This document shows, piece by piece, positions 1-64,000 of a stretch of 64,000 bases of DNA (positions within the stretch are counted from its first letter, which is position 1; every line of letters begins with the position of its first letter). The position numbers were made by a program, and so were the translations under genes. The stretch lies in assembly GCF_013391085.1 (NCBI RefSeq), contig NZ_CP058334.1, positions 2,914,001 through 2,978,000 of the forward strand, written 5' to 3'. A model generated the notes under the pieces. It was not told where the DNA came from and made no database searches. It was given only the letters and a program-made list of their open reading frames with translations. This DNA comes from Natronomonas halophila (GTDB lineage Archaea > Halobacteriota > Halobacteria > Halobacteriales > Haloarculaceae).

Positions 1-131
1 ACCTTGATTGGGGCCTCTCCGGTCGGTGCCGCATCGAGAATCGCCACGTCGTTCGTCTCGTGGAGTGCGTCGACGAGATGGCTGCCGATAAATCCCGCCC
101 CGCCCGTCACCAACACGCGTTCTCCGTCCAT
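1..131 (-). CDS. NAD-dependent sugar epimerase/dehydratase, N-terminal fragment (runs off window)
   Basis: Only the first 43 codons are inside the window; the gene continues beyond base 1. The start ATG is at 131-129. Residues 10-18 read GGAGFIGSH, the Rossmann NAD(P)-binding signature of extended SDR enzymes such as UDP-glucose 4-epimerase. The following residues fit the strand-helix-strand ending in an acidic residue (ILDA) that binds the adenosine ribose. It is divergent from the Nudix gene at 253 and likely supplies a nucleotide sugar for the glycan island. The exact sugar substrate cannot be told from this fragment. Confidence 0.85.
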   Translation of the reverse strand, partial: MDGERVLVTGGAGFIGSHLVDALHETNDVAILDAAPTGEAPIK

Positions 132-217
132 GGTGGATGCTTTCAGGAGGGCACCAAGAGGGTTGTGAACCAACGCCGGTAACCAGTCTCCGGGTGGTTG
201 ATTCTGCCGTAGTCGAA

Positions 218-228
218 CTTATTATAGG
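218..228 (+). promoter_or_regulatory. TATA-like promoter element of the Nudix gene
   Basis: The sequence cttattatagg is centred about 30 bp before the ATG at 253. That is the spacing expected for a leaderless haloarchaeal transcript. Confidence 0.5.
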
Positions 229-252
229 ACTGCTGTAATTCTGAACGATCGT

Positions 253-690
253 ATGGGGTGGGTACGGAACGCCGAGGAGAACGCCGGTGGGAGCGGACAG
301 TCCCCGGTTCGAGTCAGACGTGGGGTCAAAGCGTTGGTAACCAGCGGTTCAGCGGTGTTGCTCGTCAAAGAGCGACACAACGACGGGACCCACTTTTGGA
401 CCGTGCCAGGCGGCGGCGTTCGGTCCGGCGAATCGCACCTGCAGGCGCTTCGCCGCGAGCTGCGCGAGGAACTCGATTGTGAGGTACGTATCGGCGATAC
501 AGCTGGCGCGGTTTGGTACGCACATCGCTCTGAGGCAGCGTTGGTCTCGAGGTATACGGTCATGGACTGTGATATTGTCTCGCGGCCATCGCCGACCCTC
601 AGAGAGGGCGTCTCCGAGTACCGCTGGGCAGATCCTGGGTCGCTTCCACCGCGGACGCTTCCACAACTCCGCCAATTCTTATGTGATTAA
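253..690 (+). CDS. Nudix hydrolase
   Basis: 145 aa. It contains a clear Nudix box at residues 54-75: G54, five residues, E60, seven residues, then RELREE at 68-73, the Mg2+-binding glutamates. The last glycine of the consensus is replaced by Asp75. Nudix enzymes cleave nucleoside diphosphates linked to another group, such as nucleotide sugars or oxidised NTPs; the substrate here is unknown. A TATA-like box 30 bp upstream supports the ATG at 253 and a leaderless mRNA. The gene lies between a sugar epimerase and a sugar nucleotidyltransferase, so a nucleotide-sugar housekeeping role is possible but is only inference from position. Confidence 0.85.
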   Translation: MGWVRNAEENAGGSGQSPVRVRRGVKALVTSGSAVLLVKERHNDGTHFWTVPGGGVRSGESHLQALRRELREELDCEVRIGDTAGAVWYAHRSEAALVSRYTVMDCDIVSRPSPTLREGVSEYRWADPGSLPPRTLPQLRQFLCD

Positions 691-702
691 AAAGAGCCGC
701 GG

Positions 703-1460
703 TTAGTCGTCTGTCTCGCTGGGGGCTGCCTCAGAGCGAGGCTCTTCGAGGCCGTCGGAGAGACGGCGTTCGGCTTCCTCTTGATCTTCGGGATAGCCGA
801 CGTCGATCCGCCAGCCCTCCAGCCCAATCGCGTCGATCGTGCGGCCGGACTGAATGAGGAGGTTAATCGCATCAGAGAGTTCGTACTCGCCACGGTCCGA
901 CGGCTGGACGAGATGACAGGCATGGAAGATTGCTGGCGAGAACGTGTAGAAGCCGTCATCACGAGATTGGACGGCGGATCGTCGGGCTTTTCGACGACGT
1001 CCGTGATTTCGCCGTAGTCGTTCGTGTCACAAACACCGTAGCGGGAGGCCTCCTCCCTCGGCACCTCCTCGACGAGGAACGCAGCATCGGTCCGGTTCTC
1101 TTGCTGACGTTTCACGACGTCGGCGAGGTTGGCCTCGAAGATGTTGTCCCCGAGGATGAGCATGAAGTCGTCGTCAACGTGGTCTTCGACTGTCAGCAGG
1201 GCGTGGGCAAGCCCCTGCTGTTCTCGCTGGTGGGTGTAGGTGATCGGGACACCCTCGTATTCGTCGCCGTAGTGGTCGATAATCTTCTCCTTGAGATAGC
1301 CAACGACGACGACGAGTTCGTCGGCTCCGAGTTCGAGGAGTTGGTCAAAACAGTGAGTGAGAAGCGGCTTGTCGTTGACTTCGACCATCCCTTTCGGTTT
1401 GTCGTCCGTGAGTGGCCGGAGACGAGTCCCCTTCCCCGCAGCGAGTACGACCGCTTTCAT
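703..1460 (-). pseudogene. Sugar-1-phosphate nucleotidyltransferase (RmlA/GalU/AglF-like), frameshifted
   Basis: The start ATG is at 1460-1458. The N-terminal part has the nucleotidyltransferase signature AGKGTRLRPLT (about residues 8-18) followed by KP and the metal-site region GDNIF. Reading is intact to about residue 168 (EKPDDPPSNLVMT). There the frame breaks: the minus strand reads ATGACGGCTTC where ATGACGGGCTTC would continue the protein. One G seems missing near 953-954. In the next frame the rest is clear (FYTFSPAIFHA..., ending at TAA 705-703) with the expected C-terminal content. Intact homologues activate glucose or another hexose as UDP- or dTDP-sugar. It is either a true pseudogene or a sequencing error in a G run. 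Confidence 0.8.
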
Positions 1461-1596
1461 TGTAGTACCACTTTCGAGTGAACGAAGTCCGTTAAGCGTT
1501 TCGAGACATACGGGTCGAAAGCACTGGGGGCATCGACCAGTATCGTCAAACGATTTAGGGTGAAGTTTAGAAGGAAATGATTGCATAGTAAGAGAT

Positions 1597-1839
1597 ATGT
1601 CCGAATTCCCGCGGGAGATTGATTTACAGCGGACTCCGGATTTTCTCTTCGAGACCGGCAGTATTCTGTCGTTGGTCTGCAGCGTTCTGTTTATCGTAGC
1701 TTTACTATCGACAGCTGCACTTACGTACTTCACCAGCGGGTTCCCGACGATCGGTGTCCTCGCATCGGCAACGTTCGGGCTGTTGGCGTTCCTTGGAGTT
1801 GGACTGCTGTACTGGAGTTCGAAACTCGCCGAGGTCTAA
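1597..1839 (+). CDS. Small two-helix membrane protein, unknown function
   Basis: 80 aa with a polar N-terminus and two hydrophobic segments at about residues 22-46 and 50-73, so probably a double-spanning membrane protein. A TATA-like gtttagaagg at 1565-1574 lies about 28 bp before the ATG, supporting this start and leaderless expression. It ends against the minus-strand pseudogene, overlapping its stop by a few bases. Small proteins of this shape are common in haloarchaeal glycan loci, but I do not recognise a family. Confidence 0.6.
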   Translation: MSEFPREIDLQRTPDFLFETGSILSLVCSVLFIVALLSTAALTYFTSGFPTIGVLASATFGLLAFLGVGLLYWSSKLAEV

Positions 1840-2136
1840 CTCTCCGGAGGCTCGGCCAAACCTCGCGAACCGTTTTGTATTACCCAGACACCTGCTGCGA
1901 TAATTTCGACGACCACCGCTGGCCAGCGATCACCACGCAGATAGAGCATGGCCGTCGGTAGATGATACTCGGTGCGTGGTCATAGGACCGGATCGGCGTA
2001 CCTGAGACGTTTATCAGGAGTAAATCAGGCCGGTGGTGAGAGACTTTGACGGCAAGCAGGAGTGAGGTGACGCTTCGGTGTAGGGGATGCCGAGCAGACT
2101 ACCCAGAGCGATAAAAAGGACGAACGCCACGCTCAT
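1836..2136 (-). pseudogene. Decayed YdjM/DUF457-like membrane metal-dependent hydrolase (C-terminal half)
   Basis: No single frame is open, but minus-strand translation in different frames gives pieces that line up with the intact homologue at 5709-6209. The first is FVLFIALGSLLGIPY, then SHHRPDLLLINVSG (compare HLVLDALLVKPSG). After a frame change comes EYHLPTAMLYLRGDRWPAVV (compare PGLYLSTDRWPVLV), ending in GVWVIQN. A TGA falls just before the last block. This is a frameshifted remnant of the same family, and it accounts for most of the 330-bp gap between 1839 and 2168. Confidence 0.65.
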
Positions 2137-2167
2137 TACAGTCGCTTCTCTTTACTGAATTACTTCG

Positions 2168-4078
2168 ATGGACGCTGGCGTGGAATTGGACGTAGGGGAG
2201 TTGGTTTCGCTCCGGCGGCTAGCCGGTCTCGGGGCGATCCTCTCGGGGGGTGCGACCATATTCGCGTTCCAGAACTTCCTCGCGCTCACGATGGTCCCCG
2301 CCGGGATTACAGTTGGGCTTCTCCTCTATTCCATCCTTGGCGTGGCGGATCACTCGGTTTCGCAGACGTTAGCCACGACGAAGATTACGGACCGGCGGTT
2401 GCCGACGGTGCTTACGATCGTCTTCCTTCTTGCGAGTGCAGTCTCGGTGGTTTCGCTGACGAGAGGCTACTATACGAAACCGCTACTGTACTATCTGATG
2501 ATCGGCACCGCTGGGGTAGCGCTCTTTTTCCGAATCGTCCTCACGGATGCAGTGCGAACGAACGTGGTGTTGGTCGTCCTCTTCGGTCTCAACACGTTCG
2601 GCAGTAACCAGATCGTCTTTCCGCAGATGCGCGGTCCGGATGGGGGGTATCACATCGAACTCGTTCGGTACATCTACGAGACTGGCTTTGTCGTCGAGAG
2701 CTCGGCGACATACGCCGGATTTCCGGGCCAGCATCTCGGGCCTGCAATGGCGGCCAACCTGACTGGACTGTCCCCCGAGAGTACGTACCTTCTGTTTGGT
2801 ACCGCGCTGATGTTGATCGGCTCGTTCCTCACCTACTGTGTTGGCCTCCGACTGGCCAACCAGGAGTACGCCCTGCTCGCGATGCTCATCTACGCAAGTA
2901 TGAGTTACGTCGTCTACCGCGGTGGTCACCCAACCCAGCAGGCCCACATCCTTCCAATATTCTTCCTCCTGTACGTCGCGGCGATTTATCTCTACTTCAA
3001 CCCGTCACTCAGAAACCGTCTTGCGTTCATCGTGGCGGGTCTCATGCTCATCGCGACGCATCACCACACGTCCTTGATCGCGGTTATCATGCTTGGGGCG
3101 CTTTTGGTCGGCTTCCTTGGCGCGAAGTACGTACAGTCGCTGTCTGATATCGTCCTTGCCGAACGAATCCAGCAGGTCGGATCGGCTGTAACGGAGAAGG
3201 CGATCTCACATGGCCTGCTGATTCTCGTGTTGTTCAGCACGATTTTCTACGTCCATCTCACCATTACGTCGGGTTACCTCCCGAGTTTAGCCGGCTACGT
3301 GTTGAGTTTCATCCAGTCCCTCCTCGGTGCAGAAACGAGTGGCTCGCTCGCTGGGGCTTCACGGTTCGCCGCGATTCCGCCACGGGTCTTTCTCATCAAC
3401 ACTACTGGCGAAGGGATACTCGTGTTTCTCGTCGTCCTCGGGGGATTGACCCATCTCGTGTATCAAGACCGCATCGGGATCATGATGATCGTCTGGCTCG
3501 CCTTTGCTGGCGCGTTGGCGCTTCTCGGCGTGGTTATTGAGTTTCCGTTCATCATCCCTCAACGTATCTACGTCATGGCACAGATGACTGCTATGGGATT
3601 CCTGGCAGCTACCGGACTCGTCTACCTCCTCAATCAGGGCCACGCGTCCGCACGTCAATCGGTGGCGGCGGTCGGCCTCGTCGCGGGCGTCGTCTTCCTG
3701 CTGATTTTCTTCTCGACGGCCAGTACCGTCGCCGGGATCGAAACGAGTCCATTTAATCAAGAAGTACTCTATCCGATTGAATATCAAGTAGCAGAAGAAG
3801 ACCAAACTAGGGAATTTTGGAACCAGGTCGGTGAAGCAGAAGCTGAACTTCAGTGGGCACATCAACTTCCAGCGAATGAGCACACAATCGATTACTCGAC
3901 GGTGGAAGAAGGCGCCATCGGAGTTAGCTACCACCGTATTGACACAGGGGTGACCGTACATGGAGGTAGTGGTATTGGTGCGGCATCTTATGTTTCTCCT
4001 TCAAATCCGACAGAAGGATTGGAAAATAACAGAAAATTCTATGATAACGGGCCTGTCGAATTATACTATATTTCATAA
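2168..4078 (+). CDS. Multi-pass membrane protein, GT-C glycosyltransferase-like
   Basis: 636 aa. About a dozen hydrophobic segments fill residues 15-530, followed by a roughly 100-residue polar C-terminal domain. The first large loop contains RGPDGGYHIELVRYIYETG, an acidic and His loop typical of GT-C enzymes that use lipid-linked sugars. ATHHHTS (about residue 299) is matched by FTHQVST in the related protein at 61136-63100. It probably transfers a sugar from a dolichyl-phosphate donor on the outer face of the membrane, or helps assemble the glycan; neither is proven. The last 300 bp of the gene are visibly A+T-richer than the rest, as if the C-terminal domain came from another source. Confidence 0.7.
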   Translation: MDAGVELDVGELVSLRRLAGLGAILSGGATIFAFQNFLALTMVPAGITVGLLLYSILGVADHSVSQTLATTKITDRRLPTVLTIVFLLASAVSVVSLTRGYYTKPLLYYLMIGTAGVALFFRIVLTDAVRTNVVLVVLFGLNTFGSNQIVFPQMRGPDGGYHIELVRYIYETGFVVESSATYAGFPGQHLGPAMAANLTGLSPESTYLLFGTALMLIGSFLTYCVGLRLANQEYALLAMLIYASMSYVVYRGGHPTQQAHILPIFFLLYVAAIYLYFNPSLRNRLAFIVAGLMLIATHHHTSLIAVIMLGALLVGFLGAKYVQSLSDIVLAERIQQVGSAVTEKAISHGLLILVLFSTIFYVHLTITSGYLPSLAGYVLSFIQSLLGAETSGSLAGASRFAAIPPRVFLINTTGEGILVFLVVLGGLTHLVYQDRIGIMMIVWLAFAGALALLGVVIEFPFIIPQRIYVMAQMTAMGFLAATGLVYLLNQGHASARQSVAAVGLVAGVVFLLIFFSTASTVAGIETSPFNQEVLYPIEYQVAEEDQTREFWNQVGEAEAELQWAHQLPANEHTIDYSTVEEGAIGVSYHRIDTGVTVHGGSGIGAASYVSPSNPTEGLENNRKFYDNGPVELYYIS

Positions 4079-4128
4079 GTATTGGGGTAAGTAGTGATGA
4101 CAGGATACCTGACCGGAATTAAGATCTA

Positions 4129-5241
4129 ATGAAGAATCTTCAGATACTCCGGGTTGCGACCGATGCGTACCCAGACGTACTCGGCGGCGGAGCGCTTCAC
4201 GCCCACGAGTTATCGTCGCTGCAAGCGGAGATGGGCCACGATGTCACGCTGTTGACCTCAGACCACGGCGACCACGAAAAGCCACGGCGGGAAACGCGTG
4301 CCGGATACGAGGTGCGACGGTATCGCCAGCTCGCCCGGCCGTTCGGCAACAGCATCACGCCGGGGATGATCCCCGCGATGCACCGGTTGCTCGAGAGCCA
4401 CGATATCGTGCATGCTCACTCGCATCTGTATTTCTCGACGAACATGGCAGCGCTTTTGGCTCGGGTCGATTCGACACCGCTGGTCATCACGAATCACGGC
4501 CTCCACTCTCAGACGGCCCCGATGGCGGTCCAGAAAGCGTATGCACCGCTTGCGAAGTTCACGTTCAATGCCGCCGATCGGGTCCTCTGTTATACCGAGA
4601 CTGACCGGGATCGACTGCGGGAACGCGGCATCACCGCGCCGGTTTCGGTGATTCACAACGGCATCGACTGTGACACGTTCGTCCCGGACGCGAGTGTTGC
4701 CGAGCAACCCCAAATACTGTTTGTCGGCCGTCTCAAGGCGGCAAAGGGCGTTCGCGAACTGCTGGACGCCTTCGCCCTGCTCGCGGACGATATGTCTGGC
4801 GTAACCCTGCGATTCGTCGGCGAAGGGCCGCTCCGCGAGGAGTTAGAACAGACAGTCACCGAGTACGGCCTGACGGACCGCGTCACGTTCGCTGGCCGGG
4901 TGCCCAACGAGGAGTTGCCGAAAACCTACGCGGAGAGTGCCGTCTTCGCACTCCCGAGCGAAGTCGAGGGATTCCCCCGGACGGTACTGGAGGCGATGGC
5001 GTGTGGCACACCGGTCGTCACCAGCGAACTCCCTCAACTGCAGTCGGTCGTTGAACAGGTTGGGGAGACCGCGCCGTTCGGCGACGTCGAGGCGCTTGCA
5101 GCAGCGTTACAGCGGCTGTTGGCGGCGCCCGACCGTCGGGAGCGGCTCGGTCGGCGGGCCCGAGAGTGTGTTCTCGGGGAGTACTCGTGGGGCGAGACGG
5201 TCCGGGAGACGACCGCCGTGTATCACGAGTTGGTGGAGTGA
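4129..5241 (+). CDS. Glycosyltransferase family 4
   Basis: 370 aa with a GT-B fold. The N-terminal acceptor half opens with VATDAYPDVLGGGALHAHEL, including the glycine-rich loop. The C-terminal nucleotide-sugar half has VGRLKAAKGVRELLDAF near residue 197 and the E-x7-E motif EGFPRTVLEAMACGTPVV near residue 279. It is cytoplasmic and retaining, and adds one sugar to a lipid-linked glycan. The sugar is unknown. It is followed after 6 bp by the gene at 5248, so it heads a short operon to 6209. Confidence 0.9.
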   Translation: MKNLQILRVATDAYPDVLGGGALHAHELSSLQAEMGHDVTLLTSDHGDHEKPRRETRAGYEVRRYRQLARPFGNSITPGMIPAMHRLLESHDIVHAHSHLYFSTNMAALLARVDSTPLVITNHGLHSQTAPMAVQKAYAPLAKFTFNAADRVLCYTETDRDRLRERGITAPVSVIHNGIDCDTFVPDASVAEQPQILFVGRLKAAKGVRELLDAFALLADDMSGVTLRFVGEGPLREELEQTVTEYGLTDRVTFAGRVPNEELPKTYAESAVFALPSEVEGFPRTVLEAMACGTPVVTSELPQLQSVVEQVGETAPFGDVEALAAALQRLLAAPDRRERLGRRARECVLGEYSWGETVRETTAVYHELVE

Positions 5242-5247
5242 CGCGGA

Positions 5248-5709
5248 ATGTTGGAGACGCGTCGTGAGCGGCTCGGTGCGCTGCTCGTCGTCGGCTGTCT
5301 CATCGGTGTGGTCCTCTTCGGCGCGGGCACGATTCCGTCAGTCGATGTGACGACCGACTACGAAAGCCGTGTCGGCGAACGGGTCCAGGTCGCCGGGACC
5401 GTCGTCGACACTGACCCGGTCCGCATCGACCATGAGGGGGTCGTGCTGACCGTCGTTGGGGCCGAATCGAGCACAGATGAACCGATCAAGAGGGGTGACC
5501 ACCTCGTCGTCTATGGGACAGTGGAACCCGACCGCACCATCGCGGCCCACAATATCGTCGTCCGGTCCTCCTGGGAGTTCCAGTACCTGTATGGAGTGTC
5601 GCTGGTCGGCGCGCTCTGGGTACTCGGGCGGTTCCTCCGTGGATGGCGGCTCGACGTCAGTCGGTTGGCGTTTGAACCGCGGCAGGCGGGCGAGGAGGAG
5701 ACGAACTGA
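5248..5709 (+). CDS. Membrane-anchored OB-fold-like protein, unknown function
   Basis: 153 aa with one hydrophobic segment at residues 9-28 and another at about 112-131. Between them lies a beta-rich extracytoplasmic stretch (GERVQVAGTVVDTDPVRI ... GDHLVVYGTVEPDRTI) that reads like a small OB-fold of the CcmE or nucleic-acid-binding type. No catalytic residues are evident. The start is 6 bp after the GT4 stop, and the stop shares a base with the next ATG (TGATG), so it is translated in the same operon. The role in glycan assembly is unknown. Confidence 0.65.
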   Translation: MLETRRERLGALLVVGCLIGVVLFGAGTIPSVDVTTDYESRVGERVQVAGTVVDTDPVRIDHEGVVLTVVGAESSTDEPIKRGDHLVVYGTVEPDRTIAAHNIVVRSSWEFQYLYGVSLVGALWVLGRFLRGWRLDVSRLAFEPRQAGEEETN

Positions 5710-6209
5710 TGGTGGATCTGCTGACCCATGTGCTGGTTGCGTACGCGCTGGCGACATCGCTATCGATTCGGTACGCGTGGGTAAGCCCGCCCCTGGTTAC
5801 TGTCGCGATGATGGGGGCGGTCATCCCCGATCTCTCGCGGCTGTCGTTGCTCGTTGCCGAGGAGACGGTGACGTCCCTGTTCGGCATTCCCTTCGCGTGG
5901 TTCGGCTTCCACACGCTCGGAGGCGTCGTGGTCGCGAGCCTCGTTGGCGTAGTCCTCGCCAGCAAGGAGTACCGGCCGCGGGTGGCGCTGTTGCTCCCGC
6001 TCGGCGCCGGGACGCATCTGGTTCTCGACGCACTGCTGGTCAAGCCCTCCGGCGTCGCGGCACCGCTGTGGTGGCCGCTCGCGGCGCATGGCACTCCGAC
6101 ACCGGGGTTGTATCTCAGTACCGACCGCTGGCCAGTGCTGGTCGCAGGTGGGTGTGCAGCCTCGGTGTGGGGGGTGCGGTACCGGATTCTCGGCGACGGC
6201 GACAAGTGA
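5709..6209 (+). CDS. YdjM/DUF457-like membrane-bound metal-dependent hydrolase
   Basis: 166 aa, several transmembrane segments. It keeps the family's scattered metal-ligand pattern: LTHVL near residue 6, GAVIPDLSR near 37, FHTLGG near 65 and HLVLDALL near 102. Members are integral membrane proteins of poorly defined hydrolase activity. The ATG overlaps the stop of the previous gene by one base. A decayed relative lies at 1836-2136, so the island once had two copies or a duplication. Confidence 0.75.
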   Translation: MVDLLTHVLVAYALATSLSIRYAWVSPPLVTVAMMGAVIPDLSRLSLLVAEETVTSLFGIPFAWFGFHTLGGVVVASLVGVVLASKEYRPRVALLLPLGAGTHLVLDALLVKPSGVAAPLWWPLAAHGTPTPGLYLSTDRWPVLVAGGCAASVWGVRYRILGDGDK

Positions 6210-6249
6210 CGGGAGACGTCTCGGGTGTCTGACTGCCGGTCGTGGATCG

Positions 6250-7341
6250 CTACTCGTCGGCCGCCTGTCGGCCCTCGGCCATCGGCGTCGCCTCGACGAC
6301 GGCCTCCATTGCGGCGACGGCCTTCCGGTCTTCCTCGGGCGGCGTCGGCAGCGGACGGTCGTGATCAATAGCGTCCGCGAGGTGGTCAAGCTGTGTCGAA
6401 AAGCCCGCGTCCGGGATGCGGTAGTCGTCCAGCAAGCGGTTGGTTACCAGGTCAAGTCCCGACAGAACGCTCCCGACACCGGCTTGGGTGATGCCGCTGA
6501 GGAGGACACTCAGCACCCGGGTCGCGGAGTGGTCCGGCTCGCGGTCGAAGTGAATCGTGAGATCGCGATAGATGTCGACGAGGACGATGCCATCGGTGCC
6601 AACGACAACGAACCACCATTCGCTGATGGGGGCGTCTAAGAGCATCGTGACATTGCCGTCCGCGCTGTCGTCGTTGGTGAACCGGGCGCGAATCGTCCCG
6701 TAGGTGGAGTCGGGCGTGGGAGTGGCCGTTGCCTCAGCGAGATCGATGTCTCCGAGGACATCCCGGGTGAGGTACATCAGGTGGGCGGCCTCGTCCCAGA
6801 ACAGGCGGTAGAGCTTCCACTCTGCGGTGGCGGTGGCAGGCCGGGCGGCATCGTCGAGATACTCCTTGGCGCGTTTCTCCTCGGATTCGGGTTTGACCAT
6901 GTGCGTCCGGGTAATCGTTCCGAGTTCGCCGGACTCGATCAGGCCGCGAGTCTCTTCGATGGCATCCATGTACAGGAAGTTGTGGACGACTGAGAGGACA
7001 CGTTCGTTGGTGTCGGCGGCCTCGACCATCGCGGCAGCCTCGGCCTCGGTCATCGCCATCGGCTTCTCACAGAGGACGTGACAGCCAGCCTCCAGTGCAT
7101 CGACGGCCTGCTGGCGGTGGACCGATGGAGGTGTACACAGCGAGACGGCGTCGACGGCCCCATAGCAGTCTTGGAAGCTGTCGGCGGCCCGGAGGTCGTA
7201 CTCCGCGGCGGCCGTAGCTGCTCTGGTCTCGTTGCGGTCGTAGACAGTGGTGACTTCGAAGCGGTCGTGGTTCTGGAGCGCGGGGATGTGCCGGCTCGTC
7301 GCGATGTTGCCCGCCCCCACGACGCCCACTCGAATCGGCAT
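6250..7341 (-). CDS. Gfo/Idh/MocA-family NAD(P)-dependent oxidoreductase
   Basis: 363 aa from the ATG at 7341. An upstream in-frame extension to 7419 has no Rossmann content, so I prefer the internal start, MPIRVGVVGAGNIA. GAGNIA (residues 9-14) binds the dinucleotide, and CEKP (91-94) is the family's conserved Lys-Pro motif. The C-terminal half is the alpha/beta substrate domain. These enzymes oxidise or reduce sugar rings, for example UDP-GlcNAc 3-dehydrogenases in surface-glycan pathways. It converges with the DUF457-like gene and faces the sulfatase-like gene at 7490 across a short divergent promoter region. Confidence 0.88.
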   Translation of the reverse strand: MPIRVGVVGAGNIATSRHIPALQNHDRFEVTTVYDRNETRAATAAAEYDLRAADSFQDCYGAVDAVSLCTPPSVHRQQAVDALEAGCHVLCEKPMAMTEAEAAAMVEAADTNERVLSVVHNFLYMDAIEETRGLIESGELGTITRTHMVKPESEEKRAKEYLDDAARPATATAEWKLYRLFWDEAAHLMYLTRDVLGDIDLAEATATPTPDSTYGTIRARFTNDDSADGNVTMLLDAPISEWWFVVVGTDGIVLVDIYRDLTIHFDREPDHSATRVLSVLLSGITQAGVGSVLSGLDLVTNRLLDDYRIPDAGFSTQLDHLADAIDHDRPLPTPPEEDRKAVAAMEAVVEATPMAEGRQAADE

Positions 7342-7453
7342 GTCCGAGGAGTGAGGTGATTCGGGCAAAGGCATTCCGGTCGAAGCGAAATGGGGGAGAG
7401 AACTTGTCGTAGATATCAAGGATACTTGCCTCGGCAGGGCGGGGTCAAGAGCA

Positions 7454-7465
7454 ATTGATTAATAC
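7454..7465 (+). promoter_or_regulatory. TATA-like promoter of the sulfatase-like gene
   Basis: attgattaatac is centred 30 bp before the ATG at 7490, consistent with a leaderless transcript that may read through the tightly packed genes to 11722. Confidence 0.5.
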
Positions 7466-7489
7466 GGCAAGACTATTGGTCAATAATAG

Positions 7490-8773
7490 ATGACTGAGCC
7501 TGGGGGGCCGAACATTGTTTTGCTTACGTTGGATGCACTTCGCGCCGATCACGTCTCCTCGTGCGGCTACGACCGGGAGACGACGCCGAATCTCGATCGG
7601 TTCGCTGCGGAGAATGTACAGTTCTCGAATGCCTACAGCGTAAGCACGCACACACGAGAGGCGATTCCGGGCTTGCTGACCGGCCGGTATCCGAACGCCT
7701 GCGTGGACGATGGCTACGAACTCGCGGCGGATACGATCGCTTCGCACCTGCGTGAGACAGACTACACGACAGGAGCGTTCCACGCAAATCCGTACGTGTC
7801 TCGGGCTTACGGCTTTGACCGTGATTTCGACGTGTTCGACGACGACCTCTATCTTGGCCAGCACAAACTCGTCGCGCTCGCGCAACGGGCCTATGACAAG
7901 ATACGGAACCGCCACTACGCCCGTGCGGAGACCATTAACGAACGAGCACTGGAGTTCGTCGACTCGGCCGAGGAGCCGTTCTTTCTATGGGCGCACTACA
8001 TGGACCCGCATGGCCCCTACAGTCCGCCACAGGAGTACCAGACCGTCTTCCACGACGAGTACGTCCGAATGAAGCGCGCCCAGAAGATGTACAAGCGAGC
8101 GGCCGTGTCGGACCCTGAAAGCATCACCGACGACGAGCGGCAAGAGATGGTGAATCTTTACGACGAAGAAATACGGTATGCCGACGCGCAGCTGGGGGCT
8201 TTCTTGGACGAACTGGAGGCGCGCGGACTGCTCGAGGAGACGCTGGTAATCGTCACGGCCGACCACGGCGACGCCTTCGGGGAGCGGGGGTATTACGGTC
8301 ACCCGAGGGAGCTGGACCCGGAGCTGTTGCGCGTGCCGCTTGTGGCCCGCGGGCCGGGCGTGCCCGCCGGCGAAATCGAGGTGCCCACGAGCACCGTCGA
8401 CGTCGTGCCGACCGTGCTGGAGGCGACCGGGTACAGTGTGGCGTCGTTGCCCGGGACGTCCCTGCGCGAGATTGCGGGCGATACCGAGGCGTACGCCGAC
8501 CGCACGGTGTTCTCGGGGGTGCGCGGAGACGACCGGTACGACGAGGAGCACCTCCGGCGGTTCCGCGCGGACTCGCTGGATGGGTGGGCGCGCGTGGAGC
8601 GGGCGATTGAGTCGGACGAGGTAGTTGACTCGGAGGGCGACGAGGAGTTGCTTGAGTCGCTCAGGAGTCATAGCGATCGACTGCTAGACGGGGTCGCCGT
8701 GTCGGGTGACGCCGGGGAAAGGGCATCGAAGGATGTCGAACGGCGACTGGAGGCGCTGGGGTACAAGGAATGA
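7490..8773 (+). CDS. Alkaline-phosphatase-superfamily enzyme annotated as sulfatase, Thr at nucleophile site
   Basis: 427 aa. It has the sulfatase-fold order: TLDALRADH (about residues 13-21, metal Asp), THTREAIPGLLTGRYP (about 50-65), HYMDPHGPY (about 168) and TADHGDAFGE (about 256), then GHPREL. Canonical sulfatases need a Cys or Ser that becomes formylglycine in C-x-P-x-R. Here the position is occupied by Thr, as in LtaS/EptA-type phosphotransferases. It has no signal peptide or membrane segment, so it acts in the cytoplasm. It may transfer or remove a phosphate or sulfate group on a glycan precursor; the real reaction is unknown. Its last 4 bp overlap the next gene. Confidence 0.8.
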   Translation: MTEPGGPNIVLLTLDALRADHVSSCGYDRETTPNLDRFAAENVQFSNAYSVSTHTREAIPGLLTGRYPNACVDDGYELAADTIASHLRETDYTTGAFHANPYVSRAYGFDRDFDVFDDDLYLGQHKLVALAQRAYDKIRNRHYARAETINERALEFVDSAEEPFFLWAHYMDPHGPYSPPQEYQTVFHDEYVRMKRAQKMYKRAAVSDPESITDDERQEMVNLYDEEIRYADAQLGAFLDELEARGLLEETLVIVTADHGDAFGERGYYGHPRELDPELLRVPLVARGPGVPAGEIEVPTSTVDVVPTVLEATGYSVASLPGTSLREIAGDTEAYADRTVFSGVRGDDRYDEEHLRRFRADSLDGWARVERAIESDEVVDSEGDEELLESLRSHSDRLLDGVAVSGDAGERASKDVERRLEALGYKE

Positions 8774-9717
8774 GTTCGGAGCCGACCGTCAGCGTAGTGA
8801 TCCCGACGTACGATCGGCCGGAGATGCTGCGGCGGGCAGTTGAGAGTGTCGTCGCGCAGACGTACGACAGAATCGAACTCGTTGTGGTCGATGGCCCATC
8901 GACACATCCGGCATCGGATGTTGTCGACGATGTCGACGGCGAGTTCGACCGGGTTCAGTGTGTTCGAAACGATGAAAAAGAGGGAGTTACGGCGGCACGA
9001 AACACGGGGCTTGCACTCGCTACCGGCACGTATATCGCATTCCTCGACGACGACGACCGATGGCACGAAGAGAAACTAGCGGCACAGATAGCCCGCTTCG
9101 AACGCCCGGATGACAATCTGGGAATGGTTTATTCGGGAGTTAGGCAAATGGGGCCGGACGGAACGGTGAATGCGGTTAAGCGACACGACCACGGCGGAGA
9201 CATTTTCGAGCGGTTGATGGGTGGGAACTTCATCGGAACGATGTCGGCCGTGATGGTTCGGCGAGATGTAATCGATACTGTTGGCGATTTCGACGAGAAC
9301 CTCCCCGTCTGGGAAGACTGGGATCTCTATCTCCGTGTCGCGAGGGAATATAAGATTGCTTCGGTTGCCGAGCCCCACGTCGATCGGTACTCCGGCGAGC
9401 ACGAACAGACGAGTGACGACTACGAACTTCGCCGTGAGGCTGCCCCGGAACTCTTGGAGAAGCATCGACCGGAAGCTGCCGAACGTGGACGGTCCACGGA
9501 GCGTCGGTTTGTCGCTGGCGTAGAGCTAGAACTTACACGGTCAGCGGTCAGTAATGGTGTCACAGGTAAGGCTCGCAGGCACGCGTTCAATTCACTCCGT
9601 TCGTACCCTACGTTCGGTGGGCTACTGTATTTCTGCCTCTCTGCAGGGGGAAAGTATACCTTCATCCCTGCCAAGAAACTGAAACGTATGTTTGTTCGCA
9701 CAGCCTCGAATACATGA
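8770..9717 (+). CDS. Glycosyltransferase family 2
   Basis: 315 aa with a GT-A fold. The N-terminal VSVVIPTYDRPEMLRRAVES is the standard GT2 opening, GVTAARNTGL is the nucleotide-binding segment and FLDDDDRW (about residues 95-102) is the metal-binding DxD. ENLPVWEDWDLYLR supplies the ED-type catalytic base region. It overlaps both neighbours by 4 bp (ATGA), so it is translationally coupled to the phosphatase-fold genes on either side. It adds one sugar at the cytoplasmic face; the donor is unknown. Confidence 0.92.
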   Translation: MSSEPTVSVVIPTYDRPEMLRRAVESVVAQTYDRIELVVVDGPSTHPASDVVDDVDGEFDRVQCVRNDEKEGVTAARNTGLALATGTYIAFLDDDDRWHEEKLAAQIARFERPDDNLGMVYSGVRQMGPDGTVNAVKRHDHGGDIFERLMGGNFIGTMSAVMVRRDVIDTVGDFDENLPVWEDWDLYLRVAREYKIASVAEPHVDRYSGEHEQTSDDYELRREAAPELLEKHRPEAAERGRSTERRFVAGVELELTRSAVSNGVTGKARRHAFNSLRSYPTFGGLLYFCLSAGGKYTFIPAKKLKRMFVRTASNT

Positions 9718-10589
9718 ATTCTCTGATTTCCAACAGATACATTCAGACGGCCTACCGGAAACTCCTCCACCAGATTGGAGATCGGCAAGCTGGCACGAAC
9801 GTATTTTCGAGGGACTGGGACTGCTGTATCGTACTCGACGCCTGTCGGTATGATTTGATGGAAACTGTGGCCTCGGATTACGAATCCCTTCAAAATCTGG
9901 ATTCTATCTGGTCTGTTGATAGCAAGACACACGCTTGGCTCGAAAAGACGGTAAAGGGCACGTCAGCTGAAACACTTGAACGAACTGCCTACGTTACGGG
10001 GAACCCGTTCTCGGATTATGTTCTTGACGACAACCCTTTCGGAACGCTTGACGAGGTCTGGCGGTATGCGTGGGATGACGACCTCGGCACTGTACGGCCG
10101 AGGCCGATCACGGACCGCGCGATCCGAATCGGACGGACTTCTGATTTTGATCGGCTTCTGATTCACTATATGCAGCCCCACGTCCCGTTTCTCGACTGGG
10201 AAGAACGACAGCCGCTACAAATGGGGAACTTCGGAGCTGAAAAACAGGCAGTGCGAGACACTTGGGGTCGGTTCCGCGACGGTGAGGTTGAGGAAGAAGA
10301 TGTCTGGCGTGCCTACCGTCGCAATCTAAAAATAGCCCTTGACGATATAGAACTCCTATTAAACAACCTCGACGCAACTGAGACAATTATCACTTCGGAC
10401 CACGGTAATGGGATGGGTGAATGGGGAATATACGGACACCCCCTACACATGCCCTTCGAACCGTTGCGGAAAGTTCCTTGGATCCAAACTACAGCACGGG
10501 ATCAGCAGACCCACACTCCCGAGGAGTACGAAGCAACGACCGACGAAACGAGTATTGAGGATCGACTGGCGGCTCTTGGTTACAAATAG
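9714..10589 (+). CDS. Alkaline-phosphatase-superfamily protein, cytoplasmic, glycan-cluster type
   Basis: 291 aa. Motifs: VLDACRYDLM (about residues 41-50, first metal Asp), a conserved S-x-T-x-x-W (SKTHAW, about 72-77) where the nucleophile is expected, HYMQPHVPF (about 151), and TSDHGNGMGEWG (about 226) with GHPLHMP as the last His site. It is closely related in layout to the protein at 12813-13760, including the Thr. No export signal. It overlaps the GT2 gene by 4 bp and ends 5 bp before a GT4 gene. Proteins like this are usually called hypothetical or sulfatase-like. A phosphotransferase or phosphatase acting on a lipid-linked sugar is my inference. Confidence 0.75.
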   Translation: MNSLISNRYIQTAYRKLLHQIGDRQAGTNVFSRDWDCCIVLDACRYDLMETVASDYESLQNLDSIWSVDSKTHAWLEKTVKGTSAETLERTAYVTGNPFSDYVLDDNPFGTLDEVWRYAWDDDLGTVRPRPITDRAIRIGRTSDFDRLLIHYMQPHVPFLDWEERQPLQMGNFGAEKQAVRDTWGRFRDGEVEEEDVWRAYRRNLKIALDDIELLLNNLDATETIITSDHGNGMGEWGIYGHPLHMPFEPLRKVPWIQTTARDQQTHTPEEYEATTDETSIEDRLAALGYK

Positions 10590-10594
10590 ATTCT

Positions 10595-11722
10595 ATGGAC
10601 ATCGCCTTCGTCAGCAGGATGGGCGGTATCACGCGAGGAGGTGGAGAGATTTGGGACCTCAAAATGGCGGAAGGCCTCGAAGAGCGTGGTGCAAGCGTCA
10701 CGTTCTATGCGGCGAAGCCGCTTCGTGCGGGCTTTCCCGAACCGATCGAGAAGTTCGAGGTGGTACCTATTCCGACTCCACATCTAAAAGATGCGGCATA
10801 TGCAGCACCCAAAGGCATCGGTGGTGCGCTGGCACATCTTGATTCGAGGGTCTTCTGTCGGCGAACCACAAAGGCCCTCCGGGAGCGGAACCACGACCTC
10901 GTTCAGATCTGCTCTCAACCGCACTTCGCACAGTTCGTTGACCGTATTGACGCACCGGTGAGCATCGTGATGCACGGCGAGCCGTACTCGCTGTGGTACG
11001 ACGTGGTGAAGCCGCGGGGGTCGACCTACGAGCTGCTGGAGGCGTTCGATCAGGTGATTACGGTCGGTGGAGCACGCGAGGCGATTGAGGCGCGGGTTTC
11101 CGCACCCGTGGCGACTGTCAACCCGGGGGTCGATACGGACGTATTCACACCCGGTGACGGCACGCCGGTAGATGGCAAACAGGTGCTGTTCGTCGGGCGG
11201 TTCGTTCCGGCGAAGAATCTCGAACTGCTCGTCGAGGCATTCGACGCGGTGGTGGACGAACATCCGGAAGCCGAACTCGTTCTCGTCGGTGACGGACCAA
11301 GACGAAACCGGATCGAAGGTGAAGTCGAGCGCCGCGGGTTGACTGACCGTGTTCGGTTTGCCGGATACGTTCCGAACTCGGAGCTCCCCAAGATCTATCA
11401 GCGTGCGTCGGTCTTCGCACTTTCATCGACCTCGGAACACTACCCGATAACGATACTGGAGGCGATGAGTTCTGGGACACCGGTAGTGGCTCCTGAAGTC
11501 GGAGCAATTCCGGAAATCGTCGAGGATGAACAGACTGGAATCCTGTACACCGCCGATTCTGCTTCTGGACTCACATCAGGTATTGAAAGAATGCTCGCCG
11601 ATTCAAAACTACGAACCAGTTATGGCCGACAAGCCAGGAAGCTAACAGTTAAGCAATTTGATTGGGAAAATCAACAGGATAGATTCCGTAGTATACTGCG
11701 TGTCATAGAATCCAACTCATAA
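10595..11722 (+). CDS. Glycosyltransferase family 4
   Basis: 375 aa, GT-B fold. The glycine-rich N-terminal loop GGITRGGGEIWDLKMAEGL is followed by the C-terminal nucleotide-sugar half, with VGRFVPAKNLELLVEAF near residue 203 and the E-x7-E motif SEHYPITILEAMSSGTPVV near residue 279. It starts 5 bp after the previous stop, so it belongs to the same operon. The last 150 bp grow A+T-rich, leading into the A+T-rich block that follows. Retaining sugar transfer in the cytoplasm is expected; the donor and acceptor are unknown. Confidence 0.9.
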   Translation: MDIAFVSRMGGITRGGGEIWDLKMAEGLEERGASVTFYAAKPLRAGFPEPIEKFEVVPIPTPHLKDAAYAAPKGIGGALAHLDSRVFCRRTTKALRERNHDLVQICSQPHFAQFVDRIDAPVSIVMHGEPYSLWYDVVKPRGSTYELLEAFDQVITVGGAREAIEARVSAPVATVNPGVDTDVFTPGDGTPVDGKQVLFVGRFVPAKNLELLVEAFDAVVDEHPEAELVLVGDGPRRNRIEGEVERRGLTDRVRFAGYVPNSELPKIYQRASVFALSSTSEHYPITILEAMSSGTPVVAPEVGAIPEIVEDEQTGILYTADSASGLTSGIERMLADSKLRTSYGRQARKLTVKQFDWENQQDRFRSILRVIESNS

Positions 11723-11808
11723 CTGAGATTCAAACGCTAGACCATCCGCCTTGACTGAGAACTCACGTTCCAAAATACTCTTATTCGTGATGACTGATTT
11801 GGTTTCCA

Positions 11809-12708
11809 ATGGCTGAAGTCGCACTTGGGACTACTGTGTTCACTCGGACCCAAAAACTGAGTAAATTATTCGAGTCAATCGATGGTGACATTGTTGATTC
11901 TGTTTATATTGCAGATCAGGGGGAAATTGACGCACAAAAAAAAGAATTGTACAGTTCAGAACATCCGTTCGAACTTACTGTACTCGATTTGGAGTTCAAT
12001 ATCGGCGTAGGCCAATGCCGAAGAGCTGTGATTGAGGAGTCGGACGAGCCGTACTTGATGATCGTAGACAGCGATGTCGAGCTTCCACCGAATGTTGGCA
12101 CTCTATTGGATATTTTGCAAAATGATTCGTCTATCGGCGGTGTGAGTGGACTCTTATTTGAACGGGGAGATATAAAAGGAGGAGGCCACGATCTGGCAGA
12201 TCATGACGATATATTGTTAAGAACACTCAAGGATGACAAAAAGATTGAGAATGTTTCTGTACATCCTTTTATCCAATTGGATCTGGTCCCGAATGTAACG
12301 TTATTTAGAAGAGAGTGTCTCAATGAATATGCCTGGGATCCAGATCTTGTCTCTCATGCACACCTAGACTTTTATGTCGGTCACTTCAGGAGAACTGGAT
12401 GGCGATTTGGAACATGTCCAAGTGTAATATTCGCGCATAATCCGGGGGGAGACGAATATTATCAATCATTCAGACAGAGCCAAGAAAGATTATTAAAAGG
12501 AAAAAAGCAATTTCTGGATAAGTGGAAATACAATTACGTCATGTATGACCGGTCAAATAACTGGATTCAAACAAGCCGTAAGGTAGGTGAAACGAGAGTA
12601 AACAGAACTCTGAAATATGAAATAATTAGTAGGATTCCGATGTTCATCCGGGCCCAGGTGGAACGATTTAAATACAAATATGATCTTCGAAAAAACGGGC
12701 TCGCATAA
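11809..12708 (+). CDS. Glycosyltransferase family 2-like protein, A+T-rich gene
   Basis: 299 aa. GT-A features are MIVDSDVELP (DxD at about residues 85-88) and the later LDFYVGHFRRTGW acceptor-site region. It lacks membrane segments. Codon use is clearly A+T-rich compared with the genes before 11.5 kb, pointing to recent transfer. A TATA-like stretch (aaaatactcttatt, 11773-11786) lies about 30 bp before the ATG, so it likely starts a new leaderless transcript. Sugar specificity is unknown. Confidence 0.75.
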   Translation: MAEVALGTTVFTRTQKLSKLFESIDGDIVDSVYIADQGEIDAQKKELYSSEHPFELTVLDLEFNIGVGQCRRAVIEESDEPYLMIVDSDVELPPNVGTLLDILQNDSSIGGVSGLLFERGDIKGGGHDLADHDDILLRTLKDDKKIENVSVHPFIQLDLVPNVTLFRRECLNEYAWDPDLVSHAHLDFYVGHFRRTGWRFGTCPSVIFAHNPGGDEYYQSFRQSQERLLKGKKQFLDKWKYNYVMYDRSNNWIQTSRKVGETRVNRTLKYEIISRIPMFIRAQVERFKYKYDLRKNGLA

Positions 12709-12812
12709 GATATTCGAATTCCTAAGTGGGACATTACAGCTGGACTAATTAGTACAACAGCTGGAAGAAGTGTCAAAAGGTACTTGTTTGACTGAGTACC
12801 AGTGTAGTTAGC

Positions 12813-13760
12813 ATGGTCAAAGGACAGCGGGCGATCCAATCACTTCGCGAAAATTTTGATAATCCACCTTGGTGGAGGAGCGTTGTGAATGCTGAAATAA
12901 ATATCCCGATCCAACGGCGACTCCGTCCCCCTAAATCGGGAATAAGCATCCCAGAAGCTGATTGGGATAATCTCATCGTCTTGGATGGGTGTCGAGAAGA
13001 CCTATTCAGGGAAACTGTTGACGTTACTCGATTCACCGAGTATCGATCTGCCACAAGTAGAGGGAGCCAAACGGAGGAGTGGTGCGAGTATAACTTCAAC
13101 GAAAAATATCCAGATCTAGTGTATATTACAGGAAATCCGATCCCATCACGGTCGCTTCCGGGGCCCGTCCATTCGTTAGAAGATGTGTGGAGAACCCACT
13201 TTGATCCTGATTTAGGAACTGTCCCACCAGAAGCGGTGACAAACGCAGCATTACGAGCTTACGACAAATACCCTAATAAACGAATACTCATCCATTACAT
13301 GCAACCCCACTATCCCTTTATAAATAATCCCGAATTTCAATTCATTTCATGGAGTGAAGGTAGTGAAGTCGGAAAGAAAGCCCGACATGAAGCACACCAT
13401 ATCTGGGATGCTGTTGAGTCAGGAATTGTGGAGTTTCAGGAAGCCTGGCGCGCTTATCAAGGAAATCTAGAAGTCGTTCTCGAGTCTGTTTGGGACCTCT
13501 TAGAAGAACTTCCAGGAAAAACAGTAATCACAGCAGATCACGGTAACGCTATCGGTGAGCGGTCGTTTCCAATTCCTGTGAAAACGTACGGCCACCCCCG
13601 AGGATTAAGATTGTCTTCACTAGTGAGAGTTCCGTGGGGTGTCCGTGAAGATGAGCGTAGGAAAATAATCCCTGGAGAGGCGACGGACGAAGCTACGGCG
13701 ACTGAGACGATGAGTAATGTTAAATCGAAACTTGCCGCACTCGGCTATGTTGAAGAGTGA
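12813..13760 (+). CDS. Alkaline-phosphatase-superfamily protein, paralogue of 9714-10589
   Basis: 315 aa. The same order of motifs as the 9714 gene: VLDGCREDLF (about residues 53-62), S-x-T-x-x-W-x-E (SQTEEWCE, about 86-93), HYMQPHYPF (about 163), TADHGNAIGE (about 239) and YGHPRG. The end, LAALGYVEE, resembles the tails of the other three superfamily members in this island. Base composition is A+T-rich like its neighbours. No signal peptide. Likely a cytoplasmic phospho- or sulfo-group enzyme acting on glycan intermediates, inferred from fold and context only. Confidence 0.75.
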   Translation: MVKGQRAIQSLRENFDNPPWWRSVVNAEINIPIQRRLRPPKSGISIPEADWDNLIVLDGCREDLFRETVDVTRFTEYRSATSRGSQTEEWCEYNFNEKYPDLVYITGNPIPSRSLPGPVHSLEDVWRTHFDPDLGTVPPEAVTNAALRAYDKYPNKRILIHYMQPHYPFINNPEFQFISWSEGSEVGKKARHEAHHIWDAVESGIVEFQEAWRAYQGNLEVVLESVWDLLEELPGKTVITADHGNAIGERSFPIPVKTYGHPRGLRLSSLVRVPWGVREDERRKIIPGEATDEATATETMSNVKSKLAALGYVEE

Positions 13761-13955
13761 CTCAGGTTGTGATAAGAACTCGATTTTTGACTCGCGATGA
13801 TCGAGATCATCAAGTGCCTAGTTGTATCATGGTCCGCGATTAGCGAGAAGGAGAGAATTGCGCCGGCAGCGGTACCATACTTGTTTGACAAAAATCACCG
13901 TACAAAGTCTTGCTCTCCCCCGTAATTGAGCGTTCTGCGCGTTCACAAGTAGACG

Positions 13956-13965
13956 AATTTATTAC
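13956..13965 (+). promoter_or_regulatory. TATA-like promoter that fixes the methyltransferase start
   Basis: aatttattac is centred 28 bp before the ATG at 13988. This supports that ATG over the upstream in-frame TTG at 13910. Confidence 0.5.
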
Positions 13966-13987
13966 TAGTGGATTGTTGCACACTCAT

Positions 13988-14731
13988 ATGGACATATCGG
14001 GGTCTCGTGATTACTATGAGGGGTTTTTCTCCGAGGATAGCCCGGGGGGAGAGGTGCAGTATTACGCAAATCGCCAGCGGTACAGAATCGTGTTTCAACT
14101 CATAGACGACCTGAACCTCGGGGACGATGCCAAGGTACTGGAAATTGGGAGCGGTTCAGGCCGTATCGCAGCATGGCTTGATGATCGGTTTGATTGCGTC
14201 TCGGCTGTTGACATTGGGACATTTGAGATGATGGAGAAGACGATCGAGGACACCGATGTTCGTTTCCTAAACGCGGCGCTGCCTCACCTCCCCTTCGAAA
14301 ATGAGTTTGACCTTGTAGTCTGTTCGGAGGTTCTTGAGCACTTATCAACCAGAAAGATACAGCGGCAAGCGATAGCCGAGCTCGCGGCTGTTACCACAGA
14401 GGGTGGATACGTCGTAGTATCGACACCGAATCCGAAAGCTCTCTTGGAACGGATTGTCAATATAGCTTCCTATATTAAAGAGAAAACGGGGGGGAAAGAA
14501 ACAGTTCAAAATACAGGGAGGCAACTTGTTGAGAACTGGATCCCGCCCAGTACACTACAATCGTTCCTCTCGGAAGAATTTAAAATCCTAAACCGACAGG
14601 GGAGCTACTACATGATACCTGATCTTGGAACCGGGCTTGAAAGGTACCTACGACCGATATCAGACTACTTGACTACAAACAACGTGGCCCCTCGTCTTGC
14701 GCTATATCAGTATTACGTCCTGTCCAAATAA
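13988..14731 (+). CDS. Class I SAM-dependent methyltransferase
   Basis: 247 aa from the ATG at 13988. VLEIGSGSGRIA (about residues 49-60) is the SAM-binding motif I. VDIG and VVCSEVLEHL (about 114-123) are the acidic-loop and post-II motifs of the Methyltransf_11/UbiE type. The C-terminal part (about 165-240) is more variable and probably binds the acceptor. It is the last plus-strand gene of the glycan island and converges on the ABC exporter. O-methylation of a terminal sugar, common on haloarchaeal N-glycans, is the likely role. Confidence 0.85.
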   Translation: MDISGSRDYYEGFFSEDSPGGEVQYYANRQRYRIVFQLIDDLNLGDDAKVLEIGSGSGRIAAWLDDRFDCVSAVDIGTFEMMEKTIEDTDVRFLNAALPHLPFENEFDLVVCSEVLEHLSTRKIQRQAIAELAAVTTEGGYVVVSTPNPKALLERIVNIASYIKEKTGGKETVQNTGRQLVENWIPPSTLQSFLSEEFKILNRQGSYYMIPDLGTGLERYLRPISDYLTTNNVAPRLALYQYYVLSK

Positions 14732-14813
14732 AGGCAGTCAATCCTAACCTATACATAATGGTCAAAATTCCTATCTTTTGGCCGGTCCAAACTATTGCTC
14801 TACGCGAAGGCCC

Positions 14814-16610
14814 TTACGATTGAGCGGTATAGAGTTCTGCATACATCCCATCGCGAGATACCAGTTCGTCGTGCGTACCGATTTCGGTAATCTCTCCGGA
14901 ATCGATCGTGTAGATTCGGTCTGCGTTCTGTACCGTCGACAGCCGGTGGGCGATTGCGAGGATCGTGTAGTCATCTTCCAGGCTTTCGATAGCCTCGTGA
15001 ATCTGTCGTTCGAGGTGTGTATCGAGGTCGCTCGTAGCCTCGTCGAGCACGAGGAACTCTGCGTCCGTCAACAGCGCCCTGGCGAGCGATACCCGCTGTC
15101 GCTGGCCACCGGAGAGCTGGACGCCCTCGTCCCCCAGCGCGGTGTCATACCCCTTGGGGAGATCGTCCAAGAATTCATCTACTTTTGAAATCTCAGCAAC
15201 ACGATCGAGTTCTTCTCTAGAAGCATCCCGATTCCCGATAGACATGTTGAATCGGAGTGATTCGTTGAAGATGTGCGGATCCTGTCGGACCATAGCGATC
15301 TCTTGCCGCCACTCTCCAAGGTCGATCTCTTCGAGCGACGTCTGATTAACCACGATTCGTCCGGAGTCGGGATCGTAGAGCCGAGCGAGCAGGGACACAA
15401 TCGTCGACTTGCCTGCTCCAGACTGGCCGACGAACGCGACAAACTCTCCCTGTTCTACCTCGAAAGAGATGTTTTCTAGCACCTTCTCTTCCCCCGTCTC
15501 GTAGCTGAACGAGACGTCTTCGAAGGCCACCCTCTCGATCGGGTCCGGTACGGGACGATCGCCGGTATCTATGTCCTCATAGTTTTCAATGTTCTCAATG
15601 AACCAGTGTGTCCGCACGAGATGGGGAAGATCCCCCTCAATGTTGTAGAACTGCGAGTTGAGATTGCTCACTCGGGGAGCAAGTCGGAACATCGCGAACA
15701 AGAACAGCCCCAACGCCCCAAATGAGAGCGCGAGCACCTCTACGGCGATGTAAATAAGAACGAACAGCATGATAGCGACGGTCAGTTCGTACAGGCTCTG
15801 AATCGCTGCCTTGTTTCGAACAAGGTCAATATTCGAGTTAACGTACTGGCGGAGGTAGGTTCGGAACCCGGATCGTATTTCTTCGTCCATTTGGAACAAT
15901 TTAACGTCCCGAATTCCCTGGGTGCCAGCCTGTACGTTCTCCTGAATGCGTTCGTTCGCTTCCGCGACGCGATCGCCTACGGTATACCCGGGCTCTATCC
16001 CATATCTTATAAGTAACGTAATTCCACCGAGTGTGATTGCAGCGAGCAGCGTGAGTATGGGAGCTAGAACTAGCGCGATTGTCAGATACATCAACGCCAA
16101 CAGCGATTGACGGAAGAAATGGAGTACGCGTTTGATAACTCTCCCAGCAAACCGCGTCTGTGTAATGATCGCGTTCAGAACCTCGTCAGACCCTTCCTTG
16201 TCGTAGTACGACACGTCCGCCTCAAGCGCTCTCGTAAACGCTTCGTCTTTGAGATATTCTTCGTATCCCAAGTGGAGTTTCGCGGAGAACCACTTCGCCG
16301 CGAAGGTCGATGAATATCGGACCACCATCACAGTCGCGACCCCTATTAACAGAAACTCAAGGGTATACGGAATCCCGAGAGCCTCGTACACCGAAAAGAA
16401 CGCCCCTGCTACGCCGTCAGCAGTTTGAGCAGCCTCCGGTCCACGTTGTGCGACCTCAAGTATCGGAAGCAAAAAGGTTAGCCCAATAGCTTCCAAAAGA
16501 GCGGCCCCAGCACTAAACAGAATAATGAATACTGTGAACGCGGGGCGGTATCTCGCAACCCGCTTGAGCGCATTAATCTTATCCGAAACCGTCACTTCAT
16601 GCTCGTCCAT
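14814..16610 (-). CDS. ABC exporter, fused permease and ATPase (MsbA/PglK-like, flippase candidate)
   Basis: 598 aa from the ATG at 16610; a GTG at 16619 is possible. An N-terminal six-helix ABC transmembrane domain (about residues 25-320) is followed by an ATPase domain with Walker A GQSGAGKST (about 397), signature LSGGQRQR (about 501) and Walker B FLVLDEATSDLD. This half-transporter works as a homodimer. At the end of a glycan operon it most resembles lipid-linked oligosaccharide flippases (PglK type). It lies 41 bp after the GT4 gene and probably shares its transcript. Confidence 0.88.
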   Translation of the reverse strand: MDEHEVTVSDKINALKRVARYRPAFTVFIILFSAGAALLEAIGLTFLLPILEVAQRGPEAAQTADGVAGAFFSVYEALGIPYTLEFLLIGVATVMVVRYSSTFAAKWFSAKLHLGYEEYLKDEAFTRALEADVSYYDKEGSDEVLNAIITQTRFAGRVIKRVLHFFRQSLLALMYLTIALVLAPILTLLAAITLGGITLLIRYGIEPGYTVGDRVAEANERIQENVQAGTQGIRDVKLFQMDEEIRSGFRTYLRQYVNSNIDLVRNKAAIQSLYELTVAIMLFVLIYIAVEVLALSFGALGLFLFAMFRLAPRVSNLNSQFYNIEGDLPHLVRTHWFIENIENYEDIDTGDRPVPDPIERVAFEDVSFSYETGEEKVLENISFEVEQGEFVAFVGQSGAGKSTIVSLLARLYDPDSGRIVVNQTSLEEIDLGEWRQEIAMVRQDPHIFNESLRFNMSIGNRDASREELDRVAEISKVDEFLDDLPKGYDTALGDEGVQLSGGQRQRVSLARALLTDAEFLVLDEATSDLDTHLERQIHEAIESLEDDYTILAIAHRLSTVQNADRIYTIDSGEITEIGTHDELVSRDGMYAELYTAQS

Positions 16611-16651
16611 TACTACCACCTGAACAACTCGTGATGATAATCATATTCATT

Positions 16652-17761
16652 TTATCGATGTGGTGCCAGCTTCTTGCTCTCAGCTGATACATTCGACCGT
16701 CTCCCGTTGAACCGTTCCAGATACCCCTCTGCAATCTCCTCCCACGTCGGCAACTCCACATCTGCCTCCCGCCCCACGACGTCATCAATCGCCGCTGCAA
16801 CCGCTGCACTCTTCACGTCTACGCATCGCCCGGTCGCATCGTACTCGTCGATTACCGCTCGATGCGCCGGAATATCCGACAGTACAACCGGACATCCAAA
16901 GGAGAGAGCCTCTAGCGTCGCGACAGGCATTCCCTCGTAACCAGAAAGACTGGCGAACACGTCAGCGTCAGCAAACCATCGCCATTTCTCCTCATCACTC
17001 ACGAATCCGAGTGCTTTGACTCGTTCCGACGTGTGCCCGGCAACCTCGTCGGCTAAACGCCCTTTCCCCGCGATTATACAATAGAGATCATCACGCTGGT
17101 TGCAGACTTCAGTCATCGTCTCAGCGAACACCGCAGGTCGCTTCTGTTCGGTCAGGCGTCCGATATTGAACAGGACTGTTGCATCAGATGGAATTCCGTA
17201 CTCGTGGCGAATCGGGCTGAAGTCCCGATCTTCCGGAACGAAGACACCGTTCGGAATACAGACTGCATCTTCGACGCCGAACCGCGCAATCTCATCGTGG
17301 AGCTGCGAGGAGACAACGGTATACATCGGATTGGTTCCCTCTAGCGCCGCAAGCCGTTTGTGGAACCGGCCCTCAAACCAACGAGTCGTCGCATAGTACG
17401 GCAGTCGCTTACGCGGGTATATTCCTTGCTTGGCGAGTCGATAGCCCTCGTGTTCGGTGGTATGGAACGTCATTATCATTCGGTTCCATAGTTCCGGGTC
17501 TTTGGTTGGCAGGGTTGGCGAGATCGGCTGATGCGTCCAAATGAGGTCGTAGGCTTTGGGATTTTGGGCCAGTTCCTTGAACTGCTTGCGCCACCACTCT
17601 GCAATGCCGACGACACCGACCGTTACTGGGCCTATACGCGCAGCCGCGCCATCTGGAAGTCGATACTCGACATCGTGGCCCATCTCTTCCCATTCCTGGC
17701 CGATGCGTTCAGCGACTTCGCGAATACCGAATCGCTGTGGCGCGAGGACCAGGCACTTCAT
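16652..17761 (-). CDS. Glycosyltransferase family 4
   Basis: 369 aa from the ATG at 17761 (MKCLVLAPQRFG). A longer frame to 17776 adds only five residues. GT-B fold: FNIGRLTEQKRPAVFAETM near residue 200 and E-x7-E in YEGMPVATLEALSFGCPVV near 280. It sits between the asparagine-synthase-like gene and the ABC exporter on the minus strand. It is a cytoplasmic retaining glycosyltransferase; the sugar is unknown. Confidence 0.88.
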   Translation of the reverse strand: MKCLVLAPQRFGIREVAERIGQEWEEMGHDVEYRLPDGAAARIGPVTVGVVGIAEWWRKQFKELAQNPKAYDLIWTHQPISPTLPTKDPELWNRMIMTFHTTEHEGYRLAKQGIYPRKRLPYYATTRWFEGRFHKRLAALEGTNPMYTVVSSQLHDEIARFGVEDAVCIPNGVFVPEDRDFSPIRHEYGIPSDATVLFNIGRLTEQKRPAVFAETMTEVCNQRDDLYCIIAGKGRLADEVAGHTSERVKALGFVSDEEKWRWFADADVFASLSGYEGMPVATLEALSFGCPVVLSDIPAHRAVIDEYDATGRCVDVKSAAVAAAIDDVVGREADVELPTWEEIAEGYLERFNGRRSNVSAESKKLAPHR

Positions 17762-17866
17762 ATCCCTACCCTCCAAAAGACCCGGGTTATATCACGGAGT
17801 ACGAATTTACGTTCTATTCGATAGCTACTGGAGAGTGCATGGTACGACTCAACTAGGTTGATTAAA

Positions 17867-19585
17867 TTATGCATTGAAATCATTAAGTGTCAGCGTATCA
17901 CCTGAGGGAACGTTCCGAATCTCGGGCGGATCGAACGAAACTCGCCCAAGCACTTCCATCGCTTGGAAGGCATGGACGATCGGGAGCAACCCGGTCTGTA
18001 ACTCAGCGAACTGCTCTTGGCGCATAATACCGAAGTTCGCTTGATCGTCGTACTGAACTGGGTTAACGAGGCTGAAATATGCCTTTCGGGCTACCTTGTC
18101 AAATGTCGTCCCGGTAGGGTCAAGGCGTGTATTCCGTGCCGCATGCTTGACCTTTTGGCCAAGTTGACTACCCTGCCACAGCGTCTCGTCAACACGGTCT
18201 GCATCCACATCTGCCACTTGTGCATGGAGATTCTCGACGTAGTTTCGGAAAATCTGTTTATCGGCCTTTGCATCGACGGGAAGCCGACACCAGAAGTTGA
18301 CGAACTCCTCGTCCCAAAGTGGCATCCACCAGTCATAGTCCCAAAATTCGAAGATGTGTTTACGAGGGATGAACTTCGCCTGTCGTTCCTGCCAGTCCCA
18401 GCGTTCCATTGCCGCGATTGCCTCCTTGGCAGAGGCTACGGTCGGCCGCCCAATGCCAGCAGCGACTTGTTCATGGAGAATCTCATCAATCTCGTCGTCC
18501 CACTCCCAGTACTTGTAGTGGGACTGAACGATAGTGTCGTAGACCTCATCTGCTGAGATAGTGTCTCGAGTCGTGAACTCTGTGGGAATATGCTCACCGG
18601 TCGAGATGACGCCGTCGCCGGTGATAAACACCGAATCGTCGGGCAGCAACTCCGCTTCACGAGCCGTTCGAACCGAGAGGGCGCCTTCGAGTGTTGGAAT
18701 ACGATCCAAATATCGAGACGCGGCTTGGAAGCGCTCGCGTTCTGCAGAGTTATACCACTGATACCACTCGTCGTGGCTACTCGGAACGTAGACCCACGGA
18801 ATGCCGAAATCGTCTGCGATGTACTTACAGAGTGTCGTCTCCCCGTCTTCGGCCCCATGAGTCAGCGCGATTAGGTTGTCGTACCCGAGCCGGGCCAGCA
18901 TAATCAGGTTCAATCGCGAATCATGCCCACTACTCAGACTCACGACGATCGGCCGCCCATCGGCATATTCGATAAGACGTTCGTAAACGTTCACGAGGAC
19001 CTCGTCTAACTGTTCCATGAGAGTTTCGTCCGAGTCCTGAATCATGTTGGTATCATGGGGGAATACATACCAACGATGCCGATCGGGACTGCTCCCAGCT
19101 TCGGGTTTAAAAGCGACGTACTCACCGGAAAGGGCCTGACTCACATGTGGCGAGAGTGTTTTTCGCCCAGTAACGTATCCACTTAGCAGATATTCAATTT
19201 CAGCCGTTTGATTGTACGTTGTATCACCGACCTGTGATCGGACCCACGAGGGGTCGTCACTCACGTACTGTCGAGCTCCGTTGGCCGAATAGAAGAGTGG
19301 ATAACTTGCAAGGCGACCGACTATACTGATAAGCTGGTCATCAGCGACCGTCAGAATGGAGAAGAATCCGTTTAGCTCGTCTAGCTTTCGCTCAACCGTA
19401 GCAATATCGGTGATTCGGTCGAACTCCGCCGCAAGTTCGGCTGCAGAGAATGAGTCACCATTCTGAAATGCAGTCCCTATCGCGTACGTCTCACCGCTTG
19501 ACTGCCACGGGCGCCGAAGGCAGAGCTTTACCCCACAGATTCGGTTCGATTCATCTGCATCGGGGTTCAGTTGTTCACTATTCAT
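17867..19585 (-). CDS. Asparagine-synthase-like protein without the glutaminase Cys
   Basis: 572 aa. The C-terminal half has the ATP-pyrophosphatase loop VVSLSSGHDSRLN (about residue 195), a variant of SGGxDS, followed by ATP- and substrate-site helices. The N-terminal ~180 residues look like a degenerate class II amidotransferase domain but start MNSEQ, with no Cys2 nucleophile, so glutamine cannot be the direct nitrogen source. Such proteins in surface-glycan loci are thought to amidate or otherwise modify sugar acids. The start overlaps the stop of the upstream phosphodiesterase-like gene by 4 bp, so the two are coupled. Confidence 0.8.
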   Translation of the reverse strand: MNSEQLNPDADESNRICGVKLCLRRPWQSSGETYAIGTAFQNGDSFSAAELAAEFDRITDIATVERKLDELNGFFSILTVADDQLISIVGRLASYPLFYSANGARQYVSDDPSWVRSQVGDTTYNQTAEIEYLLSGYVTGRKTLSPHVSQALSGEYVAFKPEAGSSPDRHRWYVFPHDTNMIQDSDETLMEQLDEVLVNVYERLIEYADGRPIVVSLSSGHDSRLNLIMLARLGYDNLIALTHGAEDGETTLCKYIADDFGIPWVYVPSSHDEWYQWYNSAERERFQAASRYLDRIPTLEGALSVRTAREAELLPDDSVFITGDGVISTGEHIPTEFTTRDTISADEVYDTIVQSHYKYWEWDDEIDEILHEQVAAGIGRPTVASAKEAIAAMERWDWQERQAKFIPRKHIFEFWDYDWWMPLWDEEFVNFWCRLPVDAKADKQIFRNYVENLHAQVADVDADRVDETLWQGSQLGQKVKHAARNTRLDPTGTTFDKVARKAYFSLVNPVQYDDQANFGIMRQEQFAELQTGLLPIVHAFQAMEVLGRVSFDPPEIRNVPSGDTLTLNDFNA

Positions 19586-21234
19586 TCCATATACCCCATT
19601 GCACCAAGCCGCTCTTCGAGTGCCGCCTCCTCGTCATCGCTGAACGCGTAGGCGTCTCCCGTTTCAATCGGGCCGTACTCGCGTCTCTCGATTGCGGGCG
19701 CCTCAGCAAACACATCCACCAGCGGCTCGCCATCAAACCGCTCATCAAGCGCTACGCCCGCAAGCGCCAACAGCGTCGGCGTCACGTCCATAATCGAGGG
19801 CGTCTGCCCCACCGACCAGTCCGGTTCGATATCCGGCCCAGCAGCAACCAACAGCCCGTGCCGTGTATGGTCGATGCGGCCATCCTCAGCAGGAATGAAC
19901 GTCTGGCCGCGCGGCTTCGAACTCCCGATAACGTAGTCGTCGTCCTGTTCGAGAACGATATCGGGCGCGAACTCCGTCGCATCGCCCTCGTAAATCGCTT
20001 CGCGCGGCCGCACCTGCGTGAACGGGTTGGCCCCATCCGGGCCTTCGAGCGTCTGGAGGGCATCCATGACCTCCGTGCGGACGGCCTCGTAATCAGCCTC
20101 CGAAACAGTCCCCGCATCGTAAAACTGCTCTTCGTTGATCGTCACGCCGATGTCGACACCGCTGAATCCCATACCCTGATAGAAGGCTTTACTCGCGGCC
20201 TCATCGATGACTTCCTCTTCAAGACTCCCCCCAGCCCCATCGGGGGCACGGGTGGCGACGGCCTCATAGAGGCCCACCGTCGACAGCGCCCGTTCGAGAC
20301 GCTGTTTCGTCAGGCCGACGCGACCCAACCCAGACAGTAATCGGCTGACAGGGCTAGTCGACGCGGACCCCCCGCTGGCATCGTCAGTCGCATCGGTCAG
20401 CCACGATTCGTCGTTCCCACTTTCCGTCCCAGTCGTCGTCTCGGCGTATCCCTGCTCGACGAGCCACGTGTTCAACGCGACCGACCACTCCTTGGGCTGT
20501 CCGATGCCGTGATCCGAGACGACGAAGACGTTCGGCTCGACGTCGGTCGCTTCCAAGATCTCGGCCATACATTCGTCGACGCGCTCGTAGATGCGCCGAA
20601 TATTCATCTCGTCGTCGAATTTGTGAACCGCTCCATCCGTCTTCTGGAACTCCAAGAACAGATGGTCCCAGTCGTGCTCGCCCATCAATTCGAGCGCGAT
20701 GTCTTTCCGCGCGTCCGTCAACTCGAGCCACTCCGAACACAGCTGGTCTTCGGGTACGTCGGCGGCCTCGGAGTCGGCATACACCTGATAGTCCGGGTCC
20801 AACCGCTCCAACAGTTCCTCCGGATACGTCGCCGGATCCTCGGGTGCGAGATACCCCGGAACGAGCGCCCCGTCGAGTTCGCGAGCGGGATGGGTAACAG
20901 GGACATTGACGACCAGCGAGGTCTGGTCGGCATCGCTCGTGTAATCCCAGAGCCGGCGGGCACGCACATCACGATCCGAAACTGGATCGATATCGTAGTG
21001 TCCCCGATTGCGGCGGTAGAAGCCGAAGATACCGTGTTTGCCTGGATTGACGCCCGTCGTCATCGACGTCCAGGCTGGCGGCGTCGTCGCCGGGACGCAA
21101 CTCTCCAGCCGACTCTTCCCGCCTGCTTCGATGAGGTCCGCAAGCGTCGGCAGGTGGCCGGCATCGAGCCACGGCTGGATGAACTCGAAACAGGCTCCAT
21201 CGAGGCCGAAGACGATGGTCGGTCGATTCACCAC
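19582..21234 (-). CDS. Type I phosphodiesterase / alkaline-phosphatase-superfamily protein
   Basis: 550 aa. VFGLDGACFEF (about residues 8-18) gives the first metal Asp, ATTPPAWTSMTTG (about 48-60) holds the Thr nucleophile, VVSDHGIG (about 236) and the late DHTRHG give the second metal site. This arrangement is typical of nucleotide pyrophosphatase/phosphodiesterases and the archaeal 'phosphoglycerate-mutase-like' relatives. There is no signal peptide. The start codon is probably GTG (two in tandem at 21229-21234). A TATA-like stretch on the minus strand at about 21282-21292 leaves a short leader containing GAAGGGGTG. The tail GAMGYME matches those of the other three superfamily members. Confidence 0.82.
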   Translation of the reverse strand: MVNRPTIVFGLDGACFEFIQPWLDAGHLPTLADLIEAGGKSRLESCVPATTPPAWTSMTTGVNPGKHGIFGFYRRNRGHYDIDPVSDRDVRARRLWDYTSDADQTSLVVNVPVTHPARELDGALVPGYLAPEDPATYPEELLERLDPDYQVYADSEAADVPEDQLCSEWLELTDARKDIALELMGEHDWDHLFLEFQKTDGAVHKFDDEMNIRRIYERVDECMAEILEATDVEPNVFVVSDHGIGQPKEWSVALNTWLVEQGYAETTTGTESGNDESWLTDATDDASGGSASTSPVSRLLSGLGRVGLTKQRLERALSTVGLYEAVATRAPDGAGGSLEEEVIDEAASKAFYQGMGFSGVDIGVTINEEQFYDAGTVSEADYEAVRTEVMDALQTLEGPDGANPFTQVRPREAIYEGDATEFAPDIVLEQDDDYVIGSSKPRGQTFIPAEDGRIDHTRHGLLVAAGPDIEPDWSVGQTPSIMDVTPTLLALAGVALDERFDGEPLVDVFAEAPAIERREYGPIETGDAYAFSDDEEAALEERLGAMGYME

Positions 21235-21344
21235 GCCGGAATCACCCCTTCACCATGCGATATGAAGGTCGTTCGAGAGCCTAACTATAACTCTGTCCAT
21301 CGGCGCAGCAAAACCCCTTCCGACGGGCGATTGAATCCCCTGCA

Positions 21345-22664
21345 TCATGGCCCATAGTGGGCTTGCAAGGAGTGCAGAACGATCGCCGTAAACCCGGAGA
21401 AGACGCCGAGCAGGATCAACAGCGCCGATCCGAGCCCGTGGCCGATCGGGAACGTTTGCGTGGCCATGTAGTTCGCAAACGTCAGGTAGCCGCCGAACAA
21501 TCCGAGCAACGTGAGAACGGTGCCGGGAACACCCAGGAAGAGAACCGGGTGATCCTGCTCGATGGTCTGGAGAATCGTACTCACGAGCTGGATCCCGTGT
21601 CTAATCGGGTTCTGACTGTGGCCGTCCTCGACCTCGTAGTCGACCACGGTCGAGACCTCCTCGATATCGTACCCGTTGCCGTGAATCTGATAGAGGATGT
21701 TCAGACTGGCGTCCATATCGTCGCCAATCTGGGCATCGGCCAACTCCTCGATGACGTGTTCGTCGTATGCTCGGAACCCGCTTTGGGTGTCCGACACCCA
21801 CGACCTCGGGTTGAGTGCGCCCATACTGATATTCGAGAGGGTATTGACGATACTCAGCCCGAAACGGCGATACAGCGGGATGGCTCCGTGTTCCCCCTCG
21901 GCGAAGCGGCTCCCGATAACCACGTTCGCGTCGCCGTCCGTAATCTTCGACCGAAGCTTCGGGATATCCTCAAGGTCGTGTTGGTCATCGCCATCGACGA
22001 TAACGAGACACTCGACGTTCCATGTGTCGGCAGTCTCGAAGGCTGTTTGCAGGGCCGCGCCGTAGCCCTGGTTTCGCTCGTGTGAGACCACCGTGGCCCC
22101 TGCCGATTCAGCCAACTCGGCGGTCTGATCCGTGCTGCCATCGTCGATTACAAGAACGTCATCGGCGTGCGCTAACGCTTCCTCGACGACAGAACCGATT
22201 GTAGCCGCTTCGTTGTACGCCGGAACGGCGATCAGCGTTCGAAGCCCCACCGACGGTTCGGGGACGGCCGCCGAAACGTACGTCTCAGTATCGAACGCCT
22301 CGAGGCTCTCGTCGAAATCGATCCGAGTAGACGGATCGTCCACGAGCAGCAACCCGTTCGCGGAGTTCGTCCTCGCGGCCACTTCGAGCCTCGATTTGGC
22401 GGCTTCCTGTCCCGAAGACGCCGCTTCGTCAGTAGCCATCGGAACCATGGTCGTGTTATCGAGGTCTGCTGCCTCCGGAAGCGTCGGCTCGATGCTGTCC
22501 TCATAGGCGATGAAAACATCGTGGTCCCGACTGTGGGCTCTGAGACAGACCCGTGCTATCTCGTCGTCATTGTCTCCCGTTGCGATAATCCCGACCGCCG
22601 GTTTCTCGTCCGACGTCTCCGCGGCTCGAACCTCTCCGTCTTGAGTGTCGTAGGACTGACTCAA
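21345..22664 (-). CDS. Polyprenyl-phosphate-type GT2 glycosyltransferase with extra N-terminal domain
   Basis: 439 aa, apparently starting at TTG (22664). Residues about 22-140 form an extra Rossmann-like domain (VGIIATGDNDDEIARVCL), then the GT2 catalytic core (IAVPAYNEAATIGSVVEEAL, VIVDGDDQHD with DxD, VIGSRF). Two membrane helices end the protein at about 375-397 and 405-432. This is the dolichyl-phosphate hexosyltransferase layout: it loads a hexose onto dolichyl phosphate or starts the lipid-linked glycan. It is the first gene of the minus-strand series leading to the ABC exporter. Confidence 0.85.
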   Translation of the reverse strand: MSQSYDTQDGEVRAAETSDEKPAVGIIATGDNDDEIARVCLRAHSRDHDVFIAYEDSIEPTLPEAADLDNTTMVPMATDEAASSGQEAAKSRLEVAARTNSANGLLLVDDPSTRIDFDESLEAFDTETYVSAAVPEPSVGLRTLIAVPAYNEAATIGSVVEEALAHADDVLVIDDGSTDQTAELAESAGATVVSHERNQGYGAALQTAFETADTWNVECLVIVDGDDQHDLEDIPKLRSKITDGDANVVIGSRFAEGEHGAIPLYRRFGLSIVNTLSNISMGALNPRSWVSDTQSGFRAYDEHVIEELADAQIGDDMDASLNILYQIHGNGYDIEEVSTVVDYEVEDGHSQNPIRHGIQLVSTILQTIEQDHPVLFLGVPGTVLTLLGLFGGYLTFANYMATQTFPIGHGLGSALLILLGVFSGFTAIVLHSLQAHYGP

Positions 22665-23168
22665 GCTACCACCCCACGGTCAGTAGTCGCTAAGTCAGCT
22701 ACACACCGGCCGAGTTCCGATCCAACACGGTCGTCGCCTCCTATAACGTCCCTAATGGCGCGTTTCGAACGAACGCGTTGGCCTTCAGCTGCGAAATAAT
22801 CATTCGATTTGATGCCACGTCCTCGTGGTCTGAGGGTTCCCAGTACGCTTCCGAACGTCCCGTTCCCCCCAGAGGTATCCCGATTAATCTCCATTTTGCC
22901 CCCTGTCCAAACTGCGATGACTGTGAACTCGCCCTCCGATCCCAGTCTTTACAGATGCATTACAGGCACCTAAAATAAATCTACCGTAAGTCACAATCGA
23001 AAAAACGTACGAGGGGAGCCTCGCGTAATGACTGCCTGACGTTCGGTAGGCGGCTCATACTCGACCCGTTTTGAGGGTATAGCGGAATACAGGCGCAAAC
23101 CCACCAACCTTAGCCGTAGGGGAAGTCACATAGATGCGGTGAACCGCCTCGGGGTCGAGCCTTGAGAA
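22665..23168. other. Intergenic region with promoter for the GT2 operon and a weak open frame
   Basis: On the minus strand a TATA-like TTTATTTTAG at about 22970-22979 could drive the GT2 gene with a long leader. A minus-strand frame of 77 codons (22661-22894) ends in a TTGA overlap with the GT2 start, but its composition is not convincing. On the plus strand, 23040-23163 is open and ends DAVNRLGVEP then stop; this may be a decayed transposon (TnpB) end and is discussed as a finding. No structured RNA was recognised. Confidence 0.4.
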
Positions 23169-24824
23169 TCAACACGTCTCTCCGGACCGGGCCGTGCGTG
23201 GCGCAGCAATGGCGAGCGGATCGCGGCCACTACTCGAATACACGAGGTTTCGGTCAGCGATAAACGAGTCGTATGCTGGCTTTGGGAGCGTCTGGGGCTG
23301 TGCGGGCCACAGGTACGCGCCGTGGGTAATCCACGACTCCTGTAGGAGGACCGGACAGTCCGGTGGTGAGCCGCCCGTGAGCCAGGTGCGTGTCGGTGCG
23401 TGTGAGCCACCACCCTCGAAGTAGTGTGACGCGATCCGGTCCGGCCCATCTTGCGACGCCCAGTTGCCGGGGATGCGTTCCGAGGCGAATTCGGTCGCCT
23501 CGAATTCAGATCCGGTCGTCGTCGCCGGATAGTGGAACGTATCCAGCGAGACGAACGCCAGCGGCGTCGTGACGAGCGTACAACTGACGAGGACGACCAG
23601 CGCGCCGATCCGAACGACGCGCCACGACGGCGACGCCAGCGAACGGCCACGGACGATCGTGGCTGCGGCCAACCCCACCAGTACGAACGCCGAGACGTGC
23701 ATGAACGTCTGGGCGCGCATCCCGGTCGCAAAGAAATCCGGCGTGAGACTCGCGGTCAGCGAAAAGTAAATGATGACCAGTGGCGCTGCAAACATCGCGA
23801 TGACGGGAACGGCGTGGGTGTATCGTTTCGAAATCGCCGGGGTTGCATAGCCGGCAAACAAAACCGGGACGACGAGAAACGAGATCAGCAGGGCGACTTC
23901 CGGTGGCGAGCGAATCGTCCCCGGATAGATCGGCTGAACGACGTTGACGATGACCAGCACGAACAACACGCCAAGCGGCGCGAGAAACACGACCCGTTGC
24001 GTTCGATTGGACGTCCGTTGATACCAGCCGGCGCCGAACACCAACGCGAGGATCCACGCGGTAAAGAGGCCCGGATTCGAGGTGACTCGGCCCACATACG
24101 AGACGGTGAGGATATCGAGTCGCTGGACGACCTCGAAATACGCGATGAAGTACAGCCAGAACCCGCCCACGATCGCACTCCCGATGAGCGCGACCCGGCG
24201 GTTCGGCTTCGCAAACACCATCAGGGCGAACACAGCCACGAGCCCGACGGCGGCGTTGAACGTACTGAAAATGTGGAGAAGCGGGTACGCAAAGAGCAGG
24301 ACGGCCAGCGGCAGCACCCACCGAGTGTCGTCGGTCGATAGCAGTCGATGCAGGGCGATTACTGAGAGCAGCGCTAACAACATCCCGAGCACCTCCGGAT
24401 CGGGTTCCATCGACCGCCTGAGAAACAGGCCCTCAACCGCGAGGAGTAGCCCCGTGATTAGTGCGGCAAAGCGCACGCGTTTCGACGGCCACCCGAGTTC
24501 GGTTCCAAGCCGGCGTGTGAGCGCGACCCCGACCACCACGATCGCCGCACCGATTACCGAGATCATCGGCTGGATGACGTGGACCGGTGTCTCACCAGTC
24601 ACCGAGCCCGTGACGGCCGTCAAGAGTGTCAGGATGAAGAAATCGGCTCGTGGCCTCTGGGAGAGGGGATAGGCGCCCGTCTGAAGCGTATCGCGCGCGA
24701 GCCCGGCATACGCGAACCCGTCGAGCGTCGACGGGAGCGGACTCCAGTAGAGCGGGACCGTCCGCATCGCAAGCGCGATGGCAAACACCGCGCCCACGAC
24801 GAACGCGTATGATCGTCTACGCAT
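23169..24824 (-). CDS. Multi-pass membrane protein, GT-C-like
   Basis: 551 aa from the ATG at 24824 (MRRRSYAFVVG); the longer frame to 24887 overlaps the upstream gene heavily. About ten to twelve hydrophobic segments precede a short polar C-terminal part. The first external loop has STLDGFAYAGLARDTLQTG, with an Asp in the position used by GT-C enzymes, and LLHIFSTFNAAVG is placed like the His motif of the related proteins at 2168 and 61136. It overlaps the permease gene by 8 bp, so the two are co-expressed. It ends in GETC right beside a possible insertion-element remnant, so the C-terminus may be truncated. Confidence 0.65.
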   Translation of the reverse strand: MRRRSYAFVVGAVFAIALAMRTVPLYWSPLPSTLDGFAYAGLARDTLQTGAYPLSQRPRADFFILTLLTAVTGSVTGETPVHVIQPMISVIGAAIVVVGVALTRRLGTELGWPSKRVRFAALITGLLLAVEGLFLRRSMEPDPEVLGMLLALLSVIALHRLLSTDDTRWVLPLAVLLFAYPLLHIFSTFNAAVGLVAVFALMVFAKPNRRVALIGSAIVGGFWLYFIAYFEVVQRLDILTVSYVGRVTSNPGLFTAWILALVFGAGWYQRTSNRTQRVVFLAPLGVLFVLVIVNVVQPIYPGTIRSPPEVALLISFLVVPVLFAGYATPAISKRYTHAVPVIAMFAAPLVIIYFSLTASLTPDFFATGMRAQTFMHVSAFVLVGLAAATIVRGRSLASPSWRVVRIGALVVLVSCTLVTTPLAFVSLDTFHYPATTTGSEFEATEFASERIPGNWASQDGPDRIASHYFEGGGSHAPTRTWLTGGSPPDCPVLLQESWITHGAYLWPAQPQTLPKPAYDSFIADRNLVYSSSGRDPLAIAAPRTARSGETC

Positions 24825-27792
24825 CGAACCAGCCCTCCTCGGTCTCTCGGCGCCCGTCGTCGGCGAGCAACGTCGCCGGCGATACACGAATAACGGCTAC
24901 CGCCGCCCCGATGGCGCCGACCAGTGCCACTAGCAACGCTGTCGCCGCCACCCCGAGGACGGTCGGATACGTCAGCCCCGGCCACAGACGAACGCCGAAC
25001 ATCGCTAACAGGCCGACGCGATCGAGGGCCCACAAGCCTGCGAACGCGAGGGCGGTACCAGCGAGGGCGGCAACCGAGCCGAGGCGAAGCGCATCGCTCA
25101 GCACTAGTCGAACGATTGTGAGCGGCGAGGCCCCCGCAGCGCGACGGATGCCGAGCGATTCACGTCGGGCGTACACCGCACTGGAAAACGTCGCCGTCGC
25201 CGCGCCGACGCCCATCAGGCCAGCGAGGCTGACGAGCGTCGCGCCCAGGATTCGAATATTGCCGAACGCCATATCGATCGCCCGCGCGAACGGCGTGTCG
25301 CCCTGTTCGCCACGGGTGGCGAGTGCTGCGGCGATCCGGTCATCGCCGACCACCCGATAGCGCTGTGTGGCCACCTGCGTTCCGTTGAACAGAACCCGAA
25401 CCGAATACTCGCCCGTGGGATTTCGACTGAGCTGGCGAGTGATGGTCGTTCGTTCGCCCGCTCCGATCGACACCACCTGCTGTGTCGTTTCCTGCGGACC
25501 GACCAGTTCCACGTCGTGTTTGATGGTCTCGTTCCAGGGATTGACGAGCCGAACGCGAGCGGTCGGCCGGACCAGTAAATCCGCGGTCTGCGGACTCACC
25601 GATAGGTCGACGCGAGCGCGTTGAGCGACATCCTCTCGAACCGAAATCGACGCGTTCGCACTGTTATCGCCGCGCTGGGCGCGCAGTTCGTAGTCGCCTG
25701 CCGTCCCGAGATGCACGCGCACCCGCCCGTCTTCTCCGGTCTGCCGTGTTCGATTGCCGGCAGTGACCGAAACGTTCGCGACCGGATTACCGCGGACGTC
25801 CACAACCCGAACCAGTGGCTGAGTTCCTGGTGGCGCCGCATTCGGCACTTCCTGGAACCGTATCGTCCCCGGATCGACCACCGTCACCGACCGGTTGACC
25901 CCACCCGCGACGAGCTGATAGGTCCCACTCGCGACACCCTCGAACGTGAGTGTCCGGGATGCCCGAGCCCCCGCCGAAAGCGACACGTCCACGGTTCGGG
26001 TTTGTCCGCCGAACTGCACACGAATCGAGCGGCTCTCGTCGGTGGTGCCTTCGTTTTGAACGGCCACCGTCACGCCCACAGGGTCGTTCGCGAGGGGTTG
26101 CTGTCGGACGTCGACGCTCGTGACGACGATACCACCGCCCTCAGTCGTACCGGCTTCGTTTTCCGCACTCGTTTCGGGCAGTCGCTCGCCCCGAATCAGG
26201 TTCACTTGCCCCTCGGAGACGGTCGTCAGGTGCCGCGCGGTTTCTAGGGGCACGATAACGTGATCGCTGTAGGGCGCTGGCGCGTCGAACGTCCCAACGA
26301 CAGTCACACGCGTCACCCCGACCTCCGTGCTGCCGCCGAGGGGGAGTTCATCGCCCGGTTCGACGCCGAGCGTTCGCGCGGCCCCAACCCCGACGACGGC
26401 TTCGTTCGCATCTTCGGGCGGTCGACCCTCTCGAATCGTCGCGTTCGAAACAGCGGCGAAGTCATCGTATTCCGCCCCGCGGGCAGGAATCGCACGGCCA
26501 TCAACGACACCGAACAGAAGGATCTCCCCACTTGCAGCGATACCCTGTCCGTGAAACGCCTCCGTGTAGCCAGCCGGCAGTTGACTCCCGACCGGATTCG
26601 CGGCCCCCGATTGCGTGACGACAGCCTCACCACCGCCGAGCATCGGGACGAGCACGCCAGCAGCCGACACGAACAGCAACGCGAAGACCGCGAAGGCCGC
26701 AAGCACGGCGGTCGTCGGCACAACGACGCTGGCGTCCAACACGTCCGGCGAAAGCACGTCGAGTACCGACCCCTCCGATCGACCGATACGTCCGGGCGGA
26801 ACGGTCGCCGCCGGCCGACTCGCGACCAGCCCAGCAATTACTCCGAGCACCGGCACAGCCACGACGATTGGCGCCAATACCCGCGCCACGTCCATCGTCA
26901 TCCGTGGGCTCAGCGAGGTCGGCACGCCAGCGAAGACGGCGATATTGACGGCTGTCGCGACCACAATTACGCCAATCGCGTACCCGACAGCAGCTCCGAC
27001 CAGCGACAACAGCCCGGCCCTGATTGCGAACACGCCGAGAATATCACGAGCGGATCCACCGGTCGACCGGATCACCCGAATCGATTCTCTACGGTCGAGC
27101 ACCGAAATCCGCGTCACGCTGTAGACGGTGACGCCCACCAGCAGGCCGCTCGCAACGACGAGAATCGTCAGCAGGCTGAGCGCGTCTTCGGTCCCTGCTA
27201 TGAAGAACGGCAACGCCGACCGAAGCGGGACGGCCTGTCCACCTGCGACGGCTTCGTCTCCGATTACCAGCCCGCCGTCCGAGCCCAGCTCCTCGACCGT
27301 CTCCGGCGATGTCACGTACCATTCGGCCGGGAATACCGACGAGGTCCGGGGCGATGCCGTAATCGTCCTTGCGCCCTCCGACCCAACGAGGCGATGGTCC
27401 GTGGATTCGCCCACCGACCCGAGCGTCGTTCCGCGTTGGCGACTGATCGTCCGGCCGCTATCGCCGAACGAGCGCTCCGTTCCCGCTGGCACGCCGACCG
27501 CGAGGGTCTGCTCACCGTTCGGCGCTTCAACACTGGCAAGCGGCACCACCAGCGCCTCATCGTCGACTGAAACCTCGCTCGGATCTTCGACGAACGTCGC
27601 GGTCCCGGTCGCGTCGAACTCCGAGGCGAGCGCGGCCGTCTGTGCGCCCCCGGCGACGATCAACAGCGCCGTCCCGACGAGGAAGGCGACGGTAACGGCG
27701 ATAACCAGAACGGCCAACCGGTCACGCCGCGACCACCGAAAGAGGATTGCCTGCCGGTAGCTCACCCCAACCACCCGCTTGGAGGACGACAA
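24817..27792 (-). CDS. FtsX/MacB-type permease with large extracellular Ig-like insert
   Basis: 991 aa. One N-terminal helix (about 27-50) precedes a periplasmic-type domain. A first FtsX core at about 215-310 has the ESIRVIRSTGGSARDI cytoplasmic motif; a MacB-type domain and three beta-sandwich-like stretches follow (about 555-800, including NGTTDE-type CARDB and VRGNPVANVSVTAGN carboxypeptidase-regulatory-like sequence). The last FtsX core (about 835-975) has ESLGIRRAAGASPLTIVRL. FtsX proteins couple a cytoplasmic ATPase to work outside the membrane rather than true transport. No LolD/FtsE-type ATPase gene lies nearby, so its partner is elsewhere. Confidence 0.8.
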   Translation of the reverse strand: MSSSKRVVGVSYRQAILFRWSRRDRLAVLVIAVTVAFLVGTALLIVAGGAQTAALASEFDATGTATFVEDPSEVSVDDEALVVPLASVEAPNGEQTLAVGVPAGTERSFGDSGRTISRQRGTTLGSVGESTDHRLVGSEGARTITASPRTSSVFPAEWYVTSPETVEELGSDGGLVIGDEAVAGGQAVPLRSALPFFIAGTEDALSLLTILVVASGLLVGVTVYSVTRISVLDRRESIRVIRSTGGSARDILGVFAIRAGLLSLVGAAVGYAIGVIVVATAVNIAVFAGVPTSLSPRMTMDVARVLAPIVVAVPVLGVIAGLVASRPAATVPPGRIGRSEGSVLDVLSPDVLDASVVVPTTAVLAAFAVFALLFVSAAGVLVPMLGGGEAVVTQSGAANPVGSQLPAGYTEAFHGQGIAASGEILLFGVVDGRAIPARGAEYDDFAAVSNATIREGRPPEDANEAVVGVGAARTLGVEPGDELPLGGSTEVGVTRVTVVGTFDAPAPYSDHVIVPLETARHLTTVSEGQVNLIRGERLPETSAENEAGTTEGGGIVVTSVDVRQQPLANDPVGVTVAVQNEGTTDESRSIRVQFGGQTRTVDVSLSAGARASRTLTFEGVASGTYQLVAGGVNRSVTVVDPGTIRFQEVPNAAPPGTQPLVRVVDVRGNPVANVSVTAGNRTRQTGEDGRVRVHLGTAGDYELRAQRGDNSANASISVREDVAQRARVDLSVSPQTADLLVRPTARVRLVNPWNETIKHDVELVGPQETTQQVVSIGAGERTTITRQLSRNPTGEYSVRVLFNGTQVATQRYRVVGDDRIAAALATRGEQGDTPFARAIDMAFGNIRILGATLVSLAGLMGVGAATATFSSAVYARRESLGIRRAAGASPLTIVRLVLSDALRLGSVAALAGTALAFAGLWALDRVGLLAMFGVRLWPGLTYPTVLGVAATALLVALVGAIGAAVAVIRVSPATLLADDGRRETEEGWFDA

Positions 27793-28472
27793 ACCCCCAC
27801 CAGGGCCTCAGACGACATGCATTGAATTGTCTGAGACGTTTGCAGGTGGCGACTTGAGTGTTACCCACTACAAAAACCGAGCATCCAGATCAGGCACTTG
27901 GGCCGGCCTCACCTCGACCGAGTTTGAGGCTTCCGACAACCTTGCAATCCGTTCTGCGGCGCCCTGAATCAGCAAAACCACCAATGGTTGACGAACTCGC
28001 TATCCTTGTCATATCAGAACCACGATTAGGTCTCGTCGGCGCTTCCGGTGTCACAGGTTGGGCCCACCGTCATCGACTTCTGTCCATCGATATTCGTTCA
28101 TGGATGGTATTCTCGGTCTACACAACGTATATCGCATGTGTACATAAGCGATTTAAAATAAGGTGGACTTACAAATAACTCCATGATTCTAAGCGTCTCG
28201 ATGGTATCGAGAGCGTCCTCGGAGCGCTGGTTGGCGAGTACCTCTCCCTAACGCGCCGAGTTCACGAACGTCTTGCTGCACGCCACGCTGATAGAGCCGC
28301 ATACTACGCCCTCTCACAGGTGCTCAAATCCTCCGTGGTAACAACAGTCACACGTCGATTTCTGCTCGTGCCGACCGCTACCGCCGCGTTCGCAGGAACG
28401 ACGCTGCCGCGTTCGATAACGGTCATCACCGGTTCGGAAACCTATTTGGTACTCTCCCGTCGTGGTGTGCGT
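27793..28472. other. Intergenic region with a coding-like remnant in frame with the next gene
   Basis: The first 390 bp show nothing I can support as a gene. A TATA-like gatttaaaataagg occurs at about 28149-28162. From 28178 to 28472 the frame of the downstream thiamine-diphosphate enzyme is open. The first part (about 28196-28322) reads like real protein (GIESVLGALVGEYLSLTRR, HADRAAYYALSQVL) but has no start codon and no family I know. This could be the broken end of another gene. Confidence 0.4.
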
Positions 28473-30119
28473 ATGCACGTTAATCGAGCAGTTATCGACC
28501 GCCTCGTCGCGAACGGGGTCGATACAGTCTTCGGCATCCCAGGCAAGCAGTCGCTGCCGCTCAACGAGGCGATCGGGTCGCGCGAGGACATCGATTTCGT
28601 CGTCGCTCGTCACGAAACGGCGGTGTCCCATCAGGCGTGGGGGTACGCCGAAACGAGCGACGACATGGCGGCCACCGTCGTCATTCCGGGCCCCGGCGAC
28701 ATGAACGCCATGAACGGCCTCAAGAACGCGCGCAACGACTGCACGCCGCTCCTCCATATCGCCATCGAGACCGACCCCGAACTCCGGGGCGGGGACGCCA
28801 TCCACGAGACGCCGCCCGATACCTACGACAACGTCGTCAAGGAAAACATCCTCGTGGAAACCCCCGAATCCACGGCCGCCGAAATCGACCGTGCGGCCGA
28901 GGTGGCACGGACCGAACCGAAGGGTCCGGTCCGGGTCGGCATCCCCAAGAACTTCCTCGAGATGGACGTTTCGCTGGCCGAGCGTGGCGCGTCCCCGGCC
29001 GATGACCGACTCGCCCCGAATTCGGAGACCGTCTCTCGGGCCGTGGACGTGCTCGAATCCGCTGGCGCCCCGGTCATCTACGCCGGCGGTGGCGTCCGGG
29101 GCGCCGACGCGAGCGAGGAACTCCGGGCCGTCGCCGAACGCCTCGACGCTCCCGTGGTTACCTCGTATAAGGGCAAGGGCGTGATTCCGGCGGACCACGA
29201 GCTCTTCGCGGGCTGTCTGAGCGGGAGTGCGAGCCCGGAACTCCTCTCGTGTCTCGCGGAATCCGACGTCGCGCTCGGTGTCGGCACCGACTTCGACGCG
29301 GTCGCGACCCGTGGATTCTCGGTGGACTTTCCGGACCAACTGGTCCACGTCACGCTCGATGCGAACGATATCGGCACGGCCTACGACCCCACCGTCGGCG
29401 TCGTCGCCGACGCCAAGCTCACGCTGGCGGCGCTGGACGAGGCTCTCGCCGACCGAGGGCTCGATTCGTCGGGTCAGGAAGGCGCCGACCGCGCCCGATA
29501 CGTCCGGGAACGCACCGCCGAGCGCGTCTCGGAACTCGTCGAGGCCCGCGACCCGCTCACGTCGGTGGGCGCGCTGTCCGTCGTCCGTGAGGCCCTCCCC
29601 CGGGAAACGATAGTGGCCGCCGACGCGGGTGGGTTCCGCGTCTGGGGGCTCAACACCTTCGCCGCGTACGGTCCGCGGCGGTACGTCAACCCCGGGTCGT
29701 GGGCCACGATGGGTACCGGCGTTCCCTCGGCTATCGGCGCGGCGGCGTCGAATCCGGATACCCCCGTCGTGGCGTTGACGGGCGACGGCGGTCTCATGAT
29801 GTGTATCCACGAACTGCACACGGCCGTCGCCGAGGAACTCCCGATTATCGTCGTGGTGTTCAACAACGACGACTACGCCATCATCAGCGAGGAGGCCGGA
29901 CGGAGCTACGACCTCCAGCCGCGGGAGTACGAATGGACCGACCACCCGATCGACTTCGTGGCCGTCGCGAACGGGATGGGAATGGACGCGACGCGAGCGG
30001 ACTCCCCCGACGAGATACGTGAAGCGCTCTCCAACGCCCTCGCGTCCGACCGGCCGTCGCTCATCGAGGTGCCCGTCGACCCCGACGAACCGCAGGCAAG
30101 CGAGTGGATGCGAGAGTAA
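28473..30119 (+). CDS. Thiamine-diphosphate-dependent enzyme, acetolactate-synthase large-subunit family
   Basis: 548 aa from the ATG at 28473 (MHVNRAVIDRLV); the frame stays open upstream, but homologues begin here. An N-terminal PYR domain holds the catalytic Glu48 in ARHETAVSH. A central DHS-type domain (about 190-320) and a C-terminal PP domain have the Mg-ThDP motif GDGG (about 435) to NND (about 463). Family members include acetolactate synthase, benzoylformate decarboxylase and sulfopyruvate decarboxylase. There is no ilvN regulatory gene next to it, so a role outside branched-chain amino-acid synthesis is likely. The substrate is not predictable here. Confidence 0.85.
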   Translation: MHVNRAVIDRLVANGVDTVFGIPGKQSLPLNEAIGSREDIDFVVARHETAVSHQAWGYAETSDDMAATVVIPGPGDMNAMNGLKNARNDCTPLLHIAIETDPELRGGDAIHETPPDTYDNVVKENILVETPESTAAEIDRAAEVARTEPKGPVRVGIPKNFLEMDVSLAERGASPADDRLAPNSETVSRAVDVLESAGAPVIYAGGGVRGADASEELRAVAERLDAPVVTSYKGKGVIPADHELFAGCLSGSASPELLSCLAESDVALGVGTDFDAVATRGFSVDFPDQLVHVTLDANDIGTAYDPTVGVVADAKLTLAALDEALADRGLDSSGQEGADRARYVRERTAERVSELVEARDPLTSVGALSVVREALPRETIVAADAGGFRVWGLNTFAAYGPRRYVNPGSWATMGTGVPSAIGAAASNPDTPVVALTGDGGLMMCIHELHTAVAEELPIIVVVFNNDDYAIISEEAGRSYDLQPREYEWTDHPIDFVAVANGMGMDATRADSPDEIREALSNALASDRPSLIEVPVDPDEPQASEWMRE

Positions 30120-30278
30120 TCGTCAGAGTGGCTCCTGTTCCTCGCGTTGGCTCTGCTTCCGGGTGTCGGTCATACGGTCATCAACTGGCCGCTGAAGTAC
30201 GTCGAATCGAGCGCCATGAGCGTCGCGTTTCTGGGCGACCCCGTCGGGAGCACCCCTCGAAAACTCGGCAAGCACTGA
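30120..30278 (+). pseudogene. Remnant of an EamA/DMT-family transporter (C-terminal helices)
   Basis: Directly after the stop of the thiamine-diphosphate gene, the frame reads LALALLPGVGHTVINWPLKY, then VESSAMSVAFLGDPVGS. This is the familiar end of the second EamA domain (normally ...YNWALKYVSA...LLEPV). There is no start and the rest of the protein is missing, with a non-homologous tail to the TGA at 30276. It is a relic, probably of a deletion that joined the present neighbours. Confidence 0.6.
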
Positions 30279-30356
30279 TTTAAGGCGGGTTCTGGAAGCG
30301 ACCGGTCGAGTTCGGTACTTGCCGTTCCCGTAGCGATATCGCCGTCAGTTTCGGAC

Positions 30357-30366
30357 GAAAGATACA
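30357..30366 (+). promoter_or_regulatory. TATA-like promoter of rdfA
   Basis: gaaagataca is centred about 30 bp before the ATG at 30392, which suggests a leaderless mRNA. Confidence 0.4.
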
Positions 30367-30391
30367 ACCAACCGACCCTCGTTGCATACGT

Positions 30392-31018
30392 ATGGACCAA
30401 TCAGAGGAGTCAGATTCGACCCATGGGGGGCGACGGAGCAAGGTCGCTCGACTCATCGAGGAGTACGACCTGCAGGGGCTGGGCACGGAGTTAGAGCAGC
30501 TCTGGACTGCCGAGGAAGACCGGCGGAGCCTTCGGGACCTGGCAGCCTACTTCAACCGAAAACTGCTGGAACAGGCCCTCGAAGCGGCGAACGTCCAGCA
30601 ACTCGATGGGGAGGTCGAGAACACCTATCGCCTGTTGACCGACGACGACGTCAGCAGCGCCGAGTCTACCCGTATCGAGCGGCGGCTCGAACGCGATGGC
30701 GTGGACGTCGAGTCCCTCGTGAGTGATTTCGTCACCTATCAGGCAATCCGAACCTACCTCAAGGACCACCGTGGTGCCGAGTACACGCCCTCGGAGACGG
30801 ACCCGCTGGAGCGTGAGAAGACGAACTTCCAGAAGCTCCGCGGTCGGATGGTCTCGGTCACGGAGGGGAAACTCGAACAGTTGCAGAAAAACGAGGCGTT
30901 CACGCTCGGCGAGTTCCGGACGCTCGCGGACATTCAGGTCGTCTGTGAGGACTGTAACACCCAGTTCGGCGTGCTGGAACTCCTCGAACGAGAGGGCTGT
31001 AACTGCGAGGACCGCTAG
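30392..31018 (+). CDS. rdfA: Rod-determining factor RdfA
   Basis: 208 aa. It matches the haloarchaeal RdfA family: an N-terminal SKVARLIEEYDLQGLGTELE (about 16-35), a helical middle (RSLRDLAAYFNRKLLEQAL, QAIRTYLKDH), and a C-terminal Cys-rich end CEDCNTQFGVLELLEREGCNC that probably binds zinc. RdfA is needed for rod shape in Haloferax volcanii. The SMC-like gene follows 80 bp downstream with its own promoter; the pair recurs in many haloarchaeal genomes. The molecular activity is unknown. Confidence 0.88.
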   Translation: MDQSEESDSTHGGRRSKVARLIEEYDLQGLGTELEQLWTAEEDRRSLRDLAAYFNRKLLEQALEAANVQQLDGEVENTYRLLTDDDVSSAESTRIERRLERDGVDVESLVSDFVTYQAIRTYLKDHRGAEYTPSETDPLEREKTNFQKLRGRMVSVTEGKLEQLQKNEAFTLGEFRTLADIQVVCEDCNTQFGVLELLEREGCNCEDR

Positions 31019-31065
31019 AACCATAATATAGTTATGCTTGTTATTTCTAAGCTTGGATACATAAC

Positions 31066-31075
31066 GTTAATATAG
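31066..31075 (+). promoter_or_regulatory. TATA-like promoter of the SMC-like gene
   Basis: gttaatatag lies about 28 bp before the ATG at 31099, giving the SMC-like gene a promoter separate from that of rdfA. Confidence 0.5.
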
Positions 31076-31098
31076 GATACACGTGTGCAACGAAGCAC

Positions 31099-33039
31099 AT
31101 GAGTCAAGGACAGGTTGCCTCGAAATGTCGACTAACGGCGCAGAACATCGGCGGCATCGACGAGACGGAGGTCGTCTTCGAACCCGGTGTCACGGTTCTG
31201 GCCGGCCGGAACGCCACGAACCGGACCTCGTTGCTGCAGGCGGTTATGGCCGCGCTCGGGAGCGATGACGTCTCCATCAAAGCCGACGCCGACGAAGCCA
31301 ACACCGAGTTGGCGCTGGGCGACGACACGTACGCCCGAACGCTGAAACGGCGCAACGGGACGGTACAGGGCACGGGGAACCCGTATCTCGAAGATTCGAC
31401 GGTCGCGGACCTCTTTGCGTTCCTGCTGGAATCGAACGAGGCGCGACGGGCCGTCGTAACCGACGCCGACCTCCGGGAGATCATCATGCAGCCCATCGAT
31501 ACGGAGGACATCCGGGCGGAAATCGACCGCCTCATCGAGGAGCGACGGCAGATATCCGATGAACTCGACGAACTCGACGACCTGAAAGACCGGCTGCCGT
31601 CCCTCGAAGAAAAGCGGCAGCGACTCCAGGACCAAATCGAGGACAAGCGCTCCGAACTACAGGAACTGGAGGAGGAAATCGACGCCCGCGACGCCGACGT
31701 CGAGCAGACCCGCGAGGAGCAGGCCGAACTGGAGGAGAAACTCGAAACCCTCCGCGAGAAACGGTCGACGCTCGAGGACGTCCGCTACGAACTGGATACC
31801 GAAGAGGAGAGCCTCGATTCGCTGCAGCAGGAGAAACGCGAGGTCGAAGAGGAGTACGAGGAACTGCCGGAGACGCCTGCTGGCGACCTCGACGAGATCG
31901 AAAGCCGCATCGACCGACTCCGAACGCGAAAGCAGGAGTTGGAGTCGGAACTGAACGAGCTACAGAGCGTCATCGGGTTCAATCAGGAGATGCTCGAAGA
32001 CGCCGGGGGCGACCTCTTCGATGCCCTGCAGGAGGACGCGGAAAGCGGGGCAGTGACCGAGGAGTTGCTCCCCGAGGAAACCGTCAACTGCTGGACCTGC
32101 GGTAGCGAGGTCGAACCGGAACAGATCGAATCGACCATCGACAAACTCCGCGACCTCAGCCAGGAGACGGTCGGCGAAATCAACGACATCGAGGACGAAC
32201 TCGACGACCTGAAAGCAAAGCGGCGCGACCGGCGGCAGGACCAGCAGCGTCGCGAGCGGCTCGAACGCCGAACGCGGGACCTCGAGGACGAAATCGAGGA
32301 CACCGAAGCCCGTCTGGAGACCCTCAAGGAACAGAGGAACGAACTCCGGGAGGAAATCGAGGCTGCCGAGGAGGAAGTCGAAACGCTGGAAAACGACGCG
32401 TACGACGAGATTCTCGACCTGCACAAGGAAGCCAACCAGCTGGAATACGACCTCGGGACCCTCGAAAACGACCTCGAACGCGTCGAGGACAACATCACGT
32501 CAATCGAGGAGCGCCTCGATGAGGAAAGCGAACTCGAGGAACGCCGCGAGGGAATCAACGACGACATCGAGGACCTGCGAACGAAAATCGAGCGCACCGA
32601 ACAGCAGGCCATCGAGGAGTTCAACGACCACATGGATACCGTGCTGGACCTGCTCGAATACGGGAACCTGGCCCGTATCTGGCTGGAGCGACAGGAAACC
32701 GAGGTCCGGGAAGGCCGGAAGAAGGTCACCAAGAGCGTCTTCGATCTGCACATCGTCCGCCAGACCGATTCCGGAACGACCTACGAGGACACCATCGACC
32801 ACCTCTCGGAGAGCGAGCGGGAGGTAACGGGCCTCATCTTCGCACTCGCGGGCTATCTCGCCCACGAGGTGTACGAGACGGTCCCGTTCATGCTGCTCGA
32901 CTCGCTGGAAGCCATCGACTCCGAGCGCATCGCGACGCTCGTCGAGTATTTCGGCGAATACAGCGACTATCTGGTCGTCGCGCTGCTGCCCGAGGACGCC
33001 AGTAGCGTCGACGCGGACCAGCGCATCGAGAGCATCTAA
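31099..33039 (+). CDS. Archaea-specific SMC-related (Rad50-like) protein, partner of RdfA
   Basis: 646 aa. The N-terminal ATPase half has a degenerate Walker A, LAGRNATNRTSLLQA (about residues 33-47), in which the usual GKS/T lysine is replaced by Arg. A long, highly charged coiled coil (about 130-560) is interrupted near residue 330 by CWTC, like the Rad50 zinc hook. The C-terminal half has a signature-like LSESEREVTGLIFALAGYLA and a Walker-B-like FMLLDSLEAIDSERI without the usual catalytic Glu pair. By analogy it is a dimeric, DNA- or membrane-organising protein working with RdfA; whether it hydrolyses ATP is doubtful. Confidence 0.85.
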   Translation: MSQGQVASKCRLTAQNIGGIDETEVVFEPGVTVLAGRNATNRTSLLQAVMAALGSDDVSIKADADEANTELALGDDTYARTLKRRNGTVQGTGNPYLEDSTVADLFAFLLESNEARRAVVTDADLREIIMQPIDTEDIRAEIDRLIEERRQISDELDELDDLKDRLPSLEEKRQRLQDQIEDKRSELQELEEEIDARDADVEQTREEQAELEEKLETLREKRSTLEDVRYELDTEEESLDSLQQEKREVEEEYEELPETPAGDLDEIESRIDRLRTRKQELESELNELQSVIGFNQEMLEDAGGDLFDALQEDAESGAVTEELLPEETVNCWTCGSEVEPEQIESTIDKLRDLSQETVGEINDIEDELDDLKAKRRDRRQDQQRRERLERRTRDLEDEIEDTEARLETLKEQRNELREEIEAAEEEVETLENDAYDEILDLHKEANQLEYDLGTLENDLERVEDNITSIEERLDEESELEERREGINDDIEDLRTKIERTEQQAIEEFNDHMDTVLDLLEYGNLARIWLERQETEVREGRKKVTKSVFDLHIVRQTDSGTTYEDTIDHLSESEREVTGLIFALAGYLAHEVYETVPFMLLDSLEAIDSERIATLVEYFGEYSDYLVVALLPEDASSVDADQRIESI

Positions 33040-33480
33040 CCCCGACCGGCGTTTCGTTCCCGCTGAAACACGCTCCGTTCGACGGTTCTTGATGACGATC
33101 GGATTTTTATACTCACTACTCTAGGCGTATTGGAGGATAATGCGCTTAGGTACATAGGCGATAGTGGTTGTGTATACCTGTAAACGCCATCCGACTCCCG
33201 TATAGTCGCATTACGCGCTGAGGGTCCACGTCGTGTCCTCGAACAGCCTCGCTCCGGACACTTCGGGCCACGACCGCGACGCGAGTGGGGCCCACCTCGG
33301 GATGGAACGGTCCCCGACGTGTTCGAGATAGATGACGTCCTGTTCCCCCTTACCTACGCGTGGTAAACAGCTGTTTATCAGTTGAAACGGTGTATTTAGT
33401 CCTTTTCTAAATGTTCAGTAACCGTCTACTCGAACCGTAGGAGCGGCTTTACAAAGGGTATCTAGGTCATACGCGGGTTC
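33040..33480. other. Intergenic region upstream of the pilus operon
   Basis: No gene is supported in this 440-bp stretch. A TATA-like tttttatactc at 33102-33112 is followed by ggagg (33131-33135) and an ATG with only five codons, so nothing follows it. A second TATA-like tttacaaagg at 33448-33457 points at the leader frame beginning at 33481. The middle part (33200-33340) shows no repeat or structured RNA that I recognise. Confidence 0.45.
33448..33457 (+). promoter_or_regulatory. TATA-like promoter of the pilus operon
   Basis: tttacaaagg is centred 28-29 bp before the ATG at 33481. The transcript would therefore start at or next to the leader frame. Confidence 0.45.
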
Positions 33481-33579
33481 ATGGTTTACGTCACTGGGGA
33501 TGGGGACCTGGCGCACCAGCGATTCCGAGGCCCGACGGCAGGCGAGTCGGCCAGTGGGATTCGGGGGAGAGAATCATGA
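33481..33579 (+). CDS. Possible 32-aa leader peptide coupled to pilB
   Basis: An ATG at the predicted transcription start opens a 32-codon frame (beginning MVYVTGDGDLAHQRF, ending GRES). Its TGA overlaps the ATG of the pilB-type gene (ATGA at 33576-33579). The position fits a leaderless upstream frame whose translation carries ribosomes to pilB. The peptide has no recognised family and no hydrophobic segment. It could be chance; the placement is the evidence. Confidence 0.35.
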   Translation: MVYVTGDGDLAHQRFRGPTAGESASGIRGRES

Positions 33580-36320
33580 CGAGGGAGGCGAGCGCATCAG
33601 GCCCCGACGATGGGGATTCCGCGGGTTCGGACCCCGAGGAAGCCAACGCCTCGAAAGCGGTCGGGGAGTACACGTGGCGGGATTTCATGCGCGAGTACGG
33701 TTACGCCGACGATATCGCGGCGGCGTATCGGGACGTCGATGTCGAGGTCGATTCGGATGGGCTGTTCGCGTTTCTCGGCAACGACCGGAAACGGGCGCCC
33801 GCGGAGGAGGACTGGGAGCGGACCGACTTCGACCCAGCCACGTTCCTGGGCTTTCCGCCCGGTGACGTTCCCGAACGGCTCGGTGCTGCCGCGGTCGACG
33901 CGTCGGCGCTCAGGAGCCGGTTCGAAAAGTGGGTCGACGCGACGCCCGTCGCGAAGGACGCCTACACATGGGAGCACTTCAAGTGGGAGTACTACTACGA
34001 CGAATCGGGCGACCCACCACGGGACGGAACCGGCGAGGTCGAACCGTTCGACCCCAGCGAGTACCTCGGGTTCGACCCGGAGAACATCGACTCGGTGCTG
34101 GCCGCTGGCGCCGAGGCCGCAGAAGAGATGGCCGAAATCGAGGAGGAACGGACCGTCTACGTGAACCCGGAACTCGACGAGGACGACTTCTTCTCGACTT
34201 CGGACGGCCGGACGACGCTGGTGAACCGCTACGACCTGGAGAAATCCGTCCCGATGGACAAGAAGGAACACTTCATCGAGGTCGAGCGGTACTGGGTGAA
34301 CGAGCCGTACGCCTTCGTCATCATCTTCCACTCGGTCAAGGAAAACGAGAAGAAGTACTACGCGGTCGACCCGTACCTGACCGACATCGAATCCGACCTC
34401 GTCGAGTACTTCTCGGGGAAACTCCGAACCAGTATCAAATACTCCGACGACGACGTGGTCGTCGAGGGAAGCGACGAGGACCGCGGCGACGTGCTCGAAG
34501 GCGAAGTCGAGTGGCTACTGGACCGCAGCGACGTCTGGCAGTCGACATCGGACGATACCGGCCTCGTCGACGAGGCCAAATCCTTCGTCGGAATGACCGA
34601 CGACCCCGACGACACGGACTCCGGGAGAGGAATCGAAGGCATCCGGGTGCGGCCCGAACCTGCCATCCTCGAAGAGGATCCCGACTGGATTACCGACTAC
34701 CAGGTCGAGAAACTGCTCTACGTCATCCGGCGGGACTTCATCGGCTACGAGCGCATCGACCCCATCAAGCACGACATCAACGTCGAGGACATCTCCTGTG
34801 ACGGTTACGAACAGCCGGTGTTCGTCTACCACACCGACTACGAGAACCTGATTACGAACATCCAGCACGGCGAGACGCGCCTCGATAACTTCGTCATCAA
34901 ACTCGCCCAGCGGTCCGGGAAGGGCATCTCGAAGCGACAACCGCAGGTCGACGCGACGCTTCCCGACGGCTCTCGCGCCCAACTCACTCTCGGGACGGAG
35001 GTTTCGGACCACGGGACCAACTACACCATCCGGCAGTTCAAGGACGTCCCGTTCACGCCGGTCGACCTCATCAACTGGAAGACGTTCTCGATGGACGAGA
35101 TGGCGTTCCTGTGGCTCTGCATCGAGAGTAACAAGTCGCTCATCTTCGCCGGCGGCACCGCCTCGGGCAAGACGACCAGCCTGAACGCCGTCTCGCTGTT
35201 CATCCCCTCGAACACGAAAATCGTCTCCATCGAGGACACCCGGGAGGTCGAACTCCCACAGCGCAACTGGGTGGCCTCCGTCACCCGGCCGTCGTTCAGT
35301 CAGGACAACACCGGCGACGTCGACGAGTTCGACCTGCTGGAGGCCGCGCTCCGTCAGCGCCCCGACTACATCGTCATGGGCGAGGTCCGCGGCGAGGAGG
35401 GCCGGACGCTCTTCCAGGTCATGTCGACGGGCCACACGACCTACACGACGTTCCACGCGGACAACGTCGACGAGGTGCTGAAGCGCTTTACGACCGACCC
35501 CATCAACGTCTCGAAGACCCTCTTCACGGCTCTGGACCTCGTTTCGGTCCAGGCCCAGACCAAAGTCGACGGCCGGAAGGTCCGGCGGAATACCATGATA
35601 ACCGAAATCAACGCTTACGACGCCGAGAACGACGAAATCAGCGTCCAGGACGTCTACCAGTGGCAGCCCGAGAACGACGAGTTCCTCCAGCACGGCGACT
35701 CCCGGAAGCTCCAGGAGATCGCCTTCGACCGCGGGTGGTCCCAGAACCGCCTTCGGCGGGAACTGTTCGAGCGGCGGACGGTGCTGTCGTATCTCATCAC
35801 CAACGGCCTCAACACCTACACCGAGGTCGCAGCGACGGTGCAGGCGTACATCAACGACCCCGAGACCATCCTGACGCTGATGGCCAACGACGAACTGGCG
35901 GCGAGTCTGGAGGACCTCCGGGAGATGGAGTCGGTGCTGATAGACGTCGACCCGGAAAAGGAGGCGCTCGTCCCCCGCCCGGACCCGGCCGACGACGTGC
36001 TCGCCGAAGCCGAGGCAGTCCTCGAGTCGGCCGACTCACGTGTCTTCGAGGAGTACCGGGGCCGCCGGGCGGGGAGTCTCGTCGAGGCGCTGTCGGAGGG
36101 GTCGCTCGACGAGGATATCACCGCACCGCCGGGTATCGACCGGTCGGTCCTTGAAGCCATCGCGAGCGACGGCGTCGGCGGAACGGACGAGTCGGTCTCC
36201 GCCGGCGACGGCCCCGAGGCCGACCCGGATGCCGATGCCGGGTCGACGCCCGATATCTCCGCCGACGGCGGCGAACTCGACAACCCGGACGATGGCGCCG
36301 TCGACGAGGGGGGTGAGTAA
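33576..36320 (+). CDS. pilB: Type IV pilus / type II secretion ATPase (PilB family)
   Basis: 914 aa, longer than most relatives. The C-terminal hexameric ATPase core has Walker A GGTASGKTTS (about 524-533), an Asp-box region EDTREVELPQRNW, the Walker B/His-box region YIVMGEVRGEE (about 589-599) and TTYTTFHADN. The N-terminus carries two similar segments, YTWRDFMREYGY...FDPATFLGF (32-93) and YTWEHFKWEYYY...FDPSEYLGF (130-165), which look like a tandem duplication. An acidic tail (about 860-914) ends the protein. It powers pilin assembly with the PilC-type platform encoded two genes later. The next gene starts 3 bp after the stop. Confidence 0.9.
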   Translation: MTREASASGPDDGDSAGSDPEEANASKAVGEYTWRDFMREYGYADDIAAAYRDVDVEVDSDGLFAFLGNDRKRAPAEEDWERTDFDPATFLGFPPGDVPERLGAAAVDASALRSRFEKWVDATPVAKDAYTWEHFKWEYYYDESGDPPRDGTGEVEPFDPSEYLGFDPENIDSVLAAGAEAAEEMAEIEEERTVYVNPELDEDDFFSTSDGRTTLVNRYDLEKSVPMDKKEHFIEVERYWVNEPYAFVIIFHSVKENEKKYYAVDPYLTDIESDLVEYFSGKLRTSIKYSDDDVVVEGSDEDRGDVLEGEVEWLLDRSDVWQSTSDDTGLVDEAKSFVGMTDDPDDTDSGRGIEGIRVRPEPAILEEDPDWITDYQVEKLLYVIRRDFIGYERIDPIKHDINVEDISCDGYEQPVFVYHTDYENLITNIQHGETRLDNFVIKLAQRSGKGISKRQPQVDATLPDGSRAQLTLGTEVSDHGTNYTIRQFKDVPFTPVDLINWKTFSMDEMAFLWLCIESNKSLIFAGGTASGKTTSLNAVSLFIPSNTKIVSIEDTREVELPQRNWVASVTRPSFSQDNTGDVDEFDLLEAALRQRPDYIVMGEVRGEEGRTLFQVMSTGHTTYTTFHADNVDEVLKRFTTDPINVSKTLFTALDLVSVQAQTKVDGRKVRRNTMITEINAYDAENDEISVQDVYQWQPENDEFLQHGDSRKLQEIAFDRGWSQNRLRRELFERRTVLSYLITNGLNTYTEVAATVQAYINDPETILTLMANDELAASLEDLREMESVLIDVDPEKEALVPRPDPADDVLAEAEAVLESADSRVFEEYRGRRAGSLVEALSEGSLDEDITAPPGIDRSVLEAIASDGVGGTDESVSAGDGPEADPDADAGSTPDISADGGELDNPDDGAVDEGGE

Positions 36321-36323
36321 ACC

Positions 36324-36665
36324 ATGGAATACGCCTACGCGGCGCTCCTGTTGGCCGAATCCGGGGAGGAACTCAACGAACGGAACCTGCGGGCGGTTCT
36401 GGAGGCAGCGAACTGCGCCGTCGCGGAGTCAAGGGTGAAGGCGCTCGTCGCTGCGCTGGAGGGCGTCGATACGGACTCGGTCGGCCCCGAAAACGTCGCG
36501 CAGTTGGGCGGCGAGGCGGCGCCCGACGCAAGCGCTGAGGACGGGACCGGCGAGGAGGCCGACGGACGGTCCGCCAGCGAGATGGCCGACGCGGCGCCGA
36601 CGGGGGCGGCGACCGAACCTGCTGGCGGCGACACGAGGGGGGAGCGTGGGGATGAGTCTGGGTAG
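36324..36665 (+). CDS. Ribosomal stalk P1/L12-like small protein inside the pilus operon
   Basis: 113 aa. The first ~48 residues ([20 protein letters not shown], then [24 protein letters not shown]) closely follow the N-terminal dimerisation domain of archaeal ribosomal protein P1 (also called L12), which normally binds the P0/L10 stalk. An Ala/Gly/Glu-rich acidic linker follows, as in P1. The conserved C-terminal GTPase-binding tail (normally acidic then GxGxLFG) is absent; the end is [12 protein letters not shown]. It lies 3 bp after pilB and overlaps the PilC-type start by 14 bp, so it is co-translated with the pilus machine. I infer a P1 paralogue recruited to a non-ribosomal or translation-linked role. 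Confidence 0.75.
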
Positions 36666-38685
36666 CGTCGGCGGCGAGGGACTGGGTCGGCGTTACGCCT
36701 ACCGACTCGTCGACGCGTTCGACCCCCTCTATCAGCGTCTCTTCGACGAGGACGACGAGTTCGTCGTCGACCTCGAACGGAAACTGGCCGAGGCACGGAT
36801 GGCGACGCCGGCCGAGCGGTATCTCCGGCGTGCGCTCGCGTTCGGCTTCCTTAGCGGTGTCGCGCTGTGGCTGTTCGGCGTCGGCCTCACGGGCTTCCTC
36901 TTCGGAACCGGCGCCGTCGACGTCGGCCCGCTGACCGGGCTGCGAATCCCCAACGAGACGCTGCTGGCCATCATCGAGACGGCCCGGGTCCCGTTTCTGG
37001 TCGCGATGACGGGCCTCGTTCTCGGGACGGTGGGTTTTATCGCCGTCTTCGGGGCCTACCTCTCGCTGCCGTATAGCCGGGCGTCGGCGCGGCAACGCGA
37101 AATCGACACGCTCCTCCCGGACGCCGTCTCGTTCATGTACGCCCTCTCGCTGGGCGGTCTGAGTCAGGTCGAAATCATCGAGACGATGGCGACCTCCGAG
37201 GACACCTACGGGGAGGTCTCGAACGAATTCCGGACCATCCTCCAGGAAACCCGCTACTTCGATACCGACTACCGGTCGGCCATCCAGAAGCGGTCGGCGG
37301 AGACCCCGAGCGCGGAACTGAGCCAGTTCCTCACGGACATGCTGTCCATCATCGACAGCGGCGGGAGCATGACCGACTTCCTGGAGGACAAGAAGGACGT
37401 CCACTTCCGGGCGGCCAAGGGCAATCAGGAACAGACCCTGGAGACGCTGGAACTGTTCACCGAGATGTATATCACCATCTCGCTGTTCCCGCTGCTACTG
37501 ATCATCATCCTCGTCATCCTCGATATGATTCGCGGCGGGCAGGACCTCCTGCTGTATGCGACCGTCTACGTCCTCATCCCGGGACTCGGACTGGCGTTTC
37601 TGGTCATCATCTCGACGGTCAGGGCCGACGAACCCGGCGACGGCTACCTCGAACTCGAGGAGACCGACCGCCGGTTCGAAGTCGGCAAGGAGTCGACGGG
37701 GCTCGATTTGGGACTCGTCGACCAGTTCACTGGGAGTTACCGCGTCTTCGACCGCATCGCGGACAGCGAGGGGACCCACGAGACGCTGGATGTCGTCAAA
37801 CGTCCCCACGTCTTCCTGCGGGACAACCCCTTCTACACCCTCGCGATTACGGTTCCCGCCTCGCTGATGTTTCTGGTCGTCGCCGTTCTGATGGGCGCCG
37901 TCCCCGTCTCGTGGTCCGGCGTCATCGACCGCCCGGTCTGGTCGACGCTCGTCTACGTCTACACCCCGCTGTTTACCGTCTGCGTCCCGCTGGCGGTTTT
38001 CTGGGAGTGGAACGTCCGCCGTCGGCGGGCGATTCTCGATGGGCTCTCAGAGAACCTGCGGAAACTGGCCAGCGCCAACGCGACGGGGCTCACCCTCCTC
38101 GAATCGATAAAGGTGGTCGCCGATACCACCCCCGGTCGGCTCGGCGAGGAGTTCGAGAACATGTACGCCAAGAGTCACTACGGGATGCACCTCAAGGAGT
38201 CGCTGGTCGTCTTCAACAACAAGTACCACATCCCGCGGCTGGCGCGCACGCTGAAACTCATCAGCAAGGCCCAGGAGATATCGAGTCAGATATCGTCGGT
38301 GCTGTCGACGGCCGCCAAGGCCGCCGAAACCCAGGAGGACATCGAACGCGACCGACGACAGCGCGCGCTGATGCAGGTCGCCATCATCATCATGACGTTC
38401 CTGACGCTGCTGGGTGTGATGGCGCTGATGAAAGCCCGGTTCCTCGACGTCATGGCGGAGGTCACAGAACAGAGCGGCGCCGGCGGCAGCGTCGCGGGCG
38501 GCGGCTTCGGCGCCTCCGTTAACATCGACCTGCTGTCGCTGCTGTTCTTCCACGCCGTGACGCTGCAGGCGATTCTGGGCGGTATCGTCTGCGGATACAT
38601 CAAGGAAGCGAACGTCATCTCCGGCGTCAAGTACGTGGTCGTGCTATCGGCCGCGGCGCTTGCCGTCTGGCTGGTGGTAGCATGA
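36652..38685 (+). CDS. pilC: Type IV pilus assembly membrane platform (PilC/TadC, T2SSF family)
   Basis: 677 aa from the ATG at 36652; a GTG at 36646 would add two residues. Two T2SSF domains are visible: about 155-265 ([40 protein letters not shown]) and about 460-570 ([20 protein letters not shown]). Hydrophobic helices occur at about 60-85, 110-140, 270-325, 405-450 and 575-677. It is the integral membrane base on which the PilB-type ATPase acts. Its end overlaps the next gene by 4 bp. Confidence 0.9.
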
Positions 38686-39224
38686 GCGGGGCCCGGTCCG
38701 GCGACGGGACTCGGGCCCAGACGCTGCCGGATTTCGCCGTCGGCGTCGCCGTCTTCCTCGTGACGACGTCGGCCATCTTCCTGTTCGTCCCCCAGTTGAC
38801 GCTCCCGTACGACGAACAGGGAAACTCGCTCGTCGTCCAGCGGGCGGCCGCCGACCTCGGTGACGACATGCTCGCCGGGGAGGCGCCGTCGGAACTCAAC
38901 GAGACCTGCACGGTAGCCTTCTTCGACCGAACCGACGCCGGGGGCTGTGGGTTCGAGGGCGGCGATTCGGTCACCGAACAGCTCGGCCTCGCGCCGACGT
39001 ACTCGGTGAACGTCACGGTTCGTGACGCGCCGAGCGACGGGCCGAACTCGACGGTTTGCCGCGCGGACGACGCCGATACCATCGGCGATTGCGGCTCCGG
39101 CGACGCGAATCACACGCTGGCGGTCGGACCGTCCCTGCCCCAGCGGGACGCGTCGGTCGCCGTCGCCCGTCGGGGGGCCTTCGTCGGCGAGGAGAGGGTC
39201 GTCATCGAAGTCGGGGTGTGGTAG
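38682..39224 (+). CDS. Pilin-like accessory protein of the pilus operon (DUF7287-type)
   Basis: 180 aa. A short N-terminus with RAQTLPDFAVGVAVFLVTTS (about 11-30) is followed by one hydrophobic helix and a beta-rich acidic extracellular domain with a Cys pair region (ETCTV, GGCGF, TVC, GDCG). The layout (charged start, one helix, soluble domain) is that of minor pilins, but the usual class III cleavage site is not obvious. The start overlaps the pilC stop by 4 bp. The family number is from memory. Confidence 0.65.
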   Translation: MSGARSGDGTRAQTLPDFAVGVAVFLVTTSAIFLFVPQLTLPYDEQGNSLVVQRAAADLGDDMLAGEAPSELNETCTVAFFDRTDAGGCGFEGGDSVTEQLGLAPTYSVNVTVRDAPSDGPNSTVCRADDADTIGDCGSGDANHTLAVGPSLPQRDASVAVARRGAFVGEERVVIEVGVW

Positions 39225-39857
39225 ATGGGGGGTCGCGCCCAGACGTTCACGCTGGAGGCGTTCGTCGCGGCGATACTCCTGCTTGCGACTATCGCCTTCG
39301 CCCTGCAGGTCGTCAGCATCTCGGCGAACACCGCCAGTCCCGCCGATGCGGAACTGCGGAACCAGCACGCCGGACTGGCTCGCGGCGTCATGGACGAAGC
39401 AGCCACCGACGGCAATCTCTCCCGGATGCTCCGCTACTGGGACCAGAACGCCTCGGCGTTCCACGGGGCTGACGAGGGAGCGGCCGACGGCAGCTACTAC
39501 GTCTCCCGGCTTCCACAGAACGCCGACGCCCCCGAATTCGGTCGGGCACTCGGGGAACCGTTCGACAATCGGCAGGTCCGGTACAACGTCGACCTCTATT
39601 ACACGAGAGCGAACGGGACCCGAGGCCACCAGCAGTTGGTCGACTCGGGAACGCCGAGCGACGACGCAGTCCGGGTGGTGGGGACGGTGACTCTCTACGA
39701 CGACACGCCGCTCCTCGATGCGAACGGGTCCCGCGAGAACACGACGCTCCGGGAGGTGGCGGCGGACTCGAATCAGGCCTTCTACGCGCCCGATGCACGG
39801 CCTGACGGCCCGCTCTACAACGTCGTCCGAGTGGAGGTGGTGCTATGGAAGCCCTGA
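39225..39857 (+). CDS. Pilin-like accessory protein of the pilus operon (DUF7288-type)
   Basis: 210 aa starting immediately after the previous stop. RAQTFTLEAFVAAILLLATI (about 4-23) gives a pilin-like N-terminal helix, then an extracellular domain with YYVSRLPQNADAP and several N-X-S/T sites. It resembles its upstream neighbour in the R-A-Q-T start but differs in the rest. Probably a minor pilin or pilus-tip or assembly factor. It overlaps the next gene by 13 bp. Confidence 0.65.
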   Translation: MGGRAQTFTLEAFVAAILLLATIAFALQVVSISANTASPADAELRNQHAGLARGVMDEAATDGNLSRMLRYWDQNASAFHGADEGAADGSYYVSRLPQNADAPEFGRALGEPFDNRQVRYNVDLYYTRANGTRGHQQLVDSGTPSDDAVRVVGTVTLYDDTPLLDANGSRENTTLREVAADSNQAFYAPDARPDGPLYNVVRVEVVLWKP

Positions 39858-40789
39858 GGCGGCGCGACCGGGGCCAACTGCTGATTATCACCGCCATCAG
39901 TCTCGCGATATTGCTCGTGTTGATGGCGCTGGCGCTGAACACCGCGGTCTACGGCGTCATCCACGCCGGAGGCGCGGACGACGACCTCCGGGAGGAACGG
40001 AGCGCCGTCCGCTACGAGGACGACGTCCGGCGAGGCATCGCTGGCCTGATTCCGGCCGTCGACGAGACGACCGACGGCGACTACGACACACACCGTATGA
40101 ACCTCTCCCGGGCGGTCGCGAACTGGAGCCACGTTGCAGGCCGACAGGAGGTCACCGATGGCGTCGCGACGAACGCCTCGCTGGCCGAGGCGCGCTTCGA
40201 GACGGACGTCGTTCACGACAACGAATCGCGGGCGTTCACCAACCGCAGCGACGCGGCGAACTGGGCCGTCGCCGACAACCTCTCGGCGGTCGACCGCTAC
40301 GAGATGGGTATCGCCCGCGAGCGACTGGTCAACACGAGCGACTGCAGCGCCGAGGGAACGTGCTTCGAACTCACGGTCGACGGCGGCGCCTGGGTGTTGA
40401 CGGCCTATCGGACGAACCAGAAGGTCGTTATCCGAATCGACGCCGGCGACACCACGAAATGCGAGACGACGAACCCGCCGGTCGCGGTCAACCTCACCAA
40501 CGGGAGTTTCGACCACGCGGACTGTTCGGGGGAGACGTTCACCCCCGTCGACGGGGAGTCCGGGGCCCCGTACGCCATCCGGTATGCGAACGCGGACAAC
40601 GTCACCGGGACCTACGAACTCCGCGGCGAGGGACGAGTCGACGAAAGCGACTATCACGCCGCCGGTTCCGGGGCATCTCCCCGGGTAGTGCCCCGCCTCG
40701 TCGGCGCGAACGTGACCGTGACCTACCGCTCGCCGGAGTTGCACTACAGAACGACGATTCGGGTCGACCCCGGTGAGACCGATGGGTGA
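39845..40789 (+). CDS. Pilin-like accessory protein of the pilus operon (DUF7261-type)
   Basis: 314 aa. RDRGQLLIITAISLAILLVL (about 6-25) is a TadE/TadG-like N-terminal hydrophobic helix; the rest is an acidic soluble domain with many N-X-S/T sites (NRSD, NTSD, NLTN, NVTG) and four or more cysteines, possibly disulfide-bonded outside the cell. This is the largest of the five accessory proteins. Its stop overlaps the next ATG by 8 bp. Confidence 0.65.
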   Translation: MEALRRRDRGQLLIITAISLAILLVLMALALNTAVYGVIHAGGADDDLREERSAVRYEDDVRRGIAGLIPAVDETTDGDYDTHRMNLSRAVANWSHVAGRQEVTDGVATNASLAEARFETDVVHDNESRAFTNRSDAANWAVADNLSAVDRYEMGIARERLVNTSDCSAEGTCFELTVDGGAWVLTAYRTNQKVVIRIDAGDTTKCETTNPPVAVNLTNGSFDHADCSGETFTPVDGESGAPYAIRYANADNVTGTYELRGEGRVDESDYHAAGSGASPRVVPRLVGANVTVTYRSPELHYRTTIRVDPGETDG

Positions 40790-41258
40790 CCGCGGCGTCT
40801 CGACGGTCGTCAGTTACGTGCTGACGCTGGCTATCGTGGCCATCCTGACGACGACGCTACTGAGCGCCTTCGCGCCGTTCGTAACCGACCAACAGCAGGA
40901 TGCCACCCAGTCGACGCTGTCGGTGCTCGGCAACGACATCGCGGGGGACGTCGACTCGGTCGACAGACTCGCAACACGTGGCGGGGACGTCCGAACGGTC
41001 GAGTTCCGAACCCGGCTCCCGGACCGGATCGGCGGCAGCCGATACGAGATCGCCGTCGAGAACGAAACGACCGACGGGGGACCGCCCTACGATTACGAGA
41101 TTTGGCTGCGAACGTCCGAGTTCGAGGCGAGCGCGGTCGTCCGCCTCCGGACGCGAACGCCCGTCGAGACGCGACCCGGAACCGACCCGTTAGACGGTGG
41201 CACGGTTCGTATCGGCTACAACGCGACGGCCGACCGGGTGGTGATTCGGAATGTGTGA
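40782..41258 (+). CDS. Pilin-like protein (DUF7266-type)
   Basis: 158 aa from the ATG at 40782; a GTG at 40773 is less likely. DRGVSTVVSYVLTLAIVAIL (about 3-22) looks like a class III signal peptide, with cleavage expected before the Ser-Thr hydrophobic stretch, as in archaellins and archaeal pilins. A small beta-rich domain follows. Likely a minor pilin processed by the prepilin peptidase (PibD), which is not encoded in this window. It overlaps the next gene by 8 bp. Confidence 0.7.
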   Translation: MGDRGVSTVVSYVLTLAIVAILTTTLLSAFAPFVTDQQQDATQSTLSVLGNDIAGDVDSVDRLATRGGDVRTVEFRTRLPDRIGGSRYEIAVENETTDGGPPYDYEIWLRTSEFEASAVVRLRTRTPVETRPGTDPLDGGTVRIGYNATADRVVIRNV

Positions 41259-42018
41259 CGCCGACGCCCGCCCCGCCTCCGAACGCGGCCGCGCCCAGAG
41301 CGAACTCGTGGGCTTTCTCCTCGTGTTCAGCGTTGTCGTCCTCACAATCGCGCTGGTCGGCCTGACCGGGTTCGTCGGCCTCGACGGCGCGAAGGATTTC
41401 CAGCGAACGACCAACGCCGAACAGGCGTTCACCGGCTTTGCGGATTCCGTCGACGACGTGGCTCGGGATGGTGCGCCAAGTCGCTCTACCGAAATCCGAA
41501 TCGCCGACGGGCGACTCTCGCTTGCGAGGACCGAGACGCGAATCCAGGTCACCGGCGTCGACGGGAGCACGACCAACGTGACCGTCCGTCCCGCCCCGGT
41601 CGTCTACGGGTCGGGGACGGGAACGACCATCACCTACCGCAGTAGCGCGCTGATTCGACGGGACGGCGACGCCGCCGTCATGTTCCGCGACCCGGGCTTC
41701 GTCCTGACCGACGAGCGGGTGGTCCTTCCCGTCGTGGCCACGAACAAGGCCGGCGGCGGTCCGGTCGGCGGCACCAGCGCCGTCGAAGTGCGGACGGTCC
41801 GCGCCGGAACCACCGTCGTCGCTCAGGACCGCCCCGTCGCGAACGTCACGCTGAACATGACGACCCGAAACCCCGCGGTCTGGGTCCGATACTTCGAGGC
41901 GGCCGCCGACGATGGTCCGGTGACGAACGTCGAGCGCAACGGCGACAACGTCGTGGTGACCCTCGAACCAGAGCGGGCGACCGTAACGGTCCATCGGGTC
42001 GACGTCGGGTTCGAGTAA
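41251..42018 (+). CDS. Pilin-like protein (DUF7289-type)
   Basis: 255 aa. ERGRAQSELVGFLLVFSVVV (about 11-30) forms the pilin-like start. The soluble part (ALIRRDGDAAVMFRDPGFVL, NVTLNMTTRNPAVWVRYFEA) shows the same order of segments as the first half of the big protein at 43932-45713 (GVWRRDGNGSVMVSPPEI, SRYYRAWGRYFED), so the two are related. It ends the pilB operon; the gene after it faces the other way. Confidence 0.7.
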   Translation: MCDADARPASERGRAQSELVGFLLVFSVVVLTIALVGLTGFVGLDGAKDFQRTTNAEQAFTGFADSVDDVARDGAPSRSTEIRIADGRLSLARTETRIQVTGVDGSTTNVTVRPAPVVYGSGTGTTITYRSSALIRRDGDAAVMFRDPGFVLTDERVVLPVVATNKAGGGPVGGTSAVEVRTVRAGTTVVAQDRPVANVTLNMTTRNPAVWVRYFEAAADDGPVTNVERNGDNVVVTLEPERATVTVHRVDVGFE

Positions 42019-42052
42019 CCGCAAAAAAGGGCGGACGTATCGGCGTCGAGTC

Positions 42053-42679
42053 TTAGGCAATTTTCCGGCTGACGTCGATGGTGACGTCGGCGGTCAAATC
42101 CAGGTCTATCGATTCCGGGAGCGCCTCCCCGCCGCGGAACTTCGGAATCGCGAGATCGTTCTGGAGGGTGCCGCCACGGACCTCCGTCGAAAGCGAGAAG
42201 ACGATGTCTACCAGATACTCGGTTCGGTCACGCTGGGACGGGGTGTCGCGGCCGTCGAGACAATGGAGCAATGCCACCCCGTCGGTTTCGTCGATTCGGG
42301 CCTTCAGGTCGTTCACGAACGACCGGTATCGCTCGGAGTCGGTCGATTCGAGCAGCCGGACCGGGTCGACGATGAGCGTCGATTCCGCCGGCAGTTCCTC
42401 GATGGCCGACCGCGCCTCCGACAGCGGGGCCGCGGGGCTAACACGGTGGATGTCGACGCCGTCGGTGTCCGTTCCGGTCTGTTTCAGGGCGTCCTCGACG
42501 TCGGCTACCGTCCGCTCGGTCGTCAGGTAGGTCGTCGGCCGAACCGCGGCCATCTCGTAGAGGAACAGTTCCGACTGGCTCGTGGGCGAGGCCGATAGCG
42601 CGACGACGCGGCCGGCAGGGATGCCGCCGTCCAGCTTCCGGTCGAGGACCTCGATTCCCGTCTCCAGCGTCTCGGTCAT
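42053..42679 (-). CDS. RecA/KaiC-fold (RAD55-like) protein with a lost P-loop
   Basis: 208 aa from the ATG at 42679. TGIEVLDRKLDGGIPAGRVV (about 6-25) is the typical KaiC/GvpD/RAD55 entry, but the P-loop that should read GxxxxGKT is SASPTSQSE, with no lysine. STLIVDPVRLLES (about 103-115) is a Walker-B-like strand. It resembles the haloarchaeal 'HTR-like' proteins. Without the P-loop it probably does not hydrolyse ATP and may act as a regulator or scaffold. It is convergent with the pilin-like operon end and divergent from the pilin genes at 43037. Confidence 0.75.
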   Translation of the reverse strand: MTETLETGIEVLDRKLDGGIPAGRVVALSASPTSQSELFLYEMAAVRPTTYLTTERTVADVEDALKQTGTDTDGVDIHRVSPAAPLSEARSAIEELPAESTLIVDPVRLLESTDSERYRSFVNDLKARIDETDGVALLHCLDGRDTPSQRDRTEYLVDIVFSLSTEVRGGTLQNDLAIPKFRGGEALPESIDLDLTADVTIDVSRKIA

Positions 42680-42760
42680 GACAGCAATCGACAACGCCGA
42701 CGCTCATTGTAATGGAGTTTCTTCTCCCTTTTCGCCGCCGCCGGGCAGGGGTCCCGTAAA

Positions 42761-42789
42761 CCGCCCGAAGAAATGGGTCTATCGGGCGG
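42761..42789. promoter_or_regulatory. 8-bp inverted repeat in the leader of the RecA-like gene
   Basis: CCGCCCGA (42761-42768) and TCGGGCGG (42782-42789) are perfect inverted copies separated by 13 bases. They lie 82-110 bp upstream of the minus-strand start at 42679, beside a minus-strand TATA-like TTAAACTTCC (about 42806-42815). It could be an RNA hairpin in the leader or a protein-binding site. Confidence 0.4.
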
Positions 42790-42879
42790 TAAAGGCGCTC
42801 TAAGGAAGTTTAATTGTTTCTATAGAATTACTTACCGATTTCATACAGGTAGTAGACCGACTATTACCGGTCGGATGCG

Positions 42880-42911
42880 AGCCGCTTAGAGCGGCTATCT
42901 GTATTATAAGG
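42880..42911 (+). promoter_or_regulatory. Palindrome plus TATA-like box upstream of the pilin genes
   Basis: A perfect 7-bp inverted repeat, agccgct-tag-agcggct (42880-42896), sits directly before the TATA-like tattataagg (42902-42911). The palindrome lies where an activator would bind next to the basal factors. The predicted leader to the ATG at 43037 is about 100 bases and contains aaaggag (43019-43025), a possible ribosome site about 11 bases before the ATG. Confidence 0.5.
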
Positions 42912-43036
42912 CGATTTACTAACAGCCCTCAGGCGACATCCGTTGTTAGCACCTACCGAGCGGGGGATGACGAGGTGGAGGCCGCGACGGAGGGCCGGCC
43001 GCCTGGGGGTGTCCAACGAAAGGAGAACGACAAACC

Positions 43037-43438
43037 ATGGAACCACGCAACCTGTTCACGGACGACCGCGCGGTATCGCCAGTCGTCGGCGTCGCGCTGC
43101 TGATTGCCATCGCGGTGATTCTGGCAGCCGTCATCGGCGCCGTCGTGCTGGGGCTCGGAACAACTGGGGCTGACACGCCGCAGGCACAACTGAATGCCAA
43201 CCTCACCGGGAGTCAGGTTACACTAGACCACCAGGGTGGCGACAAACTTCCCGGCAATCAGGTCGTCATAATTAACCGTGATACGGGCAATGAAACGACC
43301 TTAGGTACTGACCTGTCTGCAGGCCGCAGCGAGACTGTGTCTCTAAACCATTCCGATGGTGACGAGATAGCAGTCGTCTGGCAGGACCCCGATAGCGGTT
43401 CGGAGACGGTCCTGGAGACGTTCACTTACGACCCATAA
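43037..43438 (+). CDS. Archaeal type IV pilin (PilA-like)
   Basis: 133 aa. The N-terminal DDRAVSPVVGVALLIAIAVI (about 9-28) is a textbook haloarchaeal pilin start (DUF1628/Arch_pilin H-domain), cleaved by PibD after the positively charged residues. A compact beta domain with two or three N-X-S/T sites follows (NLTG, NETT, NHSD), likely N-glycosylated. It ends WQDPDSGSETVLETFTYDP, and the next pilin ends with nearly the same pattern, so they are duplicates. It has its own promoter with an unusually long leader. Confidence 0.88.
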   Translation: MEPRNLFTDDRAVSPVVGVALLIAIAVILAAVIGAVVLGLGTTGADTPQAQLNANLTGSQVTLDHQGGDKLPGNQVVIINRDTGNETTLGTDLSAGRSETVSLNHSDGDEIAVVWQDPDSGSETVLETFTYDP

Positions 43439-43456
43439 GTATTGGATAATCAATAG

Positions 43457-43843
43457 ATGACGGGGAACGAACGGGCGGTGTCACCGGTCGTCGCGACGGC
43501 GCTACTGATAGGTATCACGGTGCTGCTCGCGACGACGATCGGCATGGCGCTGTTCGACGGGAGCCTCGGGGAGGCAGAGGCCCCGGAGGTGACACTCTCG
43601 TTCGAGGTCGACGATACCGACCGGGTTCACCTGCGACACGAGGGCGGCGACCGCCTCGCCGCCGACGAAGTCGTGGTGCTGGACGAACGGGGCAACGAAC
43701 TCGCCCCCGGGCTCTCGGGGGACCTGACCACGGGCGAACGGTCCGTCATCGTCGACGACGCCACGACGGTCGAGGAGGTGACCGTCGTCTGGCGAGACCC
43801 GGATAGCGACACCACGTCGGTGCTGGCGACCTTCGAACCGTGA
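43457..43843 (+). CDS. Archaeal type IV pilin (PilA-like), tandem paralogue
   Basis: 128 aa starting 18 bp after the previous pilin. ERAVSPVVATALLIGITVLL (about 5-24) is the class III signal and H-domain. The body aligns with its neighbour (LRHEGGDRLAADEVVVLDER versus LDHQGGDKLPGNQVVIINRD; VVWRDPDSDTTSVLATFEP at the end). It is more G+C-rich and lacks the N-X-S/T sites of the first pilin. Major or minor subunit roles cannot be told apart. Confidence 0.87.
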   Translation: MTGNERAVSPVVATALLIGITVLLATTIGMALFDGSLGEAEAPEVTLSFEVDDTDRVHLRHEGGDRLAADEVVVLDERGNELAPGLSGDLTTGERSVIVDDATTVEEVTVVWRDPDSDTTSVLATFEP

Positions 43844-43931
43844 CGACCCAGTCGGGGTACCGCCCGCCAACCCTCTCGTCGACTCGACACCGCGTCCCGA
43901 GAGACGAGGCCCCGAAACTGACGCTCAGGAC

Positions 43932-45713
43932 ATGCTAGACTCCAAACTCGTAACGTTCGCCCGCGCCGAGCGCGGGGTTTCGGAAGCGGTCGGGATGACG
44001 CTTCTCGTGGGTATCGTCGTCCTCGGCATGGCTGTCATCTTGCTGGCCGGCGGCGGCCAGGTGACCGACGAACAGGAGACGGTCGAGACCGGACAGGCCG
44101 AACAGGCGCTCGTCCAGTTCGACGACGATGCCGAGCGCGTCGCCAGCGGCGGCACGACGACACGCCGGGTTGACCTCGGCCTGCGGGTGAACGACGGGAC
44201 GCTCGACGTCGAGGACGACGCCGGCCACGTCACCGTGGAGTATTTCGACCCGTTCGACCCGCTCAACGGCACCGAACTGGTGAATACGTCGATGGGCGCC
44301 GTCGTCTACGAGAACGGTGACACGACCGTCGCCTATCAGGGTGGCGGCGTCTGGCGGCGCGATGGTAACGGGTCGGTGATGGTCTCGCCACCGGAAATCA
44401 CCAATCCGGAGAAGACGCTCAACGTTCCCGTCGTCGAAACGCGGAAGGCCGGCAGCGTCCACAGCAGCGTCCAACTCCGGCGGGTCGACACCACACAGGG
44501 CTTCCCGGACGAGACGCGGGACGGAAACCTGACGAACAAGGTCGATGACGGCATCGTCCAGCTCACAATCGAGAGCCGGTACTACCGGGCGTGGGGGCGG
44601 TACTTCGAAGACGAGACGAACGCCGAAGTCGTCTACCCGCCGAACCGGGAGGCCGTCATCGTGATGTTCTTCGGCTCCCGGTTCAACCTCGGCGAGGAGG
44701 CGGGAATCATCGCGACGTCCGGTCCCGGTGAACTTCGGGTGGAGGGAAGCGGGTCGTACATCGACAGCTACAACTCCTCGAACGGGAACTACAGCGAGAC
44801 GAGTTCCAACGAGGGGGTCGTCAAGTCCGCCGGTGATATCGACCTCTACGGTGGGGCCGCGATAATGGGGGACGCCGAATCCAACAGGGAGATTCTGCTG
44901 GACGGCAGCTCGGAGATTACCGGCGACGCGTGTGCGAACGGGGACATCGATAAGGGTGGGGACGCGACAATCGGCGGCGATACGAACTGTTCTGCCAACG
45001 TCCCCATCCTCCCGCCGCTGGATGGGTTGGTGGCGACCCGGGCCGACGAACTGGCCCGTCAGAACGATAACGACAGGACGCCATACATCGAAAACAGGCG
45101 GTTCAACGTCTCAGGTGGCGACGAAATCGAACTCCAGCCCGGCAACTACTATCTGGAGAAAATCGAGTTCGAGAACAACGAGACTGTGGTCCTGAACGCG
45201 AGCGGCGGGGACTTCAACATCGTCGTCGAGGATTACATCGTCCTCGACCAGGGCCACGTCCGGATAACCGGCGAGAAGGGCGACGGCGGCGTTCGGGTGT
45301 ACCTCGCAAGCGAGGAGAGTTCCGGGCGAACGGTCTCGGGGACCGGTGGCGAACCGGCCGACCACTTCTACGTCGACGGCGACAGCAAGGTGCGGGTCCG
45401 GAACGATTCCGCGCCCCGCTTTCAGGTTCTCGCACCGTCGACGTTCACCGGGGCAATCAGGGCCTCCGGGTCGGACGACCCGCAGGTGACCGCTATCGTC
45501 ATGGCGCCCACGCCGGCGGCGGGACCGAGCCAGTTCATCGTCCGCGATTCGGAACTCTTCGGGGCCGTCGTAACCGGCAACCTCTCGGCGGAGAACAACG
45601 GGGAAGTCCACTTCGACCGCGGTATCTACGGCGAGGAGATTCCCTTCGGCGAGGACTCACTCATCGACTTCCTCTATCTCACCCATCACGAAATCGAAGT
45701 CGAGGGCACTTAG
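43932..45713 (+). CDS. Large pilin-like surface protein with beta-helix-type domain (DUF7289/DUF7305-like)
   Basis: 593 aa. ERGVSEAVGMTLLVGIVVLG (about 13-32) is a pilin-like start. Residues about 40-230 resemble the accessory protein at 41251. From about 250 to 590 comes a repetitive beta-rich domain (GPGELRVEGSGSYI, DIDLYGGAAIMGDAESNREI, LDGSSEITGDACANGDI) like polymer-forming or adhesin beta-solenoids, with several N-X-S/T sites. It probably sits on the pilus tip or cell surface as an adhesin. It follows the two pilins after about 90 bp. Confidence 0.75.
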   Translation: MLDSKLVTFARAERGVSEAVGMTLLVGIVVLGMAVILLAGGGQVTDEQETVETGQAEQALVQFDDDAERVASGGTTTRRVDLGLRVNDGTLDVEDDAGHVTVEYFDPFDPLNGTELVNTSMGAVVYENGDTTVAYQGGGVWRRDGNGSVMVSPPEITNPEKTLNVPVVETRKAGSVHSSVQLRRVDTTQGFPDETRDGNLTNKVDDGIVQLTIESRYYRAWGRYFEDETNAEVVYPPNREAVIVMFFGSRFNLGEEAGIIATSGPGELRVEGSGSYIDSYNSSNGNYSETSSNEGVVKSAGDIDLYGGAAIMGDAESNREILLDGSSEITGDACANGDIDKGGDATIGGDTNCSANVPILPPLDGLVATRADELARQNDNDRTPYIENRRFNVSGGDEIELQPGNYYLEKIEFENNETVVLNASGGDFNIVVEDYIVLDQGHVRITGEKGDGGVRVYLASEESSGRTVSGTGGEPADHFYVDGDSKVRVRNDSAPRFQVLAPSTFTGAIRASGSDDPQVTAIVMAPTPAAGPSQFIVRDSELFGAVVTGNLSAENNGEVHFDRGIYGEEIPFGEDSLIDFLYLTHHEIEVEGT

Positions 45714-45870
45714 CCGGACGAAGGGGATTTCGCGGCGCGGTTTCAGGCGCCACGTTCGGCTTTCCCGACACCGCGGACGGGGAGTCGTTCATCCGGCGAT
45801 AACTACTCAGCAAGAAACGAGGAAGGAAATCTGCAGAACTTTCTTGCCGCTTACGTTCCCAGTAACAGCC

Positions 45871-46245
45871 GTGACTGCCACCGCGACCGCCGATGGACTC
45901 GAGGACCGCATCGAGCGGTGGTGGCGCCTGTTCGCGGTCGCGCTCTTCCTTCTGGTGCCGCTGGACCTGCTGACGACGTTGCTCGTGGTGACCAGATACG
46001 GGACCGTCGTCGAGGCCAACCCCCTGATGCGATGGCTGCTGGATCAGGGGCTTCTCGTCGTGACGGCGACCAACCTCGGCGTGGTCGTTCTCGTCGTCCT
46101 CCTGTTTCAGGCCGCTATCCGGCGAATACGGCAGACGCCCCCGGCGTATCATCGGGCTGTTACCCGCGTGGTGGACGTCTGGGTCGGCGTCCTTCTCGTC
46201 GCCGGGACGGTGCTCGTCGCCAACAACCTCGCCGTGCTCCTCTGA
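45871..46245 (+). CDS. Small membrane protein, DUF5658-like
   Basis: 124 aa from the GTG at 45871; an upstream in-frame TTG at 45844 is less likely. Three hydrophobic segments are present (about 20-42, 58-80, 98-122). The first ends in LLTTLLVVTRYGTVVEANPL, the D-x-x-T/N-P pattern typical of DUF5658 proteins. Function unknown; it does not appear to be linked to the pilins other than by position. Confidence 0.65.
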   Translation: MTATATADGLEDRIERWWRLFAVALFLLVPLDLLTTLLVVTRYGTVVEANPLMRWLLDQGLLVVTATNLGVVVLVVLLFQAAIRRIRQTPPAYHRAVTRVVDVWVGVLLVAGTVLVANNLAVLL

Positions 46246-46297
46246 GCGATGGGCTCCGACCCGAAGCTATAGGACGATGTTCGGCGTCGGTCGGGGT

Positions 46298-46564
46298 ATG
46301 AGTCCGACGGTCCAGGAGTTGCGGAACGGGATTCGCAGGCGTATCGGCCGCTTCGAACGCGAGGTGAACGCCCAGTTCACGAAGGAGGAACTGGCGGCCA
46401 TCGCCGAGGCGGTCGGGTACGATGGGCGTCGTCCCTCGAAGGGGGAAATGCGCGCGGAAATCCGACAGCGGGTGGGTATCGCCGCGGAGGGCGAAGCGGC
46501 GAGCGACGACACGTTTCGGAAGGCCGACCTGAAAGCGATAGCCGAGGCTCTCGACGAAGGGTAG
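46298..46564 (+). CDS. Small charged helical protein, unknown function
   Basis: 88 aa from the ATG at 46298; the longer frame to 46277 adds seven residues. Two similar helical segments occur, FTKEELAAIAEAVGYD and FRKADLKAIAEALDEG, each beginning with an aromatic residue and a Lys, so there may be an internal repeat. No transmembrane segment or known motif. Could bind nucleic acid or another protein; no evidence for either. Confidence 0.55.
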   Translation: MSPTVQELRNGIRRRIGRFEREVNAQFTKEELAAIAEAVGYDGRRPSKGEMRAEIRQRVGIAAEGEAASDDTFRKADLKAIAEALDEG

Positions 46565-46597
46565 TTGCGGGTCTGAAAAAGACGAACCCCGAACCGG

Positions 46598-46996
46598 TCA
46601 GTCGATTTTCTCGGCGACCTCGCTGTCGAGATACTGGATACACCATTCGAGGTCGTCCATCGTGGCGGCCGCCCCGTGTCGGTCGACGGAGATGATAAAT
46701 CCCGACTTCCTCGGCAGGGCGTCGGCCCAAGAGAGGATGTACGCCTCGTCGAAGACGCGGATGAACGCCTGAAGTTCGCCCGCCCTGAACGCGGTTTCGG
46801 TCTCACTCAGTCCCAGCTGTTTTACGATGGTATCATCGACGATTTCGCGGTCCTCGCTGGTGGTGTACTGCTGGCGGATATCGTCCCGCATCCGCGTTCG
46901 GTAGTCGGTGGCATCGTACCGGGTGACGACGCGCAAATCCGACTTTAAACGGTCGTACACCGCATTCCAGACGGTATCGACGAGCGTTTCGGCCAT
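46598..46996 (-). CDS. Small protein, DUF7522-like, unknown function
   Basis: 132 aa. A helical N-terminus (WNAVYDRLKSDLRVVTRYDA), then DIRQQYTTSEDREIVDDTIV and a beta-rich end (KSGFIISVDRHGAAATMDDL). This is a common haloarchaeal small protein family, recalled as DUF7522. It overlaps no neighbour and has no clear promoter; the function is unknown. Confidence 0.65.
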   Translation of the reverse strand: MAETLVDTVWNAVYDRLKSDLRVVTRYDATDYRTRMRDDIRQQYTTSEDREIVDDTIVKQLGLSETETAFRAGELQAFIRVFDEAYILSWADALPRKSGFIISVDRHGAAATMDDLEWCIQYLDSEVAEKID

Positions 46997-47096
46997 GGTG
47001 CTGGTTAAATACAGATGTCAATGGAGACGCGGATAGTCTTATCGCTCGGGTCAGGCGTCGGTAGCCGACCGTTTGCTCGAAGTTGACGGGGCCGAA

Positions 47097-47297
47097 TCAG
47101 GGGGTCAGAAGCGGCGTCGCTCGGGGCCGTGTCGTGATGGTCGTCCCGCAGTCGGGACAGTCGTAGACGCGGCGGTCGTCCTCGTCGTGGACGTTCCAGT
47201 CGCCCTCGATGTCGCTTTCGTGGTCGCAATCGGGACAGAAGAGTACCGCCTTTCGGCGCGATTCGGCTTCGGTTCTGGAGGGACGGTGGACGGGCAC
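47097..47297 (-). CDS. Small zinc-ribbon protein
   Basis: 66 aa from a GTG at 47297; a longer frame reaches 47366. Two CPxC pairs 27 residues apart (FCPDCDHE and DCPDCGTT) form a classical zinc ribbon. The N-terminal ESRRKAVLFCPDC is typical of short haloarchaeal zinc-finger proteins thought to help regulation or RNA/protein binding. The exact start is uncertain because there is no ATG. Confidence 0.65.
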   Translation of the reverse strand: MPVHRPSRTEAESRRKAVLFCPDCDHESDIEGDWNVHDEDDRRVYDCPDCGTTITTRPRATPLLTP

Positions 47298-47362
47298 GGG
47301 TATGGATGCGATAGGGGCTGAACGGGGATAACCCTGTTTAAACGGTCGGGTCGGACCGTTCG

Positions 47363-47716
47363 TCACTCGGCGGCCTCGTGGGTGTTGATGAGTGTCAGAA
47401 TATCCTCACAGAGCGCTCCCGGCGTCCCCTGGACCTGCTTGGTTTCGACGTCGTAGCGAACCAGTCCGCAGGCGTCCAACTTCGGGAGATGAATCTGATG
47501 GAGCGCGATGCGGACCCGAGAGCGCCGTTCGGCGGTCGGGCGGTCGCCCCCATCGATTCGCTCGATGACGCCGTCGACGAGGGCGTCGAGGCGTATCCGC
47601 TCGCCCTCGGCTTCGGTCAGCAACCGTAGGACTACCCGTCGGTGTTCGTCGGCGACGGCCGAGATCACGTCGTCCAGCGTGGCGGACCGGTCGCCTTCGG
47701 CCATCGGTGTCGTCAT
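47363..47716 (-). CDS. Winged-helix (ArsR/DUF7344-like) regulator
   Basis: 117 aa. DDVISAVADEHRRVVLRLLT (about 15-34) is the usual first helix of haloarchaeal ArsR-like winged-helix proteins; RVRIALHQIHLPKLDACGLV (about 68-87) is the recognition and wing region, and VRYDVETKQV the wing strand. No metal or ligand residues are evident. Its start codon may be one of two ATGs four codons apart. A transcriptional role is expected; the target is unknown. Confidence 0.78.
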   Translation of the reverse strand: MTTPMAEGDRSATLDDVISAVADEHRRVVLRLLTEAEGERIRLDALVDGVIERIDGGDRPTAERRSRVRIALHQIHLPKLDACGLVRYDVETKQVQGTPGALCEDILTLINTHEAAE

Positions 47717-47824
47717 TCGGTGGCCCCGGGGGTCGACCGTCCTACGTTCGACTGACCGTACATATGCACTACATACCGCCCCATCATTGTGTTCGTTCGC
47801 CTTGGTGAACCAAGTGACTGGGAA

Positions 47825-48478
47825 CTATTCGTTCGGTTTGGCGGCGAGCGTGTTGGTGACGAGTGAGACGATTGCCCGCCGGAGCCGTTCGGTCACGGCC
47901 TGGTCGGAAATATCGAGTTTCTCGGCGAGTTCCTTGGTCGTACAGCCTCGCGGGATATCGTAGTAGCCCATCCGTACCGCGAGGGTCATCGCCTCCCGCT
48001 GGGGTTCGGTCAGGCCATACCAGGGGCCGGCATCGGGAGACGTCGGGTTGTAGACCCGGTCCATCGCCAGTGAGATGTTCGCGGATTCACAGCGGTCCGT
48101 GAACTCGGAGAGGTCGTCGTGGCTGGGAAACCGGATTTCGAAGTTCCAGTTTTCGGCCGTACCGGTGGCGCTCAAAAGCTGGCCCGCACTACGTTGGAGA
48201 CAGTCGAAAAAGCGGTCCTGTGAAGCGTCCCAATCGAGCGTGAATAGGGTTCGGTCCTCGAAGACGTCCACCTCCGTAGCGTCGTTGACCGCGGAATGGT
48301 CCCTGATAGCTTGGAGGAACGACTCCCGCGTCGAGTTGTGAACCCAAAAGAGCGGGACGGCGGCCTCACCGATAGGAACGAGGCGTTCGAGTTCGATGGT
48401 AGACTCACTGCTGACCGAGAGGATTCGACCGAGTTCAAAACCAGTAGATGAAACACGAAATTCTGCGATGACGCTCAT
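47825..48478 (-). CDS. Bat-type helix-turn-helix regulator
   Basis: 217 aa. The N-terminal ~150 residues form a GAF-like sensor domain of the bacterio-opsin-activator type. Residues about 155-210 form the HTH_10 domain (LTEPQREAMTLAVRMGYYDI, TKELAEKLDISDQAVTERLR). A minus-strand TATA-like TTTAAGCA at 48498-48507 lies about 25 bp before the ATG, so the mRNA is leaderless. It is divergently paired with a paralogue at 48683. Confidence 0.82.
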   Translation of the reverse strand: MSVIAEFRVSSTGFELGRILSVSSESTIELERLVPIGEAAVPLFWVHNSTRESFLQAIRDHSAVNDATEVDVFEDRTLFTLDWDASQDRFFDCLQRSAGQLLSATGTAENWNFEIRFPSHDDLSEFTDRCESANISLAMDRVYNPTSPDAGPWYGLTEPQREAMTLAVRMGYYDIPRGCTTKELAEKLDISDQAVTERLRRAIVSLVTNTLAAKPNE

Positions 48479-48530
48479 TACTTGTCCTTGGTTCCCTGCT
48501 TAAACGGGGCCGTACAAAACGGGGGGGCTT

Positions 48531-48540
48531 GGTATATAAT
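48531..48540 (+). promoter_or_regulatory. TATA box of the second Bat-type regulator
   Basis: ggtatataat is a strong archaeal TATA box. Transcription would begin near 48562, leaving a leader of about 120 bases before the ATG at 48683. This is long for a haloarchaeal gene. Confidence 0.6.
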
Positions 48541-48682
48541 GCAGGATATAAACAACGTAGAACCGACGGCAAGCGCGGGGTCGCTCTGTTGGGTGATTTG
48601 GGCGTCCGCCTCGTACGGTTGGGTCGGCTTACCTTGCGTACCACCCCTGGGGGTTATCCCGCTCGACGCCGAACTGTCCGGT

Positions 48683-49324
48683 ATGGCTACGGTCATGGAG
48701 TTCACGAGTCCGGCAGACGAGTTCCCGTTAGGAACGGTCTTCGAGAACCTGCCGGAGGTGACCGTCGAACTGGAGCGACTCATCCCCCACGAGTCGCTCA
48801 TCATCCCCTATTTTTGGGTCCGTGGCGCGGCCCCCGAGCACATCGAAGCTGCCTTCGAACCTCACGCGGGCGTGGTCAACATCGAACTCATCGATAACGT
48901 CGAAAACGAGTATCTCATGCGCGCGGAATGGGAAGGCGAGTACTTCGGCGTCCTGAACGCCCTGGCCTCCGCCGAGGTCGCCGTCCTCACCGGCATCGGG
49001 ACGAAGGACGGCTGGCATTTCGAGGTCCGCGGCGAGAGCAGAAAGAAGATAAGCGAGTTCCGGTCCATCTGCCAGGCCCACGATATTTCCATCGAGATAA
49101 CCGCCGTCCACGAACTGCTCCCGGTACAGGGCGACACCTACGAGTTGACCGACGCACAGCGGGAGGCGCTGGTGTTGGCCTTCGAACGCGGCTATTTCGA
49201 CACTCCGCGTGAGACGTCGCTCGAAGAACTCGCCGACGAACTCGGCATCACCCAACAGTCGCTTTCCTCCCGCCTCAAGCGCGGTCATCGACGCCTCATC
49301 GCCGGGGCGCTCGTCAGCGAATGA
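48683..49324 (+). CDS. Bat-type helix-turn-helix regulator, paralogue of 47825-48478
   Basis: 213 aa from the ATG at 48683. The upstream open frame to 48482 crosses the promoter and is not counted. The N-terminal sensor domain parallels its neighbour (VTVELERLIPHESLIIPYFW versus TIELERLVPIGEAAVPLFW), and the C-terminal HTH_10 domain reads LTDAQREALVLAFERGYFDT, then LEELADELGITQQSLSSRLK. The two genes are back to back with promoters in the 200-bp space between them, so cross-regulation is possible. Confidence 0.82.
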   Translation: MATVMEFTSPADEFPLGTVFENLPEVTVELERLIPHESLIIPYFWVRGAAPEHIEAAFEPHAGVVNIELIDNVENEYLMRAEWEGEYFGVLNALASAEVAVLTGIGTKDGWHFEVRGESRKKISEFRSICQAHDISIEITAVHELLPVQGDTYELTDAQREALVLAFERGYFDTPRETSLEELADELGITQQSLSSRLKRGHRRLIAGALVSE

Positions 49325-49450
49325 ACCGACGGAGCGAACCGCTGGTGTTTCCCGTCACCGGTTGCGGGACTCCCTCCGATTGGGTATTTAAACTCCCTGT
49401 ATTATAAGCGCTACACACCAACCGTTTCAAACGTCTAACAACATCCAGAA

Positions 49451-49801
49451 ATGGTAACTACACCGGCAGGAGTCGAACTGCAGTCCTTCGAAGACTCCCC
49501 AGCCTCTGGGGCGTATCTGGCGCGGTACGACTCGAACGCAACCTCCGCGAGCATGGCCGTTATCGCGACACTGTCGATGGTGATGGATCGCTGCCCGACC
49601 GAACTGGCGCCGCTCCAGTCGGCCGTCGATACCGACGCGCTCGACGCGATATTTCGCGAGTCGGATACGTCGGGGTCCGGCGTCTCGGTCACGTTTTCCG
49701 TACCGAAGCATACGGTCACTGTCGGCAGTTCCGGCACCGTCACGGTCACCAAGCCGGAGGCGCAGGTGTCGGCCGAAACCAATGGGAGGCCCACGCAATG
49801 A
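49451..49801 (+). CDS. HalOD1 output-domain protein
   Basis: 116 aa. The pattern AYLARYDSNATSASMAVIAT (about 20-39), then DRCPTELAPLQSAVDTDALD and the beta-strand end VSVTFSVPKHTVTVGSSGTV, is the HalOD1 domain. It is a haloarchaeal output module also seen fused to response regulators. A TATA-like attataagc (49401-49409) lies about 45 bp upstream. It overlaps the next small gene by 4 bp. Confidence 0.78.
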   Translation: MVTTPAGVELQSFEDSPASGAYLARYDSNATSASMAVIATLSMVMDRCPTELAPLQSAVDTDALDAIFRESDTSGSGVSVTFSVPKHTVTVGSSGTVTVTKPEAQVSAETNGRPTQ

Positions 49802-49980
49802 CTGAAGGGGAATCGCCGATGACAGGGGAAGAGTTGACCGCCGAGTTGAAGGTACTGCTTCGCCGGGCCCACGACAACGGCGTCGGCGTCAACGGCGGCT
49901 GGGAGTGTCGGAACGACTCCGAGTATCCCGACTGGGACGTCGTTATCACGGAAGTCCAGAAGCCGGAAGCCTCCGAGTAG
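49798..49980 (+). CDS. Small protein coupled to HalOD1 gene, unknown function
   Basis: 60 aa. The ATG overlaps the HalOD1 stop (ATGA). A helix (GEELTAELKVLLRRAHDNGV) leads to a short Trp-containing end (GGWECRNDSEYPDWDVVITE). Such small acidic proteins often follow HalOD1 genes. No function known. Confidence 0.6.
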   Translation: MTEGESPMTGEELTAELKVLLRRAHDNGVGVNGGWECRNDSEYPDWDVVITEVQKPEASE

Positions 49981-50098
49981 ACTTCCAAATCTCCACCGAA
50001 CCCCGCCGTTTCTCGACGCTGGGTGACGATTCGGTATCTCTTTTCAGGGAAGGTATCGGCTCCATAACTATTCGTATCGGACCGGAATCACGAGGGAG

Positions 50099-51355
50099 AT
50101 GAATCGCGATTCGAACACCACGCAAAACCGGGACCGGCGGTACGGTACCGCGGGTGTGACGCCCGCCGTCAAGGAGGAATCGACGAGGATTGCGGGCGGC
50201 CGAATCGTCACACCGGACGGGGTCTACGAGGACGGCAGCCTCCTCATCAGCGGGTCCAGAATCGAGCGCGTGAATCAGTCTCACGACCGGCGTACACACG
50301 CCCACACGACGGTCGATGCGACCGACCGGGTCGTCATGCCCGGCCTCGTCGACCTCCACGGCGACGATATCGAGAGTCACCTCTTTCCCCGGCCCGAGGC
50401 CCGCATCGATACCGACCGTGCCGTCGTCGACGCCGACCGCGCCAACGTCACCAGCGGCATCACGACCAAGTTCCACGCCATCGCCTTCGAGGACGACCCC
50501 GACGAGAACCGGACGGTCTCGCTGGCCCGCGAACTCGTCGAGACGTTCGAGGCGTCCCCGGAACTGCTCGGGGACAACCGCGTCCACGCGCGGTGTGAAG
50601 TGACCGAAAGTGTCGACGCGGTCCGGGAACTCCTGTCGGAAAACACCGCCATCGACCTGGTCTCGCTTATGAACCACGTCCCCGGCGACGGGCAGTTCGC
50701 CGACCGAGAGGCCTTCGAGCGCCGCTACGTGGAGGGCCACCGGCTCTCGCCCGACGGCGCCGAGAGACTCGCCGAACGGCGCGCCGATACCGACGAGTCG
50801 ACCCTCCGGGACCGCATCGCGACCCTCAGCGACCACGCCAGCGACGCCGGACTGCCGGTCGCCTCCCACGACGATACGGCGCCCGAAACCGTCGAACGGA
50901 TGGCCGCACTGGACGTCTCCATCAGCGAGTTTCCGGTCACGCTGGCCGCCGCCGAACGGGCCTCCGAACTCGGGTTACACACCGTCATGGGTGCGCCGAA
51001 CCTCGTGCAGGGCGGCAGCCTCTGGGGCAACCTCGCGGTCGAAGACGCCGTGGATGCGGGCGTGGTCGACGTGCTCTGTTCGGATTACCACCCGCCATCG
51101 CTGCTGGCCGCGCCCTTCGTCCCGACGGGCGAACCCCTCCACGAACGCGTGGCACGCGTCACAAGTAACCCCGCCGATGCTGTCGGTCTCGACGACCGCG
51201 GCCGCATCGAGGCGGGACGCCGCGCGGACGTCCTCGTCGTCGACCCGGAGCCGGTCCCGACGGTCGAACGCGCCTTCGTAAACGGCGAGGCCGTTCTGCA
51301 GGCCAGCGAGACGACTCGTGACCGGGCCCGAACCGAGTACAGCCCGGCCTCGTGA
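50099..51355 (+). CDS. phnM: PhnM-type amidohydrolase (alpha-D-ribose 1-methylphosphonate 5-triphosphate diphosphatase family)
   Basis: 418 aa with an N-terminal extension of about 30 residues over usual PhnM. Amidohydrolase barrel features: DLHGDDIESHLFPRP (about 84-98, metal His region with Asp), TSGITTKFHAIAFED, SLMNHVPGDGQF (about 187-198), SHDDTAPETVERM (about 258) and SDYHPPS (about 325). PhnM removes pyrophosphate from the ribose triphosphate intermediate of the C-P lyase pathway. No other phn gene is in this window, so either the pathway is elsewhere or the enzyme works on another phosphorylated substrate. Confidence 0.82.
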   Translation: MNRDSNTTQNRDRRYGTAGVTPAVKEESTRIAGGRIVTPDGVYEDGSLLISGSRIERVNQSHDRRTHAHTTVDATDRVVMPGLVDLHGDDIESHLFPRPEARIDTDRAVVDADRANVTSGITTKFHAIAFEDDPDENRTVSLARELVETFEASPELLGDNRVHARCEVTESVDAVRELLSENTAIDLVSLMNHVPGDGQFADREAFERRYVEGHRLSPDGAERLAERRADTDESTLRDRIATLSDHASDAGLPVASHDDTAPETVERMAALDVSISEFPVTLAAAERASELGLHTVMGAPNLVQGGSLWGNLAVEDAVDAGVVDVLCSDYHPPSLLAAPFVPTGEPLHERVARVTSNPADAVGLDDRGRIEAGRRADVLVVDPEPVPTVERAFVNGEAVLQASETTRDRARTEYSPAS

Positions 51356-51397
51356 GGGTGGCTCCGGGATATAAATAGGCGGCCGCTCCCGTCCGTC

Positions 51398-51739
51398 TCA
51401 GTCGGTGTCCGACATCGACGCCTGCATCCCACTTGACTCCTCGATTGCGGGGCCGTCACTGGCCGTCGGCTCTTGGCCGCCGGTTTCGGCGGCCGGGGAT
51501 GCTTCCTCGTCGGTCCGAACGACCACGAAATCCTCGCGGTCGAACCGGTCCTTGTGGACCATCTGGCCCGTCTGGAAGGTTATCCACGTCGAATCGACCG
51601 TCGCGACGGTAAACCGGTATTCCTTGTTCAGTTTGCTCGTCCACACGACGGTATCGCCGACGCGAACGGCGTCGGATGATAGTCGCGTTCGGTACCCCTC
51701 CCCTTTCGGTTCGTCTACTATCGTTGTCTGGTCGGACAT
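51398..51739 (-). CDS. Small beta-rich protein, unknown function
   Basis: 113 aa from the ATG at 51739 (MSDQTTIVDEP); an ATG at 51745 adds two residues. The core RVGDTVVWTSKLNKEYRFTV and DSTWITFQTGQMVHKDRFDR looks like a small SH3-like or Tudor-like beta barrel; the tail is acidic and low in complexity (about 80-113). Convergent with phnM. No promoter or partner is evident. Confidence 0.6.
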   Translation of the reverse strand: MSDQTTIVDEPKGEGYRTRLSSDAVRVGDTVVWTSKLNKEYRFTVATVDSTWITFQTGQMVHKDRFDREDFVVVRTDEEASPAAETGGQEPTASDGPAIEESSGMQASMSDTD

Positions 51740-51986
51740 GGTCATCGCCGAGATCGACTGCTCGGTCGCTATCACGGTCCGATTCATCCATCGTACGTAG
51801 TTATGCTTCGCCTACCCGGCGTTAAGGGAACCCTACCGCCCGATACCGCCGCGCCTCTCGCTCCGCTGCTGGCCTGTGACGGCCCTACAGTTTTCCCTTG
51901 TGGCGATGGCCGTCCCAGTCCTGACGGATAACCTATACTTATGACGTTTGTAACTATCCTACCGAACAGTTTAGGCCCAATACGGC

Positions 51987-52718
51987 ATGAGTACCGATAA
52001 CGAGGACCGGTTAGATACCGCCGATGAGAGCGACCGCCCACCCTCGCTGAAGCGCCGCACGATGCTGGCTTCGACGGCGGGCGCCGTGACGGCCGTCGCG
52101 GGGTTCGGCGCGTTCGCGGGCACGGTGGCCGCCTGGGGCCGCTTCGAGGTCGATTTCAAGGGCTGCAGCGAGGTCTGGATGATAGTCGACGATGACGACC
52201 TGGACTACGACCCACCGACGGTCGCCCGCGTCATCGTCGAGACGGCCGATGGCGGCACCGACTATCGACCCGTCGAGTTCACCGAGGAGGCTGCCACGAC
52301 GATTCCCGGCCAGTACGGCGACGCGCCGCTGGTCAAGTACGCGGTCGATGACAGCGAGAAGGTACTCGCCGTCCTCCTGTACAACTACCGGGAAATCGAC
52401 CGGTTCTCTGACCCCTCGTGTCTGCTGGTCAACGACCACCGATGCGCGCAGGCGCCGAACACGGCCGACCTCTACGAGGCCGACTGCGTGCAGGCGGCCT
52501 ACGACGGCCGCTGGGGCGGCAGTTACTGGGACGGCAGCGGGAACGGCAACTGTGCCGACAGGATCGTCGGCCGAGAGGGCCCCTCGAAGGGAGGACGAGG
52601 GTCGTCGAACAGCGGGGGCGGCGGTGGCCCCTCGAACGGCGGCGGTGGCCCACCGGACGGGCGGGGCGGCTCGAACCGCGGCGGGTCGCGCGGACAGTCC
52701 CGGGGCCCGCCCAGATAG
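51987..52718 (+). CDS. Tat-exported protein with Gly-rich C-terminus, unknown function
   Basis: 243 aa. LKRRTMLASTAGAVTAVAGF (about 22-41) is a twin-arginine signal, so the folded protein is exported. The mature part (about 50-185) has GCSEVWMIVDDDDLDYDPP and several Cys (C-S-E, DPSCLL, HRCAQ, EADCVQ, GNCAD), perhaps disulfide-bonded. Residues about 195-243 are Gly/Ser/Pro/Arg-rich (GGGGGPSNGGGGPPDGRGG), an intrinsically loose and basic tail unusual for a haloarchaeal protein. Function unknown. Confidence 0.7.
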   Translation: MSTDNEDRLDTADESDRPPSLKRRTMLASTAGAVTAVAGFGAFAGTVAAWGRFEVDFKGCSEVWMIVDDDDLDYDPPTVARVIVETADGGTDYRPVEFTEEAATTIPGQYGDAPLVKYAVDDSEKVLAVLLYNYREIDRFSDPSCLLVNDHRCAQAPNTADLYEADCVQAAYDGRWGGSYWDGSGNGNCADRIVGREGPSKGGRGSSNSGGGGGPSNGGGGPPDGRGGSNRGGSRGQSRGPPR

Positions 52719-52823
52719 CCGCTCAGTCAAACCGTGACTCGCGACCGGTGAGGCCGCTGCCGTGGCTCGGTTCCGTCGAAAGCCGGTAAAAAGGTGTGTG
52801 CGCCCAGGTGAGGGCAGGGGTGG

Positions 52824-53069
52824 TTAGAAGCTACCCTTGAGTCGAATCTCGTCGTCGGTTACCGAGTCGATGCGGTTCTCTTCGAGGGCGTAGTCGTCCT
52901 GGTCGGCGTCGCCCCAGCCGAGTTTCGACCGGATGGTATCGGTGAGTCCGGGGTCCGCGTTCACGTAGGCGGTTCCGGATTTGACCTCGGTGACCATGCC
53001 GATTTTCTCGCCGCTGGAATCTACTACTGGCTTGCCCTGATCGTCGTCGGTGACGTGCTTTCGTGGCAT
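52824..53069 (-). CDS. PRC-barrel-like small protein
   Basis: 81 aa. VTDDDQGKPVVDSSGEKIGM (about 6-25) and the strand VTEVKSGTAYVNADPG fit a single PRC-barrel-type beta domain, usually found in RNA-processing or stress-linked proteins. A minus-strand TATAACAAT promoter at 53098-53106 lies about 33 bp before the ATG. Function uncertain. Confidence 0.72.
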   Translation of the reverse strand: MPRKHVTDDDQGKPVVDSSGEKIGMVTEVKSGTAYVNADPGLTDTIRSKLGWGDADQDDYALEENRIDSVTDDEIRLKGSF

Positions 53070-53191
53070 TGCAAATGCGTCTATTCCCCCGGTGGGTATT
53101 GTTATAGAGATAGTATCCGAAACGGGGAATCGGTAGACCCGCGTTACAGCATTGTGGCCGGTCCTACACGGGCGGTATCCCCGGATTTCGG

Positions 53192-54088
53192 TTACGAACC
53201 GTTCGTTTCGGTGCCGTTGGTTGTCGGCATCTCGGTGCCGTTGTCGGCCGGCATTTCGGTACCGTTGTCAGTCGGCATTTCGGTACCGTTGTCAGTCGGC
53301 ATCTCGGTGCCGTTCTCGGTGGGTGCTTCCGTTTCGTTGCCGCCCGTCCCATCGTCGCCTTCGTCGACGATGAAGGGGCTCGCCAGTTCCAGCACTTCGG
53401 ACCGGGAGCGTGCCTCGTCGACTACCGCCGGGAAACTGGTCTGGCCGTTGAGCGTCCGGAGGAACGCTGCGTGTCGTGCCTCGACGCTGTGGATGCCGAG
53501 AGCGGGCGGTATCAGGTCCTCGCTTTCGATGGACGGTGCCGCGCCGGCGTACGCCGAAACGCCGATGTCCTCCAGCTGGACGGCCGTCCCGAGGAACGCC
53601 ATCGGGTACTCCACCGCGAGGCCGAAGTCGAACTCCGGTTCCTCGACGGGCGTTCCGCCGAGACTCTCGATGGTCGAGACGAGCGTCTCGACGTGCTGTT
53701 CTTCGTGTTGCTGTATCGTCGTTAGTTCGTCGTAGGCCCGCTCGCGGAGCTGACTGTCCTCGCTGAGGGCCTTGCAGTTACAGAGGTCCTCCTCGCTGAT
53801 GTTTTCGAGTCCCTGCCGGTAGAAACTCGCTTCGAGGTACTCCAGTGTCAGGGCGTAGTTGAGAATGGCGACGTCGTCCTCGAACTCGTTTTCGACCGGC
53901 TCGCCGTCCTCGTCGTCCGTCTCGGTCTCTTCCTCGCCGTCGTCCTGTGCGAGGACGGACCCGGATAGGGCGCTGCCGACCGCGATGCCGCCGAGGGCCC
54001 CGGCGGACCCGGCAACGAATTGCCGTCGTGTGTTGTTGTACGCCTCGTCTTCCGACCGTTCGCCGCTGTCTTCGTTCTGGTTCACCAC
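53192..54088 (-). CDS. Tat-exported ferritin-like protein with N-G-T repeat tail
   Basis: 298 aa with a GTG start at 54088. TRRQFVAGSAGALGGIAVGS (about 20-39) is a Tat signal. Residues about 70-235 form a ferritin-like (Ferritin_2, desiccation-related type) four-helix domain with LNYALTLEYLEASFYRQGL and HEEQHVETL, the Glu/His pairs of the di-metal site. From about 250 the tail is an acidic eight-residue repeat, NGTEMPTD and variants, giving at least six N-X-S/T sites. A TATAACAAT promoter at about 54113-54120 sits about 28 bp before the GTG, so the mRNA is leaderless. Confidence 0.82.
   Translation of the reverse strand: MVNQNEDSGERSEDEAYNNTRRQFVAGSAGALGGIAVGSALSGSVLAQDDGEEETETDDEDGEPVENEFEDDVAILNYALTLEYLEASFYRQGLENISEEDLCNCKALSEDSQLRERAYDELTTIQQHEEQHVETLVSTIESLGGTPVEEPEFDFGLAVEYPMAFLGTAVQLEDIGVSAYAGAAPSIESEDLIPPALGIHSVEARHAAFLRTLNGQTSFPAVVDEARSRSEVLELASPFIVDEGDDGTGGNETEAPTENGTEMPTDNGTEMPTDNGTEMPADNGTEMPTTNGTETNGS
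53208..53335 (-). repeat. 24-bp coding tandem repeat (N-G-T-E-M-P-T-D units)
   Basis: About five imperfect copies of a 24-bp unit encode the tail of the ferritin-like protein; most variation is silent (atttcggtacc against atctcggtgcc). The repeat can expand or contract by slippage without breaking the frame, changing the number of N-glycosylation sites. Confidence 0.75.
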
Positions 54089-54278
54089 ACCCGCACCACG
54101 GCTGTTACCCGGATTGTTATACGCTATCTTGTATTCGGTTCGGTTAGCTTAGGAAAATTGAAATATGTGATTTATGACCTGTCTGTTAAATTTATAAAAT
54201 GCCGGGTTCGTGCGGTATGCTGTGAGGTCAGTCGGGTAAGAATACCGTAGCTGGTTGATTAGGGGGCCCAACTCCCCG
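54089..54278. other. A+T-rich intergenic region
   Basis: The left end carries the minus-strand promoter of the ferritin-like gene. The middle (54150-54205) is A+T-rich, with ttaaatttataaaatg. A six-base inverted pair, cggtat/ataccg, is present at about 54213-54250. I see no gene or tRNA. Confidence 0.35.
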
Positions 54279-55034
54279 TCAGTCAGGGCCGTCCGTCCCG
54301 TCGAGACGCTCGGCCAGCGATTCGAGGTGGTCGATGCCGACGACCGCGACGACGTCGCCCTCCTCGCGGAGGTCCGAGAGCCGGGCGGCCATCGTCGCTT
54401 CCCTGGCGTCGTCTTCGAGCCGGGAGGCCCGAGAGCGGCTCGCGGTCCGAAACGCGTCCATGAACGACCGGGAGCGACGGACCTGCTCGCGTTCGTCGCG
54501 CGCCTGGTCGTCGGGCGTGGCCGTCCGGTCGATGTCGTGCGGTATCGGTGAGTCGACTTCGAGACGGACCGAGGTGCGAGCGCCGACGGCGGCGGCGGCC
54601 CGGCAGAGAACGGCGTGTTTCGCCGTCTCGACGGCGCTGGAGGCGACGTTTCGGACCGTCTCCAGCGACGGGCGCTCACGGAGCAGGTTTCGCCCCAGCC
54701 GTCGGAAGAAGCCGCCGGTCGGTCGGTCGATGCCGACGGCGGTGTCGGTGTCGGCGGCCTGAATTGCCGCGCTCATCTCGCCGCCGAAGACGGGCGGGGT
54801 TCGGTCGGCGGACGCGTACTGTTCGAAGAGCGGTATCGAAATCGGCGGCAACTCGAGCGCGAGTACCGTCGGGGCGACCCCCTCGACGACGTGGCGGACG
54901 CGGTACGTACTCGCCGGGTGGTCGTGGACGACGCCGACGAGCGTCAGCGTCCCCGGCCCACCGGATACCTGCCGGACGTACTCGCCAGTTACCCGTGGGT
55001 CCGAATCGACGTCGACCGCCGGTGGGGGCTCCAT
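54279..55034 (-). CDS. TraB/PrgY-like protein
   Basis: 251 aa. It carries the TraB-family marks: LVGVVHDHPASTYRVRHVVE (about 32-51) with the H-D-H strand, VLALELPP (about 56-63), and near the end VVAVVGIDHLESL (about 229-241). TraB-like proteins resemble inactive or metal-dependent peptidases (Tiki fold); bacterial PrgY limits a sex pheromone. Most archaeal members have C-terminal membrane helices, which this one lacks, so it is a short soluble variant. Role unknown. Confidence 0.75.
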   Translation of the reverse strand: MEPPPAVDVDSDPRVTGEYVRQVSGGPGTLTLVGVVHDHPASTYRVRHVVEGVAPTVLALELPPISIPLFEQYASADRTPPVFGGEMSAAIQAADTDTAVGIDRPTGGFFRRLGRNLLRERPSLETVRNVASSAVETAKHAVLCRAAAAVGARTSVRLEVDSPIPHDIDRTATPDDQARDEREQVRRSRSFMDAFRTASRSRASRLEDDAREATMAARLSDLREEGDVVAVVGIDHLESLAERLDGTDGPD

Positions 55035-55217
55035 AGGAGCGGACTACCGGCTGTTAGTGTATGGTTACTTAAAACCTTGTTCGCCGACCGAACCGGCCGG
55101 CAGCGTGGCCACTGACCGGTAATCGCTTCCATCCCCGGCGGATTATGGCGGGGGAACCGACGGCGCCGCTGGCGCGTCCGAAACGGCCGGAAAAATCAGT
55201 CCGTGGCGTCGACAGCC

Positions 55218-55463
55218 CTATCGTATGTCGGTCGCCAGCGCGTAGAGCCCGCCCTGGTTCCGGACGTATCCGCGTTCGACCAGCGATTCCAGCGACGAGG
55301 CGATGGCTTCCCCGGACAGCCGCAGGTCACACTCGATTTCCACGGCGTAGGCGGCCGGCACGCGGTCGAGGTACATACAGATGAGCCGTTCGTCCGGCGA
55401 TTCGAGCTCCAGCACGCGCTCCCGGCTTCGGTACTCGGTTCGATGGCCCGGTTCGGTTCCCAT
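55218..55463 (-). CDS. Small winged-helix-like protein
   Basis: 81 aa from the ATG at 55463; an ATG at 55487 is possible. A minus-strand TATA-like GTGTATACTG at about 55490-55499 sits about 30 bp before 55463 and so favours the shorter form. PDERLICMYLDRVPAAYAVE, then LSGEAIASSLESLVERGYVR and NQGGLYAL, reads as a helix-turn-helix with a short wing, as in small haloarchaeal MarR- or ArsR-like regulators. Confidence 0.65.
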   Translation of the reverse strand: MGTEPGHRTEYRSRERVLELESPDERLICMYLDRVPAAYAVEIECDLRLSGEAIASSLESLVERGYVRNQGGLYALATDIR

Positions 55464-55587
55464 AGGTGCCGTCTCGGCCCGGAACATCGTCAGTATACAC
55501 TCCCTACGGGGCGCGGCGTCGACACTTGCCGACGCCGCGTTTCGCGACCCCGAACCGGTCCGTGACTGCCCGAGCCGCTCGCCGCGA

Positions 55588-55821
55588 CTACAGGAGCAGC
55601 GAGATGACCGCGAGCACGACGAAGATGATGATGAACCACTTCGCGACGGTCATGCTGATTCCTGCGACACCCTGAGCGCCGATGGCCGCCGCGACGATGG
55701 CGAGGATGAAGAAGAAGAGCGCCCACTCGAGGAAGTCCCCGGAGAACTGCAGCGGCATCAACTGCAGGGATTTGACGACTGCGTATGACCCGCCGGATAC
55801 CACCGCGTCAGTCATGACCAT
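55588..55821 (-). CDS. DUF1328-family small membrane protein
   Basis: 77 aa with two hydrophobic segments, [20 protein letters not shown] (about 31-50) and [20 protein letters not shown] (about 55-74). The [13 protein letters not shown]...GxxG...AKxxFxIFxVL pattern is DUF1328, found in bacteria and haloarchaea. A TATAACAAT promoter at 55847-55855 lies about 30 bp before the ATG at 55821, so it is leaderless and starts MVMTDAV. Function unknown; often stress-linked. Confidence 0.82.
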
Positions 55822-56014
55822 ATCGATACCTCGATGGCTGCGGCTATTGTTATACCTAGATTACAGTCGTCTGGACCCCACGACGCGGCGCTTCGGCTGA
55901 CGGGCCGAAACCCGGGGACGTGCTACCTGAATGAAGGTGGCGCCTAATATCACGAAGACCGCTGAACTATCGTCTCGGTTTTTATTTCTACCCGTTTGGG
56001 TTCCCACCGAACAT

Positions 56015-56107
56015 ATGCAAACAGATGCCACAGTCGTCCGACAGAGAGGGGTCGCCAACAGGGTCGAGACGCCACCGAACGGCCGAACTGCCGGCAGGGG
56101 CCGGTAG
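56015..56107 (+). CDS. Possible 30-aa leader peptide upstream of the 56109 gene
   Basis: A TATA-like gtttttattt (about 55978-55987) is centred about 32 bp before the ATG at 56015, which opens a 30-codon frame ending in TAG at 56105-56107. The next gene's ATG follows one base later. The arrangement resembles the leader frame before pilB. An alternative is that the frame from 56025, in line with the 56109 gene, is the real protein. Confidence 0.3.
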   Translation: MQTDATVVRQRGVANRVETPPNGRTAGRGR

Positions 56108-56108
56108 C

Positions 56109-56357
56109 ATGGCGGAGCGTTCGGCTCCGAACCGACGGGCCGTGGCCGACGACCGGGAGGCCCGGCATCGGGAACTCCGGGAGATCTTCGTGGCCGCCAC
56201 GGGCGCCGAGGGGTTCACCGAGACCCAGGAACAGCAGACGTCGTCTCGGACCATCTCCGGGGAGGAGTCGGTCGCCGAGACAGTGACCGCCATCGCGAAG
56301 GCCGACGGGTTGGGTGACACGTACACGGACCTCGTGTACGAAAGCGACGGCGAGTGA
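56109..56357 (+). CDS. Small acidic protein, unknown function
   Basis: 82 aa from the ATG at 56109; a longer frame from the ATG at 56025 is possible. A charged helix (DDREARHRELREIFVAATGA) precedes SGEESVAETVTAIAKADGLG and DTYTDLVYESDGE. No motif recognised. It lies alone between the DUF1328 gene and glmS. Confidence 0.55.
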   Translation: MAERSAPNRRAVADDREARHRELREIFVAATGAEGFTETQEQQTSSRTISGEESVAETVTAIAKADGLGDTYTDLVYESDGE

Positions 56358-56646
56358 CGCAGCTTTGGGTATCAACTGCTTACCGGTCGCCTTCTGACGC
56401 CCGTATCTACAAACCCGGTCATAACAAAGGCCGTTTCCGACCTTCGGATGGTATGCGCCTGAGAAACGCTACCCGAAACGTCGCGGCCGCAACGGTACGC
56501 CTACATTTCGACACCCAGCGGGGCTCTACACGGTCTCGAACGGGCCGTCGGTTCGGTTCCGTAATGCGGCCCTGTGTGGGCGGCTCGTGGAATTCGTCCT
56601 CGGAGTCCGCCGCGCCGGGCGACGTTGCCTGGGGGGTGGCGGTCTA

Positions 56647-58458
56647 ATGTGCGGCATTACCGCTCGAATCGGTGACGACGATTCCCTGGATGACCTGCTC
56701 GTCAGCCTCAAGAACCTCGAATACCGGGGGTACGATTCGGCCGGCATCGCCGTCCAGAACGGCGCGGGCATCGAGGTCAGCAAATGCGAGGGCGAGGTCG
56801 CCGAACTGAAATCCCAACTCGCCACCAACGACCACGACGGCCCCATCGGCATCGGCCACACGCGCTGGAGTACCCACGGCCCGCCGACCGACGAGAACGC
56901 CCACCCGCATACCGGCTGCAAGGGCCGGGTCGTCGCCGTCCACAACGGCATCATCGAAAACTACAACGCGCTGCGCGAGGGCCTGCAGGCCCGCGGCCAC
57001 GAGTTCACGAGCGACACCGACACGGAGGTTATCCCCCACCTCGTCGAGGAGCGGCTCGAAGCCGGTATGGACCCCGAAGTCGCCTTCCGGGATGCCGTCG
57101 GCGAACTCGATGGTAGTTACGCCATCGCGATGATGGTCGACGGTGACCCGGCCGTCTACGCGACCCGAAACGGGTCGCCGCTGGTGGTCGGCGTCGGCGA
57201 GGAGGCGAACTACCTGGCCAGCGACGTCCCCGCCTTCCTGGAGTTCACCGACCGGGTCGTCTACCTGGAGGACGACGACGTGGTCGTCATCACGCCCGAG
57301 GACCACCACATCACCGACCTGACGGGCAATGCCGTCTCCCGCCCCGTCGAGACCGTCGACTGGGACCCCGAGGACGCCGAGAAGGGCGGCTACGACCACT
57401 ACATGCTCAAGGAGATCCACGAGCAACCGGTGTCCCTCCGGCAAACGATTCGCGGGCGCATCGAGGGCGAGGACGTCGTCCTTGAGGATTTCCCGCCGGG
57501 GACCTTCAACGACGTTTCCCGCGTGCAGTTCATCGCCTGCGGCACCTCCTATCACGCCGGGATGTACGGCGAGTGGCTGCTGTCGAAGTGGGGCGTCGAC
57601 GCCAACACGTTCATCGCCAGCGAGTACGCCGCCTATCCGGCGCCGGTCGACGAGGAGACGCTGGTCATCGGCGTCACCCAGAGCGGCGAGACGGCCGACA
57701 CGCTGGAGGCCCTTAAGAGCGCCCGCGAACGCGGGGCCCGGACTCTCGCGGTGACGAACGTCATCGGGTCGACGGCGGCGCGGACCTGCGACGACGCGCT
57801 GTTCATCCGGGCCGGCCCCGAGATCGGCGTCGCCGCCACCAAGACGTTCTCCTCGCAGGTCGCCTCGTTGGTCCTCCTCGGGGAGCGACTCGTCCGGGAC
57901 GTCACCGGCGGCCCGACCGAGGAGTGTCAGCAGCGACTGGAGTCGCTCAAGTCCCTCCCCGAACACGTCGAGCGAGTCATCGAGAACTCCAACGCCGCCG
58001 CCATCAGCCACCAGTGGCTCGGCGGTGGCGGCCACTTCTTCATCGGTCGCGGCAACGCCTACCCCGTCGCCCTGGAGGGTGCCCTGAAGTTCAAGGAGAT
58101 AACCTACGAGCACGCCGAGGGCTTCGCCGCCGGCGAACTGAAACACGGCCCGCTCGCGCTCGTGACTGCCGATACGCCGGTGTTCGCCATCGGCACGGGC
58201 CAGCATCCGAAGCGGCTTGAAAGCAACGTGCGGGAGATTCAGACGCGCGGCGCCCCCGTCATCGCCATCGCGCCGCGAACGGAGACGGACCTCACCGACA
58301 CCGCCGACGAGTTCCTCCCGGTTCCCGCCACCCATCCGGACCTCGTGGCGATTCTGGCGAACGTCCAGCTCCAGCTCATCGCCTACCACGCCGCCGACGA
58401 GATGGAACGCTCCATCGACAAGCCGCGCAACCTCGCGAAAAGCGTCACCGTCGAGTAA
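56647..58458 (+). CDS. glmS: Glutamine--fructose-6-phosphate aminotransferase (isomerizing)
   Basis: 603 aa starting at the ATG at 56647, so the catalytic Cys2 follows the initiator Met (MCGITARIG). The glutaminase domain (1-215) has the substrate-binding segments YRGYDSAG, THGPPTDENAHPH and EFTSDTDTEV. Two SIS domains bind fructose-6-phosphate (about 285-415: ACGTSYHAG, VTQSGETADT; about 455-590: ALEGALKFKE, EHAEGFAAGELKHGP). The last residues, LAKSVTVE, form the usual C-terminal loop. It makes glucosamine-6-phosphate, the entry to UDP-GlcNAc used by the glycan loci. Confidence 0.95.
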   Translation: MCGITARIGDDDSLDDLLVSLKNLEYRGYDSAGIAVQNGAGIEVSKCEGEVAELKSQLATNDHDGPIGIGHTRWSTHGPPTDENAHPHTGCKGRVVAVHNGIIENYNALREGLQARGHEFTSDTDTEVIPHLVEERLEAGMDPEVAFRDAVGELDGSYAIAMMVDGDPAVYATRNGSPLVVGVGEEANYLASDVPAFLEFTDRVVYLEDDDVVVITPEDHHITDLTGNAVSRPVETVDWDPEDAEKGGYDHYMLKEIHEQPVSLRQTIRGRIEGEDVVLEDFPPGTFNDVSRVQFIACGTSYHAGMYGEWLLSKWGVDANTFIASEYAAYPAPVDEETLVIGVTQSGETADTLEALKSARERGARTLAVTNVIGSTAARTCDDALFIRAGPEIGVAATKTFSSQVASLVLLGERLVRDVTGGPTEECQQRLESLKSLPEHVERVIENSNAAAISHQWLGGGGHFFIGRGNAYPVALEGALKFKEITYEHAEGFAAGELKHGPLALVTADTPVFAIGTGQHPKRLESNVREIQTRGAPVIAIAPRTETDLTDTADEFLPVPATHPDLVAILANVQLQLIAYHAADEMERSIDKPRNLAKSVTVE

Positions 58459-58589
58459 GCGACGCTGGTCGGTTCCCTCCTTTTTTCCTCGCGTTGCCGT
58501 CCTTCGGGAGTAGCGACGCACCCGTAGGACATTGAACGCCTTGGTCGACCAAGCACGGGACTTTCCGCCCGGAGCGCCTATATATTCGA

Positions 58590-59189
58590 ATGGCAGACAA
58601 CAGAAACAGCCGTGAGAAACAGGCCGACGACGCCGAACGGCGCCAGCGCAAGCGAGCCATCGAAACGGAACTCGAACGGCGCGACGAACCCGAGCCACCG
58701 GTCGATACCTCGGAACTCGCCTACTTCGAAACGGAACTCGAAGCGGTGTCGTTCCCGGCGACGGGCGCCGAAGTCGTCGCGGCGGTCGGCGACCGGGAAA
58801 TCAAATCCGCGGAGGGGGCCTACAAGGCCAAGGTCCTCCTTCCGGATTCCGACGCCGAGTCGTTCGAGAGCCCGGAGGCCGTCCGACAGCGCGTCGAGCG
58901 GCCGTCGGTCGGCGGCGCCATGAAGCGAATCGTCGAGGCAACCGACGACCTCTCGAACGTCGAGTTCGGCACGTCCCAGCGGGACGCCTACGAGCGGACC
59001 TTCCGGGAACTGGCGGCCATCGACGCCGATGACGACGACGCGGGCATCGGCGCCATCCGTGATTGGGTTCTCGAACAGATCGAGGAAACGGAGAACCTGC
59101 CCGGGTCCCGAGCAGTACGCCGCGAGGCAGCGAAGTTCTGCAGAAAGAACGGCTATCAGGTCAGCAACGACGAGTGGCTCGGTATCTGA
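58590..59189 (+). CDS. DUF5789-like protein, unknown function
   Basis: 199 aa. A charged, helical N-terminus (MADNRNSREKQADDAERRQR) precedes SELAYFETELEAVSFPATGA and two similar short domains that fit DUF5789/DUF2795-like folds; DWVLEQIEETENLPGSRAVR and FCRKNGYQVSNDEWLGI form the end. A ctatatatt stretch lies only about 10 bp before the ATG, too close to be its promoter. No enzymatic motif. Common in haloarchaea; function not known. Confidence 0.65.
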   Translation: MADNRNSREKQADDAERRQRKRAIETELERRDEPEPPVDTSELAYFETELEAVSFPATGAEVVAAVGDREIKSAEGAYKAKVLLPDSDAESFESPEAVRQRVERPSVGGAMKRIVEATDDLSNVEFGTSQRDAYERTFRELAAIDADDDDAGIGAIRDWVLEQIEETENLPGSRAVRREAAKFCRKNGYQVSNDEWLGI

Positions 59190-59221
59190 ACTGACCCGCC
59201 CTCACGGGCCGACCCACGCGC

Positions 59222-60172
59222 CTATTTTTCGCGCTGTTGGACGCCGGGCACCGTCTTCAGACCGTCGGCCAGCGTAATCGACGGCTCGAAGCCGAGGCCC
59301 TTGCGGGCGGCCGTGACGTCGGCGCAACTGTGCCGGACGTCGCCCTCCCGCGGGTCGGTGTGTTCGATGGGCGAATCCGAGTCCGTCACGTCCCGAATCA
59401 ACTCCGCCAACTCGCGTATCGTGACGGTCTCGCCGGTGCCGACGTTGAACGCCTCGCCGACGCTGTCGGTGGTCGCCGCAAGCAGGTTCGCCCGGACGAT
59501 GTCGTCGACGTGGACGAAATCGCGGGTCTGCTTGCCGTCGCCGTTTATCGTGATGGGGTCGCCGGCCAGCGCCTGCTCGACGAAGCGGCTGATGACGCCG
59601 CTGTAGGCGCCGCCGCGCTGTCGCGGGCCGTAGGCGTTGAAATACCGGAGCGCGACGGTTGGCAGCCCGTAGAGCGACTCGTAGAGCCGCGCGTACTGGT
59701 CGCCCGCGATTTTGGTCACGCCGTACGGCGAGGTAGCCGTCGTCGGATGGTCCTCGTCGACCGGAACGTACTCCGGGTGGCCGTAGATGGCCGCGCTCGA
59801 TGCGATGACGACGCGGGCGTCCTCTTTGCGGGCGGCTTCGAGGACGCGCAGCGTCGCGCCCGTGTTCGTGTCGTCGGTCTCGATGGGTGCGTCCACGGAG
59901 TGTTCGACGCTGACGACCGCCGCCTCGTGGAAGACGGTATCGACGCCAGTCATCACCTCCGCGAGGGTCTCCTCGTCGCGGACGTCGCCGACGACGAGGT
60001 CGGCCCCGTCGGGGACGTGGCTTCGGCGGCCCGACGAGAGGTCGTCGAGGACGCGGACGGTGTTGTCGTCGACGAGCGCGTCGGCGATGTGGCTCCCGAT
60101 GAAGCCGGCGCCGCCGGTGACGAGTACGGTACGGTCGCTGATGTCGTGGTCGATTGAGTGCGTCTGAGTCAT
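59222..60172 (-). CDS. NAD-dependent epimerase/dehydratase (UDP-glucose 4-epimerase-like)
   Basis: 316 aa. GGAGFIGSH (about 20-28) binds NAD. SSAAIYGHP (about 125-133) supplies the Ser/Thr, and SPYGVTKIAGDQYARL (about 147-162) holds the catalytic Tyr and Lys. YFNAYGPRQ (about 177) is the substrate loop of GalE-type enzymes. It interconverts UDP-hexoses at C4 or a related position. It is the last gene of the minus-strand glycosylation operon, 19 bp after the DUF1616 gene, and resembles the fragment at the left window edge. Confidence 0.9.
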   Translation of the reverse strand: MTQTHSIDHDISDRTVLVTGGAGFIGSHIADALVDDNTVRVLDDLSSGRRSHVPDGADLVVGDVRDEETLAEVMTGVDTVFHEAAVVSVEHSVDAPIETDDTNTGATLRVLEAARKEDARVVIASSAAIYGHPEYVPVDEDHPTTATSPYGVTKIAGDQYARLYESLYGLPTVALRYFNAYGPRQRGGAYSGVISRFVEQALAGDPITINGDGKQTRDFVHVDDIVRANLLAATTDSVGEAFNVGTGETVTIRELAELIRDVTDSDSPIEHTDPREGDVRHSCADVTAARKGLGFEPSITLADGLKTVPGVQQREK

Positions 60173-60191
60173 GGTAAAAAGCGGCTTCGGG

Positions 60192-61139
60192 CTATTCGCC
60201 CGTTTCGTCGACGTCGATCCAGAGCTGGAGCGTCTGGTCCGGGCTGGCGGCGTCCGCGGGCTCGGTTCCCTTATAAATCTGGAACTGCAGTCGGAGTCCC
60301 TCGCCGGTCATCGTCGGCGCGATATCGCGCTCGACGACGGTGCTTTCGCCGTGAGCGAGGTCGACGGCGAAGCGGTCGATTCGCTGTTGGGCGACGACCG
60401 TGCCGTCGGCGTCGACCTCCTGGACGACGACCGCGACTTCGTAGGTGACGGGTCGGAATTCGTTGTTCTCGATGTCGAGATGGAGGGGTTGGCCCTCACC
60501 GGCGACGAACTCCGTGGGGTAGTCGTCGGCGACGAGGTCGCCCTCTGCGTTCTCGGTGAGGAGGTACGACTCGGTGAAGGCTTCGCCCTGCGTGGGGACG
60601 GCGCCGACGAAGGCCACCGACCCGACGAGCGCGAGCACCGCGACGGCCAGCGTCAGGTTCTGGAGGCCCGACCCCATCGAGAGAGTCCCGAGGCTGCGGC
60701 CGGCGAAGGGGTTCGCTCGGACCTTCGGCGGCAGTCGGAGTCGGCGCAGTAACGCGACGGCGACGCCGGCGAGGGTCACGCCGCCGATGGCAACGACGGC
60801 TGGGAGGAGGCGAATGCCTGCAACCCAGTCTATCACCACGCCGGCGCCGGCGACCACGATGGCACTGAGGACTATCGAGAGGGCGAGGCGGACGGTCCAG
60901 TCGGGGTTGCCGTCCCAGGGGGCGGTCGGGGTCTTCCATGTCGACGCGGCCGGTTCCTCCGGGAACAGCGCCGCGACGATGGCATAGCCCGGCAGGAACA
61001 GCAGGAACGGTACGCCGAGGAGCCACAGGACCGCCTGCGGGGCATCGACCCCGAGCAGGACGACGGACGTGATGACGGCCAGTTGCGCGACGACGAAGAG
61101 GTCGAGCAGCCAGCCGTCACGCTGGAGGAGGTCGCTCAT
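60192..61139 (-). CDS. DUF1616 membrane protein of N-glycosylation loci
   Basis: 315 aa from the ATG at 61139. Four hydrophobic segments (about 12-35, 40-60, 90-115, 120-140) plus one at about 170-190 precede an extracellular beta domain (about 195-315: YPTEFVAGEGQPLHLDIENN, VTYEVAVVVQEVDADGTVVA). This order, with the FLPGYAIVAALFPE motif, is the DUF1616 family, often next to AglB-type glycosylation genes. Its start overlaps the stop of the upstream GT-C-like gene by 4 bp, so the two are coupled. Activity unknown. Confidence 0.85.
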   Translation of the reverse strand: MSDLLQRDGWLLDLFVVAQLAVITSVVLLGVDAPQAVLWLLGVPFLLFLPGYAIVAALFPEEPAASTWKTPTAPWDGNPDWTVRLALSIVLSAIVVAGAGVVIDWVAGIRLLPAVVAIGGVTLAGVAVALLRRLRLPPKVRANPFAGRSLGTLSMGSGLQNLTLAVAVLALVGSVAFVGAVPTQGEAFTESYLLTENAEGDLVADDYPTEFVAGEGQPLHLDIENNEFRPVTYEVAVVVQEVDADGTVVAQQRIDRFAVDLAHGESTVVERDIAPTMTGEGLRLQFQIYKGTEPADAASPDQTLQLWIDVDETGE

Positions 61140-63100
61140 AGGCTCACCCCCGTGTCGACGCCGGGTGTGGTACACATCTTGACCGCGTCGTTCGCGTAGA
61201 CGTGGTTCCGCGTGGGCGGACACACCCGGTCGGGGTCGACGGTCGAACTCTCGACGGGGCGTTCGGCCTCGGTCGCCGTCGCCTCGTGGAAGACGGCCGG
61301 TCCGTAGGTCTGGTAGTCCCGATAGATGACCGGTCTGGGGGAGACCGACCCCGTCTCCTCTAACTCCACGACCCTGGCGGTGTAGCCGCCGAGTGCCTTA
61401 TAAAGCGTCTGGTAGGGATGGTCGCTGTCGATAATGAGGTCGGATTCCGTCGAGTGAATCGTGCTGATGGTTTCGGCGGCAGCGATTTCCGATTCGGTGT
61501 AGGAGTAGCGCGGGTACTCCTCGTCGAAGGCCGGACTGTCGAGGGTCGCCTTCTCGGTGACGACCATCGTCATGGGGTAGCCGACGGCGACGACGACGAG
61601 TATCACCAACAACACTCGCCGGGAGGCGTTCTGTGAGAGGTGATAGAGGCCGGCCGCGCCGATGAGCGCGAACACGGCGTACATGAACGCTAGCCAGCGG
61701 CCGGGCATGATGGCGCGAATCCCGAACAGCGAGAAGCCGAAGACGATGACGAACATCGCCGCCGCCGACAGCAGGTAGGTGAGCGTGAGTTCGGGCGGCA
61801 TCTCCATCCGGAGCATCGCGAGGCCGCCCACGACCGCCATCAACAGCAACAGTGCGAACCCGAACCATTCGATGAAGGGGATGGACTGGGCGAACAGGTC
61901 CGCGCTTTCGGCGCCGCCCCCGCTTCCGCCGTCGCCGGCGAGGTTGAGGAAGCCGGCGTCGGTGGTGAACACGCGCTGGAGCGTATCGAGCATCTGCAGG
62001 AGGAACGGCTGGTCGCCGAACCACGGCGTGTTCAGCCACGAGAGTATCGTGACCGCGAGCGTGACGACGAATACGCCGACGATGCCGACGGTAGACCACG
62101 TCGTGGCCCGGCCGTGGCGGGTCCCGAGCAACTGGGTCACGGCGACGGTCACCGCTGCGGCCCCGAGGAACACGAGCAGGATGGCCGTCGACACCTGGTG
62201 GGTAAAGACGGTCGCCAGGCTGAACACGAAGAGGAGCCCGACGAGCCAGAGGTCGTCGGTGTAGTACAGTTTGGTGACACAGTAGAGCGCGCCGAGGAAG
62301 AAGACGAGACCGAGGCTCGTCGGGATGATGTGGATGCCCCAGCGGATGAACTGGTCGGCGAAGGCGAAAAGCGCCGTCGCGAGAAGCGCCCAGCGGACCG
62401 GCACGAAGAGTTTCCCGGTCGTGTAGACGAAAAGCGCCGACAGCGGAAGCAGGAGGCCGGCGGAGAGATACATCCCCGTCCGCACCGACCCGAACGTGAG
62501 CGCGCCGATGGCGCCGAGGGTGTGATACAGCGGCGCCATGATGTACTTGCTGTCGGAGATTGCCGACAGCGATTCGGCCTCGACGATGCCGGTGATGTAG
62601 ACGGGGACGTGCGTCCAGATGTCCACGCCGATGAAACCGGGCGTGAGGAACAGCGCCGTCATCCGAATGACGACGGCAGCGACGAGGATCTGAACCAACA
62701 CCAGCCCGGGAACAAGGGCCTCGTCGTCGACGACCAGAATCTGAGCGAGAATCGTCGCTCCGATGGCCCCCGTCAGCAGGTAGACGGGCGTCGTCCGCCC
62801 GCCCATGGAGTAGGTCAGGAGGACGAGGCCGGCCAGCCCCGCGAAGACGAACGAGGGTAAGTACCCGATGACGGCCCGGGGGAGGACGGCGAACTCGAAG
62901 GCCGTCGACTGGCGGTTCTGTGCAGCCAGATAGACCACGCAGGCGACGCCCGCCGCCGTCGGGATGACGACGAAGAGCACCTCCTGGGTCAGCAATCGCA
63001 GTCCGAGCAGGAGCACGCTCGCGATGACGCCCACCTTCGCGAGCGTGACATCGAGCCGGTCGCCGACCAGCAACTGCTGGAGTCTGTTCTGGTGACTCAT
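61136..63100 (-). CDS. Multi-pass membrane protein, GT-C-like, paralogue of 2168-4078
   Basis: 654 aa from the ATG at 63100 (MSHQNRLQQLLVGD). More than ten hydrophobic segments precede a ~150-residue extracellular C-terminal domain. The first large loop (GVDIWTHVPVYITGIVEAES) and the later VFTHQVST motif match the positions of DGGYHIEL and THHHTS in the protein at 2168. It probably uses a lipid-linked sugar on the outer membrane face. A run of tiny upstream frames overlaps its start. It is translationally coupled to DUF1616. Confidence 0.72.
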   Translation of the reverse strand: MSHQNRLQQLLVGDRLDVTLAKVGVIASVLLLGLRLLTQEVLFVVIPTAAGVACVVYLAAQNRQSTAFEFAVLPRAVIGYLPSFVFAGLAGLVLLTYSMGGRTTPVYLLTGAIGATILAQILVVDDEALVPGLVLVQILVAAVVIRMTALFLTPGFIGVDIWTHVPVYITGIVEAESLSAISDSKYIMAPLYHTLGAIGALTFGSVRTGMYLSAGLLLPLSALFVYTTGKLFVPVRWALLATALFAFADQFIRWGIHIIPTSLGLVFFLGALYCVTKLYYTDDLWLVGLLFVFSLATVFTHQVSTAILLVFLGAAAVTVAVTQLLGTRHGRATTWSTVGIVGVFVVTLAVTILSWLNTPWFGDQPFLLQMLDTLQRVFTTDAGFLNLAGDGGSGGGAESADLFAQSIPFIEWFGFALLLLMAVVGGLAMLRMEMPPELTLTYLLSAAAMFVIVFGFSLFGIRAIMPGRWLAFMYAVFALIGAAGLYHLSQNASRRVLLVILVVVAVGYPMTMVVTEKATLDSPAFDEEYPRYSYTESEIAAAETISTIHSTESDLIIDSDHPYQTLYKALGGYTARVVELEETGSVSPRPVIYRDYQTYGPAVFHEATATEAERPVESSTVDPDRVCPPTRNHVYANDAVKMCTTPGVDTGVSL

Positions 63101-63218
63101 CGGTTCCGGCCCCTTTGTGCGCGGTGCTGTGTCATCGATCCCACACCCCAAGTGGGTCGAAACCCGTGCGGTTCGCCGTGTCGATACTGTCTCCGTTCAT
63201 TATCTGTCTCACAACCAT
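63097..63218 (-). other. Chained short leader frames before the GT-C-like gene
   Basis: A TATAACAAT element on the minus strand at 63249-63257 points to a start near 63225. The first ATG (63218) opens a 28-codon frame (MVVRQIMNGDSIDTANRT, ending VWDR) whose TGA overlaps an ATG at 63135. That second frame (MTQHRAQRGRNR, 12 codons) ends in a TGA overlapping the ATG at 63100. Each step is an ATGA overlap. This could couple translation of the main gene to the leader; conservation has not been checked. Confidence 0.3.
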
Positions 63219-63419
63219 TCGCCTTGCTTGCCGTAGCGGGATTGCACGGATTGTTATATTCGCCATACCCCGAGCGAAGACCGGGTAGAGAGCGCTTTCT
63301 CGGGGGTGAAAACACGACGACGGAACCCGGATATAAGGACTTACCACCGGTACGGATGGATTACTGACACGTCGGCGAAGCCCCGGCCGAAGTCCACACT
63401 CCGCAACGACCGCCGCCGC
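63101..63419. other. Intergenic region with two minus-strand TATA-like boxes
   Basis: Besides the leader frames, the minus strand shows a TATA-like CCTTATATCC near 63330-63340 and TATAACAAT near 63250. No other gene is supported. The right part (63340-63419) is the end of the neighbouring glycosyltransferase transcript and shows nothing more. Confidence 0.4.
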
Positions 63420-64000
63420 TTACAGCACCGATTCGTACACCGCGCGAATCCGTTCGCCCATCCGGTCGAGGCCGAGCGGTTCGATGGCCGCTCGTCCATC
63501 GGAGGGTCCGCCGCGTTCGAGGACGTCGACGAGTCCCTCCACGAGTTGTTGGTCGGTACGACAGACGTGCGAGGGGTCGACTCCCGCGAGGCGTTCGCCG
63601 ACGTCCCCGACGTCCGTCGCGACGACCGGCAGGTTACACGCCATCGCTTCCTTGACCGAGTTCGGCGACCCCTCGCTTTTCGAGGTCAAAAGCAGCGCGT
63701 CGGCGGCGTTCATATATAAAGGCATCCGCGCGTGTGGGACGTCGTGGAGCGTCTGGATGACGATCTCGTCGTCGAGGTGGTCCCGAACCTGCTCGACGAC
63801 GCGCTCCGCGCGCGGGTAGTCCTTCATCTCCCGTTTGGCCGCATACGGGAAGAGGACGTGTCTGGCGTCGTCCCGCCAGCCGACCGCGGCCCGCGCCTCG
63901 GGTCGGGGCATCGGCCGGAACAGTTCCAGGTCGATGCCGTGGGGGATGACGTGGCAATCGACCGCCAGCGCGTCGGCCATCTCCTCGCTCATGACGATGA
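63420..64000 (-). CDS. Glycosyltransferase family 4, C-terminal part (runs off window)
   Basis: 193 codons are inside the window and the 5' end lies beyond 64000. The visible part is the nucleotide-sugar half of a GT-B enzyme: VIPHGIDLELFRP (the hinge region), FPYAAKREMKDYPRAERVVE and the E-x7-E motif SEGSPNSVKEAMACNLPVV. It ends AVYESVL. It precedes the GT-C-like gene of the second glycan operon by about 320 bp. Confidence 0.88.
   Translation of the reverse strand, partial: IVMSEEMADALAVDCHVIPHGIDLELFRPMPRPEARAAVGWRDDARHVLFPYAAKREMKDYPRAERVVEQVRDHLDDEIVIQTLHDVPHARMPLYMNAADALLLTSKSEGSPNSVKEAMACNLPVVATDVGDVGERLAGVDPSHVCRTDQQLVEGLVDVLERGGPSDGRAAIEPLGLDRMGERIRAVYESVL

Follow-up and report, generated by a model that had tools for sequence, protein, structure and literature searches.

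Ribosomal stalk proteins are parts of the translation machine, and a gene for one of them set between two genes of a type IV pilus operon raises a simple question: what could a piece of the ribosome be doing there? Such a gene is found in a 64,000-nucleotide stretch of the Natronomonas halophila genome (the window; all coordinates below without a contig name are those of this stretch), at 36324-36665 on the + strand. From the letters alone, the original prediction had read it as a paralogue of the archaeal stalk protein P1/L12 without its C-terminal tail. We refer to it as pil-P1, a label coined for this analysis only.

The gene does belong to a type IV pilus operon, as had been claimed: Pfam matches identify its neighbours, all of them on the + strand. 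Upstream lies pilB, for the archaeal type IV pilus assembly ATPase (33576-36320, 914 aa; T2SSE at E=1.7e-30 and PilB3_C at E=1.2e-9), the product of which carries an acidic C-terminal tail. Downstream come pilC, for the membrane platform protein (36652-38685; T2SSF, E=6.4e-26), then genes for a pilin-like DUF7287 protein (38682-39224; E=2.7e-30), a DUF7288 protein (39225-39857; E=2.3e-53), a DUF7261-like protein for which the match is weak (39845-40789; E=0.0057), and two more pilin-like proteins, of the DUF7266 (40773-41258; E=3.5e-24, with Pilin_N at E=4.5e-4) and DUF7289 types (41251-42018; E=1.6e-52). PilB, PilC and the DUF7287/7288/7266/7289 layout are shared with the clade 2 (euryarchaeal) type IV pili, the PilB3-PilC3 type known from Haloferax (Makarova et al. 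2016, PMC4858521). Because of its PilB3_C match, the window operon probably belongs to clade 2 as well, but in standard operons of that clade pilC follows pilB with no gene intervening. Here, pil-P1 starts 3 bp past the pilB stop codon. Its 3' end overlaps pilC, by 14 bp as had been predicted if the ATG at 36652 is the pilC start codon, or by 20 bp with the alternative GTG at 36646. From the ATG, PilC begins MSLGSVGG..., similar to other PilC N-termini. As a side observation, a YTWxxFxxEYxY motif is repeated in the N-terminal part of the window PilB (33576-34100), as YTWRDFMREYGY and YTWEHFKWEYYY.

The 113-aa product was compared with the P1 family in three ways. The NCBIfam model TIGR03685 ('ribo_P1_arch') matched residues 1-86 with E=1.8e-18, the Pyrococcus P1 structure (PDB 3a1y) matched residues 1-53 with E=4e-14, and Pfam Ribosomal_60s gave E=1.1e-5, so that the HMM search suggested at the outset came out significant. 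Two of these scores fall below the curated cut-offs (66.8 bits against the equivalog threshold of 100 for TIGR03685; 26.3 against 28.1 for Ribosomal_60s), most likely because the C-terminal part of pil-P1 is not conserved. All three matches favour P1 homology far over chance. A single-sequence, single-chain AlphaFold2 model points the same way: its mean pLDDT is 65 but reaches about 80 across the first 50 residues, helices are modelled at residues 2-13, 19-28, 35-45 and 55-64, and the best match in the PDB is chain A of the P1/P0 complex (3a1y_A), on which ~55 residues superpose with an rmsd of 1.1-1.3 A. The four-helix N-terminal dimerisation domain of P1 is thus present in both sequence and model, and the reading as a P1 paralogue stands. 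The dimerisation domain (36324-36482) ends at about residue 53, a little beyond residue 48, the limit first given. The remainder (36483-36662) is an acidic arm rich in Ala, Glu, Asp and Gly, which is modelled with a pLDDT of about 50 and is probably disordered.

Compared with the archaeal stalk P1 (L12), pil-P1 therefore has the same N-terminal domain (62-64% of ~55 residues are identical in the Pyrococcus protein), followed by the same kind of acidic flexible arm, but it is encoded away from P0 and lacks the LFG tail. The genome has a separate, normal P1 gene, a point that the original prediction had wanted checked; it lies beside P0/L10 and L1 (G000:C1:774367-774525, - strand) and its product ends in GGEGLGELFG. 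The corresponding GLGELFG is absent from the window pil-P1, confirming that the tail which binds translation GTPases is missing, and GLGxLFG is absent likewise from 10/10 pil-P1 proteins compared and from the eleventh. Among canonical P1 reading frames, 52 of 54 have a (G)LxxLFG tail, the other two being probably misread frames. In published work, C-terminal peptides of archaeal P1 that had been shortened by three residues at their end no longer bound EF1A effectively (PMC6791870), and pil-P1 should therefore not recruit translation GTPases.

A second P1 copy is not in itself peculiar to pilus operons. In 16 haloarchaeal genomes we found 17 stand-alone second copies (L072, L073, L075-L088 and L090), with no pilus genes nearby; they form a clade of their own in 97% of bootstrap trees and, unlike pil-P1, all 17 keep the GLGxLFG tail. 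These are likely to be an alternative stalk protein. Could pil-P1 be just another ordinary copy of the stalk protein? Its P1 homology and fold would agree with that, but the tail that every other extra copy retains is gone, and the seven pil-P1 proteins scanned with TIGR03685 all scored 47-75 bits, below the equivalog cut-off of 100, against 121 bits for a canonical P1 and 127 bits for a stand-alone, tail-bearing extra copy. We regard this possibility as barely credible. In passing, the pil-P1 arms of three loci of one genus (L033, 5912-6304 on the - strand; L034, 6019-6417; L036, 6488-6877) contain an internal LDTLF or LDALF (LxxLF) that resembles the lost tail and is followed by further residues; it is possibly a relic of it.

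The survey of P1 genes covered 146 genomes of the family and 392 of the order, nearly all of which have one P1 each. A tail-less P1 beside pilC recurred in 11 genomes (the window genome, G129, G011, G022, G024, G025, G214, G308, G282, G438 and G232) spread over four haloarchaeal families (f1, f4, f12 and f14), which answers the proposal to look into the pilB-pilC spacers of haloarchaea. It starts 2-6 bp after pilB in 10/10 loci whose contig reaches that gene (the G232 contig ends just upstream of pil-P1, leaving pilB out of view), and the pilC start lies between -14 and +4 bp relative to the pil-P1 stop. Such tight spacing suggests that the three genes are translationally coupled. Two of the genomes, G129 and G232, are incomplete MAGs in which no P1 other than the pilus copy was seen. 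No second P1 copy was found in 119 non-haloarchaeal genomes from a 147-genome sample of the phylum, save in the MAG G459, where three copies sit on separate contigs, possibly through contamination. A mobile origin of pil-P1 was considered and rejected, with no pil-P1 in plasmid or phage collections.

The operons that carry pil-P1 are related to each other. In a PilB+PilC tree of 55 loci, which included the ten pil-P1 operons then known, all ten grouped in a single clade (SH-aLRT 97), with the standard operons outside; only L104 (genome G066), L137 (G067) and the truncated L112 joined them. The window genome also has another pilB-pilC operon, of standard type, in which the two genes overlap by 4 bp and nothing lies between them, and a further standard-type PilB is encoded in the nine other P1-bearing genomes whose PilB genes were searched. 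At none of the standard junctions that were read was there a gene between pilB and pilC: the two overlap or lie within 79 bp, and they couple directly, most commonly by a 4-bp overlap. The DUF7288 protein gave another handle on the same group, for which its profile is a mark. When the profile built from P1-bearing operons was run on 392 genomes, the ten best matches were ten pil-P1 operons, nine of them at 272-323 bits and G232 at 247.7 bits, all others being at or below about 230. G232 was in fact predicted from this score: the locus was then read and a tail-less P1 was found upstream of pilC, an outcome that could have failed. We conclude that all eleven pil-P1 operons represent one rare, accessory type IV pilus class.

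The two exceptions within the clade bear on the history of the gene. G066 and G067 have no pil-P1 in the operon and a single P1 match per genome, and so look like true absences; pil-P1 is then either dispensable for this type of pilus or was never gained there. The distribution on the PilB+PilC tree needs 3-4 changes, and the simplest history, given the identical position everywhere, would be one gain and two losses. A tree of P1 alone did not reject a single origin (AU p=0.17) but, with 54 columns, is too short to settle it, and there may have been several gains. What all 11 genomes, from four families, have in common is the place of the gene in the operon; the gene is also co-inherited with one pilus class, G066 and G067 excepted. 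We conclude that pil-P1 is probably a dedicated component of that class, and not an ordinary stalk protein.

Is it a component that does something? A P1 duplicate could have landed in the operon as a neutral passenger and have been kept mainly because pilB and pilC stay translationally coupled through it. The two clade members without it would fit such an idea, as would the arm, which is barely constrained (dN/dS about 0.6-0.76 in relatives, about 0.6 in the two closest pairs), and the one outlier, the G438 protein, which is shortened to 62 aa, has no arm and has a diverged helix 3 (identity to the canonical consensus 0.25). However, purifying selection acts on the N-terminal P1 domain, with a dN/dS of 0.26-0.27 in the two closest pairs of relatives; pil-P1 proteins retain hydrophobic and helix-3 positions; the gene has lasted in 11 genomes of four families; and other pilB-pilC pairs manage to couple without it. 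A mere passenger is thus improbable.

Conservation is uneven along the domain. Helix 3 is closest to the canonical P1 consensus (identity 0.87), followed by the loop at residues 14-18 (0.82) and by helices 1 and 2 (0.74). P1 is known to clasp the spine helices of P0. The explanation we favour, and hold only tentatively, is that a P1 paralogue lodged between pilB and pilC has become an adaptor or stabiliser, its dimer clasping a helix of PilB-PilC. That it may bind a P0-like helix in PilB or PilC had been suggested from the start. The scenario would run as follows. A paralogue of the stalk P1 would have been captured between the two genes in an accessory class of haloarchaeal pili, and then kept. 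Synthesised in step with PilB and PilC through translational coupling, it would form a helical dimer and clasp a helix of the PilB-PilC machine in the way P1 clasps P0. The acidic arms would project into the cytoplasm, and the protein would act on the pilus motor as adaptor or stabiliser, its role in recruiting elongation factors being gone. This suggests the reuse of a piece of the ribosome as a part for pilus assembly.

The conservation of helix 3 is, by itself, double-edged, as the same would be expected of a protein that still binds P0. Tail-less as it is, pil-P1 might associate with P0, by itself or paired with normal P1 in a heterodimer, and either lower factor recruitment or keep ribosomes close to the pilus machine, which would link translation with pilus expression. 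Competition with the stalk and a tie between pilus synthesis and translation were both among the first suggestions made for the gene. In a model of the eukaryotic stalk, helix 3 accommodates a P0 motif (review PMC4379515); this is the best conserved part of a dimerisation domain that pil-P1 has retained, and a dominant-negative stalk protein would have to lack the tail in just this way (PMC6791870). Yet pil-P1 is confined to a single pilus class and was never found on its own, it has no link to ribosomal genes, the extra P1 copies found elsewhere keep their tail, and several positions that are invariant in canonical P1, such as 4, 9, 41 and 53, are changed. We therefore consider such a modulator of the stalk unlikely, if worth keeping in mind. 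An intermediate situation, in which the stalk dimer has become a subunit of the pilus motor but still exchanges with P1 or binds P0, so that assembly of the pilus is linked directly to translating ribosomes or kept at them, appears to us rather more doubtful.

For the adaptor proposed above, the partner helix was sought in two ways. Profiles of the P0 spine helices, run against PilB, PilC and their neighbours, gave a best E of 0.44, when the P0 control gave 7.5e-46; a dissimilar helix could still bind. Comparison of P1-bearing and P1-less operons revealed no column of PilB separating the two groups and four such columns in PilC, among which only Ser519 (codon 38200-38202 on the + strand, numbering from the GTG at 36646) tracks the two P1-less members of the clade. 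This residue, within the second T2SSF domain of PilC (Pfam match to residues 471-595), is Ser in 11/11 operons with pil-P1 and Ala in 42/43 of those without, including both P1-less clade members. It is a lead, and as one column in about 1,400 the association may be due to chance.

The arm could also be where the function resides. In that case pil-P1 would be a regulator or chaperone, its arm being a soluble counterpart of the acidic tail of PilB that controls the ATPase or keeps PilB and PilC apart until assembly. In most standard PilBs the tail is long and acidic, and it frequently contains aromatic motifs, SIFGDD and FGQFVPKAG among them; the window PilB tail has no such motif, and LDTLF or FEFE occurs in some pil-P1 arms. 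But the length and motifs of the PilB tail vary in both groups of operons and the arm is the least conserved part of pil-P1, which makes this proposal improbable too. Two oddities concern these acidic segments. In G214 (L070) both proteins contain tandem repeats, with about 12 copies of DEPTSEAM in the PilB tail and several of EDPAM in the pil-P1 arm. Among the long acidic C-termini of standard PilBs (L134, L136, L141, L118 and L091), the aromatic motif GFSFE recurs along with SIFGDD and FGQFVPKAG.

The original prediction was aware of no described case, and our own literature search, conducted mostly outside subscription journals, likewise returned nothing relevant on P1/L12 and pili or on haloarchaeal P1 paralogues. 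In the accessible main text of the survey of archaeal pilus operons (PMC4858521), neither ribosomal proteins nor L12 are mentioned. pil-P1 would thus be an undescribed component of a pilus class, and a clear-cut natural example of how a domain of the ribosome, at the same place across four families, is put to use in a different machine. It also gives a sequence feature by which this undescribed archaeal pilus class can be recognised, and a small, testable protein-protein module.

Finally, the surroundings of the operon deserve a word. Just 5' of it (30392-33039) are genes for RdfA (rod-determining factor A) and then for an SMC-like coiled-coil ATPase. Past its other end, on the opposite strand (42053-42694), a gene encodes a 213-aa protein that looks RecA/KaiC-like by eye, and proteins resembling it flank the pil-P1 operons of G129 and g3.
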